Below, in pieces: positions 1-64,000 of a stretch of DNA of 64,000 nt. The position numbers and the translations under genes were made by a program. The notes under the pieces are model-generated. The model was not told the origin of the DNA and ran no database searches. It was given only the letters and a program-made list of their open reading frames with translations. The stretch comes from Rhodovulum adriaticum (GTDB lineage: Bacteria; Pseudomonadota; Alphaproteobacteria; Rhodobacterales; Rhodobacteraceae). Positions within the stretch are counted from its first letter, which is position 1, and every line of letters begins with the position of its first letter. Where the stretch lies: the NCBI RefSeq assembly GCF_004345735.1, contig NZ_SLXL01000001.1:319876-383875 (forward strand), in the 5' to 3' direction.

Positions 1-2
1 GC

Positions 3-1169
3 ACCCAGTTCAACGACGCCTGCGCGATCTGGGTCAACGGCGTTCAGGCCGAACTGACGGTGGGCACCGGCGACATCACGATCAACAACGTGAATCCTGA
101 CTCGAACAGCAACCTGTACGTCGACAACCCCCAGGACACCGACCCCTACAACACGGAAATGGACGGCCTGACCATCACCCTGACGCTGAAGGCGCCGGTG
201 ACCGCGGGGCAGGAAAACACCATCAAGATCGGCATCGCCGACGCGGGCGACCGGATCTACGATTCCAACCTGCTGATCGCGGGGGACTCGGTCCAGTGCG
301 CGCTGGTCGCCCAGGACGATGAGGTCGAGACACTGATCGGCAAGGATGTCGTGCTGGACGTTCTGTCCAACGACGATTCCCAGGCCGGCGGCACGCTGAC
401 CATCACCCAGATCAACGGCCAGGACGTGGTCGCCGGCAGCGAGGTCACCCTGAGCACCGGCGAGGTGATCCTGGTCAACGCCGACGGCACGCTGACCATC
501 ACCGGCGACGACGAAGAGGGCGAGAACGTCTTTACCTACACGGTAGAGGACGACGCCGGGAACAGCGACGTGGCCTTTGTCACCGTCACCACGGTGCCCT
601 GTTTTACCCGCGGCACCCGCATCCTGACCGCCGAGGGCGAGGTGCCGGTCGAAACGTTGCAGGTCGGCGACCGCGTCATCACCCTGGATCACGGCATGCA
701 GCCGATCCGCTGGATCGGGCGGCGCCGGATTGCCGGGACGGGCGCGATGGCCCCGGTGCATATCGCGGCCAACACCTTTGGGCAACATGACGCGCTGTGC
801 GTGTCGCAACAGCACCGCGTCATGATCCGCAACCCGCGCTGGCAACTGGACCTGGACCTGAACACGCCCGAGGCGCTGGTTCGGGCCAAGCACCTGATCG
901 GCCATGACGGCGTGCACCTGGATCGCTCGGGCGCAGAGGTGGAATATTTCCACCTGCTGTTCGACCGTCACGAAATCCTGTGGTCGAATGGCCTGCCTAC
1001 CGAAAGCTATCACCCCGGCCCGCAGACCATGGCCGCGCTGGAGCAGGACATCCGCGACGAACTGCTGACCCTCTTCCCGGAAATCGACGCGGTGACGGGC
1101 GACGGTTATGGACCGCCCGCGCGCCCCGATGTCAGGGCGCACGAGGTCCGCTCGGTAATGGGGATCTGA
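3..1169 (+). CDS. Hint-domain surface/secreted protein, 5' truncated by the window edge
   Basis: The reading frame is open from base 3, so the true start lies left of the window and 388 residues are visible. Counting from base 3, residues 1-95 (AIWVNG, then LYVDNP, MDGLTITL, IKIGIADAGDRIYDS) look like the end of a choice-of-anchor beta-sandwich domain. Residues about 100-195 (VVLDVLSNDD ... FTYTVEDDAGNSD) look like a bacterial cadherin/Ig-like repeat. From Cys200 (PCFTRGTRILT) a Hint (Hedgehog/intein) module follows, with a block-B-like QQHRVM and a terminal YFHLLFDRHEIL...TESYHPG. Hint modules of this kind are common at the C-termini of secreted Rhodobacterales proteins and are thought to self-process through the first Cys. 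No classical intein His-Asn end is visible, so splicing is not expected. It converges on dapD with a 10-base gap. Substrate and anchoring are unknown. Confidence 0.8.
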   Translation, partial: TQFNDACAIWVNGVQAELTVGTGDITINNVNPDSNSNLYVDNPQDTDPYNTEMDGLTITLTLKAPVTAGQENTIKIGIADAGDRIYDSNLLIAGDSVQCALVAQDDEVETLIGKDVVLDVLSNDDSQAGGTLTITQINGQDVVAGSEVTLSTGEVILVNADGTLTITGDDEEGENVFTYTVEDDAGNSDVAFVTVTTVPCFTRGTRILTAEGEVPVETLQVGDRVITLDHGMQPIRWIGRRRIAGTGAMAPVHIAANTFGQHDALCVSQQHRVMIRNPRWQLDLDLNTPEALVRAKHLIGHDGVHLDRSGAEVEYFHLLFDRHEILWSNGLPTESYHPGPQTMAALEQDIRDELLTLFPEIDAVTGDGYGPPARPDVRAHEVRSVMGI

Positions 1170-1179
1170 GGGCCGCGCC

Positions 1180-2007
1180 TCAGTCCCGCAGCAATTCGTT
1201 GATGCCGGTTTTCGACCGGGTTTGCGCGTCCACCCGTTTGACGATCACCGCGCAATACAGGTTCACGCCGCCCTTGGACGGCATCGACCCGGACACGACG
1301 ACCGAATAGGGCGGCACCTCGCCATACATGACTTCGCCGGTTTCGCGGTCCACGATCTTGGTCGATTTGCCGATGAACACGCCCATCCCCAGGACCGAGC
1401 CTTCGCGCACGATGCAGCCCTCGACCACCTCGGACCGGGCCCCGATGAAGCAGTTATCCTCGATGATGGTGGGGCCGGCCTGCATCGGTTCCAGCACGCC
1501 GCCGATGCCGACGCCGCCCGACAGGTGCACGCCCTTGCCGATCTGCGCGCACGATCCCACCGTCGCCCAGGTGTCGACCATCGTGCCCTCATCCACATAG
1601 GCGCCCAGGTTGACGAAGGACGGCATCAGCACCACGCCCGGCGCGATATAGGCAGAGCGGCGCACCACGCAGTTGGGCACCGCGCGGAACCCGGCCTCGC
1701 GCCATTCCGCATCGCCCCAGCCCTTGAACTTGCTGTCGACCTTGTCCCACCAGTGGCCGCCCTGTGGGCCGCCGTCCTGCTGTTCCATATCCTTCAGGCG
1801 AAAGCCCAGCAAAACCGCCTTTTTCGCCCACTGGTTGACGTGCCAATCGCCGTTTTCCAGCTTTTCCGCGACCCGCAGGGTGCCGGCGTCCAGCGCGTTC
1901 AGCGTGGCCTCGATCGCCTCGCGGGTTTCGCCCCCGGTGGTCGGGGTGATCGTGTCGCGCGCCTCCCAGGCGGCTTCGATGGCGGTTTCCAGCTGGGCGT
2001 TCGACAT
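1180..2007 (-). CDS. dapD: 2,3,4,5-tetrahydropyridine-2,6-dicarboxylate N-succinyltransferase
   Basis: 275 residues, the usual DapD length. It catalyses the succinyl-CoA-dependent N-succinylation of tetrahydrodipicolinate in the succinylase branch of the diaminopimelate/lysine pathway in the cytoplasm. An N-terminal helical region of about 100 residues is followed by a left-handed beta-helix of hexapeptide repeats ([21 protein letters not shown], then [18 protein letters not shown] and [20 protein letters not shown]), ending in the conserved [12 protein letters not shown] stretch. The ATG at 2007 gives [10 protein letters not shown] and has a GGAAAC-like ribosome site before it. It is a single gene, diverging from the LOG-family gene at 2098. 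No dapE or dapC is visible nearby. I see no anomaly. Confidence 0.95.
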
Positions 2008-2097
2008 GGGGTTTCCTCCGGGGCAAGGTATCTGGTGTGCTTGGCCCGAAGGCTATAGACGCAAGAACGCACTGGCGCAATCGCGGGAGGCAGGCCC

Positions 2098-2916
2098 ATG
2101 GCGGACGACGGCAAGCGCGGGTTTCCCGACGCACGGCAGGATGTCGAGGTCGCGCGCAGCATTCCCGACACCCCGCAGACCCGCGCCCCGGCCTATCGGC
2201 TGGCCTATGCCGATCCCGATTTCCTGTGCCGGGACGAAATGCGCGGCGTGCGCCTGCAGCTGGAGCTGATGAAGCCCGACCTTGGCATGCGCGAATACGG
2301 CATCGAAAGCACGGTGGTCCTGTTCGGCGGGGCGCGCATCCCCCAGCCCAGCGAACGCCACAAGGCCAGGACCGAAACCCTGGCGGACCTGTCGCGCTAT
2401 TACGACGAGGCGCGCGAATTCGCCCGGTTGATGACGCTGAAGGGACAGCAGGGCAACGGGCTGTCCCATGTCATCGTCACCGGCGGCGGGCCGGGCGTGA
2501 TGGAGGCAGGCAATCGCGGCGCGGCAGATGCGGGCGGCGTGTCCATCGGGCTGAACATCGTGCTGCCCCATGAACAGCGGCCCAACGATTACGTCACGCC
2601 CGACCTGTGCTTCAACTTCCACTATTTCGGCATCCGCAAGATGCACTTTTTGATGCGCGCGGCGGCGATTGCGATCTTTCCCGGCGGTTTCGGCACCCTG
2701 GACGAGATGTTCGAGGCGCTGACCCTGATCCAGACCCGGCGGATGGACCCGGTTCCCTTTCTGCTGTTCGGGCGGAATTTCTGGGACCGGCTGATAAACT
2801 GGGACGCGCTGGCAGAGGCGGGCACCATATCGCGCGCGGACCTGGACCTGTTCCGCTATGTCGAAACCGCCGCCGAGGCCGTCGAGGCGATCGAGACCTG
2901 GGCGCCGCCCGGCTGA
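2098..2916 (+). CDS. LOG-family protein (Rossmann-fold phosphoribohydrolase-like, TIGR00730 type)
   Basis: 272 residues. The signature PGGFGTLDE begins at about residue 195 and is preceded by the glycine-rich VTGGGPGVMEAGNRGA. These are the hallmarks of the LOG family, first annotated as lysine decarboxylases but known in plants and several bacteria as cytokinin riboside 5'-monophosphate phosphoribohydrolases. The N-terminal 75 residues (YADPDFLCRDEMRGVRLQLELMK) make it one of the longer bacterial versions, in which the physiological nucleotide substrate is not settled. The ATG at 2098 is preceded by GGGAGGC. It is transcribed divergently from dapD and ends 4 bases before the convergent gene at 2921. 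I would not assign lysine decarboxylase activity. Confidence 0.85.
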   Translation: MADDGKRGFPDARQDVEVARSIPDTPQTRAPAYRLAYADPDFLCRDEMRGVRLQLELMKPDLGMREYGIESTVVLFGGARIPQPSERHKARTETLADLSRYYDEAREFARLMTLKGQQGNGLSHVIVTGGGPGVMEAGNRGAADAGGVSIGLNIVLPHEQRPNDYVTPDLCFNFHYFGIRKMHFLMRAAAIAIFPGGFGTLDEMFEALTLIQTRRMDPVPFLLFGRNFWDRLINWDALAEAGTISRADLDLFRYVETAAEAVEAIETWAPPG

Positions 2917-2920
2917 GCGG

Positions 2921-3862
2921 TCAGGGCGTCAGCATCCGGATCGCCGCCATCCCCGCATCCGACAGGTCCAGCAGGCGGGCAAGGTAATGCTCGCGCGCGG
3001 CGAAACTGCGCCGACCGTCGCCGGTAAAGGCATCCTCCATCGTGTCGATCAGCCGGTTCAGGCGGCGGCGGTGAATGCCCAGGGCTGTCTGCACCGGGTC
3101 GGCCACCACGCCCGCAAAGGCCGCCATCAGCGCGCCGAACGCCAACAGCCCGGCGGTCAGCGCCCCGGTCAGCCAGGGCGACACCGCCACCGGGAACATC
3201 CCGTACCAGGCGGACCCCATCAACCCGCCCAAGGGAAACGCCGCAACCGCCGCCTGATGCGCCACCACCGCCGCCAGCCCGGGGGCAAAGGACACCATTC
3301 CCGGCGTCAGCGACTGAAACGCCAGCGCACCCGCCCCGATCGTGCCCAGGGCGGTGGTCATCTCGGCCACCGCCGACCGGGTGCCGCCGTAATCGGCCAG
3401 CGCGCGAGCACTGGCCGCCCCGGCCCCGGCCCGATCCGCCACCAGCACGGCCAGCCGGGGCTGGGCCAGCATCGCACGGGCCAGCGCATCGCCGGTGCCC
3501 GGCGCGCCGGGTCCGTCCCAGGGCAGCTCCAGCAGATCCACCATTATGGCCCGTTCGGTCGCCTTGGCCACCGCTGTCGGCAGCAGCACCCGCCGCGACA
3601 GCAACCAGCCCGCCACCCGCCGGGCGCCCAGCTGGCCCGCGGCCCACCCCGACAGCCGGGCCAGGATCAGCACCGGCGACAGCATCACGTTCACCGGCGC
3701 GCGCAGGATGTCCCAGCCCAGGGCGTGACGATGCAGGCGCAACGTGCCGCGCAGCCCGAATTGCGCCCGCACGAAACCGGGCACCCGCGCCCGGCGTTCG
3801 GCGAAATAGGCGCGGGCGGCGGCGATCAGCGCGGCATCGGTTTCTGGGGCGATGGGGGCCAT
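2921..3862 (-). CDS. conserved hydrophobic protein of unknown function (possibly DUF6635)
   Basis: 313 residues, alanine- and arginine-rich. The N-terminal third carries a conserved-looking stretch (RVPGFVRAQFGLRG, then LRLHRHALGWDILRAPVNVM). Residues about 170-250 contain two or three hydrophobic helices (GTIGAGALAFQSLTPGMVSF; LTAGLLAFGALMAAFAGVVA), suggesting membrane association. From memory it resembles a Rhodobacteraceae-restricted family labelled DUF6635, and more loosely EcsC-like proteins, but I cannot confirm this. It is the last gene of a leftward trio (flavoprotein, rsmD, this), starting 21 bases after the rsmD stop. No catalytic motif is visible. Confidence 0.7.
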   Translation of the reverse strand: MAPIAPETDAALIAAARAYFAERRARVPGFVRAQFGLRGTLRLHRHALGWDILRAPVNVMLSPVLILARLSGWAAGQLGARRVAGWLLSRRVLLPTAVAKATERAIMVDLLELPWDGPGAPGTGDALARAMLAQPRLAVLVADRAGAGAASARALADYGGTRSAVAEMTTALGTIGAGALAFQSLTPGMVSFAPGLAAVVAHQAAVAAFPLGGLMGSAWYGMFPVAVSPWLTGALTAGLLAFGALMAAFAGVVADPVQTALGIHRRRLNRLIDTMEDAFTGDGRRSFAAREHYLARLLDLSDAGMAAIRMLTP

Positions 3863-3883
3863 GGCGATCAGATGGGGCGCAGG

Positions 3884-4444
3884 CTAGTCACGCGCAAGGA
3901 TCGCGACATGGGTGTCGCCATAGCGGCGGGCATCCAACGGGCGCAGCCCCTCGGGCGGGGTGACGGGGCTGCCCTCCTCCCATACGATCAGGGCGTCGGG
4001 CGCGATCCAGCCCCCTGCCAGCGCGGCGGCCAGCGCACGTTCGCCCAGCCCCTTGCCATAGGGCGGGTCCAGAAACACCAGATCAAAGGGCGCGTCCGGG
4101 TTCGGCCCCAGCTTCGTCGCGTCGCGGCGGATCAGGCGGGTCGTATCCTCGGCCCGGCATTTCGCGACATTCTCGCGGATCAGCGCCGCGCCCTTGCCGC
4201 CGCTTTCGGCAAAGGTCACATGCGCCGCGCCGCGCGACAGCGCCTCCAGCCCCAGCGCGCCAGTGCCCGCGAACAGGTCCAGCACCCGCGCGCCGGTCAC
4301 CGGGTCGCCATAGCCGCCGTTCAGGATCAGGTTGAACAGGCTTTCGCGCACCCGGTCGGTGGTGGGGCGCAGATGCGCGCCCTTGTCCCCCTTGCCGACG
4401 GCGGCCAGGGTCAGCCCCCGGTGTTTGCCCGCGATGATCCTCAC
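3884..4444 (-). CDS. rsmD: 16S rRNA (guanine(966)-N(2))-methyltransferase
   Basis: 186 residues. It methylates G966 of 16S rRNA in the small subunit using SAM. The N-terminus MRIIAGKHRG is the typical RsmD start, followed by LRPTTDRVRESLFNL. The SAM-binding motif I VLDLFAGTGALGLEALSRGA and the catalytic LVFLDPPYGKG (DPPY motif of N2/N6 amino methyltransferases) are intact. The start is GTG at 4444, and the stop of the upstream flavoprotein gene overlaps it as GTGA, so the two are probably translationally coupled. Length and motifs are normal. Confidence 0.95.
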   Translation of the reverse strand: MRIIAGKHRGLTLAAVGKGDKGAHLRPTTDRVRESLFNLILNGGYGDPVTGARVLDLFAGTGALGLEALSRGAAHVTFAESGGKGAALIRENVAKCRAEDTTRLIRRDATKLGPNPDAPFDLVFLDPPYGKGLGERALAAALAGGWIAPDALIVWEEGSPVTPPEGLRPLDARRYGDTHVAILARD

Positions 4445-5652
4445 GCGCTCATCAATGCCTTGAGGTCCGTGGCCGGGTCGGCCACCCGCGCAGGATCGGG
4501 CGAGCGTCCGGCCTCGATCATCCGCTTGGCGACCATATAGGCGCGCGGGTCGTTCATCGCGTCCACGGCCAGCAGCATATCGCCCGCGTAATACCAGTGG
4601 CTGAGGCTGCCCGCGCGTTCGCCCGGGCGGACCACGACGCGGTCATAGCCGGTGTTCAGCCCCGCGATTTGCAGTTTCACGTCATACTGATCCGACCAGA
4701 ACCACGGGGTGGGATCATAGGGGGTGTCGGCACCCAGCATGTTCGCGGCAACCGCCTCGGCCTGGTCGATGGCATTCTGCACGCTTTCCAGCCGGACGCG
4801 CGCACCCCGGAACGGGAAACTGGTGCAATCGCCCGCCGCCCAGATCACCGGGTCCGAGGTACGGCCCATCGCGTCCACGGCAATGCCATCGTCAACAGTC
4901 AGACCCGCGGCCTGGGCCAGGGCCGTGGCGGGCGTTACGCCGATGCCCACGATCACCATGTCCACCGGCATCGTGGTGCCGTCGGTCAGCTCTGCCTGTT
5001 CCACCCGGTCCGCGCCGCGCAGCGCGGCGATCTGGGTGTTTTCGCGCAGGTCCACCCCGTGGGCGCGGTGCAGGTCGGCGAAATAGGCCGAGGTCTCGGG
5101 ACAGGCGATCCGGCGCAGCACCCGTTCGGAATGCTGCAACAGCGTGACCTGCATCCCCCGCTGCGCGGCAACCGCCGCGGCCTCCAGCCCGACATAGCCG
5201 CCGCCCAGCACCAGTACCCGGCGGCCCGGTGCGAATTCCGGGGCCATGCCATCCACATCGGCCAGCGTGCGCACGACGTGCACGCCCGCCAGTTCCCCGC
5301 CGATGGCGCCGGGCAGGCGGCGCGGCACCGCGCCGGTGGTCAGGGCCAGTTGGTCATAGGCAATCGCCTGCCCGCCCGCGATCACCTGGCGATCGGCCCG
5401 GTCGATGGACACCGCCGTTTCCGACAGGCGCAGGTCGATCCCGTTTTCGGCGTAGAATTCCGGGGGGCGCAGATACAGCCGGTCCAGCGGCATCTCGCCC
5501 AGCAGGTATTTCTTGGACAGGGGCGGGCGCTGATAGGGGGCAACGGGTTCCTCGCCGATCATGGTGATGGCCCCGGTGAATTCCAGGGCGCGCAATTTCG
5601 CGGCCAGCGCCGCCCCGGCCTGCCCGGCCCCGATGATGACGATATGGGACAT
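4441..5652 (-). CDS. FAD-dependent NAD(P)H:ferredoxin reductase-like oxidoreductase
   Basis: 403 residues from the ATG at 5652 (MSHIVIIGAG). An in-frame ATG 15 bases upstream would add MGKRQ ahead of the FAD fold and is less likely. The FAD-binding motif is at the N-terminus (VIIGAGQAGAALAAKLR), a second dinucleotide motif for NAD(P)H lies near residue 150 (VLVLGGGYVGLEAAA), and the late FAD motif is VIWAAGDCTSFP. The overall plan matches the putidaredoxin/rhodocoxin reductase family, which passes electrons from NAD(P)H to a [2Fe-2S] ferredoxin serving a P450 or dioxygenase. No ferredoxin or oxygenase gene is adjacent, so the partner is unknown. It is first of three leftward genes and overlaps rsmD by four bases. 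Confidence 0.85.
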   Translation of the reverse strand: MSHIVIIGAGQAGAALAAKLRALEFTGAITMIGEEPVAPYQRPPLSKKYLLGEMPLDRLYLRPPEFYAENGIDLRLSETAVSIDRADRQVIAGGQAIAYDQLALTTGAVPRRLPGAIGGELAGVHVVRTLADVDGMAPEFAPGRRVLVLGGGYVGLEAAAVAAQRGMQVTLLQHSERVLRRIACPETSAYFADLHRAHGVDLRENTQIAALRGADRVEQAELTDGTTMPVDMVIVGIGVTPATALAQAAGLTVDDGIAVDAMGRTSDPVIWAAGDCTSFPFRGARVRLESVQNAIDQAEAVAANMLGADTPYDPTPWFWSDQYDVKLQIAGLNTGYDRVVVRPGERAGSLSHWYYAGDMLLAVDAMNDPRAYMVAKRMIEAGRSPDPARVADPATDLKALMSA

Positions 5653-5734
5653 CTGCCGCTTCCCCATTGGTTCGAAGTTGCGCGCACCCTATCTGAGGCG
5701 GGGAAAGAATGGCAATCAACAGGGAGAGAAGACC

Positions 5735-6223
5735 ATGACCATTTCGACCGGCGACACGCTGCCCGACGCAACGCTTGTTCACATGGGGGCCGAGGGACCG
5801 GAACAGGTGAACCTTTGCGAACGGATCAAGGGCCGCAAGGTGGTGATCTTTGCCGTGCCCGGCGCCTATACGCCCACCTGCCATTCGGCGCATGTGCCCA
5901 GTTTCATCCGCGCGCATGACGACCTGCGCGCCAAGGGTGTGGACGAGGTGATCTGCGTCTCCGTCAACGACCCCTTCGTGATGGGCGCCTGGGGCGAGGC
6001 GACCGGCGCCACCACCGCGGGCATCACCATGCTGGCCGATCCCGAAAGCACCTTTACCAAGGCGTTGGGGTTGGATTTCACCGCGCCGCCGGTGGGCCTG
6101 ATCGACCGTTCGCAGCGCTACGCGATGCTGGTGGACGACGGCACGGTCAAGGTGCTGAACGTCGAGGGCAGCCCCGGCGAATGCACCATCTCGGCCGGTG
6201 AGGCGCTGCTGGACGCGCTGTAA
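5735..6223 (+). CDS. peroxiredoxin, Prx5/redoxin type
   Basis: 162 residues from the ATG at 5735, which follows a clear AGGGAGAG ribosome site. The frame stays open upstream, but the protein family begins at MTISTGDTLPDATL. The peroxidatic cysteine is Cys49 in PGAYTPTCHSAHVPSF, with the Thr two to three residues before it that this family uses. The rest matches the Prx5 (type II) fold: DEVICVSVNDPFVMGAWGEA, then LADPESTFTKALGLDF and a C-terminal GECTISAGEALL. It reduces H2O2 and alkyl hydroperoxides, with glutathione/glutaredoxin or thioredoxin as likely reductant. A second Cys (GECTIS) could be resolving, though most of the class are 1-Cys. It diverges from the flavoprotein operon. No OxyR site is evident in the 80-base gap. 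Confidence 0.93.
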   Translation: MTISTGDTLPDATLVHMGAEGPEQVNLCERIKGRKVVIFAVPGAYTPTCHSAHVPSFIRAHDDLRAKGVDEVICVSVNDPFVMGAWGEATGATTAGITMLADPESTFTKALGLDFTAPPVGLIDRSQRYAMLVDDGTVKVLNVEGSPGECTISAGEALLDAL

Positions 6224-6226
6224 GGT

Positions 6227-6520
6227 TCAGACCAGGGCCTCCATCCGGCGGGCAAGGGCGATGTCCTTCATCGTCAGCCCGCCGGCATCATGGGTGGTCA
6301 GCGTCACCTCTACGGTGGCGTAGACGTTTCGCCATTCGGGGTGGTGGTCCATCTTCTCGGCCTCCAGCGCGACACGGGTCATAAAGCCGAAGGCGTGCAC
6401 GAAATCGTCGAACACATACGTTCGCGCGATGGCATCCGCGCGCTCTACCGGCGCCCAGCCCTTGTCCAGCAGGGGAGTCAGATGGGTTGCGCGTTCGGCC
6501 GCGGTCAGCTTGTCGGTCAT
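6227..6520 (-). CDS. 4a-hydroxytetrahydrobiopterin dehydratase (pterin-4a-carbinolamine dehydratase)
   Basis: 97 residues from ATG at 6520. The PCD active-site pattern is present: [13 protein letters not shown], with His59-His60-Pro61, and the later His in LTTHDAGG. Family members dehydrate 4a-hydroxy-tetrahydropterins formed by aromatic amino acid hydroxylases. No phenylalanine hydroxylase is in the window, so a role as a general pterin recycling or moonlighting protein is equally possible. Its ATG overlaps the TGA of the upstream GNAT-like gene (ATGA at 6517-6520), so it is the last gene of a coupled leftward set. A longer upstream frame exists but is only the shadow of the neighbour. Confidence 0.92.
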
Positions 6521-7719
6521 TCGTAGTCCTCCACCTGGGTTTTGCGAAACGGGCCGTAATCGGTCAGCACTTCTATTTCCTGGTCCACCGCATCGCGTTC
6601 GGCGTGCAGGAAACGGTCCACCGCCGCACGCAGGCCGGGATCGGCCAGCCAGTGCAGCGAATAGGTCTGCACCGGCAGATAACCGCGCGCCAGCTTGTGC
6701 GTGCCTTGGGCGCCGGCCTCTACTGTCTCCAATCCATGTTCGATGGCGTAGTCGATGGCCTGATAATAGCAGCATTCAAAATGCAGGCAGGGGTGATCCT
6801 CAAGGCAGCCCCAGTAGCGGCCATACAGCCTGCGCCGCCCGATCACGTTCAGCGCGCCTGCCACCGGCACACCGTCGCGTTCGGCCATCACCATCAGGAT
6901 GTCATCGGCCAGCACCTCGGCCGCGATGTCGAAAAACGCCCGCGTCAGGTAGGACACGCCCCATTTGCGCCGCCCGGTATCCTGATAAAACTGCCACATC
7001 GCGTCCCAATGGGCGGGCGTGATCGCGGCGCCCGTTACTTGCCGGATCGTGCCGCCAAAGGCCTGGGCGGTCGTGCTTTCCTTGCGGATGTTCTTGCGCT
7101 TGCGCGAGGACAGATCGGCCAGAAAGCCGTCGAAATCCGCGTAGCCGCGGTTTTCCCAGTGAAATTGCTGGCTGGCGCGGGGCAGCAGACCCATCCGCGC
7201 GCCTGCGCGGGCCTCTTCCCCGGTGCAGAACGTAACATGCAGCGAGGACAGGCCGTTTTCGGCGGCCAGTTGCACCGCCCCCTGCACCAGTGCGGCCTGC
7301 CCGGCGGTTTCATGGCCCGGACGGACCAGCAGACGCCGCCCAGTGACGGGGGTAAAGGGCACAGCGATCTGTAGCTTGGGGTAATACCGCCCGCCTGCGC
7401 GTTCATAGGCATCCGCCCAGCCGTGATCGAAGATGTATTCGCCCTGGCTGTGGGATTTGGCGTAAAGCGGCGCAACGCCGATCAGAACACCCCCCTGCCG
7501 GGCGGTCAGGTAATGGGGTTCCCATCCCGTGCCGACCCCGACAGAGCCGCTATCCTCCAGCGCCTTCAGGAAACGGTGGGTGGTAAAAGGATCGTCGGGC
7601 GGCCCACCCTGGGCGACCTCGGGGCAGGCGCAGGCATCCCAATCCGCCGCCGCGATCTGCGACAGCGACGACAGCACCTCGATCTCGACCGGGTCGGCGA
7701 TCTTGCCCGCATCCTGCAT
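6517..7719 (-). CDS. GNAT-superfamily / peptidogalycan-type acyltransferase (DUF482-like)
   Basis: 400 residues. The protein reads as a large two-lobed acyltransferase of the DUF482/'peptidogalycan biosynthesis' kind, related to FemAB-type enzymes: [31 protein letters not shown], then [24 protein letters not shown], and the ending [28 protein letters not shown]...[12 protein letters not shown]. Several marks of this family are visible ([25 protein letters not shown]). The acceptor is unknown; candidates are an aminoacyl or acyl transfer in the cytoplasm. It sits 31 bases after the glycerophosphodiesterase gene and overlaps the pterin dehydratase by 4 bases. Confidence 0.85.
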
Positions 7720-7750
7720 GTTTCACGACTTGGGCCGCGCGGGGCGCGGG

Positions 7751-8518
7751 TCAAGCGGGATGGGCGGCGGCATACCCCTCGAACGTGATGTTATGGGCCA
7801 CGGCGCGGGCGATGCGTTCGTCGCCGGCATTTTTGACCGTCCAGCATAGGATCGCGGCGCCCGCATCGCGCAGGTCGCGCACGCGGGGCCGGGCCAAGTC
7901 CGACCAGCGATGCGAAACGAAACACGCCCCCACCCGGTCGTAATCGGGAATACTCCGCAGCACGTCGCGCACCGGACCGTGCAGGCCGGGCCAGCGGAAC
8001 GCCTCATAAGCGCAGGTGGTCAAGCCGCGCGGAATGTCCGGCGCGGCCTCTGCCAGTTCGGCGATGGCGTGCGGGTTGAACGACATGACCGCCACATCGC
8101 CGTCATAGCCCGCCAGCACCCGCGCCACCGCGCGTTCCAGCGGCCCCACGTCACGGCCCATCGCGCCGTCCTGGTCCTTGATCTCCACCAGCAGGGGGAC
8201 GCGGCCCGCGACATCGGCCAGCACATCGGCCAGCGTGGGGATGCCGGTTTCGCCCCCCAGCAGCCGCAACCCCTGCAATTCGCGCGCCGAACGCCCCCGC
8301 ACCGGGCCGGTTTCGCCGGTCAGCCGCTTCAGGTCGTAGTCATGCACGACCATCGGCACGCCATCGGCAGAGGGCTGGATATCCAGTTCGATCCCATAGC
8401 CCGCCGCCACCGCAGCGCGAATCGCCTCTAGCGAGTTTTCGGGCCGACCCGCCGCGCGGTCATGCAGCGCCCGGTGCGCGATGGGCGCGCGCAGAAAGGA
8501 CGGGGGCAGACCGCTCAT
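7751..8518 (-). CDS. glycerophosphodiester phosphodiesterase
   Basis: 255 residues, no signal peptide, so probably a cytoplasmic UgpQ-type enzyme. The GDPD TIM-barrel motifs are intact: the catalytic HR in IAHRALHD, the acidic pair in GIELDIQPSADGVPMVVHD, the VEIKDQDG strand and VMSFNPHAI. It hydrolyses glycerophosphodiesters to sn-glycerol 3-phosphate and an alcohol. The start ATG at 8518 overlaps the stop of the RidA-like gene by four bases, indicating translational coupling. No ugp ABC transporter is visible here. Confidence 0.92.
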   Translation of the reverse strand: MSGLPPSFLRAPIAHRALHDRAAGRPENSLEAIRAAVAAGYGIELDIQPSADGVPMVVHDYDLKRLTGETGPVRGRSARELQGLRLLGGETGIPTLADVLADVAGRVPLLVEIKDQDGAMGRDVGPLERAVARVLAGYDGDVAVMSFNPHAIAELAEAAPDIPRGLTTCAYEAFRWPGLHGPVRDVLRSIPDYDRVGACFVSHRWSDLARPRVRDLRDAGAAILCWTVKNAGDERIARAVAHNITFEGYAAAHPA

Positions 8519-8979
8519 CGGATTTCGAAGATCCCCTCGATCTCTACCGCGACGCCGAAGGGCAGCGATGCCGCACTAACGGCAGAGCGCGAATGCCGAC
8601 CGGCCTCGCCCAAGGCCTCAACCAGGAAGTCGGAACAGCCGTTGACCACCTTGGGCTGATCGCCGAAATCGGCGGTCGAGTTGACGAAGCCGGTCAGTTT
8701 CACCACCCGCACCAGCCGGTCCAGATCGCCGCCGCAGGCCGCCTTGACCTGGGCCAGCAGGCCGATGGCGCAGGTCCGCGCGGCGGCGGCACCCGCCGCG
8801 ACATCCATGTCCGCGCCCAGCTTGCCGGTGATGAAGGCGCCGTCGGCCATCGAAATCTGGCCCGACACAAAGACCAGGTCGCCCGAAACCACATAGGGCA
8901 CATAGTTCGCCGCGGGCGCCGGGGCATCGGGCAGGGTCACGCCCAGTTCGGCCAGGCGGGCCTCATAAGTTCCTTGCAT
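8515..8979 (-). CDS. RidA-family (YjgF/YER057c/UK114) protein
   Basis: 154 residues from ATG at 8979 (MQGTYEARLAELGV); an ATG 12 bases upstream is also in frame. The domain fits the longer RidA-like subgroup: YVPYVVSGDLVFVSGQISMADG, then LAQVKAACGGDLDRLVRVVKLTGFVNS and the ending SAVSAASLPFGVAVEIEGIFEI. RidA proteins hydrolyse reactive enamine/imine intermediates, but the catalytic Arg of true RidA (in a C-(I/V)RA-type motif) is not obviously conserved. Here the equivalent stretch is SAVSAASLP, so deaminase activity is uncertain. It is the first gene of the leftward set ridA-like / GDPD / GNAT-like / PCD. Confidence 0.88.
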   Translation of the reverse strand: MQGTYEARLAELGVTLPDAPAPAANYVPYVVSGDLVFVSGQISMADGAFITGKLGADMDVAAGAAAARTCAIGLLAQVKAACGGDLDRLVRVVKLTGFVNSTADFGDQPKVVNGCSDFLVEALGEAGRHSRSAVSAASLPFGVAVEIEGIFEIR

Positions 8980-9133
8980 GTCGCACTCCATCCGTTTCGG
9001 GTCAGCGCGAGGCTACCCCCGCCGCGACGCGCGCGAAACCGCAAAATGCCCCGCCGCCGCAACCAGGTCAGGGGGCCGGCCCTTGTGATCGCGGGCATGG
9101 CGTGCTTCCCTTGGCCAAGCGTTTCTGAAGAGC

Positions 9134-9982
9134 ATGGATTTTCCAGTGGGGACCTTCGGTCTGCGACACCTTTCGTTTCGTCTTTGCGCTGCGGCCTGTT
9201 TGGCGGCGCTGACCGCCTGTGCGCCCCATGACGGCACGACGGAATTCAACGATCCCTACGAACCCACGAACCGCGCCATCCACGATTTCAACAAGCGCGT
9301 GGACGAGGCGGTGCTGAAACCCCTGTCCCAGGGCTACGGAACCGGCCTGCCCGCCCCCCTGCGCGAGGGGGTGGGCAACTTTGCCTCGAACCTGTCGCTG
9401 CCGGGCAAGGTATTGAACAACTTGCTGCAATTCCGCATCGGCGACGCGATGGAAAACGGCACCCGGTTCTTCGTGAACACGACGCTTGGGGTTGGCGGGC
9501 TGTTCGACCCGGCCACCCCGATGGGCGCCCCCGAGATCGACACCGATTTCGGCGAAACGCTGCATGTCTGGGGTTTTGAGGAGGGCGCCTATCTGGAACT
9601 GCCCCTGCTTGGCCCCTCGACCGAGCGTGATGCGTTCGGGATGGCGGTCGATATCGTGATCAACCCGCTCGAATCGGTGCTGGACGGGGACGAGGCGCGG
9701 ATTGCCCGCGGCGCGCGGCTGTTCTCGCGCTTCAACGACCGGTTCACCTATGCCGGTCTGGTGGACGATTTGCTGTACGGCAGCGCCGACAGCTATGCCA
9801 TCGCCCGGCTCAGTTACCTGCAAAAGCGGCGTCACGATCTGCGGCGCGGCGCGGTGCCCGACTACGACGACCCTTACGCCAGCCCCTATGAAGACCCATA
9901 TGAGGATCCGTATGCGGACCCCTATGCCGATCCTTATGCAGACCCTTACACGGACCCCTACGAGGACCCTTATGAGCAATAG
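9134..9982 (+). CDS. MlaA-like (VacJ) outer-membrane lipoprotein with C-terminal DPY repeat tail
   Basis: 282 residues. The N-terminus has a lipoprotein signal ending in the lipobox LTAC (Cys at about residue 31). The MlaA/VacJ domain follows: NDPYEPTNRAIHDFN, GVGNFASNLSLPGKVLNNLLQ, RFFVNTTLGVGGLFDPA, ETLHVWGFEEGAYLELPLLGPSTERDAFG. MlaA sits in the outer membrane and removes outer-leaflet phospholipid, handing it to MlaC for retrograde transport. The C-terminal 37 residues are nine D-P-Y-X type units plus a final Gln, which is not part of the family fold. The end of the gene overlaps the mlaC-like start by 11 bases. No mlaFED-type ABC genes are present nearby. Confidence 0.92.
   Translation: MDFPVGTFGLRHLSFRLCAAACLAALTACAPHDGTTEFNDPYEPTNRAIHDFNKRVDEAVLKPLSQGYGTGLPAPLREGVGNFASNLSLPGKVLNNLLQFRIGDAMENGTRFFVNTTLGVGGLFDPATPMGAPEIDTDFGETLHVWGFEEGAYLELPLLGPSTERDAFGMAVDIVINPLESVLDGDEARIARGARLFSRFNDRFTYAGLVDDLLYGSADSYAIARLSYLQKRRHDLRRGAVPDYDDPYASPYEDPYEDPYADPYADPYADPYTDPYEDPYEQ
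9869..9976 (+). repeat. tandem 12-nt repeat encoding D-P-Y-X units
   Basis: Nine consecutive 12-base units encode DPYA SPYE DPYE DPYA DPYA DPYA DPYT DPYE DPYE. Codon choice varies between units (cct/ccc/cca/ccg, tac/tat), so the array is not a very recent expansion. The last units supply GAGGA (9962-9966), five bases before the ATG of the next gene, which itself begins inside the array at 9972. Confidence 0.95.
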
Positions 9983-10580
9983 CAGCGCCTCTCGCCGCAG
10001 CTTCCTGGCCGCCAGCCTGGCCGCCGGTGCCAGCCTGGCCCTGACCGGCCCCACCCATGCCCTGACGACACAACAGGCCGCAGCCCTGATCGACCAGGTG
10101 GTGTCCGACATCAATCAGGTCATCAATTCCGGCCGGAGCGAGGCGCAGATGCTGCGCGAGTTCGAGCGGATCTTTGCCCGCTACGGCGACGTTCCGATCA
10201 TCGCGCGTTCTGCCCTGGGGGCGGCGGCGCGCACGGCCAGCGGGGGCCAGATCGCCGCCTTTACCGATGCGTTCAGCGGCTACATCTCGCGCAAGTACGG
10301 GCGCCGCTTTCGCGAATTCATCGGGGGCGAAATCAAGGTGCAGCAGGCCCGCCCCTACAAGAACTTCTTCGAGGTGCGGACGGTGGCCTATCTGCGCGGG
10401 CGCGAACCGCTGGAGGTCATCTTTCTGGTGTCCGACCGCTCTGGTCGCAACCTGTTCTTCAATATCTTCGTCGAAGGCGTGAACATGCTGGCCTCGGAAC
10501 GCACGGAAATCGGCGCGATGCTGGATCAGCGCCGGGGCAATATCGACGCACTGACCGCCGATCTGCGCAAGATGGGCTAG
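9972..10580 (+). CDS. MlaC-like periplasmic phospholipid-binding protein (Tgt2/MlaC family)
   Basis: 202 residues from ATG at 9972, chosen because GAGGA lies five bases upstream and the signal peptide starts there. The N-terminus SASRRSFLAASLAAGASLAL has a twin-arginine motif (S-R-R-x-F-L), so export by Tat is plausible, with cleavage near THA-LTT. The mature part (QMLREFERIFARYGDVPIIA, SGYISRKYGRRFREFIGG, FFEVRTVAYLRGREPLEVIF, FFNIFVEGVNMLASER) matches the MlaC/toluene-tolerance Ttg2 fold. It would shuttle phospholipid between MlaA and an inner-membrane Mla complex encoded elsewhere. It overlaps the mlaA-like gene by 11 bases in another frame. Confidence 0.9.
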   Translation: MSNSSASRRSFLAASLAAGASLALTGPTHALTTQQAAALIDQVVSDINQVINSGRSEAQMLREFERIFARYGDVPIIARSALGAAARTASGGQIAAFTDAFSGYISRKYGRRFREFIGGEIKVQQARPYKNFFEVRTVAYLRGREPLEVIFLVSDRSGRNLFFNIFVEGVNMLASERTEIGAMLDQRRGNIDALTADLRKMG

Positions 10581-10610
10581 GCGGGGCGGCGGACGTCAGT
10601 TCCGCCCCGC
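10581..10610. terminator. possible bidirectional hairpin between convergent genes
   Basis: GCGGGGCGG (10581-10589) and CCGCCCCGC (10602-10610) form a perfect 9-bp stem with a 12-base loop, between the mlaC-like stop and the end of the PBP gene (its stop is inside the loop). No T-run follows on either strand, so intrinsic termination is uncertain. Confidence 0.35.
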
Positions 10611-12782
10611 ACCAAATATCCCCAGAATCTCGTCCAGGATACGTTCGGCCACGGCATCGCCGCTGGGCCCGCCGCGCGCGCCCGGGCGGGTGTCGCGCCG
10701 GGGGGCATCCTGCGGCTGGGGCATGTCCGGCCGATCCTGCGGAACCAGCAGCGGCAGGGGGCGCGGCGGCAGGCCGTCATGCACCCGCGCCATGGTTTCG
10801 TGCCAGATCTCGGCCGGCAGACCGCTGCCGGTCACGCCAGTGAGCGGCGTGTTGTCGTCATAGCCCATCCAGACCCCGGCCACGTAATCGGCGGTAAAGC
10901 CCAGGAACCACGCATCCCGCGCCGCAGAGGTGGTGCCGGTCTTGCCCGCAACCTGCCATCCGGGCAATTGCGCGCGCCGGCCGGTCCCGGCCTCCACCAC
11001 CTGGTGCATCATGTAGACCAGCGACTGCGCGGCATCGCGGGAAATCACCCGTTCGCCCATGCCGCCCTCTTGGCCCATCAGGGCGGTGTCGTCCCCTTTC
11101 AGCCGCAACTCCAGCAGACCATAGGGCGTCACGCTGGACCCGCCGTTCAGGATACCGGCATAGGCGCCGGTCATCTCTATCAGCGTGGATTCCGAGGCGC
11201 CCAACGCCAGCGCAGGCCCCAGTGCCAGATCGCTGTCCAGCCCGAAATCGGCGGCGATGCGGCGCACGTTTTCCCGCCCCACCGATTCGGACACCTTCAC
11301 CGCGGGGATGTTGTAGGAATGGCGCAGCGCCTCTGTCAGGGTCACGCGGCCGTGGAACTTGCGGTCGTAGTTTTCGGGCGAATAGGGGCCAGAGCCGGGC
11401 ACGTCGATGGTGATCGGCTCATCCACAACGGTGGCATTGGGCGAATAGCCCAGGTCCAGCGCTGCGGCATAGACAAAGGGCTTGAACGCCGACCCGGTCT
11501 GCCGCCGCGCCATGGTCGCCCGGTTGAAGCCCCCGATCGCCGTCTTGCGCCCGCCCACCATCGCGCGCACCGCGCCGTCGGCGGACATCACGACCACCGC
11601 GGTTTCGGCCTTGGACCCCTCGCGCACCTTTTCCTGAAAGATATAGCGCACCGCCTCCTCGGCCGCGGCCTGGATCGCGGGATCAAAGGTCGTGCGGATG
11701 ATGACATCCTCTGTCGTGTCACGCGTCAGGAAGTCCGGCCCCCTGCTCATCAGCCAGTCGGCGAAATACCCGCCCGAGCGTGATTCGGCGGCCTCTGACA
11801 GTTGCGCGGGGTTGGCGCGCGCCTGTGCGGCCTGCGCTGCGGTCAGATAGCCCTGATCCTCCATCAGGCCGATAATCAGGTTCGCCCGGTCGCGCGAGCG
11901 TTGCAGGTTGTTGGTCGGCGCATAGGTCGTGGGCGCCTTCAGCAGCCCGGCCAGCATCGCCGCCTCGGCGGTGGACACGCGGTTGGCGGATTTGCCGAAA
12001 TAGCGCTGTGCGGCGGCCTCGAACCCGCGGGCGCCCGCGCCCAGATAGGCGCGGTTCAGATAGATCGTCAGGATCTCATCCTTGGAATATTTCGCCTCCA
12101 TCGCCAGGGCGAACACGGCCTCCTTGGCCTTGCGCCACAGGGTCGTGCGGCGGCAGTCGGCCTCGTAATCGGCCTCGCTGTCCCACAGGTCGGGGTCATA
12201 GGCCACGCCCAGACACAACAGTTTCGCCGTCTGCTGGGTGATGGTGGATCCGCCATGGCCCGACAACGGCCCGCGCCCCTCTGACAGGTTGATGCGGATG
12301 GCCCCGGCAATACCGCGCGGGCTGATGCCCAGATGGCGATAGAACCGCTTGTCCTCGGTGGCGATGACGGCGTGTTTCAGCATCGGGGCCACGGTATTGG
12401 CGGTGATCTGTCCCCCGAACTGTTCGCCGCGCCAGGCAAAGACCTGCCCGTCCCGGTCCAGCAGAGTGACCGATCCGCGCGTGCGCCCGTCCAGCAGCGC
12501 CGTCATCGGCGGCAGCGTTGTGTAGATATAGCCCACCGCCAGCGCCACGATCAGCGCGCCGACCAGGGCCAACCGCGAAAAAAGCCGCCACAACAGGCCG
12601 AAAAGCCAGCCGAACAGCGACCGGAAAAGCCGCAGGACCGGGTTACCACCACGGGTGGGGCGGCGCCGCGCGGGCTTGCGCTTGCGCGTGGGGGCGGGTT
12701 TGCGCCGCGGCGTGGCCTTGGCCTTTTTGGGATAGCGCCGCTCCGCCACCAGGGGGGGTCTTTTCCGGCCCTTGCTGCTCAT
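10596..12782 (-). CDS. bifunctional penicillin-binding protein 1A family (transglycosylase/transpeptidase)
   Basis: 728 residues from ATG at 12782 (MSSKGRKRPP); longer in-frame starts only add unlikely sequence. A very basic cytoplasmic tail (KKAKATPRRKPAPTRKRKPA) precedes one membrane helix near residue 75. The GT51 transglycosylase domain shows EDKRFYRHLGISPRGI and GGSTITQQTAKLL, with IYLNRAYLGAGARGFEAAA. The transpeptidase has the SxxK serine in RQTGSAFKPFVYAA, the SxN in HSYNIPAVK and KTG in VAGKTGTTSAARDAW. It polymerises and cross-links peptidoglycan at the cytoplasmic membrane. A Pro/Arg-rich C-terminal tail ends in ILDEILGIFGAGRN. It is a single gene, convergent with mlaC. Confidence 0.93.
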   Translation of the reverse strand: MSSKGRKRPPLVAERRYPKKAKATPRRKPAPTRKRKPARRRPTRGGNPVLRLFRSLFGWLFGLLWRLFSRLALVGALIVALAVGYIYTTLPPMTALLDGRTRGSVTLLDRDGQVFAWRGEQFGGQITANTVAPMLKHAVIATEDKRFYRHLGISPRGIAGAIRINLSEGRGPLSGHGGSTITQQTAKLLCLGVAYDPDLWDSEADYEADCRRTTLWRKAKEAVFALAMEAKYSKDEILTIYLNRAYLGAGARGFEAAAQRYFGKSANRVSTAEAAMLAGLLKAPTTYAPTNNLQRSRDRANLIIGLMEDQGYLTAAQAAQARANPAQLSEAAESRSGGYFADWLMSRGPDFLTRDTTEDVIIRTTFDPAIQAAAEEAVRYIFQEKVREGSKAETAVVVMSADGAVRAMVGGRKTAIGGFNRATMARRQTGSAFKPFVYAAALDLGYSPNATVVDEPITIDVPGSGPYSPENYDRKFHGRVTLTEALRHSYNIPAVKVSESVGRENVRRIAADFGLDSDLALGPALALGASESTLIEMTGAYAGILNGGSSVTPYGLLELRLKGDDTALMGQEGGMGERVISRDAAQSLVYMMHQVVEAGTGRRAQLPGWQVAGKTGTTSAARDAWFLGFTADYVAGVWMGYDDNTPLTGVTGSGLPAEIWHETMARVHDGLPPRPLPLLVPQDRPDMPQPQDAPRRDTRPGARGGPSGDAVAERILDEILGIFGAGRN

Positions 12783-12880
12783 GTCTGTGCCTGCTGCCTT
12801 TGCTGGTCTTGCGCGCACCATAGCCCGGCCCGGCGGAATTGTGGAGTTCCGCGGGCGCCGCGATTCCCTTTTCCAACTTC

Positions 12881-12925
12881 GCACAAAATTTAGTCAGAGT
12901 TATTCTATTGTGCAAAAATTGTGCA
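12881..12925 (+). promoter_or_regulatory. possible NtrC enhancer region upstream of glnK-amtB
   Basis: Two AT-rich elements with GCAC/GTGC half sites: GCACAAAATTTAGTC at 12881-12895 and GTGCAAAAATTGTGCA at 12910-12925. They only partly match the known NtrC consensus (GCAC-N7-GTGC). Their position, just before the -24/-12-like site and beside PII genes, is what suggests the role. Confidence 0.3.
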
Positions 12926-12940
12926 TTTCGCCCGGCAAAC

Positions 12941-12955
12941 CGGCACCCCTCCTGC
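12941..12955 (+). promoter_or_regulatory. sigma-54-like -24/-12 promoter for glnK-amtB
   Basis: CGGCACCCCTCCTGC carries the invariant GG-N10-GC spacing and keeps GGCAC and TGC of the sigma-54 consensus. The implied start site is about 80 bases before the glnK ATG. Regulation of PII/AmtB by NtrC is general, but in Rhodobacter capsulatus NtrC works without sigma-54, so this remains a motif-based suggestion. Confidence 0.45.
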
Positions 12956-13045
12956 CTGCGTTTCCTTGAGTCCGCCCGCCGCGACCCGCTTGGCTGCCGC
13001 TGTGACATCCCGCAGGGGCACCTGCCAAAACCGGAAGAGGGTTGA

Positions 13046-13387
<342 letters not shown>

Positions 13388-13424
13388 CCCCGCGACGATC
13401 CTCAAGCAAAGGACTAGAAGACAG

Positions 13425-14750
<1,326 letters not shown>

Positions 14751-14787
14751 TCCCGGTTTCCCTTTCCCAACTACCGTGACCAAGACC

Positions 14788-14820
14788 GGCCCGGGCGTTC
14801 GCGCCCGGGCCATTTCTTTT
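14788..14820 (+). terminator. intrinsic terminator after amtB
   Basis: A perfect 10-bp stem, GGCCCGGGCG / CGCCCGGGCC (14788-14797 and 14802-14811), with a TTCG tetraloop, followed by ATTTCTTTT. This is a textbook Rho-independent terminator 37 bases after the amtB stop. Confidence 0.93.
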
Positions 14821-14841
14821 CCGCCTGCGAGAAAAGAATCG

Positions 14842-14865
14842 ACATAACCGGATTTCTAGTTATGT
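14842..14865 (+). promoter_or_regulatory. palindromic operator before the ArsR-family gene
   Basis: ACATAAC (14842-14848) and GTTATGT (14859-14865) are perfect 7-bp inverted arms separated by 10 bases, ending 8 bases before the regulator ATG at 14873. Position and symmetry fit autorepression by the ArsR dimer encoded immediately downstream. Confidence 0.7.
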
Positions 14866-14872
14866 TGGCCGC

Positions 14873-15190
14873 ATGACACTCATCAGCCCCAATGCCCGCG
14901 CCCTGGCCGCCCTTGGCCACGATGCCCGCCTGTCGATCTTTCGCCTGTTGGTAAAGGCCGGCCCGGACGGGCTGCGCGTGGGCGATATCGGCCAGCACCT
15001 GGGCCTGGCGCCCTCGACCCTGGCCCATCACCTGTCCACCCTGGTCGAGGCCGGGCTGGTCCTGCAGACGAAACAGGGGCGCGAGGTGTTCAACAGTGTC
15101 GATTACCCGGCGATGCATGGGCTGCTGGCCTTCCTGACCGAGGAATGCTGCACCGGCATCACCTGCACCCCGCGCGACGACGCGGCCTGA
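14873..15190 (+). CDS. ArsR/SmtB-family metalloregulator with C-terminal Cys-Cys-x4-Cys
   Basis: 105 residues. A winged helix-turn-helix occupies residues about 10-80 (LAALGHDARLSIFRLLV, VGDIGQHLGLAPSTLAHHLSTLVEAGLV, recognition helix STLAHHLSTL). There is no metal-binding ELCV(C) site in the DNA-binding helix. Instead Cys92, Cys93 and Cys98 lie at the C-terminus (TEECCTGITC). This resembles the relocated three-cysteine arsenite/antimonite site described for the Acidithiobacillus-type ArsR, so As(III)/Sb(III) sensing is plausible but inferred. A perfect palindrome sits just before the ATG, and a permease gene follows 41 bases downstream in the same direction. Confidence 0.88.
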   Translation: MTLISPNARALAALGHDARLSIFRLLVKAGPDGLRVGDIGQHLGLAPSTLAHHLSTLVEAGLVLQTKQGREVFNSVDYPAMHGLLAFLTEECCTGITCTPRDDAA

Positions 15191-15231
15191 GTTTTTTACC
15201 CCGAAACAACGACTATTCCGGAGATATGGAA

Positions 15232-16281
15232 ATGACCGACACGACCCTTTCCCCCGCGCGCCCGGCGGCGATCCTGCGGGGGCTGTGGCGCGATCAGCGG
15301 GTGTGGCTGGCGGTGCTGGCGATCCTGGCCGCGCTGCTGGTCGTCGATGCAGGGCAGGCGCTGGACAGCCTGCGCTTTGCCCTGGGGCAACTGGCCCACA
15401 CCGCGCCCTACCTGCTGCTGTCAATCGCGCTGGCCGCCTATGCGGTGGCCACCGGCGCCGACAACCTGATCGCGCGCGCCTTTACCGGGGCGCCGGCGGT
15501 GATGATCCTGCTGGCGGCGCTGGCGGGTGGGCTGTCGCCCTTTTGCTCTTGCGGGGTGATTCCCCTGATCGCCGCGCTGCTGGCGATGGGCGTTCCGCTG
15601 TCGGCGGTGATGGCGTTCTGGCTGGCCTCGCCGATCATGGACCCGTCCATGTTCGCGCTGACCACGGGGGTTCTGGGCCTGGAATTCGCCGCGGCCAAGA
15701 CGCTGGCCGCCATCGGGCTGGGCCTGTTCGGCGGCTGGACCGTGCACCTGCTGGGGCGGGCCGGGAACCTGACCGATCCGCTGCGCCCCGGCATCGGCAA
15801 TGGCGGCTGCGGCGGGCGCAAGGTGCGCGATCCGCAACCGGTTGTCTGGCGCTTCTGGGCGGTGGCGGAACGGCGCGTGAAGTTCCGGCGCGAGGCGCTC
15901 AGCGTCACCCTGTTCCTGGCCAAATGGCTGAGCCTGGCCTTCGTGATCGAAAGCCTGATGCTGGCCTATATCCCGGCCGAAAGCGTGACCGGCCTGCTGG
16001 GTGGCAACGGGCTGGCCCCGATCGCCCTGGGCACCCTGGTTGGCGTTCCGGCCTATCTGAACGGCTACGCGGCGTTGCCGCTGGTGGGCGGGCTGATCGG
16101 TCAGGGCATGTCGCCCGGCGCCGGCATGGCCTTTCTGGTGGCCGGTGGCGTCACCTCGCTGCCCGCGGCGATTGCGGTCTGGGCGCTGGTGCGGCCGCCG
16201 GTGTTCCTGCTGTACCTGGCGCTGTCGCTGTCGGGCGCGTTCACCGTCGGGCTGCTGTTCCAGCTGTGGACGCTGGTCTGA
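15232..16281 (+). CDS. permease of the UPF0718/ArsP-like family
   Basis: 349 residues from ATG at 15232, which has GGAG eight bases upstream; an ATG at 15226 is an alternative. About eight to ten membrane spans. The family motif FCSCGVIPLIAALLAMGVPLS is at about residues 105-125, and a second half carries LGTLVGVPAYLNGYAALPLVGGL. Members include ArsP (methylarsenite/organoarsenical efflux) and YraQ-like proteins. The cysteines of FCSCG are typical. A cytoplasmic loop (GGCGGRKVRDPQP) adds another Cys. Pairing with a Cys-rich ArsR just upstream suggests inducible metalloid efflux, but the substrate is not shown by sequence. Confidence 0.88.
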   Translation: MTDTTLSPARPAAILRGLWRDQRVWLAVLAILAALLVVDAGQALDSLRFALGQLAHTAPYLLLSIALAAYAVATGADNLIARAFTGAPAVMILLAALAGGLSPFCSCGVIPLIAALLAMGVPLSAVMAFWLASPIMDPSMFALTTGVLGLEFAAAKTLAAIGLGLFGGWTVHLLGRAGNLTDPLRPGIGNGGCGGRKVRDPQPVVWRFWAVAERRVKFRREALSVTLFLAKWLSLAFVIESLMLAYIPAESVTGLLGGNGLAPIALGTLVGVPAYLNGYAALPLVGGLIGQGMSPGAGMAFLVAGGVTSLPAAIAVWALVRPPVFLLYLALSLSGAFTVGLLFQLWTLV

Positions 16282-16299
16282 TACAGGCGCAGGCGCGGG

Positions 16300-17061
16300 C
16301 TATCCCATCAGCCCGCGCCGCACCAGGTTCAGCGCGGCGATGGTCAGAATCACCAGCGTCAGCTTGCGGAACCGGTCGGGATGCACGCGGTCCTGTACCC
16401 GCACCCCGGCCGCCATGCCCAACGCCGCGGGCAGCACCAGCGCGGCGGAAAACGGCAGGGTCTGCGCGTTCAGCACGCCGGACCCCAGATGCGCCCCCAC
16501 CAGCATCACCGCCCCGATCAGGAACACCACGCCCTGCACGCGGACCATCTCGATCTTTTCGGTGTTGAAGCTGAGCAGATAGGCGATCACCGGTGGCCCC
16601 CAGACCCCCGAAATCCCGCCGAAGAACCCGCCGACCAGGCCGGTTGCCACCTCGGCCCGGGCGCGGCTGCGGGCGGGCAGGATCAACTGCCGTCCCAGCA
16701 ACTGGCTAAGCGTGAAGGCCGCGATCGGCACCCCCAGCAGCAGGTACATCACCCGGTCGGGCAGCACCGTAACTAGCGGCGCGCTGACCACGATGGCCAG
16801 CATCACGCAGGCGATCAGCCGCCAATACCGTTTCACCGATCCCCAGGCCGCCGCCACCCCCTGCCGGAACGCCTGCGCCACGTTCAGCAGCAGCGTTGCC
16901 AGGATCAGCCCCGCCAGCGCCAGCTCGGCGGTCAGAAAGGTGGACAGCCCGGAAATCAGGATCATCGGCAGGGCAAAGCCCACCGCCCCCTTCACAAAAC
17001 CTGCGAACAGGGCCACGGCCACGGCGGCCGCAAACAGCATGGGTTCGATCCCGAAGATCAT
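16300..17061 (-). CDS. sulfite exporter TauE/SafE family membrane protein
   Basis: 253 residues from ATG at 17061 (MIFGIEPML). About eight hydrophobic spans. The first half carries GFVKGAVGFALPMILISGLSTFL, and the second TGLVGGFFGGISGVWGPPVIAYLL, the two G-rich repeats typical of TauE/SafE (DUF81). Members export sulfite, sulfoacetate or other small organic anions; the substrate here is unknown. It is a single gene, convergent with the ArsR/permease pair and divergent from mcd. Confidence 0.88.
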   Translation of the reverse strand: MIFGIEPMLFAAAVAVALFAGFVKGAVGFALPMILISGLSTFLTAELALAGLILATLLLNVAQAFRQGVAAAWGSVKRYWRLIACVMLAIVVSAPLVTVLPDRVMYLLLGVPIAAFTLSQLLGRQLILPARSRARAEVATGLVGGFFGGISGVWGPPVIAYLLSFNTEKIEMVRVQGVVFLIGAVMLVGAHLGSGVLNAQTLPFSAALVLPAALGMAAGVRVQDRVHPDRFRKLTLVILTIAALNLVRRGLMG

Positions 17062-17231
17062 CGCAGGCGTTTTCCTTCCTTCGCCCCCGGCTATATCGTG
17101 GATCGAACGACGCCGCAGCGCAAAATCGCGAACGACATTATGCTTCAATACACCTTGCCCGTTTGAATTTTTGTTGCGCTGCACCTGCAAAGGCCCTATG
17201 CCAGCCCAAGCCCGAACGAAGGAGATATCCC

Positions 17232-18917
17232 ATGCCCCATGACGGTCAGGACATGCCCGGCACCGACAGCGCCCTCCTCCCCGACCTGCTGACGCTGACC
17301 AAGGCAGCCATCGCCCCGGTCGATACGGTTCTGCAGGCCGCCCGCACCACCCTGCGCGCCCAGGTGGTGGAGGGCGACCGGGTGTCCGGCAAGCTGGTCG
17401 AGGCCCACCAGACCGCCGCCCACGGGCTGGCCTGGCTGGCGACCTATGCGCAGGCGCTGACCCAGATGCAGGCCTGGGCCGAACGGCTACAGGCCGAGGG
17501 CAAGTTCGGCGAGGTCGAACAACTACTGCACCAGATCGCCTTTGGCGAATACCTGGCTCAGATCGCCGGCGGCATCCCGATGAGCCAGGGCGAAATCGTC
17601 CGCCTGCGCGATATCGGCCTCGATGGCGATGCGGTCCACGCGTTCTACACCGACGCGGTCAGCACCCTGATCGGCGGCGGCAACACCCCCGCTGCGCGCG
17701 CCCGGCTGGTCACGCTGATGCAAGAGCAGGCCGCCAACGTCACCGTCGGCGCCACCGGCCTGGAAGATGAGCTGGAGATGATCCGCGAACAGTTCCGCCG
17801 CTTTGCCGTGGACCGCGTGGAACCCAATGCGCACGAATGGCACCTCAAGGACGAACTGATCCCGATGGAAATCATCGAGGAGATGGCCGAACTGGGCGTC
17901 TTTGGCCTGACCATCCCCGAGGAATATGGCGGGTTCGGCCTGTCCAAGGCGTCGATGTGCGTGGTGTCCGAGGAACTGTCGCGCGGCTATATCGGCGTGG
18001 GGTCGCTGGGCACCCGTTCCGAAATCGCGGCCGAGCTGATCCTGTGCGGCGGCACAGAGGAACAGAAGCATAACTGGCTGCCGAAACTGGCCAGCGCCGA
18101 AATCCTGCCCACCGCCGTCTTTACCGAACCCAACACCGGGTCGGACCTGGGCGCCCTTCGCACCCGCGCGGTCAAGGTGGGCGACGATTACGAGGTGACC
18201 GGCAACAAGACCTGGATCACCCACGCCGCGCGTACCCATGTGATGACGCTGCTGGCACGCACCGATCCCGACACGACCGACTACAAGGGCCTGTCGATGT
18301 TCCTGGCCGAAAAGACGCCGGGCACCGACGAAAACCCCTTCCCGACCGAGGGCATGACCGGCGGCGAGATCGAGGTGCTGGGCTATCGCGGCATGAAGGA
18401 ATACGAACTCGGCTTCGACAAGTTCAAGGTCAAGGGCGAGAACCTGCTTGGCGGGGTCGAGGGGCAGGGCTTCAAGCAGCTGATGCAGACCTTTGAATCG
18501 GCCCGCATCCAGACCGCGGCCCGCGCCATCGGCGTGGCGCAATCGGCGCTGGACGTGGGCATGCAATACGCCCAGGACCGCAAGCAGTTCGGCAAACCGC
18601 TGATCGCCTTCCCGCGGGTCGCCGACAAGCTGGCGATGATGGCCGTGGAAATCATGGTGGCGCGCCAACTGACCTATTTCTCGGCCTGGGAAAAGGACAA
18701 CGACCGCCGTTGCGACCTGGAGGCCGGGATGGCCAAACTGCTGGGCGCGCGCGTGGCCTGGGCCTGCGCCGATAACGGGTTGCAGATCCACGGCGGCAAC
18801 GGCTTTGCGCTGGAATACAGCATCAGCCGCATCCTGTGCGACGCCCGCATCCTGAACATCTTTGAGGGTGCCGCAGAGATCCAGGCGCAAGTGATCGCAC
18901 GGCGCATCCTCGGCTGA
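17232..18917 (+). CDS. mcd: (2S)-methylsuccinyl-CoA dehydrogenase
   Basis: 561 residues from ATG at 17232, which follows AAGGAGATAT. The length is the key: ordinary acyl-CoA dehydrogenases have about 380 residues, whereas the methylsuccinyl-CoA enzyme of the ethylmalonyl-CoA pathway carries an N-terminal extension of about 160-170 residues, seen here (residues 1-170, helical, alanine-rich). The ACAD body follows: EEYGGFGLSKASMCVVSEELSR, FTEPNTGSDLGALRTRAV, WITHAARTHVMTLLAR, YAQDRKQFGKPLIAFP, and the terminal QIHGGNGFALEYSISRIL...EGAAEIQ. It oxidises (2S)-methylsuccinyl-CoA to mesaconyl-CoA with FAD, passing electrons to ETF, during growth on acetate or other C2 units. Other pathway genes are outside the window. 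Confidence 0.88.
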   Translation: MPHDGQDMPGTDSALLPDLLTLTKAAIAPVDTVLQAARTTLRAQVVEGDRVSGKLVEAHQTAAHGLAWLATYAQALTQMQAWAERLQAEGKFGEVEQLLHQIAFGEYLAQIAGGIPMSQGEIVRLRDIGLDGDAVHAFYTDAVSTLIGGGNTPAARARLVTLMQEQAANVTVGATGLEDELEMIREQFRRFAVDRVEPNAHEWHLKDELIPMEIIEEMAELGVFGLTIPEEYGGFGLSKASMCVVSEELSRGYIGVGSLGTRSEIAAELILCGGTEEQKHNWLPKLASAEILPTAVFTEPNTGSDLGALRTRAVKVGDDYEVTGNKTWITHAARTHVMTLLARTDPDTTDYKGLSMFLAEKTPGTDENPFPTEGMTGGEIEVLGYRGMKEYELGFDKFKVKGENLLGGVEGQGFKQLMQTFESARIQTAARAIGVAQSALDVGMQYAQDRKQFGKPLIAFPRVADKLAMMAVEIMVARQLTYFSAWEKDNDRRCDLEAGMAKLLGARVAWACADNGLQIHGGNGFALEYSISRILCDARILNIFEGAAEIQAQVIARRILG

Positions 18918-18935
18918 TCGCCGGACATAACGCTG

Positions 18936-18965
18936 ACGCCCCGGCCACTGCGCCGGGGCGTTTTC
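18936..18965 (+). terminator. intrinsic terminator after mcd
   Basis: ACGCCCCGGC (18936-18945) pairs perfectly with GCCGGGGCGT (18952-18961), loop CACTGC, followed by TTTT. It serves mcd and lies directly against the end of the convergent recO gene. Confidence 0.85.
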
Positions 18966-18967
18966 CC

Positions 18968-19696
18968 TTACAACACCCGCGCCAACACCGCCACCAGCCG
19001 CCCGCGCGCAGCGGGCAAGGGGCGATCCCCCAACGCGGGCGCCAGCCACTTTTCCAGGAAATGGCCCGTGGTGCGCAGGCCCTCGGCAATCTCTTCGCCC
19101 CGCACCGGCCCCTGCCCCAACAGGCAGGGCGGCAAGGGCAACAGCCGGTCCGCCCAATCCCCGGCGCCCGCCGCACTGACCGCCCGGCCCGATTTCGGCG
19201 AGACATACACCAGATCGTCCCGACTGCCCGTCACCGCGCAGACCGACAGATCCAGCCCAAAGCCCATTTCCTCCAACAACGCCAGTTCCCACCGCAGATA
19301 GGCCAGCGGCCAGGCCTCTGCATGCGCCAGCAAATCCAGCATCGTCATGGACCGGGCATAAAGCGCGGGGTGCGCCTCGCGCTCTGGCAGGGCAAAGGAC
19401 AACAGCGCCGTCACCGCGTTCAACCCGGCCAGCGCGGCCCGGTCTCCCATCAAACCGCCCGCGCGCCCGCGCAGCGGCTCGACCGTGTAGCTGCCCAGAT
19501 GCTCCTCCAGCCGCGCGCGCCAGGTCACGGCCAGCTGCGTGCCCGGCTGCAACACCGGCGCCATCCGCCGCCCAGCGCCGCCCCGCACCACGCCCAGATG
19601 CCGGCCATGGCGGGCGGTAAACACCTCGACGATGGCAGAGCTTTCGCCATGGGCCCGCGTGGCCAGAACCGCCCCTTCATCCTGCCACTCGATCAT
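18968..19696 (-). CDS. recO: DNA repair protein RecO
   Basis: 242 residues from ATG at 19696 ([18 protein letters not shown]). The N-terminal OB fold is evident ([20 protein letters not shown]), followed by the helical domain with the usual leucine-rich segments ([38 protein letters not shown]). RecO works with RecR to load RecA on SSB-coated gaps and promotes annealing. The four-Cys zinc site found in some RecO proteins is not complete here. It lies 136 bases downstream of asd on the same strand; the gap contains a hairpin and the 21-nt repeat, so cotranscription is doubtful. In many Rhodobacterales recO is near era, but here the two are about 20 kb apart. Confidence 0.93.
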
Positions 19697-19708
19697 CGCG
19701 CCCCCTAC

Positions 19709-19754
19709 TTCTTCTTGGCCCAAATACCCGGGGGTCCGGGGGCGCAGCCCCCGG
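19709..19754 (-). repeat. hairpin plus 21-nt repeat between asd and recO
   Basis: On the minus strand a hairpin (CCGGGGGC / GCCCCCGG, 19736-19754) is followed by GGGTATTTGGGCCAAGAAGAA (19729-19709). The same 21-nt motif occurs at 41420-41440, 41451-41471 and 44776-44796. The arrangement of GC hairpin then T-containing tail, downstream of asd, suggests a terminator-associated repeat. Confidence 0.8.
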
Positions 19755-19832
19755 CGGGTCGGCCCGGCGTCAGCCGGGGCGAAACGAAAAACCCGGCACG
19801 GGTTTTCCGGGGCAGCAGGCCGGGTGCGCGGC

Positions 19833-20855
19833 TTAGCCCTTCTTCAGCACCTCACGGCCCAGCAGTTCGGCGATCTGCACCGCGTTCAGGGCCGCGCCCT
19901 TGCGCAGGTTATCGCTGACGCACCAGATGTTAAGGCCGTTGTCGATGGTGGAATCCTGGCGGATGCGGCTGATGAAGGTGGCGAAATCGCCCACGCATTC
20001 GGCCGGCGTGACATAGCCGCCATCCTCGCGCTTATCCACGACCATGATGCCGGGGGCCTCTCGCAGGATGTCGCGGGCCTCGTCCTCGTCCAGGAAATCC
20101 TCGAACTCGATATTGATCGCCTCGGAATGGCCGACGAAAACCGGCACGCGCACGCAGGTCGCGGTCAGCTTGATCTTGGGGTCGATGATCTTTTTCGTCT
20201 CGGCGACCATCTTCCACTCTTCCTTGGTGGACCCGTCGTCAAGGAACACGTCGATATGCGGGATCACGTTGAACGCGATCTGCTTGGGGTAGACAGACGG
20301 CTCCACCTCCTGGCCCGGCACATACATGCCCTTGGTCTGCAGCCACAGCTCGTCCATCGCGTCCTTGCCCGAGCCGGAAACCGATTGGTACGTGGACACC
20401 ACCACCCGCTTGATCGTGGCGCGGTCGTGCAGGGGCTTCAGCGCCACCACCATCTGCGCGGTCGAGCAGTTGGGGTTCGCGATGATGTTCTTCTTGGCAT
20501 AGCCGTGGATCGCGCCGGGGTTCACCTCGGGCACGATCAGCGGAACGTCCGGGTCGTAGCGGTAGAGCGACGAGTTGTCGATCACCACGCAGCCCGCCGC
20601 TGCCGCCTTGGGGGCGTATTCCTTGGTCGGGCCGGACCCGATGGCGAACAGCGCAATATCCCAGCCGGTGAAATCGAAGGTGTCCAGATCCTGGGTTTTC
20701 ACTGTCTGGTCGCCAAAGCTGCATTCGGTGCCCAGCGACCGGCGCGAGGCCAGCGCGGCGATCTCGTCCACCGGGAACTGGCGCTCGGCCAGGATGTTCA
20801 GCATTTCGCGGCCCACATTGCCCGTGGCGCCGACGACGGCGACCTTGTAACCCAT
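19833..20855 (-). CDS. asd: aspartate-semialdehyde dehydrogenase
   Basis: 340 residues. It reduces aspartyl phosphate to aspartate semialdehyde with NADPH, the branch point for Lys/DAP, Met and Thr. The NADP motif [20 protein letters not shown] is at the N-terminus, the catalytic Cys130 in [17 protein letters not shown], and the [18 protein letters not shown] and [17 protein letters not shown] stretches are intact. It belongs with dapD in the same pathway, though 18 kb apart. The ATG at 20855 has AGGAGCC upstream. A hairpin-repeat element follows the gene. Confidence 0.96.
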
Positions 20856-20930
20856 CGGGTTGGCTCCTTTGACGTCGGATGAATGTCAGCGCGCAGCCAT
20901 ACAGCAAAGGCGCGCGGGGCGAAAGGGGCG

Positions 20931-22058
20931 TCAGCGGCGCGCGGCGGCCAGTGTGGCCGCCAGGCGGTCGGCGTCTATGGTCACGCTGCCATCCGGGTGT
21001 TCGCGCACGCGGGGGTAATAGACCCGGTCCAGATACGTCATGAAGGCCGCGCGCAGCCCGGAATCGAAGGACAGCGCGCCCGGATCGGTCAGCACCTGCG
21101 CCAGCGCCTGTTCGGATTGCGCCGACGTCACCAGCCCAGGCAGGGCAAAGAACGCCTGCCCCAGCACCACCACCGGCTTGTCGTGAAAGAACGCCTGCAA
21201 CCCCATGGACGAGTTGATCGTCAGCACGCCCCGCGAGGCGGCAAGCTGGGCGAAACTGTCGGTGGCGTTGTCCACCACGATCCGCCCGCCGCTGTCGGCC
21301 ACGGCGCGCGCCAGCGCATCGGCCAACGAGGTCCGGGCCGAGGGGTGTTCCTTGACCCGGATATGCCAGCCGGCGGGCAGGGCGTGCGCATGGCAGGCCA
21401 GCGCCGCGATCATGCCCTGCACGCTGCCGACCCAGCCGGAAAACAGGGTGATCTGGCTGTCATTGGGCACCTGCAACGGGCAGAACAGGAACTCGCCCGC
21501 GCCGGTCAGCGACCCGCCGCCTTGGCCGACATCCCCCCGGCGCGAGGCGCGCGCGGTCAGGTTCTGGCCCAGGGCGCGCCAGCCCTCGCCCTGCCGGTCG
21601 GGGGCCTCGGCCGCCCAGGCGCGATAGAAACCGGGATCGCGCGGCAGGCTATTTTGCGCGTTCACCCCCTGCGGGTCCAGCGTGATCCGACCCGGAAACG
21701 GTGCCAGCTCGGCATAAAGGCGCCCGGCACCCGCGTCCCGCGCCCCCTGCATGAAGGCCCGGCGCGATCCGGTCAGCCCGTTCCAGCAAACCGCCAGCCG
21801 GTCGGGGTGACGGGTGAAATAGCGCCGCGACCAGTTGTATTGCGCCGCGATCAGCGCGCGTTTCAGTGCGCGCCCCAGCCGCCCCCTTGGCTGACGCTTG
21901 GCCACGGCCAGCGCGGCATCGGCGCGGGCGGCGGTTTCGGGAAAGCCGCGAAAGGACAGCCCGATAAAGGGCAGCCGCACCCCCCCGCCCGCCGCCTGCG
22001 CGACGGCGCGGAACACCGCGTCCTTGCGCCGGGTCCATCCGGCCAGCCAGGCGATCAT
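20931..22058 (-). CDS. capsular polysaccharide export/Kdo-transfer protein, KpsS-like
   Basis: 375 residues from ATG at 22058 (MIAWLAGWTRRKDAV); an in-frame ATG at 22124 would add 22 residues and no ribosome site decides between them. Recognisable features of the KpsS/KpsC (LipB) family are FCPLQVPNDSQITLFSGW at about residues 165-185, WHIRVKEHPSAR, and TINSSMGLQAFFHDKPVVVLGQAFF, where a conserved Ser/Gly/Leu motif binds the nucleotide-sugar side. KpsS adds beta-Kdo units to the lipid anchor of group 2 capsules. No other capsule gene is next to it, so it may be an isolated paralogue. It ends 75 bases before asd on the same strand. Confidence 0.82.
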   Translation of the reverse strand: MIAWLAGWTRRKDAVFRAVAQAAGGGVRLPFIGLSFRGFPETAARADAALAVAKRQPRGRLGRALKRALIAAQYNWSRRYFTRHPDRLAVCWNGLTGSRRAFMQGARDAGAGRLYAELAPFPGRITLDPQGVNAQNSLPRDPGFYRAWAAEAPDRQGEGWRALGQNLTARASRRGDVGQGGGSLTGAGEFLFCPLQVPNDSQITLFSGWVGSVQGMIAALACHAHALPAGWHIRVKEHPSARTSLADALARAVADSGGRIVVDNATDSFAQLAASRGVLTINSSMGLQAFFHDKPVVVLGQAFFALPGLVTSAQSEQALAQVLTDPGALSFDSGLRAAFMTYLDRVYYPRVREHPDGSVTIDADRLAATLAAARR

Positions 22059-22230
22059 GCCGGTATGTCCGGTGCTGTGGGGGGCATCGTCATCTCCGCT
22101 TCGGTCCGCCCCGGCATAGCGCAAGCGGGGCGGACGGGGAAAGCGGGAACAGCCGGAACGCCACCGCCCCTTGCAACCGCTCGCGCGGGCATCGAAACTG
22201 GGTGCCTGTCCTCATGCCAAAGCCTGTTTC

Positions 22231-23295
22231 ATGCCCCTGACCCCGCCTTTCGGACACCTGGCCCATGCAGCCCTGATCTATGGCGGTGCGCTGGTCAGCG
22301 GGCTGGTGGCGCATCGGATCGGGTTTCCGCTGCCCTGGATGCTGGGGGCGATGGTGTTTGCCGCCGGGGTCCGGCTGGCGGACCGGCCCGTCGCGATCCC
22401 GGTGCAGACGCGCCAGATCGGACAGGTTCTGGTGGCCGCGTCGGTGGGCCTGTCCTTTACCCCGGAGGCGGTGGCCGCGATGGGCAGCATGCTGGGGGCG
22501 ATGCTGGCCTCGGCCGCGCTGACCGTGGTGATCGGGTTCGTGGTGGCCGCCGCGCTGATGCGGCTGGCGCGGGTGGATGTGATTACCGCGGTGCTGTCCT
22601 CTATCCCGATGGGGCCGGTGGAAAGCGCGGTATTGGCCCAGACCCACGGGGTGGCGCCGGGGCCTGTGGTGTTTGCCCAGACCCTGCGGATCACCGCGCT
22701 GGTAATCGTGATCCCGCCCACCATCGTCGCGCTGGACGGCACCGTCCGCGATCCCGTCGCCGTGCTGGCCCGGACGGAATGGAACCTGCACGGCGCCGCC
22801 CTGCTGGCGCTGGCGGGGATCGGCGGGGCCCTGGTCGCCCGGCGGCTGCGCATCGCCAACCCCTTCTTCGTGGGGGCGCTTGGCGGGGCCGCGCTGGCCG
22901 CGGCGCTCAGCCTGCCGATCACCGCCTTTCCCTATCCGGTGCTGGTGCTGGCGCAGGTGTTCCTGGGGGTCTGGCTGGGCGCGGTGTTCGACCGCGACCT
23001 GTTGCGCCGGGCCCGCGGTTTCGTTCCGGCGGCGGTGGTGTCGTCGCTGTTGCTGACGGTTCTGTGCGCCGGGATGGGGCTGGGCCTGGCGGGGCTGAGC
23101 GGCCAGCCCGGCCCGGTGATGGTGCTGGCCACCGCACCGGGCAGCGTCACGGAAATGGCGCTGACCGCCAAGATCCTGCAAGAGGGGCTGGCGCTGGTCA
23201 CCGCCTTTCACCTGGTGCGGATCTTTGTCATCATCCCCAATGCGGGCCGCATCATCGGCCTGACCGCGCGGCTGGTGGGGCGGCGGGGCGATTAG
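22231..23295 (+). CDS. AbrB-family (MpaA/AimB-like) multi-span membrane protein
   Basis: 354 residues from ATG at 22231; an ATG 60 bases upstream is in frame, and the start is uncertain for lack of a clear ribosome site. About ten to eleven spans in two similar halves: [23 protein letters not shown] near residue 25, and [25 protein letters not shown] near residue 210. The intervening [18 protein letters not shown] and [17 protein letters not shown] are the duplicated 'PGG' motifs of PF05145. The family name comes from a mis-association with AbrB regulators; it is a membrane protein of unknown transport function, not a DNA-binding factor. The stop codon overlaps the stop of the convergent oxoprolinase gene. 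Confidence 0.85.
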
Positions 23296-26200
23296 CCCGC
23301 GCCATAGCCCCCGGCGGTGGGCGTAACCACCACCACCGCGTCGCCCGCGCCCATATGGGTCTGGTCGCAGGCGGCCAGTTCCTCGACCCTGCCATCGGCG
23401 CGGTGCACCTCTGTCCGGCCGACCCGGCCGGAACCGCCCCCCATCAGACCCTGCGGCGCGCGGCGGCGGTGCGAGGACAGGATCGCCAGGCCCATCTCCT
23501 CAAGAAACCGGATGCGCCGCGTGGTGCCGTCGCCTGCGGACCATTTGCCCTGCCCGCCGGACCCTGCATCGATGCGGAATTCCTCCAGCATCACGGGGTA
23601 GCGCAGTTCCAGGATTTCCGGGTCGGTCAGGCGCGAGTTGGTCATGTGCACATGCACCCCGTCCGTGCCGTCAAAGCCGCGCCCGTCATTCATCCGCCCC
23701 GCCGGGCTGCCGGAACACAGGGTTTCGTAATACTGGTGCCGGGCGTTGCCAAAGGTCAGGTTGTTCATCGTGCCCTGGCTGTTGGCGATGGCGCCCAACG
23801 CGCCGAACAGCGCGTTGGTCACGTGCTGGCTGGTTTCCACGTTCCCGGCGACCACGGCGGCGGGGTATTCGGGGGCCAGCATGCAGCCCTTGGGAATCAC
23901 GATCTTCACCGGGCGCAGGCACCCGGCATTCATCGGGATGGGCGATTCCACCATGACACGGAAGACATACAGGACGGCGGCCCGCGTCACAGGTTCCGGC
24001 GCGTTGAAGTTGTTGGCCTGCGACGGCGAGGTGCCGGTGAAATCGACCGTCACCCCCTGCCGGTCGTCATCCACCGTGACTCTTACCCGGATCACCTGGC
24101 CGGTATCGGTGGGGTATTCGTATTCCCCATCCGACAGCCGCCCGATCACGCGGGCGACCTCGGCCGCAGCATTGTCCTGCACGTGGCCCATATAGGCCTG
24201 CACCACCTCGATGCCGAAGCCCTCGATCATCCGGCGCAACTCTGCCACACCACGCGCGTTCGCCGCCACCTGCGCCTTCAGGTCCGCAATGTTCTGATCG
24301 GGGTTGCGGCAGGGCCAGGGGTGATCGGTCAGCAGATCGCGCAGCGCCCCCTCGCGAAAGCGGCCATCCTCGACCAGCAGGAAATTGTCGATCAGCACGC
24401 CCTCTTCGTCCACTTTCGTGGCCAAGGGCGTCATCGAGCCGGGCGCGACGCCGCCCACATCCGCATGGTGCCCGCGCGAGGCCACCCAGAACAGGATGTC
24501 CTCTCCGGCCTCGTCGAAAACCGGCGTGACCACGGTGATGTCGGGCAGGTGCGTGCCGCCGTTATAGGGCGCGTTCAGGGCATAGACGTCGCCGGGTTTC
24601 ACCCGATCCCCGTTCAGCCGGATCACCGTTTCGACGGAGCGGTCCATCGACCCCAGATGCACCGGCATATGCGGCGCGTTGGCGACCAGCGCGCCGGTCG
24701 CGTCGAACACCGCGCAGGAAAAATCCAGCCGTTCCTTGATGTTCACCGACCGGGCGGTCTTTTGCAGGGCCACGCCCATCTGTTCGGCGATGTTCATGAA
24801 GAGGTTGTTGAACACCTCCAGCAGCACCGGGTCGGCCTCTGTCCCCAGGGCGTGATCGCGGGCGGCGGCCTGAACGCGGGTCATCAGGATGTGGTCATGC
24901 GCCGTGACACGCGCGCGCCAGCCGGGTTCGACGACCACGGTCTGGTTCGGCTCAATCACCAGGGCGGGGCCGGTTATGGCGCGGCCCGGCGTCAGGTGTT
25001 CGCGCCGCACCACGGCGGCATCCTGCCACTGCCCGCCGGAAAAGACCGGCACATGGGCCTCTGCCTGCGCCTCGCCCTCGTCGGTGTCGGCGGTATCCTC
25101 GGTGCCTGCGGCGGACTCGGCGGCCATGCCCTCGATCTCGGCGGCCTCGACAATCAGGGGGGCGTCGGGGTCGGTAAAGCCGAACTCGGCCAGGTGCGCG
25201 GCCTCGAATTCCGCGCGCGCGGCTTGGGCATCGCCCGACCACAGCACGGGCAGGGCGGTGTCGGTGCCCGCATAGCGCAGGAACAGGCGCGGGGTCAGGG
25301 TGGTGCCCTGGGCCGGCACGCCCTGGGCGGCCAGCGCCTGCGTCACGTCGTGTTCCAGGCGCGACAGCGCCGTGTCGATGCCGGGCAGCGCGTCGTCGTC
25401 GAACCGCACCTCCAGCCCCTGCTGGCGGGCCTCTGTCACGCGGGCCAGGCCGATGCCATAGGCCGAAAGCAGCCCTGACAGCGGATGGATCAGCACCCGC
25501 GTCATCCCCAAGGCATCGGCCACCAGGCAGGCATGCTGCCCCCCTGCCCCGCCAAAGGCGTTCAGCAGGTATTTCGTCACATCATGCCCGCGCTGAACGC
25601 TGATCTTCTTGATCGCGTTCGCCATGTTTTCGACGGCGATGCGCAGGAACCCCTCTGCCACCTCTTCGGCGCTTTTGCCCTCTTGCTCGGCGATCTTGGC
25701 AAAGCGGGCGGCCACGGCCTCGCGGTCCAGCGGCTGATCCTGGTCTGGGCCAAAGATCGGCGGGAAGTAATCGGGGTTCAGCTTGCCCAGCATCACGTTG
25801 GCATCGGTCACCGTCAGCGGCCCGCCGCGCCGGTAGCAGGCCGGGCCGGGATCGGCCCCGGCGCTGTCCGGCCCCACGCGGAACCGCCCCGGATCGGCAT
25901 GCAGGATAGACCCGCCCCCGGCGGCCACCGTATGGACCCGCAGCATCGGCGCGCGCATCCGCACGCCCGCCACCTGGGTTTCGAACGCGCGCTCGAAGCT
26001 GCCGTCGAAATGCGCGACATCTGTTGAGGTGCCGCCCATGTCGAACCCGATCACATGGTCATGCCCGGCGATCTGCCCCGTGCGCGCCATGCCCACGACG
26101 CCACCCGCAGGGCCGGACAGGATCGCGTCGCGCCCCTTGAACCTATCGGCGGCGGTCAGCCCCCCCGACGACATCATGAATTGCAGCGTCGGCCCCGGTT

Positions 26201-26936
26201 CATCGGGCGGCGTGGCGCCCAGCGCGCCCGCCACCCGTTCGACATAGCGCGACAGGATCGGCGTCAGGTAGGCATCCACCACCGTGGTATCCCCGCGCCC
26301 CACCAGCTTGATCAGCGGAGAGGCCTCGTGGCTGACCGACACCTGCCCGAACCCCGCCGCGCGGGCGGCCTGGGCCAGCATCTGTTCATGCGCGGGCGCG
26401 GTCCAGGCGTGCATCAGGACGATGGCCACCGCGTCGATGCCGTCTGCGCGCGCCTTGGTCAGGGCCTCGGCCACGGTGGCGGGGTCCAGCGGGCGTTCCA
26501 CCGTGCCATCGGCGCGCACGCGTTCATCCACCTCGACCACCCGATCATACAGCTGTTCGGGCAGCACGATGTCCTTGGCAAAGATGTCGGGCCGGTCCTG
26601 ATAGCCGATGCGCAGTGCATCGCGGAAGCCGCGGGTAATCAGCAGCAGCGTCCGGTCGCCCTTGCGTTCCAGCAGGGCGTTGGTGGCAACGGTCGTGCCC
26701 ATGCGCACGGTGCCCACCCGATCCGCAGGGATTGTGCCGCCCGTTTTCACCGCCAGGAATCGCCGGATGCCCTCGATCGCGGCGTCGTCGTAAACGCCGG
26801 GATTCTCGGACAAAAGCTTCATCGCCGCGATGCGCCCACCGGGGTCGCGGCCGATCACGTCGGTAAAGGTGCCGCCCCGGTCAATCCAGAAATCCCAGCG
26901 GCCGGGGGCGTTCCCCTGATCGTTCTGCACAGTCAT
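23292..26936 (-). CDS. hydantoinase/5-oxoprolinase, HyuA-HyuB fusion
   Basis: 1214 residues. The N-terminal half is HyuA-like ([54 protein letters not shown] near residue 305; [29 protein letters not shown]). The C-terminal half from about residue 700 is HyuB-like ([80 protein letters not shown]). This single-chain arrangement is that of ATP-dependent 5-oxoprolinase, which opens 5-oxoproline to glutamate; hydantoins are an alternative substrate. It is transcribed divergently from a TRAP transporter, with a 148-base shared control region. An acidic Ala/Glu/Asp-rich insert ([20 protein letters not shown], about residue 620) looks like a linker. Confidence 0.9.
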
Positions 26937-26965
26937 TCAGCACCCCTTTGCCCCGGCTTTTCCCT

Positions 26966-26987
26966 TGTTTGACAGTTTGTTGACAAA
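26966..26987. promoter_or_regulatory. possible operator/-35 region between oxoprolinase and TRAP genes
   Basis: TTGTTTGACAG is followed at once by TTTGTTGACAAA. The second part is a perfect TTTGT-TG-ACAAA palindrome (26976-26987), the type bound by GntR-family regulators, and TTGACA occurs twice (26969-26974, 26980-26985). It lies in the 148-base divergent region. No regulator gene is adjacent. Confidence 0.4.
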
Positions 26988-27084
26988 AGCAGGGGGGCTG
27001 GTCAACCTGCCCCTGCGGTCCAAGGGCGGCGGGTCCGCAAAGATAATGACAGGCTGCCCGGAAAACCAACAGGGAACGAAAACA

Positions 27085-28068
27085 ATGACATTTCCGATGC
27101 TGAAACCGCTGGCCGGCGCGCTGGTCGCCGCCGCGTTCGCCCTGCCGGCGCAGGCGACAAGCTGGGACATGCCCACCCCCTATGGCGACAGCGTGTTCCA
27201 CACCCAGAACATCACCCAGTTCGCCCAGGACGTGGCCACGGCCACCGATGGCGAACTGGACATCACCGTGCATTCCGCAGGCTCGCTGTTCGCGCACCCG
27301 GAAATCAAGGATGCGGTGCGCCGGGGCCTGGCCCCCATCGGCGAAACCCTGATGTCGCGGCTGGCGAATGAGGATCCGATCTTTGCCGTGGATTCCATCC
27401 CCTTCCTGGCCAGCAGCTATGACGAGGCCCGCGCGCTGTGGGCTGCCTCGCGCCCGCTGGTCGAGGAAAAGCTGGCCGCCCAGGGTCTGACGCTGCTCTT
27501 TGCCGTGCCGTGGCCGGGGCAAAGCATCTATACCAAGGCGCCGATCAACTCGACCGCCGATCTGCAGGGCGCCGCCTTCCGGGCCTACAACACCGCGACG
27601 GAACGGCTGGCCCAACTGATGGGCGCGGTGCCGACGCAGGTGGAAACCGGCGATATTCCCACCGCCTTTGCCACGGGTCGGGTGGCGGCGATGATTACCT
27701 CGCCCTCGACCGGCGTGTCCTCGCAGGCGTGGGATTTCACCACGCATTACACCGACACCCAGGCCTGGCTGCCCAAGAACATGGTCGTGGTGAACACCCG
27801 CGCCCTGGACGCCCTGCCCGAGGATCAGCGCGCCGCGCTGATGGAGGCCGCAGCGACTGCCGAGGCCCGCGGCTGGGAGATGTCGGCCGCCGAAACCGCG
27901 TCCAAGATGGCGACGCTGGTGGAAAACGGCATGACCGTTTCCGAACCCTCGGCCACGCTGGCCGCTGAACTGGCAGAGATCGGCGAGACCATGACCGCCG
28001 AGTGGCTGGAGGCCGCAGGCGCCGAAGGGGCCACCGTGGTCGAGGCCTATAGCGACACGATGCAATAA
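27085..28068 (+). CDS. TRAP transporter substrate-binding protein, DctP family
   Basis: 327 residues from ATG at 27085, preceded by AGGGAACG. The signal peptide is MTFPMLKPLAGALVAAAFAL with cleavage after AQA. The mature protein has the DctP pattern: ITVHSAGSLFAHPEIKDAVRRGLAPIGE, FAVPWPGQSIYTKAPINSTADLQGAAFRAYN with the substrate-carboxylate Arg in FRAYN, and VAAMITSPSTGVSSQAWDF. It captures an organic acid or similar anion in the periplasm for the DctQM pair encoded downstream. The divergent oxoprolinase suggests, but does not prove, a pyroglutamate- or hydantoin-like ligand. Confidence 0.92.
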   Translation: MTFPMLKPLAGALVAAAFALPAQATSWDMPTPYGDSVFHTQNITQFAQDVATATDGELDITVHSAGSLFAHPEIKDAVRRGLAPIGETLMSRLANEDPIFAVDSIPFLASSYDEARALWAASRPLVEEKLAAQGLTLLFAVPWPGQSIYTKAPINSTADLQGAAFRAYNTATERLAQLMGAVPTQVETGDIPTAFATGRVAAMITSPSTGVSSQAWDFTTHYTDTQAWLPKNMVVVNTRALDALPEDQRAALMEAAATAEARGWEMSAAETASKMATLVENGMTVSEPSATLAAELAEIGETMTAEWLEAAGAEGATVVEAYSDTMQ

Positions 28069-28120
28069 GGATTGCGGGCGGGGCGTTATCGGCGCCCCGC
28101 CCCTGCAACGGGGGCATCCC

Positions 28121-28672
28121 ATGGGCCGATTGCTGGACCGGGTCTTTGCGGTGGCGCTGGCGCTGTCGGCACTGGGCTTCGTCACGATTGCGGTGCTGGT
28201 GCTGGCGCAGGTCGCGGGCCGCATGGCCGACCGCGTGGCCCGGATCGTGGGGGCCCAGCCGCCGGGTTTCGCCATCCCCTCGCTTGCCGAAATCGGCGGG
28301 TTTCTGTTCGTCGGCGCGGTTTTTCTGGGCCTGGCCGGCACGCTGCGGGCGGGCGGGCATATTCGCGTGACGCTGCTGACCCGGTTTTTGCCGCCCAAAC
28401 CTGCGCGCTGGCTGTCGGCGGGGGTGGCGGCCCTGGCGGCGGGGCTGGCCGGTTTTGCCACATGGTCCAGCGGGGTGCAGGCCTGGGACAGCTTCAGCTT
28501 TGGTTCGGTCAGCTACGGCATGGTCAAGGTGCCGCTGTGGCTGCCGCAGGGGGCGATGACGCTGGGTCTGGCGTTGTTCGCCCTGGCATTGTTTGAGGCT
28601 GCGGTCGTGCTGGCGCGCGGCGGCACCCCGGCCCACCAGGCCGCAGAGGCCGCCCAGGCAGAGGAATTGTGA
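28121..28672 (+). CDS. TRAP transporter small permease, DctQ type
   Basis: 183 residues with four hydrophobic helices (VFAVALALSALGFVTIAVLV; LAEIGGFLFVGAVFLGLAGTL; GVAALAAGLAGFATWSS; LPQGAMTLGLALFALALFEA). The conserved middle element is RAGGHIRVTLLTRFLPP. It supports the large subunit in Na+-driven uptake at the cytoplasmic membrane. Its TGA overlaps the next ATG by one base (TGATG). Confidence 0.92.
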   Translation: MGRLLDRVFAVALALSALGFVTIAVLVLAQVAGRMADRVARIVGAQPPGFAIPSLAEIGGFLFVGAVFLGLAGTLRAGGHIRVTLLTRFLPPKPARWLSAGVAALAAGLAGFATWSSGVQAWDSFSFGSVSYGMVKVPLWLPQGAMTLGLALFALALFEAAVVLARGGTPAHQAAEAAQAEEL

Positions 28673-29976
28673 TGGAACTGGCCACCCTTGCCCCCCTGCT
28701 GGTCGTGGTGCTGTTCGGGGCGCTCGCCGCCGGGCTGTGGGTGGGGTTTGCCCTGATCGCGGTCGGGCTGGTGGCAATGGTGCTGGCCTCTTCCGCGCCG
28801 GTGGGGATGGTCTTTGCCACCAAGGTCTGGGGCGGGCTGACGGTCTGGGATCTGACCGCGCTGCCCATGTTCATCTGGATGGGGGAAATCCTGGTCCGCT
28901 CGCGCCTGTCGGCGGACATGTTTGCGGGGCTTGCGCCCTTTACCGCGCGGCTGCCGGGGCGGCTGTTGCATGTCAACGTGATGGGCTGCGCGCTGTTCGC
29001 CGCCGTATCGGGATCGTCGGCGGCCACCACGGCCACGATCGGGCGGATGTCGGTGCCGGAACTGACCCGGCGCGGCTATGATCCGCGCATGGTGATCGGC
29101 ACGCTGGCGGGATCGGGCACCTTCGGCTTTCTTATCCCGCCCTCGATCATCCTGATCGTCTACGGCGCGGCGACGGAACAATCCATCGCCCGGCTGTTCC
29201 TGGCCGGTGTCCTGCCCGGTCTGATGCTGGCCGCGCTGTTTTCAGGCTATATCATGCTGTGGTCGCGCCTGAACCGCGCCCGCATGCCCGAGGCAGAGCC
29301 GCCCACCGACCGGGGCACCGCGATCCGCGCGGCCCTGCGCCTGCTGCCCGTGGTGGGGCTGATCGTGGCGGTGATCGGGTCGATCTATGCCGGTGTCGCC
29401 AGCCCGACAGAGGCTGCGGTGATCGGCGTTACCGGCGCGCTGATCCTGGCCGCGATCACCGGCGGGATGAGTTGGGCCACCTTTACCCAGGCGCTGCGCG
29501 CGGCGACCGTCACCACCTGCATGATCGCCTTTATCCTGGCGGGGGCGGCGTTCCTGACGGTGGCGATGGGCTACACGGGCATCCCCCGGCAACTGGCCGC
29601 CTGGATCGCCGAAATGGGCCTGTCGCAATACGCGCTGCTGGCGGCGCTGACGGTATTCTTCATCGTGATGGGGATGTTCCTGGACGGGATTTCCATCGTG
29701 GTTCTGACCGTGTCCATCATCCTGCCGATGGTGATGCAGGCGGGCATCGACCCGATCTGGTTCGGCATCTTCCTGGTGCTGGTGGTGGAGATGAGCCAGA
29801 TCACGCCCCCCGTCGGTTTCAACCTGTTCGTACTGCAAAAGATCACCGGGCAGGACATCTTCCGCATCGCGCGCCATGCGCTGCCGTTTTTCGGATTGCT
29901 GGTGCTGGCGGTGGCGATCCTGTCGGTCTTTCCGCAGATCGCGCTGTGGCTGCCGGGCACGATGCTGAACCGATGA
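28672..29976 (+). CDS. TRAP transporter large permease, DctM type
   Basis: 434 residues, about twelve spans and elements of the DctM fold: LPMFIWMGEILVRSRLSADMF, the first hairpin GCALFAAVSGSSAATTATIGRM, then LAGSGTFGFLIPPSIILIVYGAATEQSI, and late VFFIVMGMFLDGISIVVLTVSIILP and MSQITPPVGFNLFVLQ. It forms the Na+-coupled channel-like subunit that receives ligand from DctP. The ATG at 28672 is chosen over a GTG one codon earlier because it sits exactly at the DctQ stop. The stop overlaps the start of the next gene as ATGA. Confidence 0.94.
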   Translation: MELATLAPLLVVVLFGALAAGLWVGFALIAVGLVAMVLASSAPVGMVFATKVWGGLTVWDLTALPMFIWMGEILVRSRLSADMFAGLAPFTARLPGRLLHVNVMGCALFAAVSGSSAATTATIGRMSVPELTRRGYDPRMVIGTLAGSGTFGFLIPPSIILIVYGAATEQSIARLFLAGVLPGLMLAALFSGYIMLWSRLNRARMPEAEPPTDRGTAIRAALRLLPVVGLIVAVIGSIYAGVASPTEAAVIGVTGALILAAITGGMSWATFTQALRAATVTTCMIAFILAGAAFLTVAMGYTGIPRQLAAWIAEMGLSQYALLAALTVFFIVMGMFLDGISIVVLTVSIILPMVMQAGIDPIWFGIFLVLVVEMSQITPPVGFNLFVLQKITGQDIFRIARHALPFFGLLVLAVAILSVFPQIALWLPGTMLNR

Positions 29977-30893
29977 GCCTGCTGCCCGCGCTGGCCCGCA
30001 ACGGGCGCTGGATTCTGCTGGCCGGGCTGGTCATCGGGATCGCGATCCCGCCCCTGTCGCGCGCAATGACGCCGCTGATCGTGCCGTTGATCGTGGCCTC
30101 TCTGTTCCTGGCGGCGTTGCGCACCGATCCGTTGGCGGGGTTGCCGCGCGGGCGGGACTGGTCGGGGGTGCTGGGTCTGACGCTGGGGCTGCAACTGGCG
30201 CTGCCGCTGGTCGTGGCCGCAGGGCTGCATGCCGCCGGGGTGGCCGATACGGTGGCGGGGATCGGCGCGGTGCTGGTTCTGGCCGCCGCGCCGATCAGTG
30301 GCACGCCCGGGCTGGCGGTGCTGACCGGCGCCAATGCCAGCGTCGCGCTGCGCCAGATGGTGATCGCCACCGCGTTGTTGCCGCTGACGGCGGTGCCGGT
30401 GCTGGCCACGCTGCCGGTCTTTCCCGACGCGGGCGCGGTGGTGGCAGGCGCGCTGCGGCTGCTGGTGATCGTTGTGGGCGTGGTCGGGCTGGCGCTGGCG
30501 ATCCGAACCTTTCTGCCGCGGCTGGTGGCGCCGCCCATGATCCCGCAGATCGACGGGGTGATGACCGTTGTGATGGGGGTGCTGGTGGTGGGCATGATGG
30601 GCGCGGTCGGCCCGGCCCTGATGCGGGGCGACCCGGCCCTGCCTGCGCTGGTGGCGCTGTCCTTTGCGCTGAACCTGATTCCGGCGCTGGCCGTGTTCCG
30701 GGCCGGGCGCGCCCGCCTGCCCGCGCCGGATGCCGCGGCGCTGGCCATCGCGGCGGGCAACCGCAACCTGGCACTGTTCCTGGCCGCGCTGCCGCCCGAG
30801 ACATTGGAACGCATCCTGTTGTTTTTGGGCTGCTATCAGATTCCGATGTATCTTGGCCCCCTGATCCTGCCGCGGCTGTTCCGGCTGCGGTAA
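29973..30893 (+). CDS. BASS-like (bile acid:Na+ symporter family) membrane protein
   Basis: 306 residues from ATG at 29973, overlapping the DctM stop by four bases, so cotranscribed with the TRAP genes. About nine to ten spans: WILLAGLVIGIAIPPLSRAM, LTLGLQLALPLVVAAGLH, then VLAAAPISGTPGLAVLTGANASVALRQMVIATAL. The latter resembles the BASS core where the Na+ sites lie in paired broken helices, and IAAGNRNLALFLAALPPETL resembles the conserved late GNRNxxL motif. Function is probably transport of an organic anion, perhaps the same compound or its product. I am confident in the fold type but not in the substrate. Confidence 0.78.
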   Translation: MSLLPALARNGRWILLAGLVIGIAIPPLSRAMTPLIVPLIVASLFLAALRTDPLAGLPRGRDWSGVLGLTLGLQLALPLVVAAGLHAAGVADTVAGIGAVLVLAAAPISGTPGLAVLTGANASVALRQMVIATALLPLTAVPVLATLPVFPDAGAVVAGALRLLVIVVGVVGLALAIRTFLPRLVAPPMIPQIDGVMTVVMGVLVVGMMGAVGPALMRGDPALPALVALSFALNLIPALAVFRAGRARLPAPDAAALAIAAGNRNLALFLAALPPETLERILLFLGCYQIPMYLGPLILPRLFRLR

Positions 30894-30914
30894 CACCCGA
30901 TGAGGGAGCTGTCG

Positions 30915-31259
30915 ATGAAACGTGCCGTTCTGCTGTTCGCCCTGCTGCCGCTGTCCGCCTGCCTGGGGGAAAACCCCGATCCCCTTGACCCGCAGGGCCG
31001 CAGCGCGGCCGAACTGCGCGCCCAAAAGGCCGCGTGCGAGGCCGATGGCGGCACCTTCGCCCATGGCGGGCTAAGCGGGCTGATGTGCATCCGCACGCTT
31101 GAGGATGCGGGCAAGGCCTGCACCCGGTCCACCGATTGCATCGGCGAATGCGTGGTAAACGACAGCGGGCGCGGCCAGTGTTACGGCCAAAGCCCGATGT
31201 TCGGCTGCCATGTGATGCTGGACGAAAAGGGCGACAAATTCGAAATGTGCATCGACTGA
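30915..31259 (+). CDS. cysteine-rich lipoprotein of unknown function
   Basis: 114 residues from ATG at 30915, with GGAGCTG upstream; an in-frame ATG at 30900 adds five residues. Signal peptide with lipobox LSAC near residue 16. The mature part contains eight further cysteines (ACEADGG, LMCIR, KACTR, DCIGEC, GQCYG, GCHVM, MCID), probably forming disulfides in the periplasm. I do not recognise the family with certainty; similar small Cys-rich lipoproteins occur in Rhodobacterales. It follows the BASS-like gene by 21 bases on the same strand. Confidence 0.78.
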   Translation: MKRAVLLFALLPLSACLGENPDPLDPQGRSAAELRAQKAACEADGGTFAHGGLSGLMCIRTLEDAGKACTRSTDCIGECVVNDSGRGQCYGQSPMFGCHVMLDEKGDKFEMCID

Positions 31260-31266
31260 GCCGCGC

Positions 31267-31710
31267 CTAGCTGGCCGCCGCCGTTACCCAGGCCAGCACC
31301 GCGTAACGCCCGGTCTTGGCCAGGGTGACCAGCGCCAGGAACAGCCAGGCCGGTGTGCGCATCATGCCCGCGATCACGGTAAAGGCGTCGCCGAAGGGCG
31401 CCCAGCTCAGCAACAGGGTCCAAACGCCCCAGCGGTTCCACCAGCCCTGGGCGCGGGCCAGTTGGCCGGGGCGCACGGGAAACCAGCGCCGGTCGCGGAA
31501 ATGGTCCACCCAGCGGCCCATCACGTAGTTGACCACCGCGCCCAGCACGTTGCCCAGGCTGGCCACCGCGACCAGCCACAGCGGCACGATGCCGCCAGCC
31601 AGTTGCAGCCCGACGAAGACCACCTCTGACTGGAACGGCAGCACCGTCGCCGCGCCGAAAGCGGCAGCGAAAAGCGTGGCAAGCTGTGCGAAGATGGCTT
31701 GGCCGGTCAT
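31267..31710 (-). CDS. YqaA-family small membrane protein (DedA/SNARE-associated-like)
   Basis: 147 residues from ATG at 31710; a GTG one codon upstream is also possible. About four spans: AQLATLFAAAFGAATVLPFQSEVVFVG, WLVAVASLGNVLGAVVNYVMG, RWGVWTLLLSWAPFGDAFTVIAGMM, then FLALVTLAKTGRYAVLAWV. The GNVLG ... WAPFGDAFTVIAG motifs are those of the YqaA branch of the DedA superfamily. DedA-like proteins move lipid carriers or maintain proton-motive force; the role of YqaA proteins is unproven. It lies downstream of the NYN-domain gene on the minus strand. Confidence 0.85.
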   Translation of the reverse strand: MTGQAIFAQLATLFAAAFGAATVLPFQSEVVFVGLQLAGGIVPLWLVAVASLGNVLGAVVNYVMGRWVDHFRDRRWFPVRPGQLARAQGWWNRWGVWTLLLSWAPFGDAFTVIAGMMRTPAWLFLALVTLAKTGRYAVLAWVTAAAS

Positions 31711-31758
31711 CACGCCTTTTCAGATGCGGCGGCGCGCCTGGCTTTCAACCGTCGTCGG

Positions 31759-32331
31759 TCAGTCGCTTTCGACGTATTCGGTCCGATCCTCGGCGCGCGG
31801 TTCGCGCGGCGGGCGGCCGATCACCTCTTTCAGTTCGTCCAGCTCGATGAAGTTGTCGGCCTGGCGGCGCAATTCATCGGCGATCATCGGCGGCTGGCTG
31901 CGGATCGTGGACACCACCGACACCCGCACACCCTGGCGTTGCAGGCTTTCGACCAGCGGCTTGTAGTCGCCGTCGCCCGAGAACAGAACGATGTGATCGA
32001 CCCGCGAGGCCAGTTCCATGGCATCGACGGTCAGTTCGATATCCATGTTGCCCTTGACCTTACGCCGGCCTTGGCTGTCGGTGTATTCCTTGGCCGGTTT
32101 GGTGACCATGGTAAAGCCGTTGTAGTGCAGCCAGTCGACCAGCGGCCGGATGGGCGAGTATTCCTCGTTCTCAAGCAGCGCGGTATAGTAAAAGGCGCGC
32201 AGCAGCTTGCCCCGGCGCATGAACTCTTGACGCAACAACTTGTAATCGATGTCAAAGCCAAGCGCCTTTGCCGCCGCGTAGAGGTTGGCGCCGTCGATGA
32301 ACAGGGCCAACCGATCGTCTCTATAAAACAT
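31759..32331 (-). CDS. NYN/PIN-like nuclease domain protein (LabA/DUF88 family)
   Basis: 190 residues from ATG at 32331 (MFYRDDRLALFIDGANL). The longer open frame upstream is not coding in style. Acidic residues typical of the NYN active site are at Asp14 (FIDGANLY), in KGNMDIELTVDAMELA, and in IVLFSGDGDYKPLVESLQRQG. Members are predicted RNases of PIN-like fold; LabA was described in cyanobacterial clock output. A C-terminal tail (EVIGRPPREPRAEDRTEYVESD) is acidic and variable. It diverges from folK across about 130 bases. Confidence 0.9.
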   Translation of the reverse strand: MFYRDDRLALFIDGANLYAAAKALGFDIDYKLLRQEFMRRGKLLRAFYYTALLENEEYSPIRPLVDWLHYNGFTMVTKPAKEYTDSQGRRKVKGNMDIELTVDAMELASRVDHIVLFSGDGDYKPLVESLQRQGVRVSVVSTIRSQPPMIADELRRQADNFIELDELKEVIGRPPREPRAEDRTEYVESD

Positions 32332-32462
32332 GAGAGTCCTTTGTAATCTGGCCTTCAATATGGCCTTGCTAAGCCCTTGCAGGGGTGTGAGTGGTGTTCG
32401 GACTGACAAAGCCCGGAACGGCACAAAGACCGTTGAATGTGCAAAGATAATGGACCTGCCGA

Positions 32463-33101
32463 GTGCTGCAACGGCGAAATCTTCACAAAACCTATACAAA
32501 AGGGCTAATCGCACTGGGCGCAAACGTCGCGTCACCGGCCGGATCGCCCGCCGAAACGCTGGCGGCGGCGCTGTCGGGGCTGGATGGCGAAGGGATGCGA
32601 ATCACCGCCGTCAGCCGGTTCTACCGCACCCCCTGCATGCCGGCGGGGGCGGGGCCGGACTTCGTGAATGCGGTTGCCGCCATCGAAACGACCCTGCCGC
32701 CCGCGGCGGTCCTGGCCCGGCTGCACGAGGTCGAGGCCGCGTTCGGGCGCACCCGCACGGTCCGCTGGGCGGCGCGGACGCTGGACCTGGACCTGCTGGA
32801 CCTTGGCGGCACCGTCCTGCCCGACGCGGACACGCAGACCGCCTGGCGCACCCTGCCGCCAGAGGCCCAGGCGCAGCATGCGCCGCCTGCGCTGATCCTG
32901 CCCCATCCCCGGCTACAGGACCGCGCCTTTGTGCTGGTGCCGCTGGCCGAGGTTGCGCCGGATTGGCAGCATCCGATTCTGGGTATGACGGCGCAACAGA
33001 TGCTGCAGGTGCTGCCCGACAGCGAAAAGGCGCCGATTTTGCCGATTTTCGGGCCATGGGCCGACCTTTCCGCCCTTGTCAAGGCTTTTGACAGCCAATA
33101 A
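32463..33101 (+). CDS. folK: 2-amino-4-hydroxy-6-hydroxymethyldihydropteridine diphosphokinase
   Basis: 212 residues if translation starts at GTG 32463; no ATG fits, and the family core begins at LIALGANVASP, so the start could be slightly different. It pyrophosphorylates 6-hydroxymethyl-dihydropterin with ATP in folate synthesis. FolK motifs are present: ALGANVASPAGSP, VSRFYRTPCMPAG, DFVNAVAAIETTL, FGRTRTVRWAARTLDLDLLDLG (the RxxRxxARxLDLDLL catalytic loop) and LPHPRLQDRAFVLVPLAEVAP. The C-terminal 45 residues extend beyond the usual end. rpoZ follows after 39 bases. No folP or folB is visible. Confidence 0.93.
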   Translation: MLQRRNLHKTYTKGLIALGANVASPAGSPAETLAAALSGLDGEGMRITAVSRFYRTPCMPAGAGPDFVNAVAAIETTLPPAAVLARLHEVEAAFGRTRTVRWAARTLDLDLLDLGGTVLPDADTQTAWRTLPPEAQAQHAPPALILPHPRLQDRAFVLVPLAEVAPDWQHPILGMTAQQMLQVLPDSEKAPILPIFGPWADLSALVKAFDSQ

Positions 33102-33140
33102 ACATGGACCTTCCACCCAGCCCCAGGAACGGAGTGCCCT

Positions 33141-33500
33141 ATGGCCCGCGTGACGGTAGAAGATTGCGTTGACAAGGTTCCCAACCGGTTCGAGCTGGTG
33201 ATGCTGGCGTCCCACCGGGCACGCGAGATCGCCGCCGGTGGCGAACTGACCGTGGACCGCGACAACGACAAGAACCCCGTCGTCGCCCTGCGCGAAATCG
33301 CCGAGGAAACCCAATCCGCCGACGACCTGCGCGAGCGCATGATCGAGGCGCACCAGCACCAGATCGAGGTGGACGAGCCCGAAGAGGACTCGATGGCGCT
33401 GCTGATGGGCGGCGGAGAGGCCGCGGACAAGCCCGCCGATGACGACATGTCCGAAGAAAAGCTGCTGCGCGCCCTGATGGAAGCCCAGGGCCCGAAGTGA
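33141..33500 (+). CDS. rpoZ: DNA-directed RNA polymerase omega subunit
   Basis: 119 residues. [24 protein letters not shown] is the canonical omega N-terminus, followed by [31 protein letters not shown]. The acidic C-terminal tail ([14 protein letters not shown] ... [17 protein letters not shown]) is typical of alphaproteobacterial omega. It binds and stabilises the beta' subunit and forms part of a ppGpp site in E. coli. It is directly upstream of rsh (25 bases), so the ppGpp synthase and a ppGpp-responsive subunit are coexpressed. Confidence 0.97.
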
Positions 33501-33525
33501 CGCGCAACCAGGGCGACCGACCGGC

Positions 33526-35646
33526 ATGATCGACGTCGAAGACCTGATCTCGCTGGCCCGCAACTACAACCCGCGTACCGATGCCGACCTGATCCGCCGC
33601 GCCTATGCCTATGGGCGCGAGATGCATTCAGGTCAGTATCGCCGGTCGGGCGAGGAATACTTTACCCACCCGGTCGCCGTCGCCGCGATCCTGACCGAAC
33701 AGCGGCTGGACGATGCAACGCTGGTGACCGCGCTGCTGCACGACACCGTCGAGGACACGAAATCCACCTACGATGAAATCGCGCGGCTGTTCGGCCACGA
33801 GATCGCCGAACTGGTGGACGGCGTCACCAAGCTGACCAACCTGGAACTGTCCTCTGCCCAGTCCAAGCAGGCGGAAAACTTTCGCAAGCTGTTCATGGCG
33901 ATGTCCAAGGACCTGAGGGTGATCCTGGTCAAGCTGGCCGACCGGCTGCACAACATGCGCACGATCAAGTCGCTGCCGCCGGAAAAGCAGGTCCGCAAAA
34001 GCCACGAAACCATGGACATCTACGCGCCGCTGGCCGGCCGGATGGGCATGCAGTGGATGCGCGAAGAACTGGAGGATCTGGCCTTTCGCGTCCTCAACCC
34101 CGAGGCGCGCAACTCGATCATCCGCCGCTTCATCACCTTGCAGCGCGAAACCGGCGATGTGGTGCAAAAGATCACCCAGGACATCTGCACCGAACTGGAC
34201 CGCGAGGGCGTGCAGGCCGACGTGTTCGGCCGCGCCAAGAAGCCCTACTCGATCTGGCGCAAGATGGAGGAGAAGGGCCAGGGCTTTTCCCGCCTGTCCG
34301 ACATCTACGGCTTTCGCGTCATTACCGAGACCGAGGGCGATTGCTATCGCGTGCTGGGTGCCATCCACCGCCGCTGGCGTGCCGTGCCGGGCCGGTTCAA
34401 GGATTACATCAGCCAGCCGAAATCCAACGGTTACCGTTCCATCCAGACCACGGTGTCGGGCCGCGACGGCAAGCGCGTAGAGGTGCAGATCCGCACCCGC
34501 CAGATGCACGAGGTCGCCGAAAGCGGGGTCGCCGCGCACTGGTCCTATCGTGACGGGGTGCGGGCGGAGAACCCCTTTGCCGTGGACCCGGCGAAATGGC
34601 TGGCATCCCTGACCGAACGCTTCGAGAATGCAGAGGACCACGACGAGTTTCTGGAACACGTCAAGCTGGAGATGTATTCCGACCAGGTCTTCTGCTTTAC
34701 CCCCAAGGGGGATGTGGTGAAACTGCCCCGCGGGGCGACGCCGCTGGATTTCGCCTATGCGATCCACACGCGGATCGGCGATTCATGCGTCGGCGCCAAG
34801 GTGGACGGCATCCGCGTGCCCCTGTGGACCCGGCTGAAGAACGGCCAGTCGGTCGAGATCATCACCGCCGAGGGCCAGCGCCCGCAGGCCACCTGGATCG
34901 ACATCGTCGTAACCGGCCGGGCCAAGGCCGCGATCCGCAAGTCCCTGCGCGAAGAGGACCGCGAACGCTTTATCAAGCTGGGGCGCGAACTGGCCCGCGT
35001 CGCGTTCGAACATGTGGGCAAGAAGGCCACCGACAAGGCGCTGAAAACCGCGGCCAAACGCTTTGGCCTGCCCGATGGCGGGGAACTGCTGGCCCGCCTG
35101 GGCAGCGCCGAACTGCGCGCACAGGACGTGGTCGAAACCCTGTATCCCGACCTGGCCAAGCCCGGCGGCGAGGAAATCGATGCCACCCGCGCGGTGGTGG
35201 GCCTGTCGCCGGAACAATCCTTCAACCGTGCGCCCTGCTGCCAGCCGGTGCCCGGCGAACGGATCGTCGGCATCACCTATCGCGGGCGCGGGGTCGTGGT
35301 GCATGCCATCGACTGCCCCGTCCTGGCCCGGTTCGAGGAGCAGCCCGAACGGTGGGTCGATCTGCACTGGCATTCGGGCAAGCACCCTCCGGTGCACACG
35401 GTCGGCCTTTATGTCACGATGCGCAACGACGCGGGCGTGCTGGGGCGCATCTGCACGTTGATCGGCGAGCAGAAGGCCAATATCTCGGACATGACATTCG
35501 TCGACAAGAAACCGGATTTCTACCGTCTTCTGGTCCAGGTGGATCTGCGCGATGTGGAGCACCTTCACACCGTCATGACCGCCCTTGAAGCGGAGAGCGA
35601 CGTCGCCGAGATCCAGCGGGAGCGTGATCCCGAACGCGCCCCCTGA
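33526..35646 (+). CDS. rsh: bifunctional (p)ppGpp synthetase/hydrolase (Rsh)
   Basis: 706 residues. The HD hydrolase domain keeps the metal-binding pair (ALLHDTVEDT, His72-Asp73) and HPVAVAAILTEQRL. The synthetase domain shows IYGFRVITETEGDCYRVLG, YISQPKSNGYRSIQTTV and VEVQIRTRQMHEVAESG, so both activities should be present. TGS (VFCFTPKGDVVKLPRGATPLDFAYAIHTRIGDSC-like, about residue 390) and a C-terminal ACT domain (VTMRNDAGVLGRICTLIGEQKANISDM, about residue 635) complete the long RelA/SpoT architecture. It is the main stringent-response enzyme, as most alphaproteobacteria have a single one. It starts 25 bases after rpoZ. Confidence 0.96.
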   Translation: MIDVEDLISLARNYNPRTDADLIRRAYAYGREMHSGQYRRSGEEYFTHPVAVAAILTEQRLDDATLVTALLHDTVEDTKSTYDEIARLFGHEIAELVDGVTKLTNLELSSAQSKQAENFRKLFMAMSKDLRVILVKLADRLHNMRTIKSLPPEKQVRKSHETMDIYAPLAGRMGMQWMREELEDLAFRVLNPEARNSIIRRFITLQRETGDVVQKITQDICTELDREGVQADVFGRAKKPYSIWRKMEEKGQGFSRLSDIYGFRVITETEGDCYRVLGAIHRRWRAVPGRFKDYISQPKSNGYRSIQTTVSGRDGKRVEVQIRTRQMHEVAESGVAAHWSYRDGVRAENPFAVDPAKWLASLTERFENAEDHDEFLEHVKLEMYSDQVFCFTPKGDVVKLPRGATPLDFAYAIHTRIGDSCVGAKVDGIRVPLWTRLKNGQSVEIITAEGQRPQATWIDIVVTGRAKAAIRKSLREEDRERFIKLGRELARVAFEHVGKKATDKALKTAAKRFGLPDGGELLARLGSAELRAQDVVETLYPDLAKPGGEEIDATRAVVGLSPEQSFNRAPCCQPVPGERIVGITYRGRGVVVHAIDCPVLARFEEQPERWVDLHWHSGKHPPVHTVGLYVTMRNDAGVLGRICTLIGEQKANISDMTFVDKKPDFYRLLVQVDLRDVEHLHTVMTALEAESDVAEIQRERDPERAP

Positions 35647-35674
35647 GTCGGCGGCGCACAGGAAGGAACCGAGC

Positions 35675-36319
35675 GTGGTCTTCAGGCGCCGCGACAAACG
35701 CAGCATTGGCCGGATCGTTCTGGACGGCCTGTACCCGCGCGGGGGATGGGGGCGGGCGCTGTATTACATCACGCACCGCGTCCGGCGCCTGCCCGACACC
35801 CCGCACAAGATCGCCCGCGGCATCTTTGCCGGGCTGTTCGTGACCTTTACCCCGTTTTACGGGCTGCATTTCGTGCTGGCCGCGCTGCTGGCGCGGCTGA
35901 TGCACGGCAATATCGTGGCGGCGTTGCTGGCCACGCTGTTCGGCAATCCGCTGACCTATGTCCCGATCGGCGTGGTCGCGTTGAAGACCGGCCATTTCAT
36001 CCTGGGAACCGAGTTCGACGAGGCCACCGACACGACGCTGGTGGACAAGTTCGCCGGCGCGGCAGCGGACCTGAAGGACAACGCCATCGCCCTGTTCACC
36101 GACGATCGGGCGAACTGGGCGCAGCTTTCGCAATTCTATAACGAGGTGTTCCTGCCCTATCTGGTGGGCGGGATCGTTCCGGGCATTGCCGCGGGGCTGG
36201 CCGGGTACTACCTGACCCTTCCGGTGATTACCGCCTATCAGAACCGCCGCCGCGTGCGGCTGAAGCAGAAGCTGGCCGGGCTGGGCAAGTCGCCGGCACA
36301 GCCAAAGGACCGGCCCTGA
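35675..36319 (+). CDS. DUF2062 domain membrane protein
   Basis: 214 residues from GTG at 35675, which has AGGAAGGA eight bases before it; the frame upstream overlaps rsh and is not used. A positively charged N-terminus ([24 protein letters not shown]) is followed by the DUF2062 core: [34 protein letters not shown], then [25 protein letters not shown]-terminal pair of helices includes [27 protein letters not shown]. The function is unknown. The gene regularly sits between rsh and pdxJ in Rhodobacterales, as here. Confidence 0.92.
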
Positions 36320-36341
36320 GGCCGGCGGAAAGGGAACGGTC

Positions 36342-37082
36342 ATGGAAAAACTGCGCCTGGGCGTGAATATCGACCATGTCGCCACCGTGCGCAACGCGCG
36401 CGGCTCGGCTTACCCGGACCCGCTGCGCGCGGCCAAGCTGGCCGAGGAGTTCGGCGCCGACGGCATCACCGCCCACCTGCGCGAGGATCGGCGCCACATC
36501 TCGGACGCCGATATCGACGGGCTGATGGCGGGGCTGAGCGTGCCGCTGAACCTGGAAATGGCGGCCACCGCCGAGATGCAGGACATCGCCCTGCGCCACA
36601 AGCCCCACGCCGTCTGCATCGTTCCCGAAAAGCGCGAGGAACGCACCACCGAGGGCGGGCTGGATGTCGCTCAGGACGAATCCCGCCTGGCCGATTTCAT
36701 CGCGCCGCTGCGCGAGGCCGGTTGCCGTGTCTCGCTGTTCATCGGGGCCGATCCGGCCCAGGTCGAGGCCAGCGCCCGTATCGGCGCGGCGGTGGTCGAA
36801 CTGCATACCGGCGCCTATTGCGATTTCCACGCCGAGGGCCGCTTTGCCGCGCGGGACGAGGAACTGGAACGCCTGCGCGACATGGCCGCCCACGCCCATT
36901 CGCTGGGGCTGGAGGTCCATGCCGGCCACGGCCTGACCTATGACACGGTGCAGCCCATCGCGGCCTTTCCGCAGGTCATGGAGCTGAACATCGGCCATTT
37001 CCTGATTGGCGAGGCGATCTTTCGCGGGCTGGGCCCCGCCATGCAGGAAATGCGCCGCCTGATGGATGCGGCGCGGGGTTAA
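36342..37082 (+). CDS. pdxJ: pyridoxine 5'-phosphate synthase
   Basis: 246 residues. It condenses 3-amino-1-hydroxyacetone phosphate with 1-deoxyxylulose 5-phosphate in the DXP-dependent vitamin B6 pathway. [68 protein letters not shown], and the end [20 protein letters not shown] are all conserved. The ATG at 36342 has GGGAACGG upstream. Its stop overlaps the end of a convergent gene at 37079. This gene with acpS, lepB, rnc and era is a classical alphaproteobacterial string, here interrupted by the opposite-strand gene. Confidence 0.96.
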
Positions 37083-37549
37083 TCCTCGTCGTCGTCCTCG
37101 GTCGCGCGGGCGGCATGCACCAGCCGCATCGCGGCAAAGCGGTCGGTCGGGTCCAGTTCGAACACCTTGTCCAGATAGGGCTGGCCGGTTTCGAAATTGC
37201 CCAGCCGCATGTGGCAAAAGGCCAGCGCGATCAGGGCCTGCAGATACAGCCCCGGCGCCAGTTCCGCCGCGCTGAAGGCCGCATCGTCGGGCCGCACCGC
37301 GCGCCAATCGGCGGGAATATTCAGGCGCTGCGCCGCCATCGCCAGAATGGCCTCGGCCTGGGGCACGGCAGCAGCGTAATCATGGGTGTAGAAGTAGAAC
37401 CGATAGGCGCCCAGCCGCACGTCCAGGTCATGGGGCGCGGCCTGCAGCGCGGCGCTCACCGCCCGCGCGGTGCCTTGCGGATCGCTCATGGCGCCGGGCG
37501 CGTTGGCAAGATGGTCCAGCGCCGTGCTGCGCATGTCTTCCAGGGCCAT
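37079..37549 (-). CDS. TPR-like protein of unknown function
   Basis: 156 residues from ATG at 37549 ([15 protein letters not shown]); MPMALE two codons earlier is possible. The pattern is helical and repeat-like: [44 protein letters not shown], then [44 protein letters not shown]. The last part is a clear tetratricopeptide unit. An acidic end (TEDDDED) follows. TPR proteins are binding scaffolds; no partner is evident. The gene is on the opposite strand to the pdxJ-acpS string, overlapping the pdxJ stop by four bases. Confidence 0.78.
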
Positions 37550-37668
37550 AGGCACCTCCGTTCAAGGCAGCCTATCGCCGACATGCGGGGGGCGGCAACC
37601 GCGCAGGGGGTTTGCCCGTGGCTGCATTCCGGCGTAAAGCCGACCCCGTGACCGGGATGGAGAGGCCG

Positions 37669-37737
37669 ATGAACGCCGCCAGAAACCTTGCGAAACAGGG
37701 AAACGCCGCCTGGCGCGGCCTGCGGGGGGCGGCATGA
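37669..37737 (+). CDS. possible 22-residue leader peptide overlapping the acpS start
   Basis: A small frame encodes [20 protein letters not shown] plus two alanines. GGAGAGG lies five bases before the ATG at 37669, and the stop overlaps the acpS ATG as ATGA. An earlier in-frame ATG (37657) exists. Because of the good ribosome site and coupling geometry it may be translated, but a fortuitous frame in this GC-rich DNA is equally likely. Confidence 0.25.
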
Positions 37738-38135
37738 TCCTGGGCATCGGCACCGATCTGGCCAATATCGACCGCGTGGCCGCGACGCTGGATCGCTTTG
37801 GCGACCGGTTCCGCAACCGGGTGTTCACAGAGGTCGAACAGGCCAAGGCCGAGCGCCGCGCCGATGTCGCGGGCACCTATGCCAAACGCTGGGCCGCGAA
37901 AGAGGCCTGTTCCAAGGCCCTAGGCACCGGCCTGCGCATGGGCATCGCGTGGAAGGACATGGCCGTGGCCAACCTGGACACCGGCCAGCCCGTCATGCAG
38001 GTCACCGGCTGGGCGGCCGAACGTCTGGCGCAGATGACGCCGCCGGGGCACCGGGCGATCATCCACGTCACCCTGACCGACGATCACCCCTGGGCACAGG
38101 CCTTCGTCGTGATCGAGGCCCGGCCGTCGCCTTGA
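37734..38135 (+). CDS. acpS: holo-[acyl-carrier-protein] synthase
   Basis: 133 residues. It transfers 4'-phosphopantetheine from CoA to Ser of apo-[18 protein letters not shown] contains the Mg-binding Asp8, and [16 protein letters not shown] holds Glu57 and the conserved Lys; [14 protein letters not shown] and [18 protein letters not shown] are also typical. No ribosome site other than CGGGGGGCGG is visible, which fits translational coupling from a short upstream frame. It precedes lepB by 59 bases in the same direction. Confidence 0.95.
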
Positions 38136-38194
38136 CAGGCCCGCCCCCGCCCCGCATGAAACGGCAACCGTAATTCCAAGACAGGGCGGGGCAG

Positions 38195-38986
38195 ATGGCA
38201 TCCAAGGGCGACAAACAGGAAAGCGGGCTGTGGGAGACTGTGAAAACAGTCTTCTGGGCGCTGCTCATCGCGGGCGTCTTCCGCACCGTGTTCTTTCAAC
38301 CGTTCTGGATCCCCTCGGGCAGCATGAAGGATACGCTGCTGATCGGCGACTTCCTGTTCGTCAACAAGATGGCCTATGGCTATTCGCGCTATTCCTGCCC
38401 GTTCGGCCTGTGCCCCTTTGACGGGCGCATCCTGGCCAGCGATCCCGAACGCGGCGATGTCGTCGTGTTCCGCCACCCGGTGAACAACTCCGACTTCATC
38501 AAGCGGCTGGTCGGCCTGCCCGGCGACACGGTCCAGATGCGCGACGGCGTGCTGCATATCAACGGCGCGGCCGTGCAGATGGAACCGGCCGGGGCCTTCG
38601 CGGAAACCTACCGCAAGCAGGGGCCGATGGGCTACTATCCGCAGTGCGAAAACGCCCCCGTGGGCGAGGGCGGCACCTGCACCAAGTCGCGCCATATCGA
38701 AACCCTGCCCGGCGGACGCAGCCACGCGGTACTGAACATCCGCGACGGGTTCTTTTCCGACAACACCCCCGTCTTTACTGTGCCCGAGGGGCATTATTTC
38801 GTGATGGGCGACAACCGCGACAACAGCCAGGACAGCCGTTATGCGCGGGCCAACGGCGGCGTGGGCTTTGTGCCAGCGGAAAACCTGATCGGCCGGGCGG
38901 ACCGGATCATGTTCTCGTCCGCGGGGCGGTCGCTGTTCTTCGTCTGGACGTGGCGGGGCGACCGATTCTTCAAGGCGGTTGAGTAG
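38195..38986 (+). CDS. lepB: signal peptidase I
   Basis: 263 residues. One membrane span at about residues 17-35 ([19 protein letters not shown]) anchors the enzyme; the catalytic part faces the periplasm and cleaves Sec and Tat signal peptides. Ser43 in [14 protein letters not shown] is the nucleophile and Lys103 in [15 protein letters not shown] the general base. The conserved box [12 protein letters not shown] lies near residue 206. A long insertion between box D and E ([30 protein letters not shown]) is common in this order. Its end overlaps possible upstream starts of rnc. Confidence 0.96.
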
Positions 38987-38990
38987 ACCC

Positions 38991-39680
38991 GTGAAACTGT
39001 CGGCTGATCTTACCGCCTTTGCGCGGCGCCTGGGGCACGAGTTCAAGCACCCCGAACTGCTGATCTGCGCGTTGACCCATGCCTCGCTCTCCAGCCCGAC
39101 CCGGCCGGATAACCAGCGGCTGGAATTCCTGGGCGACCGGGTGCTGGGCCTGGTCATGGCAGAGGCCCTGCTGGACGCAGACAGCGGCGCGACCGAGGGG
39201 CAGCTTGCCCCCCGCTTCAACGCGCTGGTGCGCCGGGAAACCTGCGCGGCGGTGGCCCGCGACCTGGGCGTGGGCGAGGTTCTGAAACTGGGCCGGTCCG
39301 AAATGATGTCCGGGGGGCGCCGCAAAGAGGCGCTGCTGGCCGACGCGATGGAGGCGGTCATCGCCGCCGTCTATCAGGATGCCGGTTTCGCCGTGGCCCG
39401 CAAACTGGTGCTGCGCCACTGGCGCGACCGGATCGGCACGGTCGACCCCGATTCCCGCGACGCCAAGACCGCACTGCAGGAATGGGCGCAGGCCCGCGGA
39501 CAGCACCCGCCGCATTATGTGGAAATCGCCCGCGACGGGCCGGATCACGCCCCGCGCTTTACCATCGCCGCGCGGCTGGAAAACGGCGAAGAGGCCCAGG
39601 CCCAGGCCGGGGCCAAGCGGCAGGCCGAACAGGCCGCCGCGCGCGCCCTGCTGGAACGGCTGGAGGGCGCGGGGGACTAA
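38991..39680 (+). CDS. rnc: ribonuclease III
   Basis: 229 residues from GTG at 38991 ([18 protein letters not shown]); a TTG at 38979 inside the lepB end is an alternative. The RNase III signature [20 protein letters not shown] is followed by [21 protein letters not shown] with the second acidic cluster. The C-terminal dsRNA-binding domain runs from [20 protein letters not shown] to [18 protein letters not shown]. It processes rRNA precursors and dsRNA. It starts 4 bases after the lepB stop and ends about 190 bases before era, with a REP-like palindrome in the gap. Confidence 0.95.
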
Positions 39681-39737
39681 CCCGGCCCCCATTGCCCAAC
39701 GCGACCGGCGCGGCGGGTGACACGCGGAAAGCTTGGC

Positions 39738-39789
39738 GTAGGGTGGGTGCTTTGCGCACGATCTGGGCGGTGGGTTTCACCCACCCTAC
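39738..39789. repeat. REP-like palindromic element with 12-bp arms
   Basis: GTAGGGTGGGTG (39738-39749) and CACCCACCCTAC (39778-39789) are perfect inverted arms separated by 28 bases. Inside the right arm, GTGGGT-TTC-ACCCAC forms its own short hairpin. GTAGGGTGGG-type palindromes are widespread in proteobacterial intergenic DNA as REP/BIME units. This is the only copy I see in the window, between rnc and era. Confidence 0.8.
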
Positions 39790-39867
39790 CCTGGCCCCGC
39801 GGCTTTGCGCTAGCGCGACCGGCCGAAATCGGCTACCAGCCCTGTTCGTCAACAAGGAGCGGTCCGA

Positions 39868-40776
39868 ATGACCACACGCGCCGGATTCGTCGCCCTGATC
39901 GGGGAACCCAACGCGGGCAAGTCCACCCTGCTGAACCGCATGGTGGGGGCCAAGGTGTCCATCGTCACCCACAAGGTGCAGACCACCCGCGCCCGCATCC
40001 GCGGCGTGGCGATGGAGGGCGACGCCCAGATCGTGTTCGTCGACACGCCGGGCCTGTTCCGCCCGCGCCGCCGGCTGGATCGCGCCATGGTCGCCGCCGC
40101 CTGGGGCGGGGCCGCCGATGCCGATGTCATCGTCCTGCTGGTAGAGGCCCATCGCGGCCGCACCCAGGGCGTGGATGCCATCCTGGACGCCCTGCGCGAA
40201 CGGGTAACCGACAACCAGCGCGTGGCCCTGGCCATCAACAAGATCGACCGCGTCAAGGCCGAGGCCCTGCTGGCCCTGTCGGCTGAGTTGAACGAGGCCT
40301 ACCCGTTCGAGCAGACCTTCATGATCTCGGCCGAGAAGGGGCACGGGGTGGACGACCTGCGCGGCTGGCTGGCCGGCGCCCTGCCCGAGGGGCCGTGGCT
40401 GTACCCCGAGGACCAGATCGCCGACCTGCCGATGCGGATGATCGCGGCCGAAATGACGCGCGAAAAGCTGACCCTGCGTCTGCATCAGGAACTGCCCTAT
40501 CAGCTGACCGTCGAGACCGAGCAATGGCAGGACCGCAAGGACGGATCGACCCGGATCGACCAGGTGATCTATGTCGCCCGCGACGGGCACAAGGGGATCA
40601 TTCTGGGCCACAAGGGCGAAACGATCAAATCCGTCAGCCAGGCCGCCCGGGCCGAGCTGTCGGATTTCCTGGGCCGCCCGGTGCACCTGTTCCTGCAGGT
40701 CAAGGTGCGCCCGAACTGGCTGGAAGAGGCCGAGCGTTATTCCGAAATGGGGCTGGATTTCCGCGAGGGCGACTGA
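39868..40776 (+). CDS. era: GTPase Era
   Basis: 302 residues. GTPase motifs: G1 GEPNAGKSTLLNRMVG (from residue 11), G3 VFVDTPGLFRP, G4 AINKIDRVK, G5-like ISAEKGHGV. The C-terminal KH domain has VIYVARDGHKGIILGHKGETIKSVSQAAR. It binds the 3' end of 16S rRNA and is needed for 30S maturation. AAGGAG precedes the ATG. Its 3' end overlaps a convergent small gene by 40 bases. Confidence 0.97.
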   Translation: MTTRAGFVALIGEPNAGKSTLLNRMVGAKVSIVTHKVQTTRARIRGVAMEGDAQIVFVDTPGLFRPRRRLDRAMVAAAWGGAADADVIVLLVEAHRGRTQGVDAILDALRERVTDNQRVALAINKIDRVKAEALLALSAELNEAYPFEQTFMISAEKGHGVDDLRGWLAGALPEGPWLYPEDQIADLPMRMIAAEMTREKLTLRLHQELPYQLTVETEQWQDRKDGSTRIDQVIYVARDGHKGIILGHKGETIKSVSQAARAELSDFLGRPVHLFLQVKVRPNWLEEAERYSEMGLDFREGD

Positions 40777-41003
40777 TCCTTGTCGCGGAACAGCCGCCCC
40801 TCCAGGTAGCGCAGGATCGCGAAATAGGCGACCGCGCACACCCCGATGTTGAAGAACAGCATCAGCCCGACGAAGATCCCCTTTCGGGAAAACCCGGCAA
40901 AGACGATGATATCCAGCACGATGGCGGCGATGATGATCGGCTTGGAAAAGGGTGGCAGGATGCGGCGGGGCTTTTCCGCCGTTGGGGTCGGTTCGTCGGT
41001 CAT
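40737..41003 (-). CDS. small two-span membrane protein of unknown function
   Basis: 88 residues: a charged N-terminus (TDEPTPTAEKPRRILPPFSK), two hydrophobic helices (PIIIAAIVLDIIVFAGFS and IFVGLMLFFNIGVCAVAYFAIL), and a basic tail (RYLEGRLFRDKDQSPSRKS). I do not recognise a named family. Its last 13 codons run antisense over the end of era, which is unusual but tolerable for a convergent pair. The ATG at 41003 has GCCGATGACCG upstream and no strong ribosome site. Confidence 0.7.
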   Translation of the reverse strand: MTDEPTPTAEKPRRILPPFSKPIIIAAIVLDIIVFAGFSRKGIFVGLMLFFNIGVCAVAYFAILRYLEGRLFRDKDQSPSRKSSPISE

Positions 41004-41075
41004 CGGCAGGGCTCTTTCGGTTTGCAGCCGTTACCTTAGCACGCCGGACAGCAGGCACCAGCGGGGGGCGGCCCC

Positions 41076-41402
41076 ATGCGACTAACCGCCGAGTTCTGGG
41101 TCCACGCCTACCTGGCCCGCCTGCGGCTGGCCGATATCCCGGCCTTCGTCGTGGCCCATGGCGATGACACCGGCGGCGCGGTGCTGGTCAAGCTGAACAC
41201 GCTGGACGGGCAGGCGCGGGTGTTCCAGCGCAGCTTTGATCTGGCCACCGGCGATCGTGTCTGGATCGTCCTGGCCGAGGGGGCCGAGCCCGAGGTGGAC
41301 GCCGCCATTGCCCGCCAGCGCGGGTTCGACCCCGACCTGTGGGTGGTGGAGGTCGAGGACCGCCAGGGGCGCCACCTGCTGGACGACCCCGGCCTTGCGT
41401 GA
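41076..41402 (+). CDS. DUF1491 family protein
   Basis: 108 residues. The conserved pattern is RLTAEFWVHAYLARLRLADIPAFVV, GDDTGGAVLVKLNTLDGQARVFQRSF, VWIVLAEGAEPEVDAAIARQRGFDPDLWVVEVEDRQGRHLLD. The family is alphaproteobacterial, mostly found near era/recO, with no known function. Here it lies downstream of era, as usual, but recO is elsewhere. A repeat/hairpin element follows. Confidence 0.9.
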   Translation: MRLTAEFWVHAYLARLRLADIPAFVVAHGDDTGGAVLVKLNTLDGQARVFQRSFDLATGDRVWIVLAEGAEPEVDAAIARQRGFDPDLWVVEVEDRQGRHLLDDPGLA

Positions 41403-41419
41403 CTGCACCCTTCGAATTT

Positions 41420-41507
41420 GGGTATTTTTTCCAAGAAGAAGACGCGCCCCTTCTTCTTGGTCCAAATACCCCGGGGGGAGTCCGCAGGACGGGGGGCAGC
41501 GCCCCCC
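41420..41507. repeat. inverted pair of the 21-nt repeat plus GC hairpin, between DUF1491 and ispH
   Basis: GGGTATTTTTTCCAAGAAGAA (41420-41440) and the inverted TTCTTCTTGGTCCAAATACCC (41451-41471) form one long hairpin (8 bp plus 11 bp of perfect pairing, one internal 3-base mismatch). It is followed by GGGGGGC-AGC-GCCCCCC (41491-41507). The same motif is at 19709-19729 and 44776-44796. It is probably a bidirectional terminator-type element. Confidence 0.85.
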
Positions 41508-41634
41508 TGCGCCCTGACCACCCCGCACGGCGGTTCGAAACATCTGCGCAACGGGGCGCGGCGCCCGGGCGCGCCTGCGGGGGCTGGACGCACGCCCTGC
41601 ACGGGTTTACCTGTGGGGGGACAGGAGAAACGCC

Positions 41635-42585
41635 ATGACCAAGCCCGCCCTGACCCTTTACCTTGCCGCGCCCCGCGGTTTCTGCGCCGGTGTGGATCGC
41701 GCCATCAAGATCGTCGAAATGGCCCTGCAGAAATGGGGGCCGCCGGTCTATGTCCGCCACGAGATCGTCCATAACAAGTTCGTCGTGGACACGTTGCGCA
41801 ACAAGGGCGCGGTTTTCGTCGAGGAACTGGAAGAGTGTCCCGACGACCGCCCTGTGATCTTTTCCGCCCATGGCGTGCCGAAATCGGTGCCCGCAGAGGC
41901 CGAGCGGCGCAACCTGACCTATGTCGATGCGACCTGCCCGCTGGTGTCCAAGGTGCACCTGGAGGCCGCGCGCCACGCCGAGAACGGCAAGCAGATGGTG
42001 ATGATCGGCCACAAGGGCCACCCCGAGGTGATCGGCACCATGGGACAATTGCCCGAGGGTGAGGTTCTGCTGGTCGAAACCCCCGAGGATGTCGCGCATT
42101 TGCAGGTCCGCGACCCCGAGCAGCTGGCCTATATCACCCAGACCACCCTGTCGCTGGACGACACCGCCGAGGTGGTCAAGGCGCTGGAAACCCATTTCCC
42201 CGCCATCGAGGGCCCGCACAAGGAAGATATCTGCTACGCCACCACCAACCGCCAGAACGCGGTGAAACAGATCGCGCCCAAGGTTCAGGCGCTCTTGGTG
42301 ATCGGGGCGCCGAATTCGTCGAACTCGAAACGGCTGGTCGAGGTCGGCGCGCGGGGCGGCTGTGCCTATTCCCAACTGATCCAGCGGGCCACCGACATCG
42401 ACTGGCGCGCGCTGGAGGGGATCTCGGCCGTTGGCATCACCGCCGGGGCCTCTGCGCCCGAGCAATTGGTGAACGAGGTCGTGCAGGCCTTCCGTGATCG
42501 CCATGACCTGACGGTCGAAGAGGTCGTGACCGCCGACGAGACGATCCAGTTCCGCATTCCGCGCATCGTGCGCGAGATGGCCTGA
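41635..42585 (+). CDS. ispH: 4-hydroxy-3-methylbut-2-enyl diphosphate reductase
   Basis: 316 residues. It makes IPP and DMAPP in the last step of the MEP pathway. The three [4Fe-4S] ligands are Cys17 ([13 protein letters not shown]), Cys101 ([12 protein letters not shown]) and Cys200 ([11 protein letters not shown]). HxxxH-type residues in RHEIVHNK and [15 protein letters not shown], and the end [15 protein letters not shown], are conserved. GGAGAAACGCC precedes the ATG. The stop is adjacent to the next start (TGATG), so a coupled five-gene string runs from here to the methyltransferase. Confidence 0.96.
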
Positions 42586-43199
42586 TGCTGTCGGCCCAGT
42601 TCCTGGCCACCGCGCTGATCGTGGTGCTGGCGCCGGGGACGGGGGTGATCTACACGCTGATGCTGTCGTTGGGCCAGGGGCGGCGCGCGGCGTTGCCTGC
42701 GGCGCTTGGCTGTACGCTGGGGATCGTGCCGCATCTGGGCGCGGCGATCCTGGGGCTGGCGGCGCTGCTGCACAGTTCGGCCCTGCTGTTCCAGATCGTG
42801 AAATTCGCGGGCGTGGCCTATCTGCTGTATCTGGCCTGGCAGGCGGTCCGGCAGGGTGGCGCGCTGTCCATCGGCGCGAAGCCCGGCCATGACGGTTTCG
42901 TCCGCATCGCCACGCGCGGCGCGCTGATCAATATCCTGAACCCCAAGCTGTCGCTGTTCTTTCTGGCGCTGCTGCCGCCCTTTCTGTCCGGCAATCCGGG
43001 CACGGCCACCGCCGAGATGGCCCTGCTGGGGGCGGTGTTCATGGGGCTGACCTTTGTCATCTTCCTGGGCTACGGCCTGTTTGCCGCCGCCGCGCGCGAC
43101 CGGCTGCTGACCAGCGCGCGGGCGATGGCGTGGCTGAACCGCGGCTTTGCCGCCGTCTTTGCGGGCCTTGGCCTGCGCCTTGCACTGGAGAGAGCATGA
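42585..43199 (+). CDS. LysE-family amino acid exporter (RhtB-like)
   Basis: 204 residues, six spans. The typical start is [25 protein letters not shown], and the family signature GRRAALPAALGCTLGIVPHLGAAI follows. Later parts are FQIVKFAGVAYLLYLAWQAV and RGALINILNPKLSLFFLALLP. Such proteins export amino acids or homoserine lactone-like compounds. The start overlaps the ispH stop by one base, and the stop overlaps the next start by four (ATGA). No dedicated regulator is next to it. Confidence 0.92.
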   Translation: MLSAQFLATALIVVLAPGTGVIYTLMLSLGQGRRAALPAALGCTLGIVPHLGAAILGLAALLHSSALLFQIVKFAGVAYLLYLAWQAVRQGGALSIGAKPGHDGFVRIATRGALINILNPKLSLFFLALLPPFLSGNPGTATAEMALLGAVFMGLTFVIFLGYGLFAAAARDRLLTSARAMAWLNRGFAAVFAGLGLRLALERA

Positions 43200-43645
43200 C
43201 CGCCATTCCCCGCGCCGCACTGATCCTGGGCCTTGCCGGGTTGATCCCGTTCCTGTGGGGGGCGGCGACCGTGCTGATCCCGTCGCTGGACAGCTTTAGC
43301 CAGGACAGCCTGGGACCGCGGTTCACCGGCATCTATGTGCTGAACTTCTATGGCACGATCATCCTGGCCTTCATGTCGGGTGTGTTGTGGGGCTTTGCCA
43401 CCCGCGCGCAGGGCTGGACGATCTGGCCCGCCTATGCGCTGTCCGTGGTGCCGGCGTTGTGGGCGTTTTTCATGGTCGGCGGCGGACCCGAGGGGTCGAT
43501 CATGGCGCTGATCTGGGGCTATGGCGGCTTGCTGGTTCTGGACGCGATCTATTGGGCCTTGCGGCTGGCACCGCGTTGGTGGCTGGCGCTGCGCCTGCCG
43601 CTGACGGCCATCGTCGCCGCCTGCCTGTCGGCGGCCCTGCTGTGA
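43196..43645 (+). CDS. DUF3429 family membrane protein
   Basis: 149 residues, five spans: AALILGLAGLIPFLWGAATVL, FYGTIILAFMSGVLWGFAT, YALSVVPALWAFFMV, SIMALIWGYGGLLVLDAIYWAL, then [18 protein letters not shown]. The pattern GLIPF...YGAIILSFMSGVLWGF fits the DUF3429 family, of unknown function. The start is inside the LysE stop (ATGA at 43196-43199), and its stop overlaps the next GTG start (GTGA). Confidence 0.88.
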   Translation: MTAIPRAALILGLAGLIPFLWGAATVLIPSLDSFSQDSLGPRFTGIYVLNFYGTIILAFMSGVLWGFATRAQGWTIWPAYALSVVPALWAFFMVGGGPEGSIMALIWGYGGLLVLDAIYWALRLAPRWWLALRLPLTAIVAACLSAALL

Positions 43646-44241
43646 GCGGCGTAGACCCGCAGACCCTGGCCATCTACGGCCAGAAGGCCGCCGATTATTC
43701 CGAAATCCACCACGGCGACGAAACCGACCGGCGCCTGTCCGCCTTTATCGACCTGCTGCCCGCGGGCGGTGCGGTACTGGATCTGGGCTGCGGACCGGGC
43801 TGGGCGGCAGCGCGGATGCGCGACGCGGGGTTCCAGGTCGCCGCGATGGATGCCTGCCCGGAAATGGCGCAGGTCGCGGCGGACCGTTACGGGCTGAGGG
43901 TTCGCGTCGCCCCCTTCACCGCGCTGAACGACGTGGCCGCCCATGACGGGGTCTGGGCGCATTTCAGCCTGCTGCACGCCCCCCGCGCTGCCCTGCCCGG
44001 CCATTTCGCGGCCCTGCACCGCGCCCTGCGCCCCGGCGGGCGGCTGTTCGTCGCGATGAAGCTGGGCGAGGGCGAGGGCCGCGACAAGCTGGGGCGGCTT
44101 TACACCTATGTCGGCGTGGACGAATTGCGCGGGCTGCTGACCGATGCCGGCTTCACCATCGAGGGGCAGGAGATCGCGCGCACCATGGGCTTTGACGGGA
44201 CGCCGGGCGAAAGCGCGTTCCTGACCGCGCGCCGCGATTGA
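43642..44241 (+). CDS. class I SAM-dependent methyltransferase
   Basis: 199 residues from GTG at 43642, which overlaps the upstream TGA. Motif I is [22 protein letters not shown], with the acidic ribose-binding residue in [15 protein letters not shown]. Motif III-like sequences are [41 protein letters not shown]. The substrate is unknown. The LHRALRPGG element is of the UbiE/Methyltransf_11 type. Last of the coupled string ispH-lysE-DUF3429-this. Confidence 0.88.
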
Positions 44242-44293
44242 CCCTGCGCGCCCGCGCCCCTACACCCGCGCGGGCAATAACAAGGGCAGACCC

Positions 44294-44746
44294 ATGGCAG
44301 AGCTTTTCGCCTACACCGACGGTGCATGCAGCGGCAATCCCGGCCCGGGCGGCTGGGGCGTCTTGCTGCGCGCGATGGAGGGTGAGCAGGTCGTCAAGGA
44401 ACGCGAATTGTCGGGCGGCGAGGGCGCAACCACCAACAACCGGATGGAATTGATGGCCGCGATCAGCGCGCTGGAAAGCCTGACCCGCCCCACCCGCATC
44501 ACCATCGTCACCGACAGCGCCTATGTGAAAAACGGCGTGACCGGCTGGATTCACGGCTGGAAGAAGAATGGCTGGAAGACGGCGGCGAAAAAGCCGGTGA
44601 AGAATGTCGAGCTGTGGCAGCGGCTGGACGCAGCGCAGGCCACCCATGACGTGACCTGGCAATGGGTCAAGGGCCATGCGGGCCACCCGGAAAACGAGCG
44701 TGCCGACGAATTGGCGCGGGCTGGAATGGCACCCTACAAGGGCTGA
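44294..44746 (+). CDS. rnhA: ribonuclease HI
   Basis: 150 residues. It degrades the RNA strand of RNA-DNA hybrids. Catalytic acidic residues: Asp9 in [16 protein letters not shown], Glu52 in [15 protein letters not shown], Asp74 in [19 protein letters not shown], and the last Asp in [12 protein letters not shown], with the flexible His in [11 protein letters not shown]. Length and sequence are standard. A hairpin plus the 21-nt repeat follows immediately. Confidence 0.97.
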
Positions 44747-44757
44747 CGCCGCGCCCG

Positions 44758-44796
44758 TGGCCCAGGCAGGGCCATGGGTATTTTTGCCAAGAAGAA
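44758..44796 (+). terminator. hairpin and 21-nt repeat after rnhA
   Basis: TGGCCC-AGGCA-GGGCCA (44758-44774) precedes GGGTATTTTTGCCAAGAAGAA (44776-44796). The TATTTTT within the repeat supplies a T-run after the stem, so it can act as the rnhA terminator. It abuts the end of the convergent dehydratase gene. Confidence 0.75.
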
Positions 44797-44798
44797 GA

Positions 44799-45602
44799 TC
44801 AGTGGATCGCCTCTGCCATCATGCAGAGCCGGTTGTCGGGGCCGCGAATCCAAAGGCGGGGCCCTGCGGCGCAAAGCGTGGCCGGTTCGGTATCCATCAT
44901 CGGCGCATGGGCGCGGAAGGTGAACCCGGTCAGCGGGCCGCGCCGGGCCGCGTGCAGCATCATCAATTGCGCCAGCAGCGGGCCATGGACGACAAGGCCC
45001 GCATAGCCCTCTACCCCGCGGGCATAGTCGCGGTCGTAATGGATACGGTGGCCGTTGAATGTAAGCGCCGAGTAGCGGAACAGCAGCGTGGGCGAAAAGG
45101 CGAGCGGGGTTTCCTCTGCCCCCTCTGCCGGGGCCTGAGGCGGGGCCGGGCGGGGCGCGCCAGCGGCGGGATCCTGGCGGTAGACCAGGTCCTGATGCTC
45201 GGTCACGCAAAGCTGACCGTTCTGCGCGATGTCGTGGCGCAGGGTGACGAAGGCCAAGGGCCCGGTGCGGCCCTGTTTCTGGCTTACCGCCTGGATCGTG
45301 GTGGTTCTGTCGGCGGGGATGCCCGCGCGCAGGGGCGCGTGAAAGGCCAGCCGCCCCCCGGCCCACATGCGCCGGGGCAGGCCCAGGTCGGGGATGAAAT
45401 CGCCGATGGCCGGGTGCCCGTCGCGGCCCAGATCGGCCGGCGGGCGGGCGTCCCAGAAATGGGCTTGGTGAAAGAAGGGGGGCAGCGGATCACCCGGCCC
45501 CGGCGGGGCGCCCGCCAGCGCCAGCGTGGCATGCAGCGCCGCCGCGCGGGCGGGGTCCATCAGATCGCGTGTCGTGCGGGTCTTGCCTTGGGCCGGGTGC
45601 AT
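44799..45602 (-). CDS. HTD2/FAS1-like hydroxyacyl-CoA dehydratase (MaoC superfamily)
   Basis: 267 residues from ATG at 45602 (MHPAQGKTRTTRDLMDP); ATGs at 45638 and 45560 are in frame. Two hot-dog halves: residues about 15-140 (DPARAAALHATLALAG, GDFIPDLGLPRRMWAGGRLAFHAPLR) and 160-267 (SPTLLFRYSALTFNGHRIHYDRDYARGVEGYAGLVVHGPLLAQ). The RYSAxTxNxHRIHYD stretch contains the hydratase-type catalytic Asn/His. The layout is that of HTD2-like and mesaconyl-C4-CoA hydratase-like enzymes of about 280 residues. The substrate is unknown; it is distinct from the larger Mch of the ethylmalonyl-CoA pathway. Confidence 0.8.
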   Translation of the reverse strand: MHPAQGKTRTTRDLMDPARAAALHATLALAGAPPGPGDPLPPFFHQAHFWDARPPADLGRDGHPAIGDFIPDLGLPRRMWAGGRLAFHAPLRAGIPADRTTTIQAVSQKQGRTGPLAFVTLRHDIAQNGQLCVTEHQDLVYRQDPAAGAPRPAPPQAPAEGAEETPLAFSPTLLFRYSALTFNGHRIHYDRDYARGVEGYAGLVVHGPLLAQLMMLHAARRGPLTGFTFRAHAPMMDTEPATLCAAGPRLWIRGPDNRLCMMAEAIH

Positions 45603-45638
45603 GGGCGCTAGCCTAGGGCGCCCTGCGGGGGCATGCAA

Positions 45639-46184
45639 TCAGGCAGCGCGCGCGATCTCTGCCTTCAGCGCGGTCATCAGTTCGGCCAGCGCATCATGGT
45701 TGATCTGGTTGGTCAGCCGACCCTGTGCGTCGAACTGGTCCGCGGCCTGGCCGACCAGAACCTCTGGCCCCTGCAACAGGCGCGGGCGGAAGGGCATCAT
45801 GCACAGGCGCAGCGCGAATTGCATGCGTTCGCCCCCCGCGCGCCCCGCCGTGGCAGAGGCCAGCGCAACCGGTTTGTCCGCCCATGGGTTGCCCGTCCGG
45901 CTGACCCAGTCCAGCGCGTTTTTCAGAACCCCGGTAACCGATTTGTTGTATTCCGGCCCCGCGATCACGACCGCATCGGCCGCCGCGATCTGGTCGGAAA
46001 GCTGCTGCACCGCGGTCGGAATGCCCTCGGCCTCTTCCAGATCCTGATCGTAGAGCGGCAGGCGCAGATCGGCGAGCGTGAACTCTGCCGGATCGAACAG
46101 GCGCGCGGCCTCGTGCAGCAGGACGGTGTTGTAGGACTGTTTGCGCAGGGACCCCGAGATCCCCAACAGTTTGTATTCGGCCAT
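45639..46184 (-). CDS. NADPH-dependent FMN reductase family protein
   Basis: 181 residues. Flavodoxin-like fold with the phosphate loop at the N-terminus (KLLGISGSLRKQSYNTVLLHEAARLF), a middle strand ADAVVIAGPEYNKSVTGVLKNALDWVSR that contacts the flavin ring, then the C-terminal helix. It resembles chromate/quinone reductases of the ArsH/ChrR/SsuE group. It starts with ATG at 46184, and TCCGTTACG precedes; no strong ribosome site. It ends 36 bases before the dehydratase gene, on the same strand. A palindrome-like stretch lies between it and the divergent ThDP enzyme. Confidence 0.9.
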   Translation of the reverse strand: MAEYKLLGISGSLRKQSYNTVLLHEAARLFDPAEFTLADLRLPLYDQDLEEAEGIPTAVQQLSDQIAAADAVVIAGPEYNKSVTGVLKNALDWVSRTGNPWADKPVALASATAGRAGGERMQFALRLCMMPFRPRLLQGPEVLVGQAADQFDAQGRLTNQINHDALAELMTALKAEIARAA

Positions 46185-46234
46185 GTTCCAATCTCCGTTA
46201 CGATTTCGCTATCAGCTATGCCGCATGCGTGGGA

Positions 46235-46277
46235 TGCACAACCTTGCGCCGCGCACAGGGGTAGCGCAGGGTGCGCA
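46235..46277. promoter_or_regulatory. imperfect inverted repeat between FMN reductase and ThDP-enzyme genes
   Basis: TGCACAACCTTGCGC (46235-46249) and GCGCAGGGTGCGCA (46264-46277) are imperfect inverted copies, with one extra base and two mismatches, in a 118-base divergent region. Such symmetry between divergent genes may mark a shared operator, but the regulator is unknown. Confidence 0.3.
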
Positions 46278-46302
46278 CGCAACTTGACGAACGGAGGTAA
46301 GC

Positions 46303-47958
46303 ATGGCGCGGCATGGCGGGCGCATCCTGGCGGATCAACTGGCGCTGCACGGGGTGAAACGGGTGTTCTCGGTCCCTGGGGAAAGTTTCCTGGCCGCGCT
46401 GGACGGGCTGTACGACGCGGGCATCCCCAATATCGTCTGCCGACACGAAGGCGGCGCCGCGATGATGGCCGAGGCCTATGGCAAGATGACCGGCCAGCCG
46501 GGCGTTCTGTTCGTCACGCGCGGGCCCGGCGCCACGAACGCGGCCAGCGGCCTGCATGTGGCGCGGCAGGATTCCACGCCTATGGTGGCCTTCGTCGGGC
46601 AGATCGCGCGCGGCCACCGGGATCGCGAGGCGTTTCAAGAGGTCGATTATCGCCGCTTCTTTGGCCCGCTGGTGAAATGGGTGGCCGAGGTGGACCAGAC
46701 CGACCGCCTGCCGGAATATATCGCGCGGGCCTTTGCGGTGGCCACATCCGGGCGGCCCGGCCCGGTGGTTCTGGCCCTGCCCGAGGATATGCTGAGCGCC
46801 GTGGCAGACGCGCCCGACGCGCCCCCCGTTTCCGCCCTGCCCCCCGAGGCCAGCGAGGCACAGCTCCATGCGGTGCTGGAGGCGCTGGACCGCGCCGAGC
46901 GCCCGCTGGTCGTGGTGGGCGGGCCGCACTGGTCGGCGCGGTCGGCCGCCGAACTGGCCGGTTTTGCCGAGGCGTTCGACCTGCCCGTGGCGGTCAGTTT
47001 TCGCCGTCAGGGATATATGGACAATCGCCACGGGCATTACGTGGGCGATCTGGGCGTCGGCATGAACCCCAAGCTGGGCCAGCGCCTGGCGCAGGCCGAT
47101 CTGGTGCTGGCCCTGGGCACCCGGCTGGGCGACACGGCGACCAACGGCTACACCCTGCTGGACCCGGCCGGGCCGGGGCCGCGCATCGTGCATGTGCATG
47201 CGGATGCGGATGAGTTGGGCCGCGTCTGGCGCCCTGATCCCGGCATCGCCCTGCCCGCCCCCGCGATGGTGGCCGCCCTGGCCCGCCTGCCCGGCCGCCC
47301 CGGCCCATGGGGCGAGTGGCGCACCCAGGCCCGCGCCGAGTACGAGGCCTGGACAACCCCGCGCGAAACCCCCGGCGCGGTCAAGATGGAACAGGTGATC
47401 GCCTGGCTGTCCGCCCACCTGCCCGAAGACGCGATCCTGACCAACGGGGCGGGGAATTACGCCGCCTTTCTGCATCGCTATTTTCGCTATCGCGGGCCGG
47501 GCACGCAGCTGGCGCCGACATCCGGGTCCATGGGATACGGGTTCCCGGCGGCGGTGTCGGCCAGCCTGGAACACCCCGGCCGCCCGGTGATCTGCCTGGC
47601 GGGCGACGGCTGTTTCCAGATGACGTTGAACGAGATGTCGACGGCGGTGCAGCACGGGGCGAACGTGGTGGTGATCGTCGCCAATAACGGGCGCTACGGC
47701 ACGATCCGCATGCACCAGGAAAAGACCTATCCCGGCCGGGTCAGCGGCACCGACCTTGCGAATCCCGATTACCCCGCCCTGGCGCGGGCCTATGGGGGCG
47801 ACGGGATCGTGGTGGCCGACCAGGCCGATTTCCCGGCGGCGATGGAGCAGGCCTTGGCCGCCGAACGCCCCTTCGTGATCGAGCTGCGGCTGGACGGCGA
47901 GGCACTGGCCACGGGCCTGACCCTGAGCGAAGCACGGGCGATGGGGGGAGGGGGGTAG
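46303..47958 (+). CDS. thiamine diphosphate-dependent enzyme, acetolactate-synthase-like
   Basis: 551 residues with three domains: N-terminal PYR (residues 1-170, catalytic Glu49 in CRHEGGAAMMAEAYGK), central domain (about 190-330; TNGYTLLDPAG), and C-terminal PP (from about 370). The PP domain has GDGCFQMTLNEMSTAVQHGANVVVIVANN, the GDG-x(20+)-NN cofactor motif. AHS-type biosynthetic residues are not certain, and no small subunit (ilvN) is nearby, so this is probably a catabolic ThDP enzyme rather than acetolactate synthase for Val/Ile. GGAGG precedes the ATG by six bases. The last residues lie at the start of the AT-richer patch. Confidence 0.9.
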   Translation: MARHGGRILADQLALHGVKRVFSVPGESFLAALDGLYDAGIPNIVCRHEGGAAMMAEAYGKMTGQPGVLFVTRGPGATNAASGLHVARQDSTPMVAFVGQIARGHRDREAFQEVDYRRFFGPLVKWVAEVDQTDRLPEYIARAFAVATSGRPGPVVLALPEDMLSAVADAPDAPPVSALPPEASEAQLHAVLEALDRAERPLVVVGGPHWSARSAAELAGFAEAFDLPVAVSFRRQGYMDNRHGHYVGDLGVGMNPKLGQRLAQADLVLALGTRLGDTATNGYTLLDPAGPGPRIVHVHADADELGRVWRPDPGIALPAPAMVAALARLPGRPGPWGEWRTQARAEYEAWTTPRETPGAVKMEQVIAWLSAHLPEDAILTNGAGNYAAFLHRYFRYRGPGTQLAPTSGSMGYGFPAAVSASLEHPGRPVICLAGDGCFQMTLNEMSTAVQHGANVVVIVANNGRYGTIRMHQEKTYPGRVSGTDLANPDYPALARAYGGDGIVVADQADFPAAMEQALAAERPFVIELRLDGEALATGLTLSEARAMGGGG

Positions 47959-48121
47959 GCTGGGAGGCAGGCTGGAGGTTTGCGGCGAGTCCTTTGAGGA
48001 TGGTGAGAACTGGCGCCAATACCGCGTGCATATTCGGCCGCTGCCAGTTCTTTGCTACGAGCGCGATGTATAAACCTCAGTATTGAGGAATTAATCGCAA
48101 TCCATTCAGAAGACGCCAGCC
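47959..48121. other. gene-free stretch at the start of the AT-richer patch
   Basis: 163 bases between the ThDP enzyme and the LprI-like gene. A small hairpin CCTCA-GTAT-TGAGG is visible near 48074. No coding frame and no repeat from elsewhere in the window. Base composition drops from about three quarters G+C before it to about half after it (rough counts of single lines). Confidence 0.6.
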
Positions 48122-48673
48122 TTAGTAATTTATGGTGAAGTATCGCTCCAAGAGCCCAGCTTGCTGGATTGACAGACGCGTACGGCATTCAGCAACCGTT
48201 GCTCCCCAACCTGACCCCCCCGCGTGCCAACCAATAATACTTCCGGAACACATTTCATTCGCGAACTGAAGCCAGAGCCGCTGAGCAGTGCGCAGATTTG
48301 CGATCCCTTCTTCTTGGTAGTGAACTAGCGCCGGTCCTTGGTCCAGCATGCGTCGATAAACAGCATTCAGATGCTTGTCGGCGCGTTCCAAGCCGATGTA
48401 ATTACAATACTCGTCAGGAGACACTGCGGCTCCTCCAGGAATGGAGAAACCTTTACTTTCGAGAAGTGCTTCCAAGTCCTTCACGCACTCTTGAATGCCT
48501 TCTATGATACAAGCTTCCTGATCGCTGACCTCATCTGCGAAACACTCTTCAACTTGAAGATAGGATTCATCGTATTCAGCGGCGGCGGCGTCCGAGTCAT
48601 ATCCGTCAAATGCTTGCGCACTAGTCCCCATAACCACAAAACCAAAAGCCAATAACCATTTCAGCACAGGCAT
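48122..48673 (-). CDS. LprI/DUF1311-like secreted protein, AT-rich
   Basis: 183 residues. The signal peptide is MPVLKWLLAFGFVVMGTSAQA, mature protein from FDGYDSD. The second half has the DUF1311/LprI pattern CNYIGLERADKHLNAVYRRMLDQGP ... LRTAQRLWLQFANEMC, in which a helical Cys-linked domain resembles the lysozyme inhibitor LprI; further Cys in EECFADE, EACIIEGIQEC. One 60-base line within it has about 48% G+C against about 75% in the preceding gene, so it may be acquired. Alternative: a periplasmic protein with no inhibitor role. No mobile-element signature flanks it. Confidence 0.8.
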   Translation of the reverse strand: MPVLKWLLAFGFVVMGTSAQAFDGYDSDAAAAEYDESYLQVEECFADEVSDQEACIIEGIQECVKDLEALLESKGFSIPGGAAVSPDEYCNYIGLERADKHLNAVYRRMLDQGPALVHYQEEGIANLRTAQRLWLQFANEMCSGSIIGWHAGGSGWGATVAECRTRLSIQQAGLLERYFTINY

Positions 48674-49040
48674 CTCCTTGCAACAGATCGCCAGAAATTA
48701 AAATTGACCCAACATTCGCAAATGGGGTCTGCTAGCTAAGTACGAATGGCCGGACGAGTCCGTGAGGTCAAGCGCTTCTTCGGTTGATCGCTGTCACGCG
48801 CATGAAGATGGTGCTCAAAGGAGTTGAACGGCAGCGAGGGTGACGCACACCATAGGGTCGGATACCGTGACCTCGGCTTGCGGGAAGGCTATGGCAGAGG
48901 AATGGCGCACGGCTTCGTAGACAAAAAAGTCCGCTTTCCTGCAATAACCGCCATACGATCTTCACCATGTCGCACTGACGGCGAACGCCGCTCCATCCCG
49001 CATACCAGCCTCCCCCCATCACCCCGCACCTCCAGCCGCA
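48674..49040. other. 367-base stretch without a recognisable gene
   Basis: All frames break up or only shadow the neighbours. Composition is intermediate and codon-like periodicity is absent. The promoter of the leftward LprI-like gene should be at its left edge (AT-rich CAAATGGGGTCTGC region near 48720). I see no tRNA, repeat or transposase remnant that I can defend. Confidence 0.6.
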
Positions 49041-49070
49041 AACGAAAAGGGCGGCCCATTTGGACCGCCC
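49041..49070 (-). terminator. intrinsic terminator of the polytopic membrane protein gene
   Basis: On the minus strand GGGCGGTCC-AAAT-GGGCCGCCC (49070-49049) pairs over nine bases with one G-U, then TTTT (49048-49045). It is 24 bases after the stop at 49094. Confidence 0.85.
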
Positions 49071-49093
49071 CAATCGCGCAGGCCAACCGGCCC

Positions 49094-50311
49094 TTACTCT
49101 GCCGGCACCGCCTGTGCCCCTCGGCCGATCTTGCCGAAATGGCGGCGGTTCAGGTGCAGCACGAACCAGATCGTCAGGAACTGCACCGCCACGGCCAGCG
49201 CGGCGATGGCCCAGTAGCCGACCGAGAACTTGTCGAACAGCCCGGCGGCCACGACGCCCTTGTTCAGCCAGAAATGCAGCATCACCGACAGCGCCACGCC
49301 CGGGCAGACCAGCGCATAGGCGCCTGCCGAATCCTCGGCGCCAAAGATGTATTGCCGCCAGTATCCCTGCCGGTTCAGCACGACAAAGCCCAGCATCAGG
49401 AACAGCACCTGCACCGTCAGCAGACGCGACAGGAAGGCCAGGTTTTCCACCGCTGCGGTTTCGGCGCCAAAGGTCACGTTCATCCCGTAATCCTGGCGCA
49501 GGAACAGGATGCCCAGAACGGTCATGATCGGGACGACCACCATGATGGTGGGGCCGGATTCCCTGGCCGTGCCGTAATGCAGCATGGAATTGAATCCGGT
49601 GATCGCCGCGAACACGGCATACAGCGCCGCCGCGATGCCAAAGAAGGTTGAGCCGATCAGGCTGACACCCGCGATCAGGGGGGTCGTGCTCATCGCGGCG
49701 GGGGCGGCAAAGCCCACGCCGACCATCGACAGCGCAAAGGCCGGCAGCAGTTGCGCGAAAGAGTTATGCGCGGTCACGTCGAATACGCCGCCCTGGGTCA
49801 GCACCCGGCCCAGGAAATCGCCCAGCTGGCGAAAGGCCAGCCAGCCCACCAGCGCGAACGCGATCAGCGCCATCGGGAACAGGTATTCCACGACCGACCA
49901 CAACCCCGGCACCAGGACCATGCCCAGCACAAAGCCCACGTTCACCGCCATCGCCAGCGTCAGCGGCATGGCCAGCAACTGGGTTTCGGCATTGGTGGTG
50001 GTCAGCTCTTCCCATTTCGCGGTGCCTTTCAGGCGGCGGTACTGGGAAATGTTCCAGATCAACAGCTTGTAGTGCAGGAAGGCAAAGACGGCGATGCCCA
50101 GATAGGCCACCACGATCATCGCCTGCGTCAGCAGCCCGCCCTCAAGGAACGCCTTGGCGATATCCTCGAACACCGGGACGGGCTGGTCGGGATGTTTCAC
50201 CCAGAAGAAGAGGTACATGAAGAACGACACGGAAAGGCCGCCCGCGCCCAGAGAGGCCAGGAAATAGAGCGGCGAGTAGCGGTCCGCGGGCCGCGACACG
50301 TCAGCGTGCAT
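49094..50311 (-). CDS. polytopic membrane protein, possibly TsoY family
   Basis: 405 residues from ATG at 50311 (MHADVSRPADRYSPLYF), preceded by GGGTGATTCCC; a longer frame upstream runs into the promoter palindrome. About ten spans: YFLASLGAGGLSVSFFMYLFFWV, QAMIVVAYLGIAVFAFLHYKLLIW, LLAMPLTLAMAVNVGFVLGMVLVPG, FALSMVGVGFAAPAAMSTTPLIAGV and more. The LASLGAGGLSVSFFMYLxFWVxHPxQPVPVFEDI opening reminds me of a family labelled 'TsoY (seleno)protein' in databases, and the region with N/Q in place of Sec/Cys cannot be judged by eye. Function unknown. A palindrome matching ATTC-N8-GAAT lies 18 bases before the ATG. Confidence 0.75.
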   Translation of the reverse strand: MHADVSRPADRYSPLYFLASLGAGGLSVSFFMYLFFWVKHPDQPVPVFEDIAKAFLEGGLLTQAMIVVAYLGIAVFAFLHYKLLIWNISQYRRLKGTAKWEELTTTNAETQLLAMPLTLAMAVNVGFVLGMVLVPGLWSVVEYLFPMALIAFALVGWLAFRQLGDFLGRVLTQGGVFDVTAHNSFAQLLPAFALSMVGVGFAAPAAMSTTPLIAGVSLIGSTFFGIAAALYAVFAAITGFNSMLHYGTARESGPTIMVVVPIMTVLGILFLRQDYGMNVTFGAETAAVENLAFLSRLLTVQVLFLMLGFVVLNRQGYWRQYIFGAEDSAGAYALVCPGVALSVMLHFWLNKGVVAAGLFDKFSVGYWAIAALAVAVQFLTIWFVLHLNRRHFGKIGRGAQAVPAE

Positions 50312-50328
50312 GGGAATCACCCTTTCAT

Positions 50329-50350
50329 ATTCACAGTTTCGAATGTGTAT
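50329..50350 (-). promoter_or_regulatory. ATTC-N8-GAAT palindrome before the membrane protein gene (SqrR/BigR-type operator candidate)
   Basis: ATTC at 50329-50332, eight bases, GAAT at 50341-50344, extended by ATTCACA...TGTGTAT symmetry (50329-50350). As I recall, ATTC-N8-GAAT is the motif proposed for the persulfide-sensing ArsR-type repressor SqrR in Rhodobacter. It sits in the AT-rich leader, where a promoter would be expected. Confidence 0.5.
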
Positions 50351-50445
50351 AAAGCGGTATCTGGAATATTGCAAATCCCAAATTGCACCGTGCTGGCTGC
50401 GCGGGCTTAACCCCGCCTTAACCCTTTTCCGGTGGGGTTGAGGCG

Positions 50446-50748
50446 ATGACCCGCCTGTCCCTCTTTCTGTGTGTGCTGGCCTTTGTGACCGGCTGCGCCT
50501 CGCCCGGGCTGCAATTCGCGGGGCGCCCGGCGGTAGAGGTCACCGTTGACGGCTCACGCTTCAGCGTGTGGCGGAACGGGGATACGGCCCAGGCGATCCG
50601 CACCAATATGGAACGCCGCCCCGGCATCATGCACCGCGCCTATCGCGCGATCGAACAGGCGACCGGCTGTGCGATCCGGCCGGGCACCTTTACCGGCGAC
50701 CCGGCGCTGGTGACTGCCCGGTTGACCTGTCCTGATCCCCCTTCGTGA
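50446..50748 (+). CDS. small lipoprotein of unknown function
   Basis: 100 residues. The signal MTRLSLFLCVLAFVTGCASPG has a lipobox VTGC with Cys at residue 17. The mature part (GLQFAGRPAVEVTVDGSRFSVWRNGDTAQAIRTNMERRPGIMHRAYRAIEQATGCAIRPGTFTGDPALVTARLTC) has two more Cys that may pair. The motif VDGSRFSVW...A.R.N is repeated in short Rhodobacterales lipoproteins I cannot name. It is not obviously linked to smc, 114 bases downstream. Confidence 0.75.
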   Translation: MTRLSLFLCVLAFVTGCASPGLQFAGRPAVEVTVDGSRFSVWRNGDTAQAIRTNMERRPGIMHRAYRAIEQATGCAIRPGTFTGDPALVTARLTCPDPPS

Positions 50749-50862
50749 CGCAACATCTTGTGGATAACTTGCGCCCCACCGGCCATTTATAGCGTCGCAG
50801 CTTGACTCGGGCGCTGCGCATCCGAACACTGGGGCGCACACCCGGAATCAGGACATCCACGC

Positions 50863-53800
50863 GTGCGCTTTACCCGCCTCAGGCTCAACGGCTTCAAAAG
50901 CTTTGTCGATCCCACCGACCTGGTGATCGCCGAGGGGCTGACCGGCGTTGTCGGCCCCAATGGCTGCGGCAAGTCCAACCTGCTGGAGGCGCTACGCTGG
51001 GTGATGGGCGAAAACCGTCCCACCGCCATGCGCGGCGGCGGGATGGAGGACGTGATCTTTGCCGGCGCGGCCACCCGCCCCGCCCGCAATTTCGCCGAGG
51101 TCAGCCTGCAGATCGACAATACCGAACGCCTGGCCCCGGCCGAGTTCAACACGGCGGACATGCTGGACATCGTGCGCCGCATCACCCGCGATGCGGGGTC
51201 CGCCTACAAGGTCAACGGCAAGGATGTGCGCGCCCGCGATGTGCAGATGCTGTTCGCCGATGCCTCCACCGGGGCGCAGTCGCCCGCGCTGGTGCGGCAG
51301 GGGCAGATTTCCGAACTGATCAACGCCAAACCGCGCAACCGCCGCCGCGTGCTGGAGGATGCCGCCGGGATCGCGGGCCTGTACCAACGCCGCCACGAGG
51401 CAGAGCTTAAGCTGAACGCCGCCGAGCAGAACCTGGCCCGCGTGGACGACGTGATCGAACAACTGGCCGGGCAACTGGCACAACTGGCCCGGCAGGCGAA
51501 ACAGGCCGCCCGCTACCGCGAGATCGGCACCGCCCTGCGCCGGGCAGAGGGGCTGTTGCTGTATCGCCGCTGGCAAGAGGCCGACCAGGCCCGCGCCAGC
51601 GCAGAGGCCGCCCTGACCGACCATACCCGCACCGCCGCCCGGGCCGAGGCCCAGGCGCGAGAGGCCGCCGCCACCCGCGACGCCGCGCAAGAGGCCCTGC
51701 CCCCCCTGCGCGAGGAAGAGGCCGTCGCCGCCGCGATCCTGCAACGGCTGACCGTGCAGCGCGACACCCTGAGCGAAGAGGAAAGCCGCGCCGCCGACAC
51801 GATCGCGCGCCTGACCGCCCGGATCGAGCAACTGGCCCGCGACATGGAGCGTGAAACCGGCCTGAACCGCGACGCGGGCGAAACCATCGAACGGCTGAAC
51901 TGGGAACGCAACCAGTTGGAAAAGGCGCATCAGGGCCATGACGACGCCCTGGCCGAGGCCGCCGAACAGGCGCACGAGGCCGCCGCCCTGCTGTCCGACC
52001 GCGAAGAGGCCCTGTCGCAACTGACCGAGGACATGGCCCGCCTGCTGGCCCGCCACCAATCCGCCCAACGCCTGCACGAGGATGCCGCCAAGACCGCCGC
52101 GCGCAACGCCGCCGAGGCCGCCCGCGCCCGCGCCACGGTGGAAGAGGCCGAAACCGCCCTGGCCGACGCCGCGGACCGTCTGGACGCGGCCACCGAGCAG
52201 CAAGAGGCCGCCACCGAGGCGGCAGAGGCCGCAGAGGCCGCGCTGGCCGCCGCCGACGAGGCCCGCGGCGAGGCCCAGGCCCAAGAGGCCGAGGCCCGCG
52301 CCCGCAAATCCGCAGCCCAGGGCGAGGCCAGCGCGCTGGAGGCCGAGGTCGCAGCCCTGGCCCGTCTGGTGGACCGCGACACCGCCGAGGGCGGGCAGGT
52401 GCTGGACCTGCTGCGGGTCGATCCCGGCTATGAAAAGGCGTTGGGCGCGGCGCTGGCCGACGATCTGCGCGCGCCGCGCCTGGAGGGCGATACCGGGGCG
52501 GGCTGGGCCGCGCTGCCGGGCTATGACCGCGACCAGCCCTTGCCAGATGGCGCCGCGCCGCTGGCCGATCATGTCCGCGTGCCCGACCTGCTGGCCCGGC
52601 GGATCGCGCAGATCGGGCTGGTCCCCGACCGCGCCACCGGGGCGCGGCTGCACGCCGAGCTGGCCCCCGGTCAGCGCCTGGTCACGGCCGATGGCGACCT
52701 GTGGCGGTGGGACGGCTTCCGCGCCGGGGCAGAGGACGCCCCCAGCGCCGCCGCCCTGCGCCTGCAACAGATCAACCGCCTGCAAGAACTGCGTCGCGAT
52801 CTGGCAGAGGCCAGCGCCCGCGCCGAAGAGGCCGCGCAGTTGCATGACACCCTGGCCCAGCGTCTGGCCGACACCACCCAGGCCGACCGCGCCGCGCGCG
52901 AGGCCCGGCGCGAGGCCGACCGCGCCCTGGCAGAGGCCGGCCGGGCGCTTTCCCGGGCCGAGGGCGACCGCGACATCGCCGCCAGCAAGCTGGAAACCGC
53001 CCGCCTGTCCGTACAGCGCCACGAGGACGAGGCCGAAGCCGCCCGCGCCCGCCTGCACGAGGCAGAGGCCGCACTGGCCGAACTGGGCGACATCGACACC
53101 GCGCGCGCCCATGTGGAGGACGTGAAAACCACGGTCGAGGCCGCGCGCATGACCATGATGACCCGCCGCGCCGCCCATGACGAGCTGAAGCGCGAGGGCA
53201 CCGCCCGCACCAAACGCTTGCAGGACATCACGACAGAGATCAGCGGCTGGCACCACAGGCTGCAAACGGCGGAAACCCGTCTGGCCGAACTGGCGCAGCG
53301 CAAGGCGGACTCCGTCGACGAACTGGGCCAGGCCGAACGCGCACCAGAGGCCATCGCCGCCCGCCGCGCCAAGCTGGACCAGGCCATCGCCGAGGCTGAA
53401 ACCCGCCGCACAACTGCCGCCGATGCCCTTTCTGCCGCCGAAACCGCGCTACGTAACGCAGAGACCACCGCCCGCGAGGCCGAGCGCAGTGCCGGCGAGG
53501 CGCGCGAGGCCCGCGCCGCCGCCCAGGCCCGCGCCGAGGCCGCCCGCGACACCGTCCGTCAGGCCACCGACCGCATCGCCGAGGAACTGGAGGTCACGCC
53601 CGGCGCCCTGCTGGACACGCTGGACGCCGACCCCGACACGATCCCGCCCGCCGAAACGATCGAGCATGACGTAACCCGTCTGAAACGCCAGCGCGACGCC
53701 CTGGGCGCGGTCAACCTGCGCGCCGAGGAGGACGCCCGCGAGGTGCAGTTGGAACATGACCAGCTGCGCGAGGAAAAGCAGGATCTGGAGGGCGCGATCC

Positions 53801-54321
53801 GCACCCTGCGCAGCGGCATTGCCAGCCTGAACCAGGAGGGGCGCGAACGCCTGCTGACCGCCTTTGAACAGGTGAACGCGAATTTCGCCCTGCTGTTCAC
53901 CCACCTGTTCGGCGGGGGCGAGGCCAAGCTGGTGCTGGTGGAATCCGACGACCCGCTAGAGGCCGGCCTGGAAATCATGTGCCAGCCGCCGGGCAAGAAG
54001 CTGTCCACCCTGTCGCTGCTGTCGGGCGGGGAACAGACGCTGACCGCGCTGGCGCTGATCTTTGGCGTGTTCCTGGCCAACCCCGCCCCCATCTGCGTTC
54101 TGGACGAGGTCGACGCGCCGCTGGACGATGCCAATGTCACCCGCTTTTGCGACCTGCTGGACGAAATGACCCGCCGCGCCGACACCCGTTTCCTGATCAT
54201 CACCCACCACGCGGTCACGATGAGCCGCATGGACAGGCTGTTCGGCGTGACGATGGGCGAACAAGGCGTCAGCCAACTGGTCAGCGTCGATCTGAAGAAG
54301 GCCGAAGCCCTGGTCGCCTGA
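50863..54321 (+). CDS. smc: chromosome segregation protein SMC
   Basis: 1152 residues from GTG at 50863 (VRFTRLRLNGFKSFVDPTDL). N-terminal ATP head with Walker A GPNGCGKSNLLEALRWVMGE, then coiled coil (about 170-490), hinge (about 495-640, DRDTAEGGQVLDLLRVDPGYEKALGAAL), second coiled coil (about 650-960), and C-terminal head with signature LSLLSGGEQTLTALALIF and Walker B PICVLDEVDAPLDDANVTRF. It compacts and segregates the chromosome with ScpA and ScpB, which are not in the window. Long Ala/Glu/Arg-rich stretches of the coils give many shadow frames on both strands. Length is normal. Confidence 0.96.
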   Translation: MRFTRLRLNGFKSFVDPTDLVIAEGLTGVVGPNGCGKSNLLEALRWVMGENRPTAMRGGGMEDVIFAGAATRPARNFAEVSLQIDNTERLAPAEFNTADMLDIVRRITRDAGSAYKVNGKDVRARDVQMLFADASTGAQSPALVRQGQISELINAKPRNRRRVLEDAAGIAGLYQRRHEAELKLNAAEQNLARVDDVIEQLAGQLAQLARQAKQAARYREIGTALRRAEGLLLYRRWQEADQARASAEAALTDHTRTAARAEAQAREAAATRDAAQEALPPLREEEAVAAAILQRLTVQRDTLSEEESRAADTIARLTARIEQLARDMERETGLNRDAGETIERLNWERNQLEKAHQGHDDALAEAAEQAHEAAALLSDREEALSQLTEDMARLLARHQSAQRLHEDAAKTAARNAAEAARARATVEEAETALADAADRLDAATEQQEAATEAAEAAEAALAAADEARGEAQAQEAEARARKSAAQGEASALEAEVAALARLVDRDTAEGGQVLDLLRVDPGYEKALGAALADDLRAPRLEGDTGAGWAALPGYDRDQPLPDGAAPLADHVRVPDLLARRIAQIGLVPDRATGARLHAELAPGQRLVTADGDLWRWDGFRAGAEDAPSAAALRLQQINRLQELRRDLAEASARAEEAAQLHDTLAQRLADTTQADRAAREARREADRALAEAGRALSRAEGDRDIAASKLETARLSVQRHEDEAEAARARLHEAEAALAELGDIDTARAHVEDVKTTVEAARMTMMTRRAAHDELKREGTARTKRLQDITTEISGWHHRLQTAETRLAELAQRKADSVDELGQAERAPEAIAARRAKLDQAIAEAETRRTTAADALSAAETALRNAETTAREAERSAGEAREARAAAQARAEAARDTVRQATDRIAEELEVTPGALLDTLDADPDTIPPAETIEHDVTRLKRQRDALGAVNLRAEEDAREVQLEHDQLREEKQDLEGAIRTLRSGIASLNQEGRERLLTAFEQVNANFALLFTHLFGGGEAKLVLVESDDPLEAGLEIMCQPPGKKLSTLSLLSGGEQTLTALALIFGVFLANPAPICVLDEVDAPLDDANVTRFCDLLDEMTRRADTRFLIITHHAVTMSRMDRLFGVTMGEQGVSQLVSVDLKKAEALVA

Positions 54322-54391
54322 CCCAATGCTTGACAGGTCGGGGGGGCACACCGTTTCATTCGCTTATCAAAGCATGAAAAAGGACAGTGCC

Positions 54392-54862
54392 ATGCCTTTC
54401 ACCCCCCGCCTTGGGCTCGCGCTTGCCGCGCTGCCGCTGATTGCCACCGCCGCGGCCGCGGATGTGCGCGCCTCTAACCCGCAGGGCGTTCTGTCCGCCA
54501 TGCAGGCCTACGGGTACGCCGCCACACTGGAAACCGACAGCACGGGCGATCCCAAGATTTCCTCGCGCGTGTCGCGGTCGAATTTCGCGGTGTTCTTTTA
54601 CGGCTGCTCCGATAACAACGACTGCGCCTCGATCCAGTTTTACACCGGCTACAATATGAACAACGCGGTCAGCGCGGGCCGCATGAACGAGTGGAACCGC
54701 GACAAGCTGTTTTCCAAAGCCACCGTGGATGACGATGGCGATCCCGCGCTGGAAATGGACGTGAACCTGGATTTCGACGGTATGGGCAACGGCAATTTCG
54801 AGGACGTGCTGGATATCTGGCGCCTGTCGGTCGAAAGCTTCGAAGAGTTCATCGACTGGTAA
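54392..54862 (+). CDS. YbjN-domain secreted protein
   Basis: 156 residues from ATG at 54392, with AAGGA seven bases before it; an ATG at 54374 (MKKDSAM) is also in frame. Signal peptide MPFTPRLGLALAALPLIATA, cleavage after AAA. The mature part VRASNPQGVLSAMQAYGYAATLETDSTGDPKISSRVSRSNFAVFFYGCSDNNDCASIQFYTGY...VDLDGMGNGNFEDVLDIWRLSVESFEEFI resembles the YbjN fold (type III chaperone-like), often secreted in alphaproteobacteria. Two Cys probably pair. Function unknown. A strong terminator follows. Confidence 0.85.
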   Translation: MPFTPRLGLALAALPLIATAAAADVRASNPQGVLSAMQAYGYAATLETDSTGDPKISSRVSRSNFAVFFYGCSDNNDCASIQFYTGYNMNNAVSAGRMNEWNRDKLFSKATVDDDGDPALEMDVNLDFDGMGNGNFEDVLDIWRLSVESFEEFIDW

Positions 54863-54887
54863 CAGGCCGGACACCCAGGCCCACACA

Positions 54888-54915
54888 GGCCCCGCCGCAA
54901 CGGCGGGGCCTTTTG
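54888..54915 (+). terminator. intrinsic terminator after the YbjN-like gene
   Basis: GGCCCCGCCG-CAA-CGGCGGGGCC (54888-54910) then TTTTGCG. A perfect 10-bp stem, directly before the convergent transglycosylase gene end. Confidence 0.92.
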
Positions 54916-54923
54916 CGTTCGGG

Positions 54924-56102
54924 TTACAGCCGGTTCAACAGCGCCCGCGTCGGCCAGGCATCGGCGGGCAGGCCCAGGCGCAACTGTTCCTTGCGCACCG
55001 CGTCGCGGGTCCGGGCGCCCAGGATGCCGTCGATCCCGCCCACGTCATACCCGCGCGCCGCCAGTTTCTGTTGCAACAGCTTCATCTCGGCCCCGCTCAG
55101 CCCCGGCTCGGGGTTGCGCACGTCATAGACCGGCGCCCCCTCCAGCCGGGTCGCCAGATAGGCGGCGGTGGTCACGTAGACCAGGCTTTGGTTCCATTCG
55201 AAGAAGACCCGGAAATTCGGATAGGCGATAAAGGCCGGGCCGTTCCGCCCCATCGGCAACAGGATCGAGGCCGACAGGTTCCCCGGCCCCAGCGATCCCG
55301 ACCGCGCGCGCACCCCCAGGGCCGCCCAATCCGACACGCGGCGGGTGGTATCCAGCCCGGTTTCCGCCCAGTTCAGCCCGCCGGGCAGGATGATTTCCTG
55401 CAACCACGGCTCGCCCGCGCGCCAGCCCAGCGATTGCAGCATCTTGCCCCCCGACATCAGCGCGTCGGGCGAAGAGGTTTTCAGCCGCACATGCCCGTCG
55501 CCGTCGCCATCCACCCCGTTTTCCAGAATGTCGGCGGGCAGCATCTGAACCTGCCCGATCTCACCCGCCCAGGCGCCGGTGGTGGCGGTATCGAAATCGC
55601 CCCGCTCGAACAATTCCAGCGCGGCAAAGACCTGCGGGCGGAACAGGCCGGGACGGCGGCAATCATGGGCCAGCGTGACCAGCGCGTTCAGCGTGTTGAA
55701 ATCCCCCTGCACCGCGCCGAAATCCGTTTCCAGCGCCCAAAAGGCCAGCAACACCCCGCGCGACACGCCATAGCGCCATTCGATCACGTCAAAGATGGCA
55801 TCGTATTTCACCGCGTTCTGCCGCCCGCGATCCAGCCGGTACTGGCTGATCAATCGACGCGAAAAATCCACGAAATCCCGCTGAAAGAACCCCTGCGCCC
55901 GGTCGCGCTGGATCACCCCGCCGTCATAGCGCGCAACGGCAAAGAACTGATCGACCGCGCGGGGGGAATGGCCGCGGCGCAGGGCCTCTTCCTTCAGCCC
56001 TTGGACAAAGCTGGCAAAGCTGCCCCCGCAGGGCACCTGGGCGGCCAGGGGGGCAGGCAGGTAAAGGCAAAGGCTGGCGGCGAGGGCGGGCAAAAGACGC
56101 AT
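54924..56102 (-). CDS. lytic murein transglycosylase (MltB-like) with peptidoglycan-binding domain
   Basis: 392 residues. Signal peptide MRLLPALAASLCLYLPAPLAA. The catalytic Glu lies in LLAFWALETDFGAVQGDFNTL (residue about 139), followed by GAWAGEIGQVQMLPADIL, the MltB-type active-site strand. A C-terminal peptidoglycan-binding domain is LSGAEMKLLQQKLAARGYDVGGIDGILGARTRDAVRKEQ (residues about 335-375). It cleaves glycan strands between MurNAc and GlcNAc in the periplasm. Members of this subfamily often lack the lipobox of MltB, as here. It is first of nothing: the next gene on the strand is 65 bases upstream. Confidence 0.93.
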   Translation of the reverse strand: MRLLPALAASLCLYLPAPLAAQVPCGGSFASFVQGLKEEALRRGHSPRAVDQFFAVARYDGGVIQRDRAQGFFQRDFVDFSRRLISQYRLDRGRQNAVKYDAIFDVIEWRYGVSRGVLLAFWALETDFGAVQGDFNTLNALVTLAHDCRRPGLFRPQVFAALELFERGDFDTATTGAWAGEIGQVQMLPADILENGVDGDGDGHVRLKTSSPDALMSGGKMLQSLGWRAGEPWLQEIILPGGLNWAETGLDTTRRVSDWAALGVRARSGSLGPGNLSASILLPMGRNGPAFIAYPNFRVFFEWNQSLVYVTTAAYLATRLEGAPVYDVRNPEPGLSGAEMKLLQQKLAARGYDVGGIDGILGARTRDAVRKEQLRLGLPADAWPTRALLNRL

Positions 56103-56167
56103 TTGGAAAGGCTCCGGAAAAGGGCGTTTTCCGGAACCTTAGCAGGCGATTGCCACAGCACAAACGC

Positions 56168-57139
56168 CTAGGCGGCGGCCAGACGCGCCCGGCCATGCGC
56201 GACGGTCCAGTCCGGGCGCGGCCCCAACGGCACGATCCGGTGCGGGTTAATCATGTCGTGGCTGTAGTGGTAATGGCGCACGATATGGGCGAAATCCACC
56301 GTCTGCGCGACGCCGGGCCATTGATACAGCTCGCGCGAATAGGCCCAGAGGTTGGGGTAATCGACCAGCCGCGCGCGGTTGCACTTGAAATGCCCGTGAT
56401 AGACCGCATCGAACCGGACAAGCGTGGTGAACAGCCGCCAGTCGGCCTCGGTCACGCGATCGCCCATCAGATAGCGTCGGGTGGACAGGCGATCCTCCAG
56501 CCAGTCCAGCGTGTCGAACAGCGCCTCTGCCGCCTCGTCATAGGCGGTCTGGCTGGTGGCGAACCCGGCCTTGTAGACGCCGTTGTTCACGGTGTCGTAG
56601 ATGCGGGCGTTGACCTTTTCGATGTCGTCGCGCAGGGGCGCGGGCCAGTAATCGTCGCGGTTGCCGGTGAGCCCGTCAAAGGCCGAATTGAACATGCGCA
56701 CGATCTCGGCCGATTCGTTGGACACGATGGTTTCACGCTGCTTGTCCCACAGCACCGGCACCGTGACCCGCCCCGACACGTCCGGTTTGGCCTTGGTGTA
56801 GATGTCGCGCAGGAACGGCAGGCCATACAGGTCGTCGCCGGTCGCACCGGGGAAGTTGGTGGCAAAGGTCCAGCCATCGGACAGCATGTCGGGATGCACG
56901 ACCGACACGCCGATATGCGGCGTCAGCCCCTTGAGCGCGCGAAAGATCAGCGTGCGATGCGCCCACGGACAGGCCAGCGAGACATACAGGTGATAGCGCC
57001 CGCTTTCGGCGCCGAACCCGCCCGCGCCGCCCGGTGTAACCCAGTCGCGAAACCCCGCGGTGGAGCGGACGAAACGGCCGCCGGTGCTGTCGGTGTCGTA
57101 CCAGGTGTCGTGCCAGACACCCTCTATCAGTTGTCCCAT
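56168..57139 (-). CDS. glutathionyl-hydroquinone reductase (GST Xi/ECM4 class)
   Basis: 323 residues from ATG at 57139 (MGQLIEGVWHDTWYDT), chosen because GGAGGATCC lies just upstream; the extra 28 upstream residues are not family-like. The catalytic Cys57 is in YVSLACPWAHRTLIFRAL, followed by PVLWDKQRETIVSNESAEIVRMFNSAF and the helical C-terminal domain with GVYKAGFATSQTAYDEA and FCKLR-like VRFDAVYHGHFKCNRARLVDYPNLWAYSREL. It reduces glutathionyl-hydroquinones to hydroquinones. The gene is on the minus strand, 83 bases downstream of the MalY-like gene. Confidence 0.92.
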   Translation of the reverse strand: MGQLIEGVWHDTWYDTDSTGGRFVRSTAGFRDWVTPGGAGGFGAESGRYHLYVSLACPWAHRTLIFRALKGLTPHIGVSVVHPDMLSDGWTFATNFPGATGDDLYGLPFLRDIYTKAKPDVSGRVTVPVLWDKQRETIVSNESAEIVRMFNSAFDGLTGNRDDYWPAPLRDDIEKVNARIYDTVNNGVYKAGFATSQTAYDEAAEALFDTLDWLEDRLSTRRYLMGDRVTEADWRLFTTLVRFDAVYHGHFKCNRARLVDYPNLWAYSRELYQWPGVAQTVDFAHIVRHYHYSHDMINPHRIVPLGPRPDWTVAHGRARLAAA

Positions 57140-57222
57140 GGGATCCTCCTTTGACGGAGGAGATAGCCGCCCGCGCGCCGTTGCCATCCGCAGCGCGCGC
57201 GCAGACCCCCTGCATGGATGCA

Positions 57223-58395
57223 CTATTGCAGGTCGGCGAATGCCTTTTGCAGCCGCTCGACGGCCTCTTGCACCCGCGAACGCGGCGTTGCCAGGTTGAA
57301 CCGCAGGAAACCCTCACCGCCCGTGCCGAATGTGGGGCCGTGGTTCACGGCGATGCGGGCGTTTTCCTCGACCCTTGCGGTGAACTCTGCCCGGTCCATG
57401 CCGGTGCCCGCGAAATCGACCCAGGCCAGGTAGGTGGATTGCAGCGGCATCGACGACAGGCCGGGGATGGCGTTCACCCCCGCGTCAAACAGCTGGCGGT
57501 TGCCGTCCAGATAGGCCACCAGCGCGTCGATCCACGCCGCGCCCTCGGCCGAATAGGCCGCCGTGGCCATCGCCATGCCAAAGGAATTGGGCGAAATGCC
57601 CAACGCCCCCATCCGGCCCGCAAAGCGCGCGCGCAGATCCGGGTCGGGAATGATGACATTGCCCAGATGCGTGCCCGCGATGTTGAAGCTTTTGGTCGTA
57701 GCGGTCATCATCACCAGCCGGTCGCGCACCCCGTCATCGACCGTGTCCATCACGATATGGTCCTGCCCCGGAAAGACCAGGTCGTGGTGAATCTCGTCCG
57801 AGACCAGAACAAGGTCATGCCGGCGGGCGAAATCGGCCACGCCCTGCAATTCGTTACGCGTCCAGACCCGCCCGCCGGGATTGTGGGGCGAGCACAGGAT
57901 GACCATGCGTTCCTCGCCGGTCATCAGCGCGTCATAGGCCGCGAAGTCCATTTCATAGCGGCCATTCGCATTCACCAGCGGGCATTCCACCACGCGCCGC
58001 CCCGCCGCGCGGATCACCCGCGCAAAGGCATGATAGACCGGCGTGAACAGCACCACCCCGTCCCCCGGTTCGGTAAAGGCATCGACGCACAGCCCCGTGC
58101 CGTTGACCAGGCCATGGGTGGTAAAGATCCAGTCGGGATCGACATCCCAGCCATGGCGGGTCTGCATCCACCAGCCGATCGCCGCCTTGTAGTCGGTGTC
58201 ATCCCCGAAATAGCCATAGATCCCGTGATCGGCCATCGCGCGCACCGCCTGCGTGACGCAATCGGGCGGGCGGAAATCCATGTCGGCCACCCACATCGGA
58301 ATCCCGTCCTCGGTGGGCACGCCGTAGATCGGCTCCATCATGTCCCATTTCATGGAGTGGGTGCCGCGGCGCTCGATGATCTCGTCGAAATTCAT
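57223..58395 (-). CDS. PLP-dependent C-S beta-lyase / aminotransferase, MalY/PatB family
   Basis: 390 residues from ATG at 58395 (MNFDEIIERRGTHSMKWDM); longer frames add a non-conserved Ala-rich stretch. The internal aldimine Lys235 lies in MTATTKSFNIAGTHLGN, with SDEIHHDLVFPG (Asp/Tyr-binding strand) and CSPHNPGGRVWTRNEL (Asn binding the ring). These are the family signatures. Members cleave cystathionine or related S-conjugates, or act as aminotransferases; E. coli MalY also represses mal genes. Which applies here is unknown. It diverges from def. Confidence 0.92.
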   Translation of the reverse strand: MNFDEIIERRGTHSMKWDMMEPIYGVPTEDGIPMWVADMDFRPPDCVTQAVRAMADHGIYGYFGDDTDYKAAIGWWMQTRHGWDVDPDWIFTTHGLVNGTGLCVDAFTEPGDGVVLFTPVYHAFARVIRAAGRRVVECPLVNANGRYEMDFAAYDALMTGEERMVILCSPHNPGGRVWTRNELQGVADFARRHDLVLVSDEIHHDLVFPGQDHIVMDTVDDGVRDRLVMMTATTKSFNIAGTHLGNVIIPDPDLRARFAGRMGALGISPNSFGMAMATAAYSAEGAAWIDALVAYLDGNRQLFDAGVNAIPGLSSMPLQSTYLAWVDFAGTGMDRAEFTARVEENARIAVNHGPTFGTGGEGFLRFNLATPRSRVQEAVERLQKAFADLQ

Positions 58396-58497
58396 GGGGG
58401 TCTCCGTGCTGGTCCAGGCTACGCTAACGGCTGGGGCGGCGGGCGCAAGACTTCGCCGCATTGCGCAGGCCCCCGCTTTCACCTAAATCACTGGTCC

Positions 58498-59025
58498 ATG
58501 AGCACACGACCGATCCTGATCCACCCCGACCCGCGCCTGAACACGGCCGCCGACCCCGTTGCCGAGATCGGCGACGAGATGCAGCGGCTGGCCGAAGACA
58601 TGCTGGAAACCATGTATCGCGCGCCGGGCATCGGGCTGGCCGCGCCGCAGATCGGCATCCTGCAACGGCTGATCGTGCTGGACTGCGCCAAGGACGAGGG
58701 ATCCCCGCCCAGCCCGATCACCATGTTCAACCCGCAGGTCGTCTGGCAATCGGACGATCTGAACATCCACGAAGAGGGGTGCCTGTCGATCCCCGAAACC
58801 TTTGCCGAGGTGACCCGCCCGGCCGAGGTGGTGGTGCAATGGACCGACCCCTCGGGCGATCCGAAAGAGGATCGCTTTTCCGGGCTGTGGGCGACCTGCG
58901 TCCAGCACGAGATCGACCACCTGAACGGCAAGCTGTTCATCGACTATCTCAAGCCGCTCAAGCGCCAGCTCATCACCCGCAAGATGAAGAAACTCAAGCG
59001 CGAGCGGTCCCGGGCCGCCGGATGA
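58498..59025 (+). CDS. def: peptide deformylase
   Basis: 175 residues from ATG at 58498 (MSTRPILIHPDPRLNTAADPV). The three metal-site motifs are intact: GIGLAAPQIG (motif 1), EEGCLSIP with Cys95 (motif 2), and QHEIDHLNG with His137, Glu138 and His141 (motif 3). It removes the formyl group from nascent N-formyl-Met. It is immediately followed by a paralogue and fmt, which adds the formyl group, forming a def-paralogue-fmt cluster. Basic C-terminal tail ([15 protein letters not shown]). Confidence 0.97.
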   Translation: MSTRPILIHPDPRLNTAADPVAEIGDEMQRLAEDMLETMYRAPGIGLAAPQIGILQRLIVLDCAKDEGSPPSPITMFNPQVVWQSDDLNIHEEGCLSIPETFAEVTRPAEVVVQWTDPSGDPKEDRFSGLWATCVQHEIDHLNGKLFIDYLKPLKRQLITRKMKKLKRERSRAAG

Positions 59026-59525
59026 CCGCCCGCCCGATCCTGCAATGGCCCGACCCGCGGCTGAAGGCCGAGGCCCAGCCGGTCACGGCCATCACGGATG
59101 AAATCCGCGCCATCTGGGACGACATGATCGACACGATGGAGGCCATGCCGGGCCAGGGTGTCGGGCTGGCAGCCAACCAGATCGGCGTGCTGCAACGGCT
59201 GGCCGTGGTGGATTGTTCCGAGGAACGCGGCCAGGCGGTGCGCATGGCCAACCCGGAAATCCTGCACGCCTCGGACAAGCTGCGCAGCCATACAGAGGCC
59301 AGCCCCTGCCTGCCCGGCGTCTGGGCATCGGTGAAACGCCCCCGCGCGGTCACGGTGCGGTTCCTGAACGCGGCCGGAGAGGTCGAAGAGCGGGACTTCG
59401 TCCTGCTCTGGGCGACCTCGGTGCAGCACCAGATCGACCATCTGAACGGCAAGATGTATTTCGACAACCTGTCGCGCCTGAAACGCGAGCGGCTGCTAAA
59501 AAAGTTCGAGAAGCGGAGGCGCTGA
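59022..59525 (+). CDS. peptide deformylase paralogue lacking the catalytic glutamate
   Basis: 167 residues from ATG at 59022, overlapping the upstream stop by four bases (ATGA). The fold is retained: [40 protein letters not shown] (motif 1). Motif 2 is EASPCLPGV (Cys96 kept, EG-CLS changed to SP-CLP), and motif 3 is QHQIDHLNG: His136 and His140 kept, the catalytic Glu replaced by Gln137 (codon CAG). In E. coli the matching Glu133 is needed for activity, so this protein is probably inactive as a deformylase, or uses a changed mechanism. Length and context are those of a deliberate paralogue, not a decaying copy: the frame is intact. Confidence 0.93.
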
Positions 59526-59526
59526 G

Positions 59527-60426
59527 ATGCGTGTGGTCTTTATGGGCACGCCCGATTTTTCCGTGCCCGTTCTGGACGCGCTGGTGGACGCCGGGCACGA
59601 CATCGCCTGCGTCTATTGCCAGCCGCCCCGCCCCGCGGGCCGCGGCAAGAAGGACCGCCCGACCCCGGTGCATGCGCGGGCCGCGACCTTGGGCCTGCCT
59701 GTCCGCCATCCCCTGTCCCTGAAAGGGGCCGAGGAGCAGGCCGCCTTTGCCGCGCTGAACGCCGATGTGGCGGTCGTGGTCGCCTATGGCCTGATCCTGC
59801 CGCAGCCGGTGCTGGATGCGCCCACCCATGGCTGCCTGAACATCCACGCCTCGCTGTTGCCGCGCTGGCGGGGCGCGGCGCCGATCCACCGGGCGATCAT
59901 GGCGGGCGACGCGGAAACCGGCATCTGCATCATGCAGATGGAGGCCGGGCTGGACACCGGCCCCGTCCTGCTGCGCGAGGCCACGCAAATCGGTGCCGAG
60001 GAAACCACCGGCGAATTGCACGACTGCCTGTCGGCCATGGGCGCGCGGCTGATCGTGCAGGCGCTGGACCAGTTGCCCGATCTGACACCCGAGACACAGC
60101 CCGAGGATGGCGTGACCTACGCCGCCAAGATCGACAAGGCCGAGGCCCGGGTCGACTGGACCCGCCCCGCCGAAGCGGTCGCGCGCCACATCAACGGCCT
60201 GTCGCCCTTTCCGGGCGCGTGGTGCGATGTGGCCGGCGAGCGGCTAAAGCTGTTGCAGGCCCGCGCGGTGCCCGGCACGGGCACACCGGGCCAGGTGCTG
60301 GACGGGCTGACCGTGGCCTGCGGCGGCGGCGCGGTTCAGGTGTTGCAGGCCCAACGCCAGGGCAAGCGTGCGATGGCCGCCGACGACATCCTGCGCGGGC
60401 TGGACCTGCCCGACCGGCTGTCGTGA
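59527..60426 (+). CDS. fmt: methionyl-tRNA formyltransferase
   Basis: 299 residues. It formylates Met-tRNAfMet with 10-formyl-THF. The N-terminal domain has [33 protein letters not shown] and [29 protein letters not shown] (catalytic Asn/His and [11 protein letters not shown] loop). The C-terminal OB domain (from about residue 205, [21 protein letters not shown]) binds the tRNA. It starts two bases after the stop of the deformylase paralogue. Its stop overlaps the next start as GTGA. Confidence 0.97.
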
Positions 60427-61136
60427 CCCGGACCCCCGCCCATATCGCGGCGCTGGCCGCGGTGCTGGCCCTGCCCGGCTGTTTGGACACCGCCCCGCAG
60501 GTGGGACCGGACGGCCAGTTCTACAGCCGCAAGGCCCCGCCCGAAATCGTGGTTGCCGATGGCAGCGTGGCCATTGCCGCGCCCTATGGCTTTTGCGTGG
60601 ACAAGTCCGCGCTGCGCCAGGGGACGGATGGCTCTTTCGTGCTGCTGGCCAGTTGCGCGGCACTGACCGGGGCCGACAACGCCCCCAACCCCAGCCCCGA
60701 CGCGCTGTTGACTGCCTCTGTCGCGGGCAACCCTGGTCCGGGCGGCAGCGCGGCGGATCGCGCTGTGGTGCTGGAACGCTATTTCGGGTCCGAGGCCGGG
60801 CGCGCGGCGCTGGCGCGGAACGGGCGGGCGGACACGGTGCAGATCGACGGGATGGACAGCCGCGACGGGCTGTTCTTTCTGCATGTCACCGATCGCGGCC
60901 CCGGCCTGGGCAAGGGTCTGCGCCCCGATACCTGGCGGGCCATCTTTGACGTGCAGGGGCGGATCGTGACCGCATCGGTCACCGGCTTTGCCGACCGGCC
61001 GATCAGCGACGCGGCCTCGCGCGCCCTGCTGCGGGATTTCGCCACCCGCATCCGGCGGCAGACCGCCCGCCTGCCCGCCCCCGGCACCGCGCCGCCCCCG
61101 CGCAAGGGACCGTTCGCGGCATTGCTGGGCGGCTGA
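60423..61136 (+). CDS. lipoprotein of unknown function
   Basis: 237 residues from GTG at 60423, overlapping the fmt stop. The signal [20 protein letters not shown] has a lipobox LPGC with Cys at residue 20. Features of the mature protein are [46 protein letters not shown] and [60 protein letters not shown]. It looks like a conserved Rhodobacterales secreted protein; I cannot assign a family. Coupled to fmt and followed by DUF6478-type genes. Confidence 0.8.
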
Positions 61137-61198
61137 GATTTGGCGGTGCAGGCCGCGCGCAACTGGGCTAAGGTCCGGTGCATGTGGTAAAGGTTTAC

Positions 61199-61978
61199 GT
61201 GCCCATGGTTGCCAAGACACTTGGATTTCTGGATCGGTTCCTGTTCCGGCGCAGCCTGTCCGCCTGGACACGCGCAGGCGAACGGGTGGCCGTCGCCGAG
61301 CTGGACGACCTGCGCCCGGTGCGCAACCGGGCCTGGCAGTTGCGTCGGCGTCTGGATCAGGTGATCCATGTCAGTGAGGAGCGGCTGACGCTGCCGCGGA
61401 TCGGCCACAGCGCCATTCGCAAACCGCTGGGCACCGATTGGGCCTACCGCCCCGAGCTGTTCCGCGGCCCTGTCTTTCCCGCCGCTGCGGCCGCGCTGCC
61501 CACGCGCAGCGAATTCGGCGCCGAGGCCAGCATTCACCACGATTGCCAGCGTTCGGAACTGACCTTTCGCCAGATCCGCAACACCCGCGCCGCGGACATC
61601 GCCCCCTATGGCGTGCGGCTGGACGTGTTCCGCTTTGACGGCAGTTTTTTGTCGATGGTCGTCGACCTGCCCGCCGCCGCCTGCGAGGGTCTGCGGCGCA
61701 ACCACCTGATGCGGCTGGAAACCATCGTGGAAACCGAATACCCGCTGGAAATCTTCGCCCGGCTGAACGTCAAGCACGGGCCGAACATCGAACAGGTGGT
61801 ACGAGAGTTGCCGCTGGGCGCAGCCGAGATCGCGGTGGATTTCGACCTAGCCTATACCGAACTGAACGAAAAGCGGGTCGAAAAGGCCTGGCTTGACCTG
61901 ATCTTCGAGGGACCGGAGATGAACCAGATCATCCTGCGCGATGTCACCCTGACCCGCCGCCCGAGGGCAGAGCTATGA
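61199..61978 (+). CDS. DUF6478-like protein of unknown function
   Basis: 259 residues from GTG at 61199 with AGG five bases upstream; ATG at 61205 (MVAKTLGFLDRFLFRR) and GTG at 61178 are alternatives. A basic N-terminus is followed by VSEERLTLPRIGHSAIRKPLGTDWAYRPELFRGPVFP and GAEASIHHDCQRSELTFRQIRNTRAADIAPYGVRLDVFRFDGSFLSMVVDLP. From memory this matches a Rhodobacterales-restricted family DUF6478. The second half has a beta-strand pattern (LNVKHGPNIEQVVRELPLG, AWLDLIFEGPEMNQIILRDVTLTRRPRAEL). The function is unknown. The stop overlaps the next ATG (ATGA). Confidence 0.8.
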   Translation: MPMVAKTLGFLDRFLFRRSLSAWTRAGERVAVAELDDLRPVRNRAWQLRRRLDQVIHVSEERLTLPRIGHSAIRKPLGTDWAYRPELFRGPVFPAAAAALPTRSEFGAEASIHHDCQRSELTFRQIRNTRAADIAPYGVRLDVFRFDGSFLSMVVDLPAAACEGLRRNHLMRLETIVETEYPLEIFARLNVKHGPNIEQVVRELPLGAAEIAVDFDLAYTELNEKRVEKAWLDLIFEGPEMNQIILRDVTLTRRPRAEL

Positions 61979-62385
61979 AGGACGTGACCGCCCTGACCCT
62001 GACCCATACCCGCCTGCGTGCCGGTGTCTGGGAATGCGTGGTGGACATCCCCACCGGATCGGAACCGCCCCGGATCGAAATCACCCATCTGGACAAGCCG
62101 CTGGACGGCGTGGTCCTGGTCCCCGAGGCCGAAACGCCCGGCCGCTATACCCTGGCCGCGCCGATCCCGTCCGAACTGTTGTCGGATGGGGTACAGACAT
62201 TCCTGGTGCGCGATGCCGACAGCGGGGCGACGCTGGACAGCTTTGCCATCGTCACCGGCATGCCGCTGGACCAGGATCTGCGCGCCGAGATCGACCTGCT
62301 GCGCGCGGAACTGGACATGCTGAAAAAGGCGTTCCGCCGCCACTGCGTGGAAACCATGGCAACGGGCCCCAACAGCCAGGGATGA
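61975..62385 (+). CDS. conserved hypothetical protein, translationally coupled to the DUF6478-like gene
   Basis: 136 residues, ATG at 61975 overlapping the previous TGA by four bases. Residues 1-95 are beta-rich (ALTLTHTRLRAGVWECVVDIPTGSEPPRIEITHLDKPLDGVVLV ... FLVRDADSGATLDSFAIVTG); residues 96-125 are a helix of coiled-coil type (LDQDLRAEIDLLRAELDMLKKAF). Probably works with the preceding protein, since the pair is coupled. I do not recognise the family. Confidence 0.75.
   Translation: MKDVTALTLTHTRLRAGVWECVVDIPTGSEPPRIEITHLDKPLDGVVLVPEAETPGRYTLAAPIPSELLSDGVQTFLVRDADSGATLDSFAIVTGMPLDQDLRAEIDLLRAELDMLKKAFRRHCVETMATGPNSQG

Positions 62386-64000
<1,615 letters not shown>

Follow-up and report, generated by a model that had tools for sequence, protein, structure and literature searches.

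The question raised by this locus is why an intact gene for a deformylase-like protein with a dead-looking active site is kept between the gene for an active peptide deformylase (PDF) and the gene for methionyl-tRNA formyltransferase. We addressed this question in a 64,000-nucleotide stretch of Rhodovulum adriaticum DNA (the window) and in related genomes.

A deformylase paralogue coupled to def1 and fmt

Three genes follow one another on the forward strand of the window. The first, def1 (58498 to 59025), encodes a canonical group A PDF with the motifs EGCLS and QHEIDH. The second, defB (59022 to 59525), encodes a 167-residue paralogue of deformylase fold that reads SPCLP and QHQIDH at the corresponding places, and the third, fmt (59527 to 60426), encodes the methionyl-tRNA formyltransferase. 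An earlier note on this DNA had described the paralogue as intact and coupled on both sides, and both points hold. The defB reading frame is open over its full length, the def1 stop and the defB start overlap in an ATGA (59022 to 59025, forward strand), and a single base separates the defB stop from the fmt ATG. The overlap suggests that DefB is coexpressed with active Def1. Each of the three products matched the Pfam and NCBIfam models of its own family. A search of the genome found only two deformylase matches, def1 and defB; defX, a third tandem deformylase paralogue of related loci, is absent. Among the best 80 matches listed, the closest named relative was Rhodovulum bhavnagarense, whose DefB is 86% identical.

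DefB belongs to the PDF family both by profile score and by predicted structure. It scored 139.8 bits against PF01327 (cut-off, 22.8) and 129.1 against TIGR00079 (cut-off, 103.95) and fell under the cut-offs of NF001159 (121.3 versus 125) and NF009484 (153.5 versus 190). An AlphaFold2 model made with 48 aligned rows (pLDDT, 94.6; pTM, 0.90) has a C-terminal helix at residues 152 to 166, and the ten best PDB matches of this model in Foldseek were all deformylases, including those of Escherichia coli, Pseudomonas aeruginosa, and Burkholderia (TM, 0.88 to 0.92). DefB is thus predicted to keep the PDF fold. As an equivalog model, TIGR00079 would name the window DefB "peptide deformylase" despite its changed catalytic residues, which bears on annotation and on how accessory deformylases are counted in studies of antibiotic targets.

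Replacement of the catalytic Glu and of the Cys metal ligand

We aligned 131 distinct DefB sequences with 136 Def1, 67 DefX, and 20 outgroup alphaproteobacterial PDF sequences and with E. coli PDF, which provides the family numbering (as in 1bs4). In the motif III stretch (59424 to 59449), DefB has HQIDH versus HEIDH in Def1. Gln137 (59430 to 59432) stands in place of the catalytic Glu133, as the earlier note had claimed, and His136 and His140 of DefB (E. coli His132 and His136) are retained. The same note had counted the Cys ligand among the residues kept along with the two His, and this part of the claim was a register error. In the gapless pairing of Def1 EGCLSIPE over DefB EASPCLPG, the changed motif II (59301 to 59309) has Ser94 (59301 to 59303) at the metal ligand position, Cys90, followed by Pro95 at Leu91 and Cys96 at Ser92. 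The Cys that had seemed to be kept therefore lies two residues past the ligand site, where most orthologues have Asn. The motif II register was stable across the whole alignment. Ser133 (59418 to 59420) falls at E. coli Cys129.

All 131 distinct DefB sequences carry Cys90Ser, Leu91Pro, Cys129Ser, and Glu133Gln, and all have His132 and His136. Position 92 is Asn in 103 sequences and Cys in 28, the window protein being among the latter. With Ser at position 90 throughout, no DefB has the full set of enzyme metal ligands, the Cys of EGCxS and two His. Def1 is canonical at positions 90, 91, 92, and 133 in 136/136 sequences, as are 20/20 outgroup PDFs, and position 129 is Cys in 135/136 Def1 sequences and 13/20 outgroup PDFs. 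Motif I (GxGxAAxQ) is kept in DefB, with G43, G45, L46, and Q50 in 99 to 100% of sequences and A47 and A48 in 87 to 92%, Gly being the residue otherwise. Just before motif I, a two-residue Gly-Gln insertion (59151 to 59156 in the window, residues 44 and 45) occurs in 20 of 132 DefB rows and in no Def1 row; 16 of these 20 rows have Cys, not Asn, in motif II.

Of the 150 DefB sequences that we collected, 23 were fetched by the Gln motif and so necessarily carry Gln. An unbiased count uses the 127 distinct sequences fetched without the motif; a few motif-fetched loci (L145 to L149) are also within the 131 alignment rows. All 127 have Gln and none has the catalytic Glu of HExxH, and all have Ser-Pro in motif II (next residue Asn in 99 and Cys in 28). 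The earlier note had named Glu in most relatives as an outcome that would refute it, and the count is the reverse. With the motif-fetched rows added, Gln and Ser-Pro are found in 150/150 (Asn in 122 and Cys in 28). This fixation, together with the family-wide scan described below, rules out a one-off mutation or a sequencing error, and the conservation supports the earlier suggestion that an inactive-looking deformylase-like protein is maintained in the operon. The Gln motif matched once in the window and in none of 100 shuffles, so it is not a chance match. Over the 150 sequences, the Gln133 codon is CAG in 144 and CAA in 6, and the Ser90 codon is AGY in 124 and TCN in 26, two sets that no single synonymous step joins.

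In PDF, Glu133 acts as the general base, and the backbone NH of Leu91 has an oxyanion role. DefB probably lacks deformylase activity because it has lost both this general base and a required metal ligand: Cys90 is needed for activity, and the C90S mutant of the Salmonella enzyme fails (PMC7683392). Both Cys90 and Leu91 are placed at the active site by PMC4964514 and PMC3101196. A change of motif alone is no proof of inactivity, since the type 3 PDFs of Trypanosoma brucei are active despite altered motifs, according to PMC12690207. We also count against our reading that both metal-binding His are invariant in DefB although the Cys ligand is gone.

Distribution and gene order

Our sample of the order consisted of 244 genomes, all Rhodobacteraceae. 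A DefB match (query P0002, E value of 6.7e-48 or better) was found in 237 of them, and the best E value in the remaining 7 was 6.9e-42 or worse. The exact DNA pattern for QHQxDHxxG matched 236/244 genomes, with the motif read inside the DefB reading frame for part of these 236, and the 237th genome (G227) has SVLHQIDH, as read by eye. Eleven genomes had two pattern matches, the second of which is probably due to chance. The seven genomes without defB (G123, G268, G290, G169, G285, G200, and G289) have Def1 only, except that G289 also has DefX. In a separate sample from the same genus or family, 33 of 37 genomes had a DefB match; G029 and G032 have one canonical PDF each, and no match was found in G023 and G034, which are 82% and 91% complete. 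DefB is missing from some genomes and so is not strictly required.

Outside the family, an exact motif scan, which variants could escape, found no true HQxxH DefB in 380 other alphaproteobacterial genomes; on inspection by eye, the reading frames behind the five raw class-wide hits were judged not to encode deformylases, and the hits were put down to chance. The exact pattern also found none in the 371 nonfamily genomes of a phylum sample that partly overlaps the 380. None of the five outside hits from that scan lies in a PDF reading frame, and a 12-bit match at L215 was judged spurious.

When the nine sampled genomes that lack DefB are placed on a Def1 tree, their distribution requires five changes, at least two of them forced by starred branches. 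We therefore rejected a single ancestral absence of DefB and consider more than one loss or absence likely; the deep placement in this tree is weak.

Gene order was counted in 123 distinct loci (up to L141), taking only the def and fmt genes that share the strand of defB and with starts estimated by script. The order def1-defB-fmt was found in 59/123 loci and def1-defX-defB-fmt in 52/123 (fmt-bearing total, 111/123). Another 8 loci have def1-defX-defB with no fmt identified in the locus, and 4 have other orders (2 without a def1 seen, 1 with defX-defB-fmt, and 1 without fmt). The operon of def, paralogue, and fmt that was first described for the window is thus a real layout but only one of two common ones, defX lying between def1 and defB in about half of the loci. 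Close spacing is widespread: in 85/121 distinct loci, defB and the def gene before it share four bases, and in 117/121, the two lie within 20 nucleotides of each other; fmt starts no more than 20 nucleotides after defB in 71/114 loci and no more than 150 in 105/114.

Origin and selection

We built a tree of 102 sampled rows from which the trait columns had been removed, using a quick method with SH-aLRT support and no bootstrap. DefB forms one clade (support, 100) on a long stem (0.74), and DefX forms another (support, 96). The two clades share a larger group with Rhodobacteraceae Def1, which is separated with a support of 94 from E. coli PDF and the 20 outgroup PDFs; branching inside this group is weakly supported. 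The median dN/dS within the genus of the window was 0.19 for Def1 (15 sequences), 0.29 for DefB (15 sequences), and 0.36 for DefX (11 sequences). DefB is under purifying selection.

Two mobile sources were considered and rejected. The sole plasmid match above 60% identity was a 1.58-Mb replicon of Pseudorhodobacter turbinis with the same three def genes, which argues against plasmid carriage. All 113 phage records with matches were less than 60% identical, and the viral HQxxH proteins are of other kinds, which argues against a phage origin.

Of the 33 phage loci found, 22 were read. One marine phage PDF (L277 to L279; the same protein at L232, L254, and L255) has DefB-like changes, with Ser at the place of Cys90, HQxxH, and a basic C-terminal helix, but its sequence is clearly different from that of DefB. 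It is one protein in three contigs, and Cys and Glu are both present in 19 of the 21 further phage relatives that were read, so the DefB-like change is sporadic in phage. A second kind of viral PDF, 144 to 154 residues long, keeps the Cys and has HQxxH (L222, L230, L233, L239, L243 [partial], L264, L267, and L270). Changed motifs also occur in other phage PDFs (EETSLTYPG and HEMDY in L293, QQQLDF in L284, and HELDF in both L287 and L288). Deformylases that look dead are thus a recurrent finding among phages.

The C-terminal helix and its ribosome contacts

E. coli PDF contacts uL22 through L149, K150, R153, and K157 and contacts 23S rRNA through K160 and R163 (PMC12690207), and it is active in vitro and in vivo after removal of the C-terminal helix (PMC5591237). 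The C-terminal helix of the window DefB (59475 to 59519, residues 152 to 166) is basic and has Lys154, Lys161, and Lys164 at the positions of K150, K157, and K160. These three positions are all basic in 132/132 DefB rows (the window protein counted twice), 137/137 Def1 rows, 16/20 outgroup PDFs, and 0/67 DefX rows. DefB therefore has the K150, K157, and K160 part of the E. coli-type contacts and lacks a consistent R153 and R163 part: position 163 is Arg or Lys in all Def1 rows and in 33% of DefB rows, and position 153 is hydrophobic in all Def1 rows and Arg in 20% of DefB rows. Within the DefB helix, no row lacks a basic residue at position 150, 151, 157, or 160, and neighbors such as 152, 153, and 161 are variable. 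Since a helix that is dispensable for activity stays basic in a dead-looking enzyme, its conservation suggests that DefB docks on the ribosome. A ribosome-associated factor had been one of the roles offered in the earlier note. The uniformly basic contact positions favor that option.

Cys90 is present in 66/67 DefX sequences and Glu133 in 65/67. Motif I of DefX contains an Arg (GRGLAAPQ), and a basic C-terminal helix is missing (for example, L005:602-1495 and L276:2516-3001). From the counts of contact and catalytic residues, DefB has kept the docking features and lost the cutting residues, and DefX shows the reverse. Two DefX copies have a decayed motif III (QHGLDL at L078:3444-3995 and QQVMDH at L108:3474-4001).

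Possible roles of DefB

Drawing on the substitutions and their fixation, the single clade, the predicted fold, the contact residues, and the gene order, we propose that DefB is a conserved pseudoenzyme of PDF fold that would dock on the ribosome and is coupled to the active Def1, and we give this reading a probability of about 0.5. The catalytic Glu, one metal ligand, and a residue of an active-site loop would have been replaced on the stem of one Rhodobacteraceae clade, and these replacements have stayed fixed since then. Made in a coupled manner with active Def1, DefB would most likely dock through its basic C-terminal helix at the uL22/23S tunnel-exit site that Def1 also uses. Once docked, it would either bind the N-formyl-Met starts of chains or skip them, leaving them uncut in both cases, and would in this way control the frequency with which a chain is reached by the active deformylase and by methionine aminopeptidase. 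E. coli PDF binds and leaves the ribosome fast, the ribosome rather than the chain dominates its binding, and methionine aminopeptidase competes for its site (PMC8712518), so a dead docker would be expected either to hold formyl-Met ends or to act as a competitor or pacemaker of Def1 and methionine aminopeptidase.

A more tentative extension, which we regard as rather doubtful, is that a housekeeping enzyme has been split, with catalysis and docking in Def1, catalysis only in DefX, and docking only in DefB. DefB might then be a nonenzymatic factor for nascent chains, a "formyl-Met reader" that sits where the tunnel opens, holding or shielding N-formyl-Met and thereby determining the set of proteins that retain their formyl group. 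Retained formyl-Met in light-harvesting proteins is a possible link to DefB. Our literature search found nothing usable on that link, and the one paper that it listed for transposon essentiality was not relevant.

The main rival, suggested by analogy, is that DefB may be a noncatalytic partner that stabilizes or tunes Def1 (or Fmt). There is a precedent in the inactive dihydroorotase chain needed by P. aeruginosa aspartate transcarbamoylase (PMC7053772), and the conserved order and close coupling of the genes would suit cotranslational assembly. However, Def1 must work alone in the genomes without DefB, and a partner role does not require the Def1-like helix contacts that DefB has kept. We consider this role unlikely.

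A reworked enzyme, with a Ser/His/His/Gln site that holds another metal or none and acts on another substrate, such as an N-acyl peptide, is less probable again. The catalytic Glu and the Cys ligand are lost, the Pro at Leu91 has no backbone NH, and Ser at position 90 is the very change that leaves the Salmonella enzyme nonfunctional (PMC7683392). Yet the invariant His pair, the motif I Gln, and the new Ser exceed the needs of a merely dead site, and PMC12690207 raises the possibility that altered-motif accessory PDFs function in special conditions.

We think it improbable that DefB is a sponge that works away from the ribosome and soaks up free formyl-Met peptides or deformylase inhibitors. 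In favor of this role, motif I is retained along with much of the pocket, but so are the ribosome-contact residues, and a loss of the metal would be expected to weaken the binding of hydroxamate-type inhibitors. A functionless protein, whether a decaying duplicate or the product of a one-off mutation, is scarcely credible: the substitutions are those expected to abolish activity, but their fixation in 127/127 orthologues, the synonymous codon variation at the changed residues, the dN/dS of 0.29, the open frames, and the conserved coupling all argue against decay.

Comparison with known deformylases

The proposed ribosome-docking pseudoenzyme is close in form to canonical PDF (E. coli Def; PF01327 and TIGR00079). 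DefB is like it in fold (TM of 0.90 to 0.92 for those of the ten best matches that are E. coli entries), in motif I, in both motif III His, in the basic contacts of the C-terminal helix, and in having fmt as a neighbor, but differs from it by Cys90Ser, Leu91Pro, Ser92Asn/Cys, Cys129Ser, and Glu133Gln. No title or abstract describing the DefB group was found in our literature search, most subscription papers being beyond its reach.

Inactive accessory type 3 PDFs have been described in Staphylococcus aureus and Streptococcus pneumoniae (Margolis et al., as cited in PMC12690207). Compared by description only, they are like DefB in being altered-motif accessory paralogues beside an active PDF. 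DefB adds to this the Gln in HExxH, a clade of its own with Rhodobacteraceae Def1, near-universal presence in the family, and a place in the def-fmt operon. Its changes are in motifs II and III, with motif I kept; in PMC12690207, type 3 PDFs are described by substitutions in motifs I and II.

The same source (PMC12690207; MBE 2025) reports PDF clusters in 98.1% of Rhodobacterales reference species, with three genes in 62.5%, and calls their rationale elusive. These are the same gene clusters as def1-(defX)-defB. The available text of that source describes altered motifs in accessory PDFs in general; we did not find in it the fixed catalytic loss of DefB or the contact loss of DefX. With DefX lacking the docking residues and DefB lacking the catalytic ones, the published puzzle of these clusters becomes a testable question about N-terminal processing at the ribosome.
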